The notes under the pieces: model-generated
What the model was told of the DNA's origin: nothing
Databases searched by the model: none
Seen by the model: the letters and a program-made list of their open reading frames with translations, nothing else
Part shown: positions 1 to 15,865 of the stretch, piece by piece
How positions within the stretch are numbered: the stretch's first letter is position 1
Layout: each line of letters begins with the position of its first letter
Assembly: GCA_002719475.1 (NCBI GenBank)
Contig: PBHQ01000011.1
Coordinates: 36,710 to 52,574 of the forward strand
Length of the DNA stretch: 15,865 nucleotides
Source of the DNA: Methanobacteriota archaeon
Lineage (GTDB): Archaea; Thermoplasmatota; Poseidoniia; Poseidoniales; Poseidoniaceae
Direction: 5' to 3'
Program-made: the position numbers and the translations under genes

Positions 1-2
1 CT

Positions 3-2198
3 GATGGCCAAGGAAATCAAGTTGCAATGGGTGGTTCGACAGTGTGTCCGGATTCTCCCTCTAATTGTGGTTGGAATATTGGAGAGAACGCACCTGATTG
101 GGATGCTTCTCTAGTGACCTATTCAATCCGTGAAGAGTTTGAACCTGAGTTGAATCCGGAAAATTCTACAATTGTTGGACATAATGACAAATCTCCTCTT
201 CATCCTGGTATTCCATACAACCTTGTTCTACAGTTGGGTGACATGAATGGTTGGAGTGATATACAGAGGGTACGTTTGGCCCTAGCTGGAGATTTCAATG
301 ATGATGAGACGATGATTACCGTCGAGATAATTGAAGGTGAAATGGGTCAACCGGATATGGAATTGAGTTCTGGTGGTGCTGGACTTGCAGTAAGTAATCT
401 TTACAGCGTAATCGCTGAAGATCCTGAGAATTCCTCTCGCGTATTCATTAACATCCGCTTCCAATTGACATGGTCATTCCCTGAGAAGTGGGATACTAAT
501 GGAGAGTCATTCTTCATTCCAAAGATGGAGGTTACCGATCGTGCTTGTGGTCTGGACCTTAGTGTCCCCTGCCACGAAGCAAGAATTGGAATGGGTAATG
601 ACTTGTGGAGTTTAGACAATGACCTACGCTTTGACCTTGAACAAGGACACATCAAAGCTGTAGAATTACGTAATGGAATGGACCATTATCATGGAGATGA
701 AACGACTTCATTGATTGGTTCAGGTCAAGCGCTAAGGTTCTCTGGAAGAGTTCTATTCAGTGAAGATTCTACTCCTGCTCCTGCGGGCTCATTCGATATT
801 GTTCTAGGAGATTTGGAACATCAATGGAGAACTACTCCTCGGGAAGGTGGATACTTTTCACTAGATATGTTGGTTCCTGAAGTCCGCAGCGGTCGATTGG
901 ATCTTTGGGCGACCATGGAGGAAATGCCCGGCTTAGCAACTGATGAAACCACTGAGGATGTTAGACTACGTTTCATAGTCGATAACGGAAGGCCTATCAT
1001 CGATGGGATTTCAATCTCCGAGGTTATCGACGGAGAGAGTATTCCTCTTTCCAGTATTTCAGAGGCCCAAGTGGTTTTGTCAACCAGTGATGACCACGGC
1101 TTTGATCTTGGCACATATCCGACCATGCATTACCTGTTGAGGGCAGGGGCTAGCGAGGTCAGCAGAGGTAGTCTTCCATTGTCAGAAGGCTTGGATGTCG
1201 ATGGCGAGGTATTCTGGTCGGCTATTTTCGATATCAGTGATTCAGGTGCAACTCAAGTTCTACCCACATACACTCTAGATGTATGGGTGACCGGGGCAGA
1301 TGCTAGTGGTAATCCATTCGATGCTACTGGAAATACTGAGCCCCAACCAGTTGCATCATTTTCATTCATTCGCACTGGCCCCGTATTGGACCTGATGGCT
1401 GAAGACACGACCATGGTTTGGAGTGATCCTAGTCCGGCTTCAGGCGACGCTGTTCATTTGGAGTTACATGGATTCAACACGGTACCGATGATTGGTGAAC
1501 TCAGATTTGTTCTGGAGCAGAATATTGCTGGTGATTGGATTGAGGTGTCTCAGCGGAATGCCACTATCAAGGGTGAAAGTGAGATACATGTGATTTTGCC
1601 ATTTAGTGTTCCAGCCGATGCAGAAGGTGCTCTTGAATTCAGAGTGCGTGAATTCGATCAAGGGTTTGAACTTGACAGGAAGAGTACAACACCTCTATTC
1701 ATCAGTGATGATGTGATGCGAGATGGTGATGCCTTGGCTCAACAGGTGAGTGATTCAGGACTTAGTGTACTGCTTTATCTTGTAGCTTTAGGTTGTGCGA
1801 TTTATGGTATTTGGATGATGGTATTGTACCGTGATTCGATACGACCTGATGATGAAGAAAGATTAGATCAAACCAGCGATGTCATGCAGGATCTATCTGC
1901 GAGCAAGGAGTTACCTCCACTAACTCCGGAATCTACTGCTGTTCCTGCTCCGAATATGCAAGCGGCTTTACCCACTCCTCCTGCCCCCAATATGCAGGCC
2001 GCTCTACCCGGAAACACCCCTCCCCCGCCAGATATGTCAGCCGCACTACCTACCCAACCTGCGGCTCCTATCCCTGCTCCTGCTCCGGCCGATAGAGGAA
2101 TTGCTCCTATCCCTGCTGAAGGTCTTCCTCCGGGATGGACAGATGATCAGTGGCAGCATTATGGTTGGACCTGGCTTGAACAGCAGGGGCGTGCCTGA
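3..2198 (+). CDS. Large surface protein, C-terminal membrane anchor and Pro-rich tail (5' partial)
   Basis: The frame is open from the left window edge, so the gene starts upstream; the first ATG inside (27) is probably not the true start. About 570 residues are extracytoplasmic, beta-rich and acidic, with Ig-like or carrier-type repeats (for example around nt 730-920, a RFSGRVLF... segment). One hydrophobic span lies near nt 1758-1827 (LLYLVALGCAIYGIWMMV), followed by basic/acidic residues, so the C-terminus should be cytoplasmic. The tail holds three near-copies of a PxPNMQAALP unit (nt 1944-2058), more Pro/Ala sequence, and ends with GWTDDQWQHYGWTW (nt 2133-2174). This suggests an envelope protein with an outside beta-rich stalk and an internal docking tail. 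No enzyme motif was recognised; ligand and function are unknown. It is followed directly by a small gene on the same strand. Confidence 0.8.
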   Translation, partial: DGQGNQVAMGGSTVCPDSPSNCGWNIGENAPDWDASLVTYSIREEFEPELNPENSTIVGHNDKSPLHPGIPYNLVLQLGDMNGWSDIQRVRLALAGDFNDDETMITVEIIEGEMGQPDMELSSGGAGLAVSNLYSVIAEDPENSSRVFINIRFQLTWSFPEKWDTNGESFFIPKMEVTDRACGLDLSVPCHEARIGMGNDLWSLDNDLRFDLEQGHIKAVELRNGMDHYHGDETTSLIGSGQALRFSGRVLFSEDSTPAPAGSFDIVLGDLEHQWRTTPREGGYFSLDMLVPEVRSGRLDLWATMEEMPGLATDETTEDVRLRFIVDNGRPIIDGISISEVIDGESIPLSSISEAQVVLSTSDDHGFDLGTYPTMHYLLRAGASEVSRGSLPLSEGLDVDGEVFWSAIFDISDSGATQVLPTYTLDVWVTGADASGNPFDATGNTEPQPVASFSFIRTGPVLDLMAEDTTMVWSDPSPASGDAVHLELHGFNTVPMIGELRFVLEQNIAGDWIEVSQRNATIKGESEIHVILPFSVPADAEGALEFRVREFDQGFELDRKSTTPLFISDDVMRDGDALAQQVSDSGLSVLLYLVALGCAIYGIWMMVLYRDSIRPDDEERLDQTSDVMQDLSASKELPPLTPESTAVPAPNMQAALPTPPAPNMQAALPGNTPPPPDMSAALPTQPAAPIPAPAPADRGIAPIPAEGLPPGWTDDQWQHYGWTWLEQQGRA
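1944..2091 (+). repeat. Pro/Ala-rich tail with three PNMQAALP-type units
   Basis: Inside the cytoplasmic tail of the upstream surface protein, the units APNMQAALPTP, APNMQAALPGN and PPDMSAALPTQ follow one another at about 12-14 codons, then a PAPIPAPAPA stretch. The DNA of the copies differs at synonymous sites (for example caagcggct versus caggccgct), so the peptide, rather than the DNA, seems to be conserved. This is a protein-level tandem repeat, not a mobile or structural DNA repeat. Confidence 0.7.
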
Positions 2199-2225
2199 TT
2201 GCCTGATGAACTTCCGGGACTAAAG

Positions 2226-2648
2226 ATGACCACTCTGCATGAACGCATGGTGCACATGGTCAGGCAGTTGGATATTCCTGTTCTCGAGGCCAGTTTGGTT
2301 GTTTCAAAATATACGCGAATTCTTTTGGAAGCATTACAGAACCAAGCCGAAAATAATGGTGAGAGAATACCAGAGGAGTTGACAGAGCCTTTACCAATCG
2401 AGTTGGCAGAATCCGATGAACAGGCAATGAAGGATTTTGATTTAGACCGGCTCTTGGAGGTTGTTGATGAACAACGTATGGATATTCTTGATACCTTGAT
2501 TCGTAATACCATCAACGAGGAAGAAATTACCCATGCGGATTCTTTGTTTGTCATGCGCACTTGGGAAAGGGACCTGAGGCAGATGTTGTCACAGGTAAAG
2601 AGCCCAGGGCAATTGTTCTCACCGATGCAAATTCCTGAAGACCACTAA
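2226..2648 (+). CDS. Small acidic helical protein, unknown function
   Basis: A 140-residue reading starting MTTLHERMVHMVRQLD. An in-frame TTG at 2199, right after the previous stop, would add nine residues; ATG 2226 is preferred as the stronger codon and because the helical region begins there. The protein is cytosolic (no signal or membrane span), rich in Glu/Asp and Leu, and predicted by eye to be almost all alpha-helical, with a hydrophilic linker near residues 50-65 (ERIPEELTEPLP). It has no catalytic or metal motif I recognise. It lies 27 bases after the anchored surface protein and 45 bases before a lipoprotein, so the three may form one transcript; a cytosolic partner of the surface protein's tail is possible but only an inference. 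Confidence 0.7.
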   Translation: MTTLHERMVHMVRQLDIPVLEASLVVSKYTRILLEALQNQAENNGERIPEELTEPLPIELAESDEQAMKDFDLDRLLEVVDEQRMDILDTLIRNTINEEEITHADSLFVMRTWERDLRQMLSQVKSPGQLFSPMQIPEDH

Positions 2649-2693
2649 ACAGTCTCCGCACAGGTTGAATAGTGATTGTTTCTTGCCCAGTAC

Positions 2694-3482
2694 ATGCAAT
2701 CCCGATTGTTTGCTATGCTCACAGTCTTCTTGCTGAGCGGTTTGAGCGGCTGCTTTGGAGGTGGCGGTGATGGAATATTCGGCGATGGTGAAGAGTTGTA
2801 TGGGGAGCCAGGGGGATTGACTTTGGCTTGTTTGAGATCCGACGGTTTCGACAGTATGGTGGTGGAGATTGATTATTCCACAGGATACCAACCCGATTCC
2901 AGTACTGTTTCAACATTGAAATCACGTCTGCAGCAAGTTTGTGACAAACCTGGTGGAATCGACATTCAATTGTCAGAGACTAATTTTGAACACCAAGGAA
3001 GTTGGAGTGCAGATGATGTCAGAGAAATCGGTAGAGATACTAGAGGAGGAGTTCCACAAGATGGGAAAGTTTTGCGATGGCATTTGTTGTTCCCAAGTGG
3101 GTCATATGAGAATGATGGTGTGCTCGGAGTAGCGGTCGATGCTTCAACTGCGGCGGTGTTTCTCGATGATGTGAGAGATGCAGAACCTTGGACAACAAGA
3201 CCCAGTGCAGAGCAGATAGAGGAAGCTGTTACTGTTCATGAAGTAGGGCACTTGTTGGGGCTGGTAAATTTGGTATATCAATCTCCACGACCACATGAAG
3301 ATCCAGACCACCCAGGTCATTCGAACAATGAAGATAGTGTCATGTATTGGGCAGTAGAGTCTGGCGATATTAGTAGTTTCATCAGCAACGATGTGCCGGA
3401 TGAATTTGATGCGGATGATTTGGCAGACCTTGCTGATTTAGCATCGGGTGAGTTAGTAGCTAGCAAACAATTGTGGTCATAA
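2694..3482 (+). CDS. Lipoprotein with metzincin-like zinc metalloprotease motif
   Basis: 262 residues from ATG 2694; a TTG at 2676 would add six residues. The N-terminus is a short basic-hydrophobic signal ending in a lipobox, LSGC, with Cys20 the likely lipidated residue, followed by a Gly-rich linker. Residues 182-192 read HEVGHLLGLVN, the zinc-binding helix of metzincins (HExxHxxGxxH) with Asn where the third His is expected. Shortly after comes HEDPDHPGHS (201-210) and SVMYW, a plausible Met-turn at Met217. Known of the family: two helix histidines bind zinc, Glu183 is the general base. Inference: the third ligand is a His of the HPGH segment. The protein would act at the outer membrane face as an anchored endopeptidase; the substrate is unknown. 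The acidic C-terminus repeats DLADLADL. The stop abuts the stop of the next, convergent gene. Confidence 0.8.
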   Translation: MQSRLFAMLTVFLLSGLSGCFGGGGDGIFGDGEELYGEPGGLTLACLRSDGFDSMVVEIDYSTGYQPDSSTVSTLKSRLQQVCDKPGGIDIQLSETNFEHQGSWSADDVREIGRDTRGGVPQDGKVLRWHLLFPSGSYENDGVLGVAVDASTAAVFLDDVRDAEPWTTRPSAEQIEEAVTVHEVGHLLGLVNLVYQSPRPHEDPDHPGHSNNEDSVMYWAVESGDISSFISNDVPDEFDADDLADLADLASGELVASKQLWS

Positions 3483-3818
3483 TCAGATTCCAAGACGTTT
3501 GTTTCGAATTGTCGCAACCCTATTGCTTGAGACTTGCCAAGCATCTACTAGTGACCAAAGATAGATTCCAAACCAAAGAATTACAGTGAAGGCAAGAGGA
3601 ATCTGAAGCAGGGTCCAATCTCCAGCCTTGCGATGTTGTCGGTTGAAGTGCTGTCCGAGAAATAAGAGTGGGATTGCAGCTAGCAGAACAGCGACAAGAG
3701 GGCGAATTGAACCCCACAAGCCGACTCCGGCTGTTAGTTCCCTCCAGATGACTTTGCGTAGACTGACTTTTTTCTTGGGCTGTACCGCAAGTTGGACTAC
3801 AATCTCTTCTTCGCTCAT
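3483..3818 (-). CDS. Small two-span membrane protein
   Basis: 111 residues starting MSEEEIVVQLAVQPKKK. The first 37 residues are cytosolic-looking with a basic cluster (KKKVSLRK), then come two hydrophobic spans at about 38-55 and 71-93 joined by a short basic loop (GQHFNRQHRKAGD), and a basic C-terminus. The positive-inside rule is ambiguous because both the loop and the ends are basic. No family recognised. It lies 20 bases downstream of another minus-strand membrane gene, so the two are likely co-transcribed. Its TGA directly abuts the TAA of the upstream lipoprotein gene on the opposite strand. Confidence 0.7.
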   Translation of the reverse strand: MSEEEIVVQLAVQPKKKVSLRKVIWRELTAGVGLWGSIRPLVAVLLAAIPLLFLGQHFNRQHRKAGDWTLLQIPLAFTVILWFGIYLWSLVDAWQVSSNRVATIRNKRLGI

Positions 3819-3838
3819 TCCAACACTACCATTGTTGT

Positions 3839-4411
3839 TTATCGATCGTACATATTAACTACGCCGGTTTCCTTACCGGCTAATTTTTTCCACATCAGGC
3901 CTAGCAAGAACAGCGCTACAGCAAGAACTCCCACGACATACTCAAAGGGTACTCCTGTCCGGTTTTCTAAACCATGTTCGATGGTGCTGAATCTCCAAGC
4001 CACTGTTCCCGCTAGTAAACCTGCTAAAAGCAGAGTGTTCGATCTTCGTCTGACCGCAGATTCCGACATATCGGCAACATCTTTTGGGGTCATCTGCATT
4101 CCCAACATCGCTCTTAGCCAAAGTGGCAATAGACGCTTGAAGTCGTTAATTGATTGAGAACAGAGCCACAAACCTATCCCCGGCCCTAGTAGCCACCAAT
4201 CGACTTCTCCCCACAGCCAATTCAGCGGATTGAACTCACTTTGCCAAATCGAAGATATTGCAAAGAATACTGAAACACCAGCGACCGAATATAGCATAAC
4301 ATCAGCAACGATTATTCCGAGGTCTGCTGCTTCTTCACCACTATCATCTCTGAAGTGAGAGTGCGAATGAGAAAGTGACATCTGCTCTAGTTCCCAGTCA
4401 TTCATCGGCAT
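3839..4411 (-). CDS. Four-span membrane protein with His-rich N-terminus
   Basis: 190 residues from ATG 4411; the ATG two codons later (MNDWELEQ) is equally possible. The N-terminal 30 residues are hydrophilic and contain SHSHSHF, a small His-Ser cluster that could bind a metal. Hydrophobic spans lie near residues 31-53, 72-88, 125-141 and 157-174, with a long basic-amphipathic loop (about 90-123) holding KRLLPLWLR and RRRS. This is consistent with N- and C-termini inside and four spans. No transporter or enzyme signature was recognised. It is the first gene of a two-gene minus-strand unit and starts 50 bases from the divergently read C15-Nudix gene. Confidence 0.7.
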   Translation of the reverse strand: MPMNDWELEQMSLSHSHSHFRDDSGEEAADLGIIVADVMLYSVAGVSVFFAISSIWQSEFNPLNWLWGEVDWWLLGPGIGLWLCSQSINDFKRLLPLWLRAMLGMQMTPKDVADMSESAVRRRSNTLLLAGLLAGTVAWRFSTIEHGLENRTGVPFEYVVGVLAVALFLLGLMWKKLAGKETGVVNMYDR

Positions 4412-4426
4412 TCTCTCGCGGTTATG

Positions 4427-4435
4427 GCATAATGC
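4427..4435. promoter_or_regulatory. Possible shared promoter element between divergent genes
   Basis: The 50-base gap between the divergent starts at 4411 (-) and 4462 (+) contains GCATAATGC, a nearly perfect palindrome and the most AT-rich core of the gap. It sits about 21 bases from the minus start and about 30 from the plus start, close to where an archaeal TATA box lies for transcripts with very short leaders. The match to the archaeal TATA consensus is weak, so this is a candidate only. Confidence 0.25.
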
Positions 4436-4461
4436 TCTTGTGGCTGTCTTGAACCCAAGGC

Positions 4462-5550
4462 ATGCGGTTGGGGCCTATGCGTAGGGGGCGGATTCTAGTT
4501 ACAGGCTATCCTCCATTTGCAGGAGGAACACGGAATATCAGTCAGATATTGATTGAGCGTCTTGTTAACTTAGGATTCGAACGAATCGCAATACCTACGG
4601 GTCCTCGTGTAAATGATGACGGCACTCCTTCACATAAGAAGGAAGAGATGGAGGTGGAGTGGAACACTCAGTTGTTATCATGTGATGAAGCGGGTTCTAG
4701 GTGGACTGCAGAAAGGGTAAATTCTCTCGAATACGATGCAATACTTCACCTTGGTCTTTGCAATATTTGTGAACAGCCCAGATTGGAATCTGTTGCAAGG
4801 AACATTCTGGACATGCGTATTGAAGACAACTCAGGACGTTGCTTACAAGGAGAAAATGTCATTTTGGGTGGATTAGACCAAATTCGGAGCACTGCCCCTT
4901 TGAATCGTTTACCAATAGAAGAATTGTGCATGATTTTGGAGGATTCCGATGATGCAGGTTCATTTGTGTGCAATGAAACATATTACCGAACCTTGGCTGC
5001 AATAGAAAAGAATGCTGTGCAAGATTCATTTGGACGCCCCTTGCCGTGTTTGTTCCTTCATCTCCCTGATGCATATGGGGAGGAGATTGAGAAACAGTTA
5101 GCATTGGTAAAACAACTGTCTGCGTGGCTACTTACTCGTCCACGCATCACTGTAGCATGTTCTGTGTTGGAGGATACTGATGGGAGTCTAATCAGTTGTC
5201 GAAGATCTGCAGATCAAAGTTTTGCTGGAGCATGGGAGTTTCCTGGGGGAAAGGTCGAGCGAGGTGAATCTTTGCAAGAAGCGTTCATTAGAGAATTGGA
5301 TGAAGAATTGGAGGTTGTAATCGAGCCCTTGGCTCCGCTGGCTCAACATGTACACGTGATGCCAAACTTAGAGATTGAGTTACATGCATGGCATTGTAGG
5401 ATAACTGACGGAATCCCGAGATTGAGTGTACATGATGCTATGCGGAAGTTGCAGGTTGATGAATTGTTGAATGTGGAATGGATCGATGCCGATTTGCCTA
5501 TGATTGCTGAAATCCAGAAGGCTTTGAGAAACTCAGAAAATGCTGCGTGA
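4462..5550 (+). CDS. Fusion: pyroglutamyl-peptidase-like (C15) domain plus Nudix hydrolase
   Basis: 362 residues. Residues 10-205 match peptidase family C15: the N-terminal ILVTGYPPFAGG strand-loop, RLESVARN with the expected catalytic Glu109, AGSFVCNETYY with Cys170, and LFLHLPD with His200, all in family order. C15 enzymes remove N-terminal pyroglutamate from peptides. Residues 228-350 form a MutT-like Nudix domain: WEFPGGKVERGE runs into RELDEELEV, giving the Nudix box with Glu278, Glu281 and Glu282 present but Glu284 where the late Gly is usual. MutT-type enzymes hydrolyse oxidised or other nucleoside triphosphates. A free C15 enzyme is about 200-220 residues, so both domains are near full length and a single reading frame joins them with a linker of only about 20 residues. 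ATG 4477 is an alternative start. The last 18 bases overlap the convergent UPF0201 gene. Confidence 0.85.
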   Translation: MRLGPMRRGRILVTGYPPFAGGTRNISQILIERLVNLGFERIAIPTGPRVNDDGTPSHKKEEMEVEWNTQLLSCDEAGSRWTAERVNSLEYDAILHLGLCNICEQPRLESVARNILDMRIEDNSGRCLQGENVILGGLDQIRSTAPLNRLPIEELCMILEDSDDAGSFVCNETYYRTLAAIEKNAVQDSFGRPLPCLFLHLPDAYGEEIEKQLALVKQLSAWLLTRPRITVACSVLEDTDGSLISCRRSADQSFAGAWEFPGGKVERGESLQEAFIRELDEELEVVIEPLAPLAQHVHVMPNLEIELHAWHCRITDGIPRLSVHDAMRKLQVDELLNVEWIDADLPMIAEIQKALRNSENAA

Positions 5551-6027
5551 AGTACCGTCTCTCGACATCCGATGTTCATCTCCGATGTTACGGGGTACCA
5601 TTTGTCTACCTTGGTGCCAAGTTGCATCTTCCAACCACTTGCCAAGATTTTTTCCAGATAATTTGATGCTGAAACTACCCCCTAGTGGTTCTTCGTCGTT
5701 AAGACAGAATGAGATTTTGTTTGCCATTGCAGCCTGCCGAGACAGTTTGAATATCGTACTGTCCTGATGCAAAGATTGGCTCATCGCATCTAAAGCAGTG
5801 TCCAGTATTCTCTCCTCTGCCATCCTCTCAAGAATTGCGTCAAGGCTTAGATTAACGAAATTCCACTGCACCTTTTCTTTTGGCATGGGAAATGAACACG
5901 GTCTATCTTCCAACTCATCGGCAATTACCTCTGGAAACAGTTTTTGCAGCGAGTTGAAAACTTCTACAGGGTCATCGGCTCCAGACAAGATTGTCGAGCA
6001 ACTGACCTGAATTGCCTCGTCCTGCAT
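5533..6027 (-). CDS. UPF0201 family protein (predicted RNA-binding fold)
   Basis: With the start at ATG 6027 (MQDEAIQVSCS) the protein has 164 residues. An in-frame ATG at 6126 would add 33 residues and overlap the divergent glycosyltransferase gene; I prefer 6027 because family members begin near this first strand and a TATA-like box lies at the right distance. Family hallmarks: an early VEVFNSLQKLFP helix, ERILDTALDAM, then LSRQAAMANKISFC and EEPLGG, matching the conserved ILD..., KQAA...F and PLG segments of the archaeal UPF0201 (COG1931) group. Its role is unestablished; an RNA-binding, ribosomal-protein-like fold has been proposed for it. The C-terminal 25 residues (WHQGRQMVPRNIGDE...) go beyond the usual family end and cross into the 3' end of the convergent fusion gene. 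Confidence 0.75.
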   Translation of the reverse strand: MQDEAIQVSCSTILSGADDPVEVFNSLQKLFPEVIADELEDRPCSFPMPKEKVQWNFVNLSLDAILERMAEERILDTALDAMSQSLHQDSTIFKLSRQAAMANKISFCLNDEEPLGGSFSIKLSGKNLGKWLEDATWHQGRQMVPRNIGDEHRMSRDGTSRSIF

Positions 6028-6047
6028 GCCTAGGGCATGACTGCGAG

Positions 6048-6060
6048 ATAAATCAATAAT
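6048..6060 (-). promoter_or_regulatory. TATA-like box for the UPF0201 gene
   Basis: The AT-only-but-one stretch ATAAATCAATAAT on the plus strand reads ATTGATTTAT on the minus strand. The TTTAT part lies 21-26 bases upstream of the ATG at 6027, the spacing of an archaeal TATA box for a leaderless transcript. This supports 6027 as the start. No BRE was confidently identified. Confidence 0.35.
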
Positions 6061-6108
6061 GCTCTTGAAGGGGGCAATATTCAGGTATTCGCCGCGTAGG
6101 GAAGCAAC

Positions 6109-7137
6109 ATGGAGGGCTCCGAGCAACCAATTGTGGTATCTGTCGTGCCAACCTATAACGAAGAGAAATGGATTGAACGTTGTCTATCATCACTTCTTGC
6201 CCAGACCTATCCTTCTGATAAGCATAGAATTCACGTTGTCGATGGTGGTAGCACCGATTCAACCCTCGATGTTGTTCGTCGATTGAAGGACGATAGTGAT
6301 GGCCCGCAGATAACTATCTTCGATAATCCTCAACGCAGAGTACCACATGCTCGAAACCTCAGTCTTGCAAATATGCAGGATGATGTAGAGTTGGTATTCG
6401 AAGTGAATGCGCATGGCTGGGTTCCAGAAGAACATCTTGAGAAAAGAGTGTCTGACATGCTTGAAATCGAGGCGGAACTAGGATTTCCCATAGCTGGAGT
6501 AGGATGCAGGGTCATGCCCTATGGCGATGAAGATATGGGGTTGTTTGCAAGGTGGGTTGAGTCAACAATTTCCAGTCCTCTTGGAAGCGGGGATGGCCAA
6601 TTTGCTAGGTTTACTGGTAGACACCAACACAAGGTGCCCGCATTTGTTATTCATAGAATGGAAGCGCTTCAGGATGCTCAAGGTTGGGATGAATCATTAC
6701 CGACCAATCAGGATTCTGATTTGAGCATGAGATTGATCAAGAGGGGTTGGCAGTTGTGGCGTTCAGATGTCAGCCCATTTCACATGGTGAAGCGAAGAAG
6801 GCCTCTAGAATTTGTTCGTATGTGCAGAAGATATGGATTCTGGAGAACAAAGACACTATTTCGACATGGAAGTCGTTTCAATATTCGTGAGTTTCTTCCA
6901 TTGTTCGGAGTCATTTTGACATTGGCGATGTTCTTTTCCGGCTTCCAATATTGGTTTGCTCCTCTGGCTGCTTATGGCTTAGCTGTAGTTCAAGTTGGAT
7001 TTATGGAGGCTATGCGAAGTAAGGACGTTTCACTGATCTTTGGTTTGCCGTTATTGCTACCGATTCTACATACAATGTTCACTTTAGGAATGTTTGAGGG
7101 CTTGATTCGAAGTAGTCTATCAATTGAGGACAGATGA
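6109..7137 (+). CDS. Membrane-associated family 2 glycosyltransferase, ExoA-like
   Basis: 342 residues. The GT-A domain begins with VVSVVPTYNEEKWIERCL, then VVDGGSTDST (43-52), a standard nucleotide-sugar-binding start of GT2 enzymes. VPHARNLSLANM and FEVNAHGWVPEEHL (97-110) match the region of ExoA (succinoglycan glucosyltransferase) that reads D-A/G-H; here the first Asp of the DxD-like motif is Asn100. TNQDSDLSMRLIKRG (199-213) carries the acceptor-side Asp, and RRYGFWRTKTLFRHG (240-254) is the basic segment typical of this group. Three hydrophobic spans follow (about 262-330). It would transfer a sugar from a nucleotide donor to a lipid-linked or surface glycan at the inner face; the exact sugar cannot be read. 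An AATATT at 6076-6081, about 30 bases upstream, could be its TATA element. Confidence 0.88.
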   Translation: MEGSEQPIVVSVVPTYNEEKWIERCLSSLLAQTYPSDKHRIHVVDGGSTDSTLDVVRRLKDDSDGPQITIFDNPQRRVPHARNLSLANMQDDVELVFEVNAHGWVPEEHLEKRVSDMLEIEAELGFPIAGVGCRVMPYGDEDMGLFARWVESTISSPLGSGDGQFARFTGRHQHKVPAFVIHRMEALQDAQGWDESLPTNQDSDLSMRLIKRGWQLWRSDVSPFHMVKRRRPLEFVRMCRRYGFWRTKTLFRHGSRFNIREFLPLFGVILTLAMFFSGFQYWFAPLAAYGLAVVQVGFMEAMRSKDVSLIFGLPLLLPILHTMFTLGMFEGLIRSSLSIEDR

Positions 7138-7193
7138 CTTAATTCTGTTCAGGTCACGACAACTTTGAACAGTATGATTGTGGGCGTATATGC

Positions 7194-8141
7194 ATGGAAC
7201 AGAGGAAGAACGAGTTGTTCGGACTGGTTATTCTACTTCTTCCAGCTTTCATAGTCTATCTTTTCTCAAGTATGATTGAGCCCTTGCGACTGGCCTTTAG
7301 AGATCATGTTTGGGTACCATTTCTCGCATATGCTGCTGCATTGGTAATCGGTTGGTATCTTCGCAAGTCCTCCGGGGTTCTCAAAGATCATGAATGGCAG
7401 AGGGCCAAGGCGATGAAGGGTCTGAAGAAGCACTATGACAAGGAAGAGAAGGGTATGTGGACAAAGGAGGCAGCGATGTCTACTGAACTTAGCCCTGAGG
7501 CTCAAGCCGCAATGCAGGGTAGTATTGGTAAATTGATGTCTGAACGAGTGACTGAGGAAATTCAGCGCAACCCAGAAACAGATGCTGAGGGGATCAAAAT
7601 GTTGGTTGATTCAACTCATGTAGCAAAGGCTTCCAGAAGGGTAAGCGGAGATGAGAACTTCGATGATGAAGCGGTTGATTCCACTATTGGAGCCATTCGT
7701 AGACAAAGTACCATGGATCGTTTCTTTGATTGGATTGCCAAGAGGTTCAGGGACAAGGATGCTGCTGCTCAGAGGAGAGAAGCGAAGCAAACAGCATTGA
7801 GTGCCCGGGCTGCACAGGCTCCAGTACAGAATACCAATCTTGCAGAGGTTCACCAGAAGAATGAGGTGGCAAGGTTGCAGGAAGCCGTGGAAGTGACTTC
7901 AGTTTCAACTCCAGATGTTTATGCTTCCCAAGAAGTTTCTAACCCTGCCCCTGAGGTTATACAGGTTTCTCAAGTTTCGAGCTCGCAATCCATTGAAGAG
8001 ATGGCATCTATGACTGAGGTTTCTCAGGTTATAGAATCGAAGTCCCAAACCTCCAGTTCCTTTGCAGTACGGCGATGTCAGTGTGGACATGCAAACCCGC
8101 CGGAAGAAAGATTCTGTGTTAATTGCGGTACTGAGTTATGA
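7194..8141 (+). CDS. Membrane protein with long cytoplasmic region and C-terminal zinc ribbon
   Basis: 315 residues, starting MEQRKNELFG; an ATG four bases earlier is out of frame. Two hydrophobic spans (about 7-28 and 39-56) form a hairpin, so the rest should be cytosolic. Residues 60-220 are charged and helical, with a likely amphipathic piece MDRFFDWIAKRFRDK. Residues 225-285 are a Ser/Val/Glu-rich, low-complexity linker containing repeated SQV/SQE steps. The end is a compact zinc ribbon: Cys295, Cys297, Cys308 and Cys311 (RRCQCGH...RFCVNCGTEL). Such ribbons bind protein or nucleic acid. No known family was recognised. The gene lies 56 bases after the glycosyltransferase and 54 before dnaJ, all on the same strand. 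No function is assigned. Confidence 0.78.
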   Translation: MEQRKNELFGLVILLLPAFIVYLFSSMIEPLRLAFRDHVWVPFLAYAAALVIGWYLRKSSGVLKDHEWQRAKAMKGLKKHYDKEEKGMWTKEAAMSTELSPEAQAAMQGSIGKLMSERVTEEIQRNPETDAEGIKMLVDSTHVAKASRRVSGDENFDDEAVDSTIGAIRRQSTMDRFFDWIAKRFRDKDAAAQRREAKQTALSARAAQAPVQNTNLAEVHQKNEVARLQEAVEVTSVSTPDVYASQEVSNPAPEVIQVSQVSSSQSIEEMASMTEVSQVIESKSQTSSSFAVRRCQCGHANPPEERFCVNCGTEL

Positions 8142-8195
8142 TTCCACACCATCGTTCGGTTCATATGATGCCGTCTGCCCGAGCGCTTTGGAGGG

Positions 8196-9347
8196 ATGAC
8201 TCTGGTTGACAAGAGGGACTACTACGAAGTCTTGGGCGTTGACCGTTCGGCCGATGACAAGGAGTTGAAGAAGGCGTTCCGTTCTTTGGCCAGAAGATAT
8301 CATCCCGACAAGAATGATGATCCTGAAGCAGACGAGAGATTCAAGGAGATTCAAGAGGCATATGCGGTATTGTCGGATTCTCAGAAGCGTTCAACATACG
8401 ATAGGTTCGGACACAACCCACCTGGCGGATCTCCATTTGGAGCAGGTGGATTTTCAGGCTTCCGAATGAATTTTGACGATATCTTTTCAGGGGATCTCGG
8501 AGACTTGTTCGGATCTTTCTTCGGTGGTTCTAGACAAAGGCAGAGAGTGGCTCGCGGCCATGATGTGTTGCTTAGGCACCATATCTCCTTGCAGGCTATC
8601 TTTGATGGTTCGGAAGAAGAAGTAGAGATTGAATTAGCGAGATCCTGTGAAAGATGTCAGGGAAGTGGTGCAGAAGACCCGACTTCGATTTCTACCTGCA
8701 ACACTTGTGCCGGTAGGGGACAGGTAACAGTTCGTGAGCAAATGGGGCCATTCATCAATCAAACTACTAGGCCGTGTGCTGATTGTTCAGGCAGCGGTCA
8801 AGAACGAGGCGATCTTTGTAGTGATTGTGATGGCAGTGGCCAAGTCCACAAGGAGCAGCGAATACGTTTCAATGTACCAACTGGTGCACTTGATGGCACG
8901 CGCCTGCGAATGAAGGGTAAGGGTGAACCAGCACCCTTTGGTCGCGGACAATCTGGAGATCTATTCATTGAGATTCGTGTAGAAGATCATCCTTGGTTTG
9001 AGAGGGATGGTCCTGATTTGCTGATGTCCCTACCGGTAGGTTACCCTGATTTGGTATTGGGAACTCAAGTTTCTATTCCACATATTGATGGTAAGGATTT
9101 GTCAATAAAAATTCCCGCTGGTTCCAGTGCTGGAAATACATTGGAGATTGCGGCAAGGGGTTTACCATCCAGTAGAGGTAGGGGTCGTGGTAATGTGATT
9201 GTTCTGCTCAAACTCTATGTTCCTCCAAAGTTGTCTGGAGCAAACAAGAAGCAACTTGCAAAACTACAGGAATCTTTGGGTCTAAATGATGAAGGAACAT
9301 TGCAAGCCATCAAGGATGAAGCGAATCAAAGAAGACGCAATTTGTGA
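8196..9347 (+). CDS. dnaJ: Chaperone DnaJ (Hsp40, type I)
   Basis: 383 residues, the normal length of type I DnaJ. The J-domain (about 8-70) has [20 protein letters not shown] and the HPD motif at 36-38, needed to stimulate the DnaK ATPase. A Gly/Phe-rich stretch (about 78-115) follows, then four CxxCxGxG zinc motifs: CERCQGSG (151), [16 protein letters not shown] and CSDCDGSG (208). The two beta-sandwich substrate-binding domains contain [28 protein letters not shown] and [16 protein letters not shown]. It delivers unfolded clients to DnaK; archaeal copies of this system are thought to derive from bacteria. No dnaK or grpE is in the window. A GGAGGG directly precedes the ATG, too close for a usual ribosome site; CATATGA about 30 bases upstream is a possible TATA element, so a leaderless message is plausible. 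Confidence 0.97.
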
Positions 9348-11642
9348 TCACTCTTCTTCTAGAGTAATTGATCGTGATGGTTTAGCAGCAGTAGGTTCTC
9401 CCCCCACTAGTCCGGAAAGAGAGAGTTCAAGCCCTTCTCCTTGGCCGGATAATTCCACATGTAGGAATGTCTTGCTTCCCGCTGCAAGGGCATCAAGAAA
9501 CAATTCGTCTTCTCTGAATAGTAACTTGGGCTGGCAGCGAAGAATTTTCCAGTGTTCACCTGAACTCGATTCAAAGCGTACTGCAGCAACTTCCCAATCA
9601 TTGTTGATGATATTGATTCCCAAGAGAATTGGCGTACCAGAACTCTTGCTAAGTTGATGGGGTAACTTCCAAAGAACCAATTCGAGGTCATCAGTTCGAT
9701 GTCTCAAATCAGGCTTACCCCACGTTTTAATGCCAGTGTTCCATTCTAAACTAGCTATGGTTCGCAAACTGGTTTTCAGGTCTAATCTTGCTTGTTTGAC
9801 TTCTCCTTTTGCCAGTAGTTCTCTTAAAATGATCAATCTTTCTTTATCCGCGGCCAAACGTTCTGCTTGGCGTGCATGTGCTCTATAATTCCATAAAACC
9901 ATCACCATCGGCATCAATAGCAACATACCAAGGAACCAAAGTAGTGCTTCACTGACATCGAAGACGAAATCCTCGGCCTCAAACCACGGCTCTTCCCCTT
10001 CTTCAGTTTGTATGTATTCAACTTGTATCGTCCATGGAATTGGTGTTTGGTTGAAGTCCCCCCATGACCAATTCGCCAAAGAATCACTGATTTGTAAGCT
10101 CTTTATTCTGATTAAGTGGAGTCCTGGGCCAATTTCGAGTGAGGCTTCAGTTTGTTCTTCAATACCCTTTGGAGTGGTGGTATTGGAAACAATACTACGA
10201 TCACCCCAATCCATTTCGATAATTTCGGCGCCAACCAGTTCATTGTCAGCAAACAACTTGACTCTGACCCGGAATCTACTCTCTTCCCAGCCTACCAGAT
10301 TGATGAGGTATGTGTCACTTCCATCATAAATGGATGTAGTCAACCATCCTGAGTAAGAGTCCCCATCTTCCATAGGAAGGGCGTAGAAATTTTCTACTGC
10401 TACGCTTTGATTCCAAGGAATATTTCCAGGTGCATCGTTTTCTACTCCATAATCGGAATAAGTTTGGCGACTTGCTTCTAATGCCCAAATTAGGGCCTGA
10501 TCTGAAGTGAAAGTAAAGCGAAATAGTTCTGTACTTTCAAGACTCCAGAATTGTATATTTTCCTGTTTGTTTATTACTTCATATAATTCGATCATTGGAG
10601 TCAAGGAGACCCAGATTCCATCAACCAGTGCCTCGCAAGTGACATTCAATTCAGCAGTGCTTCTGAACACAAGGTTCCATGCATTTAATCCACTTGCATT
10701 GATGATTAGAACGTCTGTGTCCTCATTACCAAGAATCCCGGTATTGTACGCCATTCCTTCATCATCCAATTTTTGTACAGTATTGGCTTCTCCTGTGCTT
10801 GGCCAATCTCCACTTTCAGTATCTGAAGATGCAGAGTGGTGTGCTATTCTGGCGGCGAAACTAACTTCACTCTGGCTGCTATTTGCAACCAACCAATATT
10901 TGCCTTCGTCAAGTCCAATCCAGATTCTTTGTTCCTGTGAACCAGCCGAGGTATTGCTAGGGGTTGAAAGTTCTACTACCGGACTGTATTGACTATCGTT
11001 TGATTGAATTTCGAGACTTAACTCATCTGATGTGTGCAATAGAACCATTTCGATTAAATCCCCATGTTCGGCTTCAAATGGCCAATATATCTCACCCGCT
11101 TCTGCTAGAGTAGCATTGACCCATGTGGAATCAGGGTCGGAGAGGGAATCAGGATTTTGTCTGAGGATGTTATTCTTATCATCACTGCTTGTAAAACTCA
11201 AAGGTGCTGAATGCGCCCTATCCGATTGTCCATGCGATTCGCTCATCGAATTAATTTCTGGAAGACTGGCTTGAAGATCTAGATCAATAACTCCGTCACC
11301 ATTGTTTTTCATACTGATAGTAGTATTTCCAGCAGGAATCAGGCCTTGCATATGAGCGCCGGAAGTCACAGTTGCAGAGTGAATAGTTTCAGATGAGTCA
11401 ATCAATTCCATCTCGAGACCTTGACAATCTACTGAACACAATGCCTCTATCCAGAACCACCCTGATTGGGCTTCAAAAGAAAGGTTGTGAATTTCTCCAC
11501 TAATGAGTTGTAATGAATTACTTTCAAGGACATTTTCCTGTACATTTGCAGAGTTGGCCGAAGAAGAGGTAGAGATTGTAATCCCAAGCATGAGAACTGC
11601 AAGTAGAACGGCTACAATCCGTCCGTTCTCCGCTGCGGCCAT
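9348..11642 (-). CDS. Secreted, membrane-anchored surface protein with cytoplasmic domain
   Basis: 764 residues. A signal peptide occupies about 1-28 (RIVAVLLAVLMLGITIST, then SSSANSA). The outside part (about 30-560) is beta-rich, with many N-glycosylation sequons (NLS, NTT, NAT, NDS, NTS, NSS, NAS, NVT, NQS, NWS). Around residues 400-540 the pattern NDAPGNIPWN...YSGWL...DGSDTYLINLVG resembles bacterial pre-peptidase C-terminal (PPC-like) domains; two earlier segments look like diverged copies. One membrane span lies at about 562-583 (LLWFLGMLLLMPMVMVLW). About 180 residues then follow inside: a basic helix (RAHARQAERLAADKERL) and a mixed alpha/beta domain with many Trp/Leu that I do not recognise. 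It may be an envelope sensor or scaffold. Its stop abuts the dnaJ stop (TGATCA), and it is read divergently from arcS. Confidence 0.85.
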   Translation of the reverse strand: MAAAENGRIVAVLLAVLMLGITISTSSSANSANVQENVLESNSLQLISGEIHNLSFEAQSGWFWIEALCSVDCQGLEMELIDSSETIHSATVTSGAHMQGLIPAGNTTISMKNNGDGVIDLDLQASLPEINSMSESHGQSDRAHSAPLSFTSSDDKNNILRQNPDSLSDPDSTWVNATLAEAGEIYWPFEAEHGDLIEMVLLHTSDELSLEIQSNDSQYSPVVELSTPSNTSAGSQEQRIWIGLDEGKYWLVANSSQSEVSFAARIAHHSASSDTESGDWPSTGEANTVQKLDDEGMAYNTGILGNEDTDVLIINASGLNAWNLVFRSTAELNVTCEALVDGIWVSLTPMIELYEVINKQENIQFWSLESTELFRFTFTSDQALIWALEASRQTYSDYGVENDAPGNIPWNQSVAVENFYALPMEDGDSYSGWLTTSIYDGSDTYLINLVGWEESRFRVRVKLFADNELVGAEIIEMDWGDRSIVSNTTTPKGIEEQTEASLEIGPGLHLIRIKSLQISDSLANWSWGDFNQTPIPWTIQVEYIQTEEGEEPWFEAEDFVFDVSEALLWFLGMLLLMPMVMVLWNYRAHARQAERLAADKERLIILRELLAKGEVKQARLDLKTSLRTIASLEWNTGIKTWGKPDLRHRTDDLELVLWKLPHQLSKSSGTPILLGINIINNDWEVAAVRFESSSGEHWKILRCQPKLLFREDELFLDALAAGSKTFLHVELSGQGEGLELSLSGLVGGEPTAAKPSRSITLEEE

Positions 11643-11683
11643 GACTCTCCGTGGGGGAGTGGTCTTTCAAATCATTCAAACCA

Positions 11684-13495
11684 ATGATTCGCATCGCTCG
11701 ATTTATGGAAGCGCATGTAATGGGTCAGACTTTACTGTCAAACCATCGAATGGCCAGGATTATTGCGCTAGGAGACCGAAAAAATCCTGCAGTCTTGACA
11801 CCATGCATGATTGCGAGAACTGAAGATGCACTTCTGATTCCAGAGCAGATGGCTCCCTTCATACATGAACAGGATAATTCGGAATTACCAGGTAGCCTGC
11901 GAATCCATTCTAGGCTTCCTTTGGCTATACCATTTGAAGGAAATGGTCCTGATTGGAGTATTAGATTACCACATGTATTGCCACCAAGTATGCAGGACGC
12001 AGATTACAAACAAGATGGTAATGATGGTCCACTGTTGGTAGTTACTTGGCAGAAATTATGCCATGATCCGAAATTAGTCAATCCTGATTTGAAACCGCAG
12101 ATTGTGGTCCTATTAGATGCAAAACAATTGGCACAACATCCTGGAAGATTGGCTTCGGCCTTACTTATTCTACGCACTAGGTTTTCTTCATCGTTGATAT
12201 GGTGTCCCGCAATTTCAGGTCCTGACAATCTCGCCCTACTAACATGGATGGGAGTAGATGTTCACGATATGGCAAGGACCATCCAATGTGAAGCCAATGA
12301 GCTATTGCTGACTTCTAGTGGCCCGCGCCATCCTGAAACATCTCTGTCAGAAGAGGTGTCCCGAGATGCCCATGTGAGAATTTGGCGTGAAGAATTGGCT
12401 AATGTAAAGCAGGCGATAAGAGAAGGACGACTTAGAGAATTAGTTGAACAGAGAGTCCTATCTAGTCCTAGAATGGTTGAGCATTTACGTTATCATGACG
12501 CGATGGCGTACGAAGAAAAGGCTTATTCTGCTTTATCGGTAGTAGTACCCACTGGGCATGCATTACGGGCCCATTCCGCCTCTTCATTGAATGATCCAGA
12601 GGTTTTGGATTGGGTGAATTTCATGCGCCTAAATTATCTCCCGCCAGAGTCCCGAAAGGAAGTCTTGGTATTGTTGCCATGCAGTCAAAGAAAACCATAC
12701 AGAGACAGTAGGTCTCATCGTCGTTTCCGAGAAGCCCTGGGTAATACTTCCGCCCATGAAGTGATGGTTACTAGCCCCCTTGGATTAGTGCCTAGAGATA
12801 TAGAAATGATTTGGCCTGCAGCACATTATGATGTGCCAACAACAGGCGATTGGACGGAAGATGAGAAGGTTAGAATCAATGATGTCCTCTCTTCGCTAAT
12901 CGAGAGGTGCGACTATCGATTGATTATCAACCACTCTGGGCTGGAATTTGATTTTCTTAGTGGAATAGAAGTCATCAATACGCGCGCATCAGATTCTGCG
13001 ACCTCAAAAGAGGCGTTGGAAAGACTTCGAGATACGATGTCGCAGGCGTGTGAAAAGTATGATATTGGCCGCCAATCAAATTCGCAGCGCTTACTTGAGG
13101 AATTCAAATCAGTTGCACGTCGACAGATGCGTAACGATTCATGGATGAATGGTCTTGAAGTGGTTGGTAAACCACCCCAATGGAAACTTGCAAAATCTGG
13201 CGTTCAGATGGCTCAATGGCTTCCCGAACGTGGGTCTTTGTCTCTTACCAAGGCCGCATTGCCACTATTGTTTGAGAATAATTCATTACCCACTATCGAA
13301 TTGATTTCTGGTATTGAGTGGAAAGGAGATGTATTTTCTTCTAATCTTTTGAGATTTGATTCGGATATCAAGAAGGGTGGGGATGTGTTGGTTTTACAAG
13401 ATGGAAAACTGCGAGGAATGGCTAGAGCAAGCATCGCATCATGGGCATGGCCTGACTCACCTGGACGCCTCGCTAGAGGTCATCATCGTCTCTAA
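11684..13495 (+). CDS. arcS: Archaeosine synthase ArcS (TgtA2)
   Basis: 603 residues from ATG 11684. A GTG at 11651 would lengthen it, and ATG 11705 would shorten it by seven residues; the family similarity begins at about ARIIALGDRKNPAVLTP, so all three keep the domain intact. The N-terminal half is a TGT-like barrel relic. The diagnostic motif LLPCSQRKPYRDSRSH (PCS at 332-334) is the PCSxxKPYxxSxSH signature of ArcS. A PUA domain, used to bind tRNA, forms the last 75 residues or so (SGIEWKGDVFSSNLL to ARGHHRL). Known: ArcS acts on preQ0 placed at position 15 of the tRNA D-loop by TgtA; it adds lysine to the nitrile, and a radical SAM partner (RaSEA) completes archaeosine. Neither partner is in the window. 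It is 80 bases upstream of S15 on the same strand. Confidence 0.87.
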   Translation: MIRIARFMEAHVMGQTLLSNHRMARIIALGDRKNPAVLTPCMIARTEDALLIPEQMAPFIHEQDNSELPGSLRIHSRLPLAIPFEGNGPDWSIRLPHVLPPSMQDADYKQDGNDGPLLVVTWQKLCHDPKLVNPDLKPQIVVLLDAKQLAQHPGRLASALLILRTRFSSSLIWCPAISGPDNLALLTWMGVDVHDMARTIQCEANELLLTSSGPRHPETSLSEEVSRDAHVRIWREELANVKQAIREGRLRELVEQRVLSSPRMVEHLRYHDAMAYEEKAYSALSVVVPTGHALRAHSASSLNDPEVLDWVNFMRLNYLPPESRKEVLVLLPCSQRKPYRDSRSHRRFREALGNTSAHEVMVTSPLGLVPRDIEMIWPAAHYDVPTTGDWTEDEKVRINDVLSSLIERCDYRLIINHSGLEFDFLSGIEVINTRASDSATSKEALERLRDTMSQACEKYDIGRQSNSQRLLEEFKSVARRQMRNDSWMNGLEVVGKPPQWKLAKSGVQMAQWLPERGSLSLTKAALPLLFENNSLPTIELISGIEWKGDVFSSNLLRFDSDIKKGGDVLVLQDGKLRGMARASIASWAWPDSPGRLARGHHRL

Positions 13496-13575
13496 TGCAC
13501 AATTGATGCCACTCTTCACTAAACGATGTGGTTATGAAGGGGAAGTGGGTCGGCGGGTCGCTTGAGGTCTGTTTG

Positions 13576-14031
13576 ATGGCAAGGATGTACACTCACCGCA
13601 GGGGGAAGAGCGGTTCTTCCAAGGTTCATGGTCAGGATCTACCTGAGTGGTCCAACACCGACAAGGATGAAGTCGAGAAGCTGATTTTGTCGCTAAATGA
13701 AAATGGTCATTCAAATGCGGAGATTGGGACAATACTACGTGATCAGCATGGGGTTCCCGATTTGCGGAGAGTCATCGGCATGAGGATTTCAGCATTCTTA
13801 GCTGGAAAGGGGCAAGTTCCAACTTATCCTGAGGATATGATGAATTTAATGCGCAAAGCAGTTTCATTGATTGACCACCTGTCGAGCAACCGTAAGGATT
13901 TACATAACCGAAGGGCTTTGGAGTTGACCGAGTCCAAGATTCGTCGTTTGGCAAAATACTACCAATCACACGGCCGTTTATCTGCAGATTGGAAGTATAA
14001 GAGAGACCAAGCACGTCTGATGGTCGAGTGA
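13576..14031 (+). CDS. rps15: Small ribosomal subunit protein uS15, archaeal type
   Basis: 151 residues, the usual length of archaeal and eukaryotic S15 (S13e), about 60 longer than bacterial S15 because of an N-terminal extension. The start MARMYTHRRGKSGS at 13576 matches the archaeal N-terminus; an in-frame ATG at 13528 adds 16 residues with no family likeness. Recognisable parts are LPEWSN, the helix VEKLILSLNENGHSNAEIGTIL, DLRRVIGMRIS, and the rRNA-binding core LIDHLSSNRKDLHNRRAL...ESKIRRLAKYYQSHGRL. It binds 16S rRNA in the central domain. A RecJ-like gene downstream is the conserved archaeal order. No TATA box is obvious at the usual distance, so it may be read with arcS. Confidence 0.96.
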   Translation: MARMYTHRRGKSGSSKVHGQDLPEWSNTDKDEVEKLILSLNENGHSNAEIGTILRDQHGVPDLRRVIGMRISAFLAGKGQVPTYPEDMMNLMRKAVSLIDHLSSNRKDLHNRRALELTESKIRRLAKYYQSHGRLSADWKYKRDQARLMVE

Positions 14032-14032
14032 G

Positions 14033-14080
14033 TTTTCTACTCGTCTTTCACTCCAGTTTTCGTTCTTCTATTCACCTCAT
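14033..14080 (+). terminator. Pyrimidine-rich spacer, possible archaeal terminator
   Basis: The 55-base gap after the S15 stop is strongly pyrimidine-biased: 39 of the 48 bases at 14033-14080 are C or T, with TTTT runs at the start and in the middle. Archaeal RNA polymerase can stop at T-rich stretches without a hairpin, and no strong stem is seen here. The T runs are short, so partial read-through into the next gene is likely if it works at all. Confidence 0.3.
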
Positions 14081-14086
14081 GTTGAA

Positions 14087-14971
14087 ATGCCTCGGTTATC
14101 TGCAGGTAATGTTCGAATGCAGGCGTGGCATGATTCTGAAGAGTTCTCTGTGATCAGAGAGACCTTGCTAAGTGCTATGCCAATCTTTGAAGGTAAGGAT
14201 ACGTTGACTCTTGTCGCACCATGTAATCTTGGAGGAGTTCTTGCGGTTGCACATCTTGAGGCTGCATGTATCGATGCAGGTATTCCATACAGGCGAAAGT
14301 TCCTTGCTGGAGACGACAACTTACAATCCAATCCAGCGATATTGGTTCAGGATTCAGAAGGCATCTCATCTAGCATATTCAAAGAAGGTTGTTTGCGCTT
14401 AAATCCGATGGAGATGGAATTTGATCTCGGTAGTAGTGGGTTGCGTAGAAATGGTGTGATTGAGGAGGTGTGTCAGAGTGCGATTCTTGCTAGCATGGTG
14501 GCTTCGAACGGAGTCTTGGTCAAGAGATTAAGACCTTGGGCATTGGCCGGTTCATGGCTAAGAAATACCATGGATAACGCCTTTGACGCTCAATATTCCA
14601 GAATCAAAGAGCTGTTGTCGCAAGAAGGGACAATTCGTTTGGTTCCAATGGTTGAGGTTGAAGATTGTGATCTTCTCTCTCTCTCTGGAATTTCTGAGAG
14701 CCTATTGCAGAGGATGAAGAGACATTGGTCAAAGATGGATTTGGCTCAGAGGTCCAGTGCTATGAGTGACCTGATGTTACCTGTCTTGGAGGCTGATTCA
14801 CCATCTACTGCTAGAATTGAGGAATTGGGTTGGTTACGAGTTTTGTCTGCTGATTGGAACAGTGACATGGCAACCATGCTTGGAAGGATTCAACGTGATT
14901 GGCCAAAGGATGACTTAGGGATACATTGTGCGCGACTTGTCGATCAATTGTTGAGCACTGGTAAATTGTGA
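14087..14971 (+). CDS. RecJ/Cdc45-like DHH-fold protein without catalytic motifs
   Basis: 294 residues. It is placed by position (directly after rps15, where many archaea carry a RecJ-like DHH phosphoesterase) and by a faint fold match. The strand-loop-helix TLTLVAPCNLGGVLAVAHLEAA (37-58) sits where active enzymes have D-x-D-G, but reads C-N-L-G-G. No DHH triad is seen; a region near LRLNPMEMEFDLGSSGLRRNGV resembles the part of RecJ proteins that follows DHH (NP...DG). So the metal-binding aspartates appear lost. Known: archaeal RecJ-family proteins join GINS and MCM as the Cdc45 counterpart, and some are inactive. Inference: this is a structural replication-helicase subunit, not a nuclease. 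The C-terminal half is helical with no recognised motif. Its TGA abuts the stop of the next convergent gene. Confidence 0.6.
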   Translation: MPRLSAGNVRMQAWHDSEEFSVIRETLLSAMPIFEGKDTLTLVAPCNLGGVLAVAHLEAACIDAGIPYRRKFLAGDDNLQSNPAILVQDSEGISSSIFKEGCLRLNPMEMEFDLGSSGLRRNGVIEEVCQSAILASMVASNGVLVKRLRPWALAGSWLRNTMDNAFDAQYSRIKELLSQEGTIRLVPMVEVEDCDLLSLSGISESLLQRMKRHWSKMDLAQRSSAMSDLMLPVLEADSPSTARIEELGWLRVLSADWNSDMATMLGRIQRDWPKDDLGIHCARLVDQLLSTGKL

Positions 14972-15865
14972 TCAACCAACAATCTTGAGGATTCTACCGC
15001 AGCCCCCACAAGGAAGCCTCAATGGTCTAACTTCCGAAACCACTGGATTCACAGTTGTACATTTAGGACAAGCGATAGTTGGGACTTCAGGCATATCAGA
15101 GGTGTCCGGCACATCATTACCTAACCTGCTAGGTGTGATGATGGTTGTTACCATCCACATGCCACCAACTAAACCCATCAGTGCCCCAAGATTCTCCATT
15201 GGATAAGCGTACCAATATGCCACAAAGACTAGAGGTATCAGTATGGATTCTAGATAGAGGGGTTTGCGAGTCTTTCCACGACCCAAAATCAAGCAGGCTG
15301 AGAACATGACTAGGAGTAAGCCTGTGCAAATCAGGAATAGTGGTAAGGGTCCGTGCAAGGGATTTGTTGAAGGTTTGATTTGTACGTCGAGTTTACCCCA
15401 TTCCAGAATGTCATCTATCTGGAAATTGAAAACCTCCTGCGTTAGGTGCCTTTCGTGATTATATCCTAACTCTTCAGATGCTTTTTCATCGATTCCTATC
15501 AATGCTGACTGGCTATCTGTATGTAGGCTGACAGATAGGCTGGCAGTTCTCCAATAAGTGTCGATTTGTGGTAGGATGAATTGTTCAATGAATAGAAAGT
15601 ACTCACCTTCGGATATGCTTTGAGTGGTGCTAATGGACAACGATACTGGATTTCGTGAGACTGTCATATCATCATTCATACCTAGCCTGACTTGGAAAGT
15701 GTGGAACTCATCAAATCCAATGCTCCCTAGGAGTGCTTCAGGGTCCACTTGCAATGCTTCCTCCATGAACCAATTCATTAGTGCACCAGCAAGTAACTCA
15801 TTGGTCATTTTCTCAATTTCATTATTGTCGATGACCTTGTCATTGTACTGTTCTTCGCTGAAACC
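14972..15865 (-). CDS. Membrane protein with C-terminal zinc ribbon (5' partial)
   Basis: The first in-frame ATG in the window is at 15808, but the frame stays open to the right edge (GFSEEQYNDKVIDNNE before it), so the gene probably starts outside; 298 codons are visible. Counting from that ATG, residues 1-153 are soluble and acidic with beta-like stretches, then three hydrophobic spans (about 156-176, 186-202, 206-225), and a cytosolic end. Three spans with an inside C-terminus put the N-terminal domain outside. The tail is a zinc ribbon: Cys247 and Cys250 (ACPKC), Cys267 and Cys270 (PCGGCGRILKIVG). The RPLRLPCGGCGR form is familiar from euryarchaeal membrane proteins, in my recollection. 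No function can be assigned. Confidence 0.78.
   Translation of the reverse strand, partial: GFSEEQYNDKVIDNNEIEKMTNELLAGALMNWFMEEALQVDPEALLGSIGFDEFHTFQVRLGMNDDMTVSRNPVSLSISTTQSISEGEYFLFIEQFILPQIDTYWRTASLSVSLHTDSQSALIGIDEKASEELGYNHERHLTQEVFNFQIDDILEWGKLDVQIKPSTNPLHGPLPLFLICTGLLLVMFSACLILGRGKTRKPLYLESILIPLVFVAYWYAYPMENLGALMGLVGGMWMVTTIITPSRLGNDVPDTSDMPEVPTIACPKCTTVNPVVSEVRPLRLPCGGCGRILKIVG

Follow-up and report, generated by a model that had tools for sequence, protein, structure and literature searches.

A fusion of a pyroglutamyl-peptidase I-like (C15) domain with a Nudix domain in Poseidoniales, and its probable functions

The window, a 15,865-nucleotide stretch of DNA from an archaeon of the Poseidoniaceae, carries at 4462..5550 on the plus strand a gene for a protein of 362 amino acids, recognised from its open reading frame, Pfam matches, homologues and a structural model. 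Its N-terminal part is a pyroglutamyl-peptidase-I-like (C15) domain (residues ~7-223; 4480..5130, plus strand) identified by Pfam, fold matches and alignments, followed about four residues later by a Nudix domain (residues ~228-356; 5143..5529, plus strand) identified by Pfam, the model and fold matches. The C15 domain contains Glu109, Cys170 and His200 and, just ahead of the catalytic Glu, a Cys100-x-x-Cys103 motif (4759..4770, plus strand) delineated from alignment counts. The Nudix box spans residues 263-285 (5248..5316, plus strand) and holds Glu269, Arg277, Glu278, Glu281 and Glu282, with Glu284 in the place of the usual late Gly. The true start of the reading frame may be a second in-frame ATG at 4477, since the alignment of homologues begins near residue 7 and model confidence is lowest at residues 1-10. 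Ahead of the fusion gene lie two genes on the minus strand with membrane-protein-like products, and the next gene (5533-6126, minus strand), with a sub-threshold Pfam match to PF01877, is convergent with it; because of this arrangement, the fusion gene is probably transcribed alone.

A preliminary description of this DNA had proposed that both domains form a single chain, and domain searches bear this out. Peptidase_C15 (PF01470) matches residues 85-202 with 46.5 bits (Pfam gathering score 22.7) and NUDIX (PF00293) matches residues 228-344 with 54.9 bits (cut-off 21.1), with NUDIX_4 also above threshold (50.2 bits, cut-off 35). The Pfam match covers part of the C15 domain, and the predicted model fits whole structures of pyroglutamyl-peptidase I (Pcp) over residues 8-226. 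This AlphaFold2 model, built with an alignment of the window protein and 61 of the 120 homologues listed (alignment A1), has a mean pLDDT of 95.7 and a pTM of 0.91, and its linker of about four residues (224-227) leads from the last C15 helix to the first Nudix strand. Foldseek and VIA-align place residues ~8-226 on Pcp chains and residues ~225-359 on Nudix chains; the model thus has the Pcp fold across the whole C15 domain and the Nudix fold in the C-terminal half. A search of 5.8 billion proteins returned 169 homologues, and both Pfam domains are present in 120 of 120 among the matches listed (the best 120 of 169). Most of these listed matches come without a taxon and a few source names give Euryarchaeota, Methanobacteriota or Candidatus Poseidoniales; two-domain matches are also found in named Poseidoniales, Poseidoniaceae and Thalassarchaeaceae records. 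That the frame joins two genes through an assembly or frameshift error has practically no chance of being correct: no supporting evidence was found, and the idea is refuted by the homologues, by two-domain matches in 30 of 39 related genomes and by the conserved neighbourhood. To judge from sequence, the architecture is new, and both enzyme families that it combines are known. In the portions of the open-licence PMC literature that were covered, including parts of PMC6741140 and PMC6461757, the fusion is not described; nor was a link between pyroglutamate removal and nucleotide cleaning found there, in agreement with the preliminary description.

The catalytic residues of both halves lie where they had been claimed and are invariant in 62 of 62 rows of A1. 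Over 195 distinct fused or contig-cut rows, among which the contig-end rows L161 and L187 were kept, Glu109 is found in 195, Cys170 in 194 (with one X) and His200 in 195; duplicates were collapsed beforehand (219 rows to 210), and the C15-only proteins make up 15 distinct rows. By counting along the alignments, these residues correspond to Glu79, Cys142 and His166 of Pyrococcus furiosus Pcp (1iof), which we take to be its catalytic triad. The mapped pocket residues, whose roles we assign by assumption from the Pcp pocket, are ordinary for Pcp. The C15 fold, the triad and the mapped pocket letters fit an active pyroglutamyl-peptidase I. The nearest Pcp by profile (MEROPS C15/PF01470) is that of Fervidobacterium islandicum (6ltq). 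In contrast to this and other Pcp enzymes, many members of the Poseidoniales clade add a C-terminal Nudix domain; the clade also has its specific Gly78, Arg126, Glu172 and Thr173, and a CxxC often precedes the catalytic Glu. The window protein also misses the NCBIfam cut-offs of pyroglutamyl-peptidase I equivalogs, for example with 42.5 bits for TIGR00504 (cut-off 201.75) and 34.5 for PRK13194 (cut-off 274). Both cysteines of the CxxC are present in 116 of the 195 rows, one row has a Cys and a gap, and the other 78 have neither; no row combines one Cys with another residue at the second site. The pair needs three changes on the C15 tree described below and hence reflects few events, not many independent ones.

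The clade-specific residues are the main hint of another function and might point to a shifted C15 substrate. Among the Poseidoniales rows, Thr173 occurs in 146 and Gly78, Arg126 and Glu172 in 150 rows each, with one gap; these positions are fixed or near-fixed in the clade alone and variable in relatives, and Glu172 and Thr173 immediately follow the catalytic Cys170. Together with the low equivalog scores, this lends some weight to a reading, tentative and in our judgement rather unlikely, in which another lactam or amide (a cyclised glutamyl metabolite, for instance) is the substrate of the C15 half, so that metabolite repair and not peptide processing would be the task of the fused protein. 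Yet the mapped pocket is ordinary, and some of the clade letters turn up one at a time in ordinary Pcp chains; in 6ltq the Cys is followed by Asn-Glu, and 2ebj has DN-x-GR and VD at the same places. A further point concerns 5-oxoproline, the expected product of the pyroglutamyl-peptidase I reaction. PxpA (PF03746) was found in none of 60 genomes of the class, including none of the 39 of families f1 and f2, and the hydantoinase B/OPLAH-type domain (PF02538), which is not specific for 5-oxoprolinase, in eight of the 60 (1/39 in f1/f2 and 7/21 in family f5). Hence 38 of the 39 f1/f2 genomes are without a known 5-oxoprolinase marker and free pyroglutamate would have no known outlet in them, which would favour a different substrate. 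However, among 40 other Thermoplasmatota with a C15 of their own, PxpA occurs in just one and hydantoinase B in six, so that absence of the markers barely discriminates, and its use as proof of an odd C15 substrate was dropped. As a side observation, 7 of 21 f5 genomes carry a hydantoinase-B/5-oxoprolinase-type gene and no f5 genome at all stands among the C15-positive rows, the reverse of f1/f2 (1/39).

In the Nudix half, Gly263, Glu269, Arg277, Glu278, Glu281 and Glu282 are invariant in all 62 rows of A1, and the box follows the Nudix consensus G-x5-E-x7-R-E-U-x-E-E-x-G-U apart from the late Gly. The preliminary description had correctly read this residue as Glu (Glu284) and saw in it a hint of altered specificity; this argument fails because column 284 is freely variable among family members (over 195 rows: G 89, N 28, S 25, E 20, A 10, D 9, otherwise other letters or gaps). 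It had also put forward oxidised nucleotides as the substrate. All 62 rows match the NCBIfam models PRK08999, NudG and TIGR00586 (best E-values 5.5e-31, 9.5e-28 and 8e-24), and the window protein misses the cut-off of each specific model: 82.5 bits for the pyrimidine-NTP model NudG (PRK10546; cut-off 156), 61.1 for MutT (PRK10776; cut-off 148) and 59.6 for the MutT model TIGR00586 (cut-off 97.9). Its best solved relatives, 3gwy and 2rrk, are both titled (putative) CTP pyrophosphohydrolase. Since NudG scores above MutT and these relatives carry CTP titles, 8-oxo-dGTP cleaning is, by sequence comparison, not the first guess; the Nudix half would be of the NudG/MutT type, with a preference for 5-substituted CTP suggested by the nearest relatives. 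NudG/Orf135 (2rrk) and the Bacteroides fragilis 5-Me-CTP hydrolase Q5LBB1_BACFN (3gwy) share with it the Nudix box, save for the late Gly, and an Asp at Asp344; they differ in that the window Nudix is fused to C15, and identity is 34-35 % in the Foldseek alignments. Asp344 is not diagnostic, because 3r03, 5x1x and 3hhj also have an Asp aligned with it, and two of these bear the name MutT. Escherichia coli MutT, an 8-oxo-dGTP diphosphatase, belongs to the same superfamily and likely shares the chemistry, but its model scores lower than that of NudG. The best NCBIfam match is the PRK08999-type model NF006530 (93.8 bits, far below the cut-off of 245), which is matched at positions 4-129 of 315, and there, too, the Nudix subfamily lies inside a longer protein. 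In PRK08999-type proteins, however, the Nudix domain comes first and has another partner, presumably ThiE-like, whereas here it is C-terminal to C15.

The architecture extends across both sampled families of Poseidoniales, as a survey of the class bears out. Families f1 and f2 appear to be Poseidoniaceae and Thalassarchaeaceae, judging from named records with the same gene. Thirty of the 39 related genomes have a two-domain match, one of them (G035:C8, L023) with a stop inside the Nudix part of the frame; in three, contig ends truncate or divide the match (G002, G017, G018), two have C15 alone (G027, G030) and four are without a full match (G006, G008, G026, G037), G037 having a start piece of the fusion near a contig end. 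A scan of 194 genomes from across the phylum with an E-value limit of 1e-20 gave 42 two-domain matches (one contig-cut and two with an internal stop), every one of them in f1 or f2, as were three C15-only matches of the Poseidoniales clade. Within the class, C15 was found in 231 of 292 genomes, with one match per genome except in G223 and G423; none of the matched rows belongs to f5, of which at least 18 genomes are without a match, beside 41 further unmatched genomes. Other Thermoplasmatota have a separate C15 (up to 237 bits with PF01470) and a separate Nudix (up to 111 bits with the fusion profile), in some cases in one genome (e.g. G082, G129, G163). Outside Poseidoniales no fusion was found among the matches listed (120 of 169 homologues and the best 80 of 590, mostly plain Nudix genes), and rare fusions there are possible. 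Candidates for such fusions were rejected: the Balneolaceae match L127 has its own Nudix part in what we take, from reading and recall, to be a MutY-type protein, and the long C15 frames L043, L212 and L213 of other Thermoplasmatota do not match the fused Nudix profile. Two further long C15 frames were seen in other Thermoplasmatota (G114, G096). A search with a C15-only protein gave three matches from a single sequence and 6097 from a profile, of which the best 120 were viewed. In one f1 genome that also bears the fusion, a free Nudix match of 107.9 bits (G155:C181:4013-4420) lies on a possibly contaminating contig.

For the C15 tree, four rows (L187, L188, L161, P0122) were removed (348 to 344) and the rest clustered at 78 % identity to 170; a quick method with SH-aLRT support only was used, and several outgroup branches are long. 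The 150 rows from Poseidoniales group together in a single clade (100*), apart from the 20 outgroup rows, which are unfused; the base of the clade is not resolved, and all four basal branches hold fused rows. The fused or C15-only label needs six changes on this tree, at least four of them forced by starred branches. The C15-only set was made by hand from 15 loci and P0121-P0123, with P0122 counted as C15-only though it is probably cut by a contig end; P0121, read from the protein row, is the sole row with a Nudix change among f1-type rows. Both states occur within genera: of 11 genomes seen in g14, eight have C15 alone, two the fusion and one neither, and in g15 the fusion is present in 11 of 15 (truncated at a contig end in one) and C15 alone in the other four. 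At 24 of 25 loci, some of which may represent the same genome under a named and an unnamed record, the C15 or fusion gene lies between a small membrane gene (g4) and a PF01877-like gene (g7), and this holds for the C15-only loci as well. At the remaining locus (L222, in G008), g7 and further downstream genes are kept and unrelated frames occupy the fusion site, which indicates that loss can extend to the entire gene; the frames at 6600-12001 of L222 read as a membrane-protein-like frame, an HAD-phosphatase-like frame and others. A single fused ancestor with later losses is the simplest account, and the counts fit gain or loss alike. C15-only proteins keep 20-33 residues at the C-terminus beyond the end of the profile (contig-cut rows excluded). 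Fission in place of loss was rejected, as no free Nudix of the fused subfamily was found in 12 C15-only genomes: the best remaining Nudix matches reach at most 43.9 bits there and up to 44.8 bits in fused genomes, and separate Nudix proteins outside f1/f2 reach 74-111 bits (among matches listed at E up to 1e-20). Within the 39 relatives and the g14/g15 genomes examined, a Nudix half without C15 was found at contig ends only.

Both halves are under purifying selection. Their dN/dS is low in 13 close pairs, with Nudix the lower in 11, and over all 97 usable pairs, many of them saturated, the medians are 0.367 for C15 and 0.360 for Nudix; mean pairwise identity across A1 is 42 % for C15 and 35 % for Nudix. 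The C15-only proteins retain Glu/Cys/His in 15 of 15 rows and also have low dN/dS. These data bear on a rival view in which the Nudix half would chiefly sense nucleotides or lend stability, and thereby control the peptidase. The very short linker in a confident joint model, the retention of C15 after Nudix loss, as for an accessory domain, and the lower conservation of Nudix over long distances would all suit such a role. Against it, the catalytic Glu residues of the Nudix box are invariant wherever the domain is present, although a pure sensor would be expected to lose some now and then, and the close-pair dN/dS runs the other way; we consider a sensor unlikely. True coupling, in which the two activities would act in succession on one nucleotide-linked pyroglutamyl compound or in one repair pathway, might be suggested by how widely the fusion is kept among the genomes covered and by the separate components in relatives, a pattern that often hints at a functional link. 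It is very unlikely, however, given that Nudix was apparently lost several times with no same-subfamily substitute found in the 12 C15-only genomes and that, in the relatives and g14/g15 genomes, it was found without C15 at contig ends only. Since several lineages dropped the Nudix half, the two halves seem loosely linked. Repeated loss likewise weakens a tight form of the pairing of two damage-repair activities that the preliminary description had offered as one option.

Hence, we hypothesize, with a probability of roughly 0.55, that the protein is a bifunctional, probably cytosolic Poseidoniales enzyme, a loosely coupled pyroglutamyl-peptidase I and NudG/MutT-type Nudix hydrolase whose Nudix half is prone to loss. 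Its single chain would hold two distinct active sites. The N-terminal half, a Cys/His/Glu pyroglutamyl-peptidase I, would free N-terminal pyroglutamate and so make blocked peptides accessible to further degradation. The C-terminal half would be a metal-dependent hydrolase converting non-canonical NTPs to monophosphate and pyrophosphate, most likely 5-substituted or oxidised (d)CTP-type nucleotides. The fusion probably arose once, before the split of the two Poseidoniales families, from genes kept apart in relatives, and the Nudix half would later have been lost several times, loss being favoured over gain. Fusion would tie the making of two clean-up activities together with no channelling of a shared substrate; two independent activities loosely tied together are most likely. 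Scores far below the equivalog cut-offs for pyroglutamyl-peptidase I, NudG and MutT, and a Nudix half less alike than C15 across A1, count against this bifunctional reading. A bolder scheme, in which a new lactam or amide substrate of C15 would make the protein a two-step metabolite-repair enzyme for cyclised glutamyl compounds and damaged cytidine nucleotides in archaea of the sunlit ocean, perhaps with the CxxC as a redox switch, appears quite improbable.

The fusion unites two housekeeping enzymes and is kept in both families sampled from a marine archaeal order that is highly abundant and uncultured, and lineages with half the protein occur naturally, so that the same C15 can be compared with and without Nudix and the reason for the fusion is directly testable. 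The architecture also matters for annotation, as member names alternate between '8-oxo-dGTP diphosphatase', 'mutator protein MutT', 'NUDIX domain-containing protein' and 'pyroglutamyl-peptidase I family protein'. Two other plus-strand genes of the window deserve mention. The protein encoded at 2676-3482 has a sub-threshold Peptidase_M10 match (22.8 bits, cut-off 24) and the motifs HEVGHLLGL and, later, SVMYW; the former resembles a zinc site, and we presume that the protein is perhaps a secreted metzincin-like protease. The gene at 11651-13495, which in its wider neighbourhood has a ribosomal S15 gene on one side and a DnaJ gene on the other, matches DUF5591 with 138 bits and shows a faint TGT-family signal, and its product perhaps belongs to the archaeosine (tRNA modification) group.
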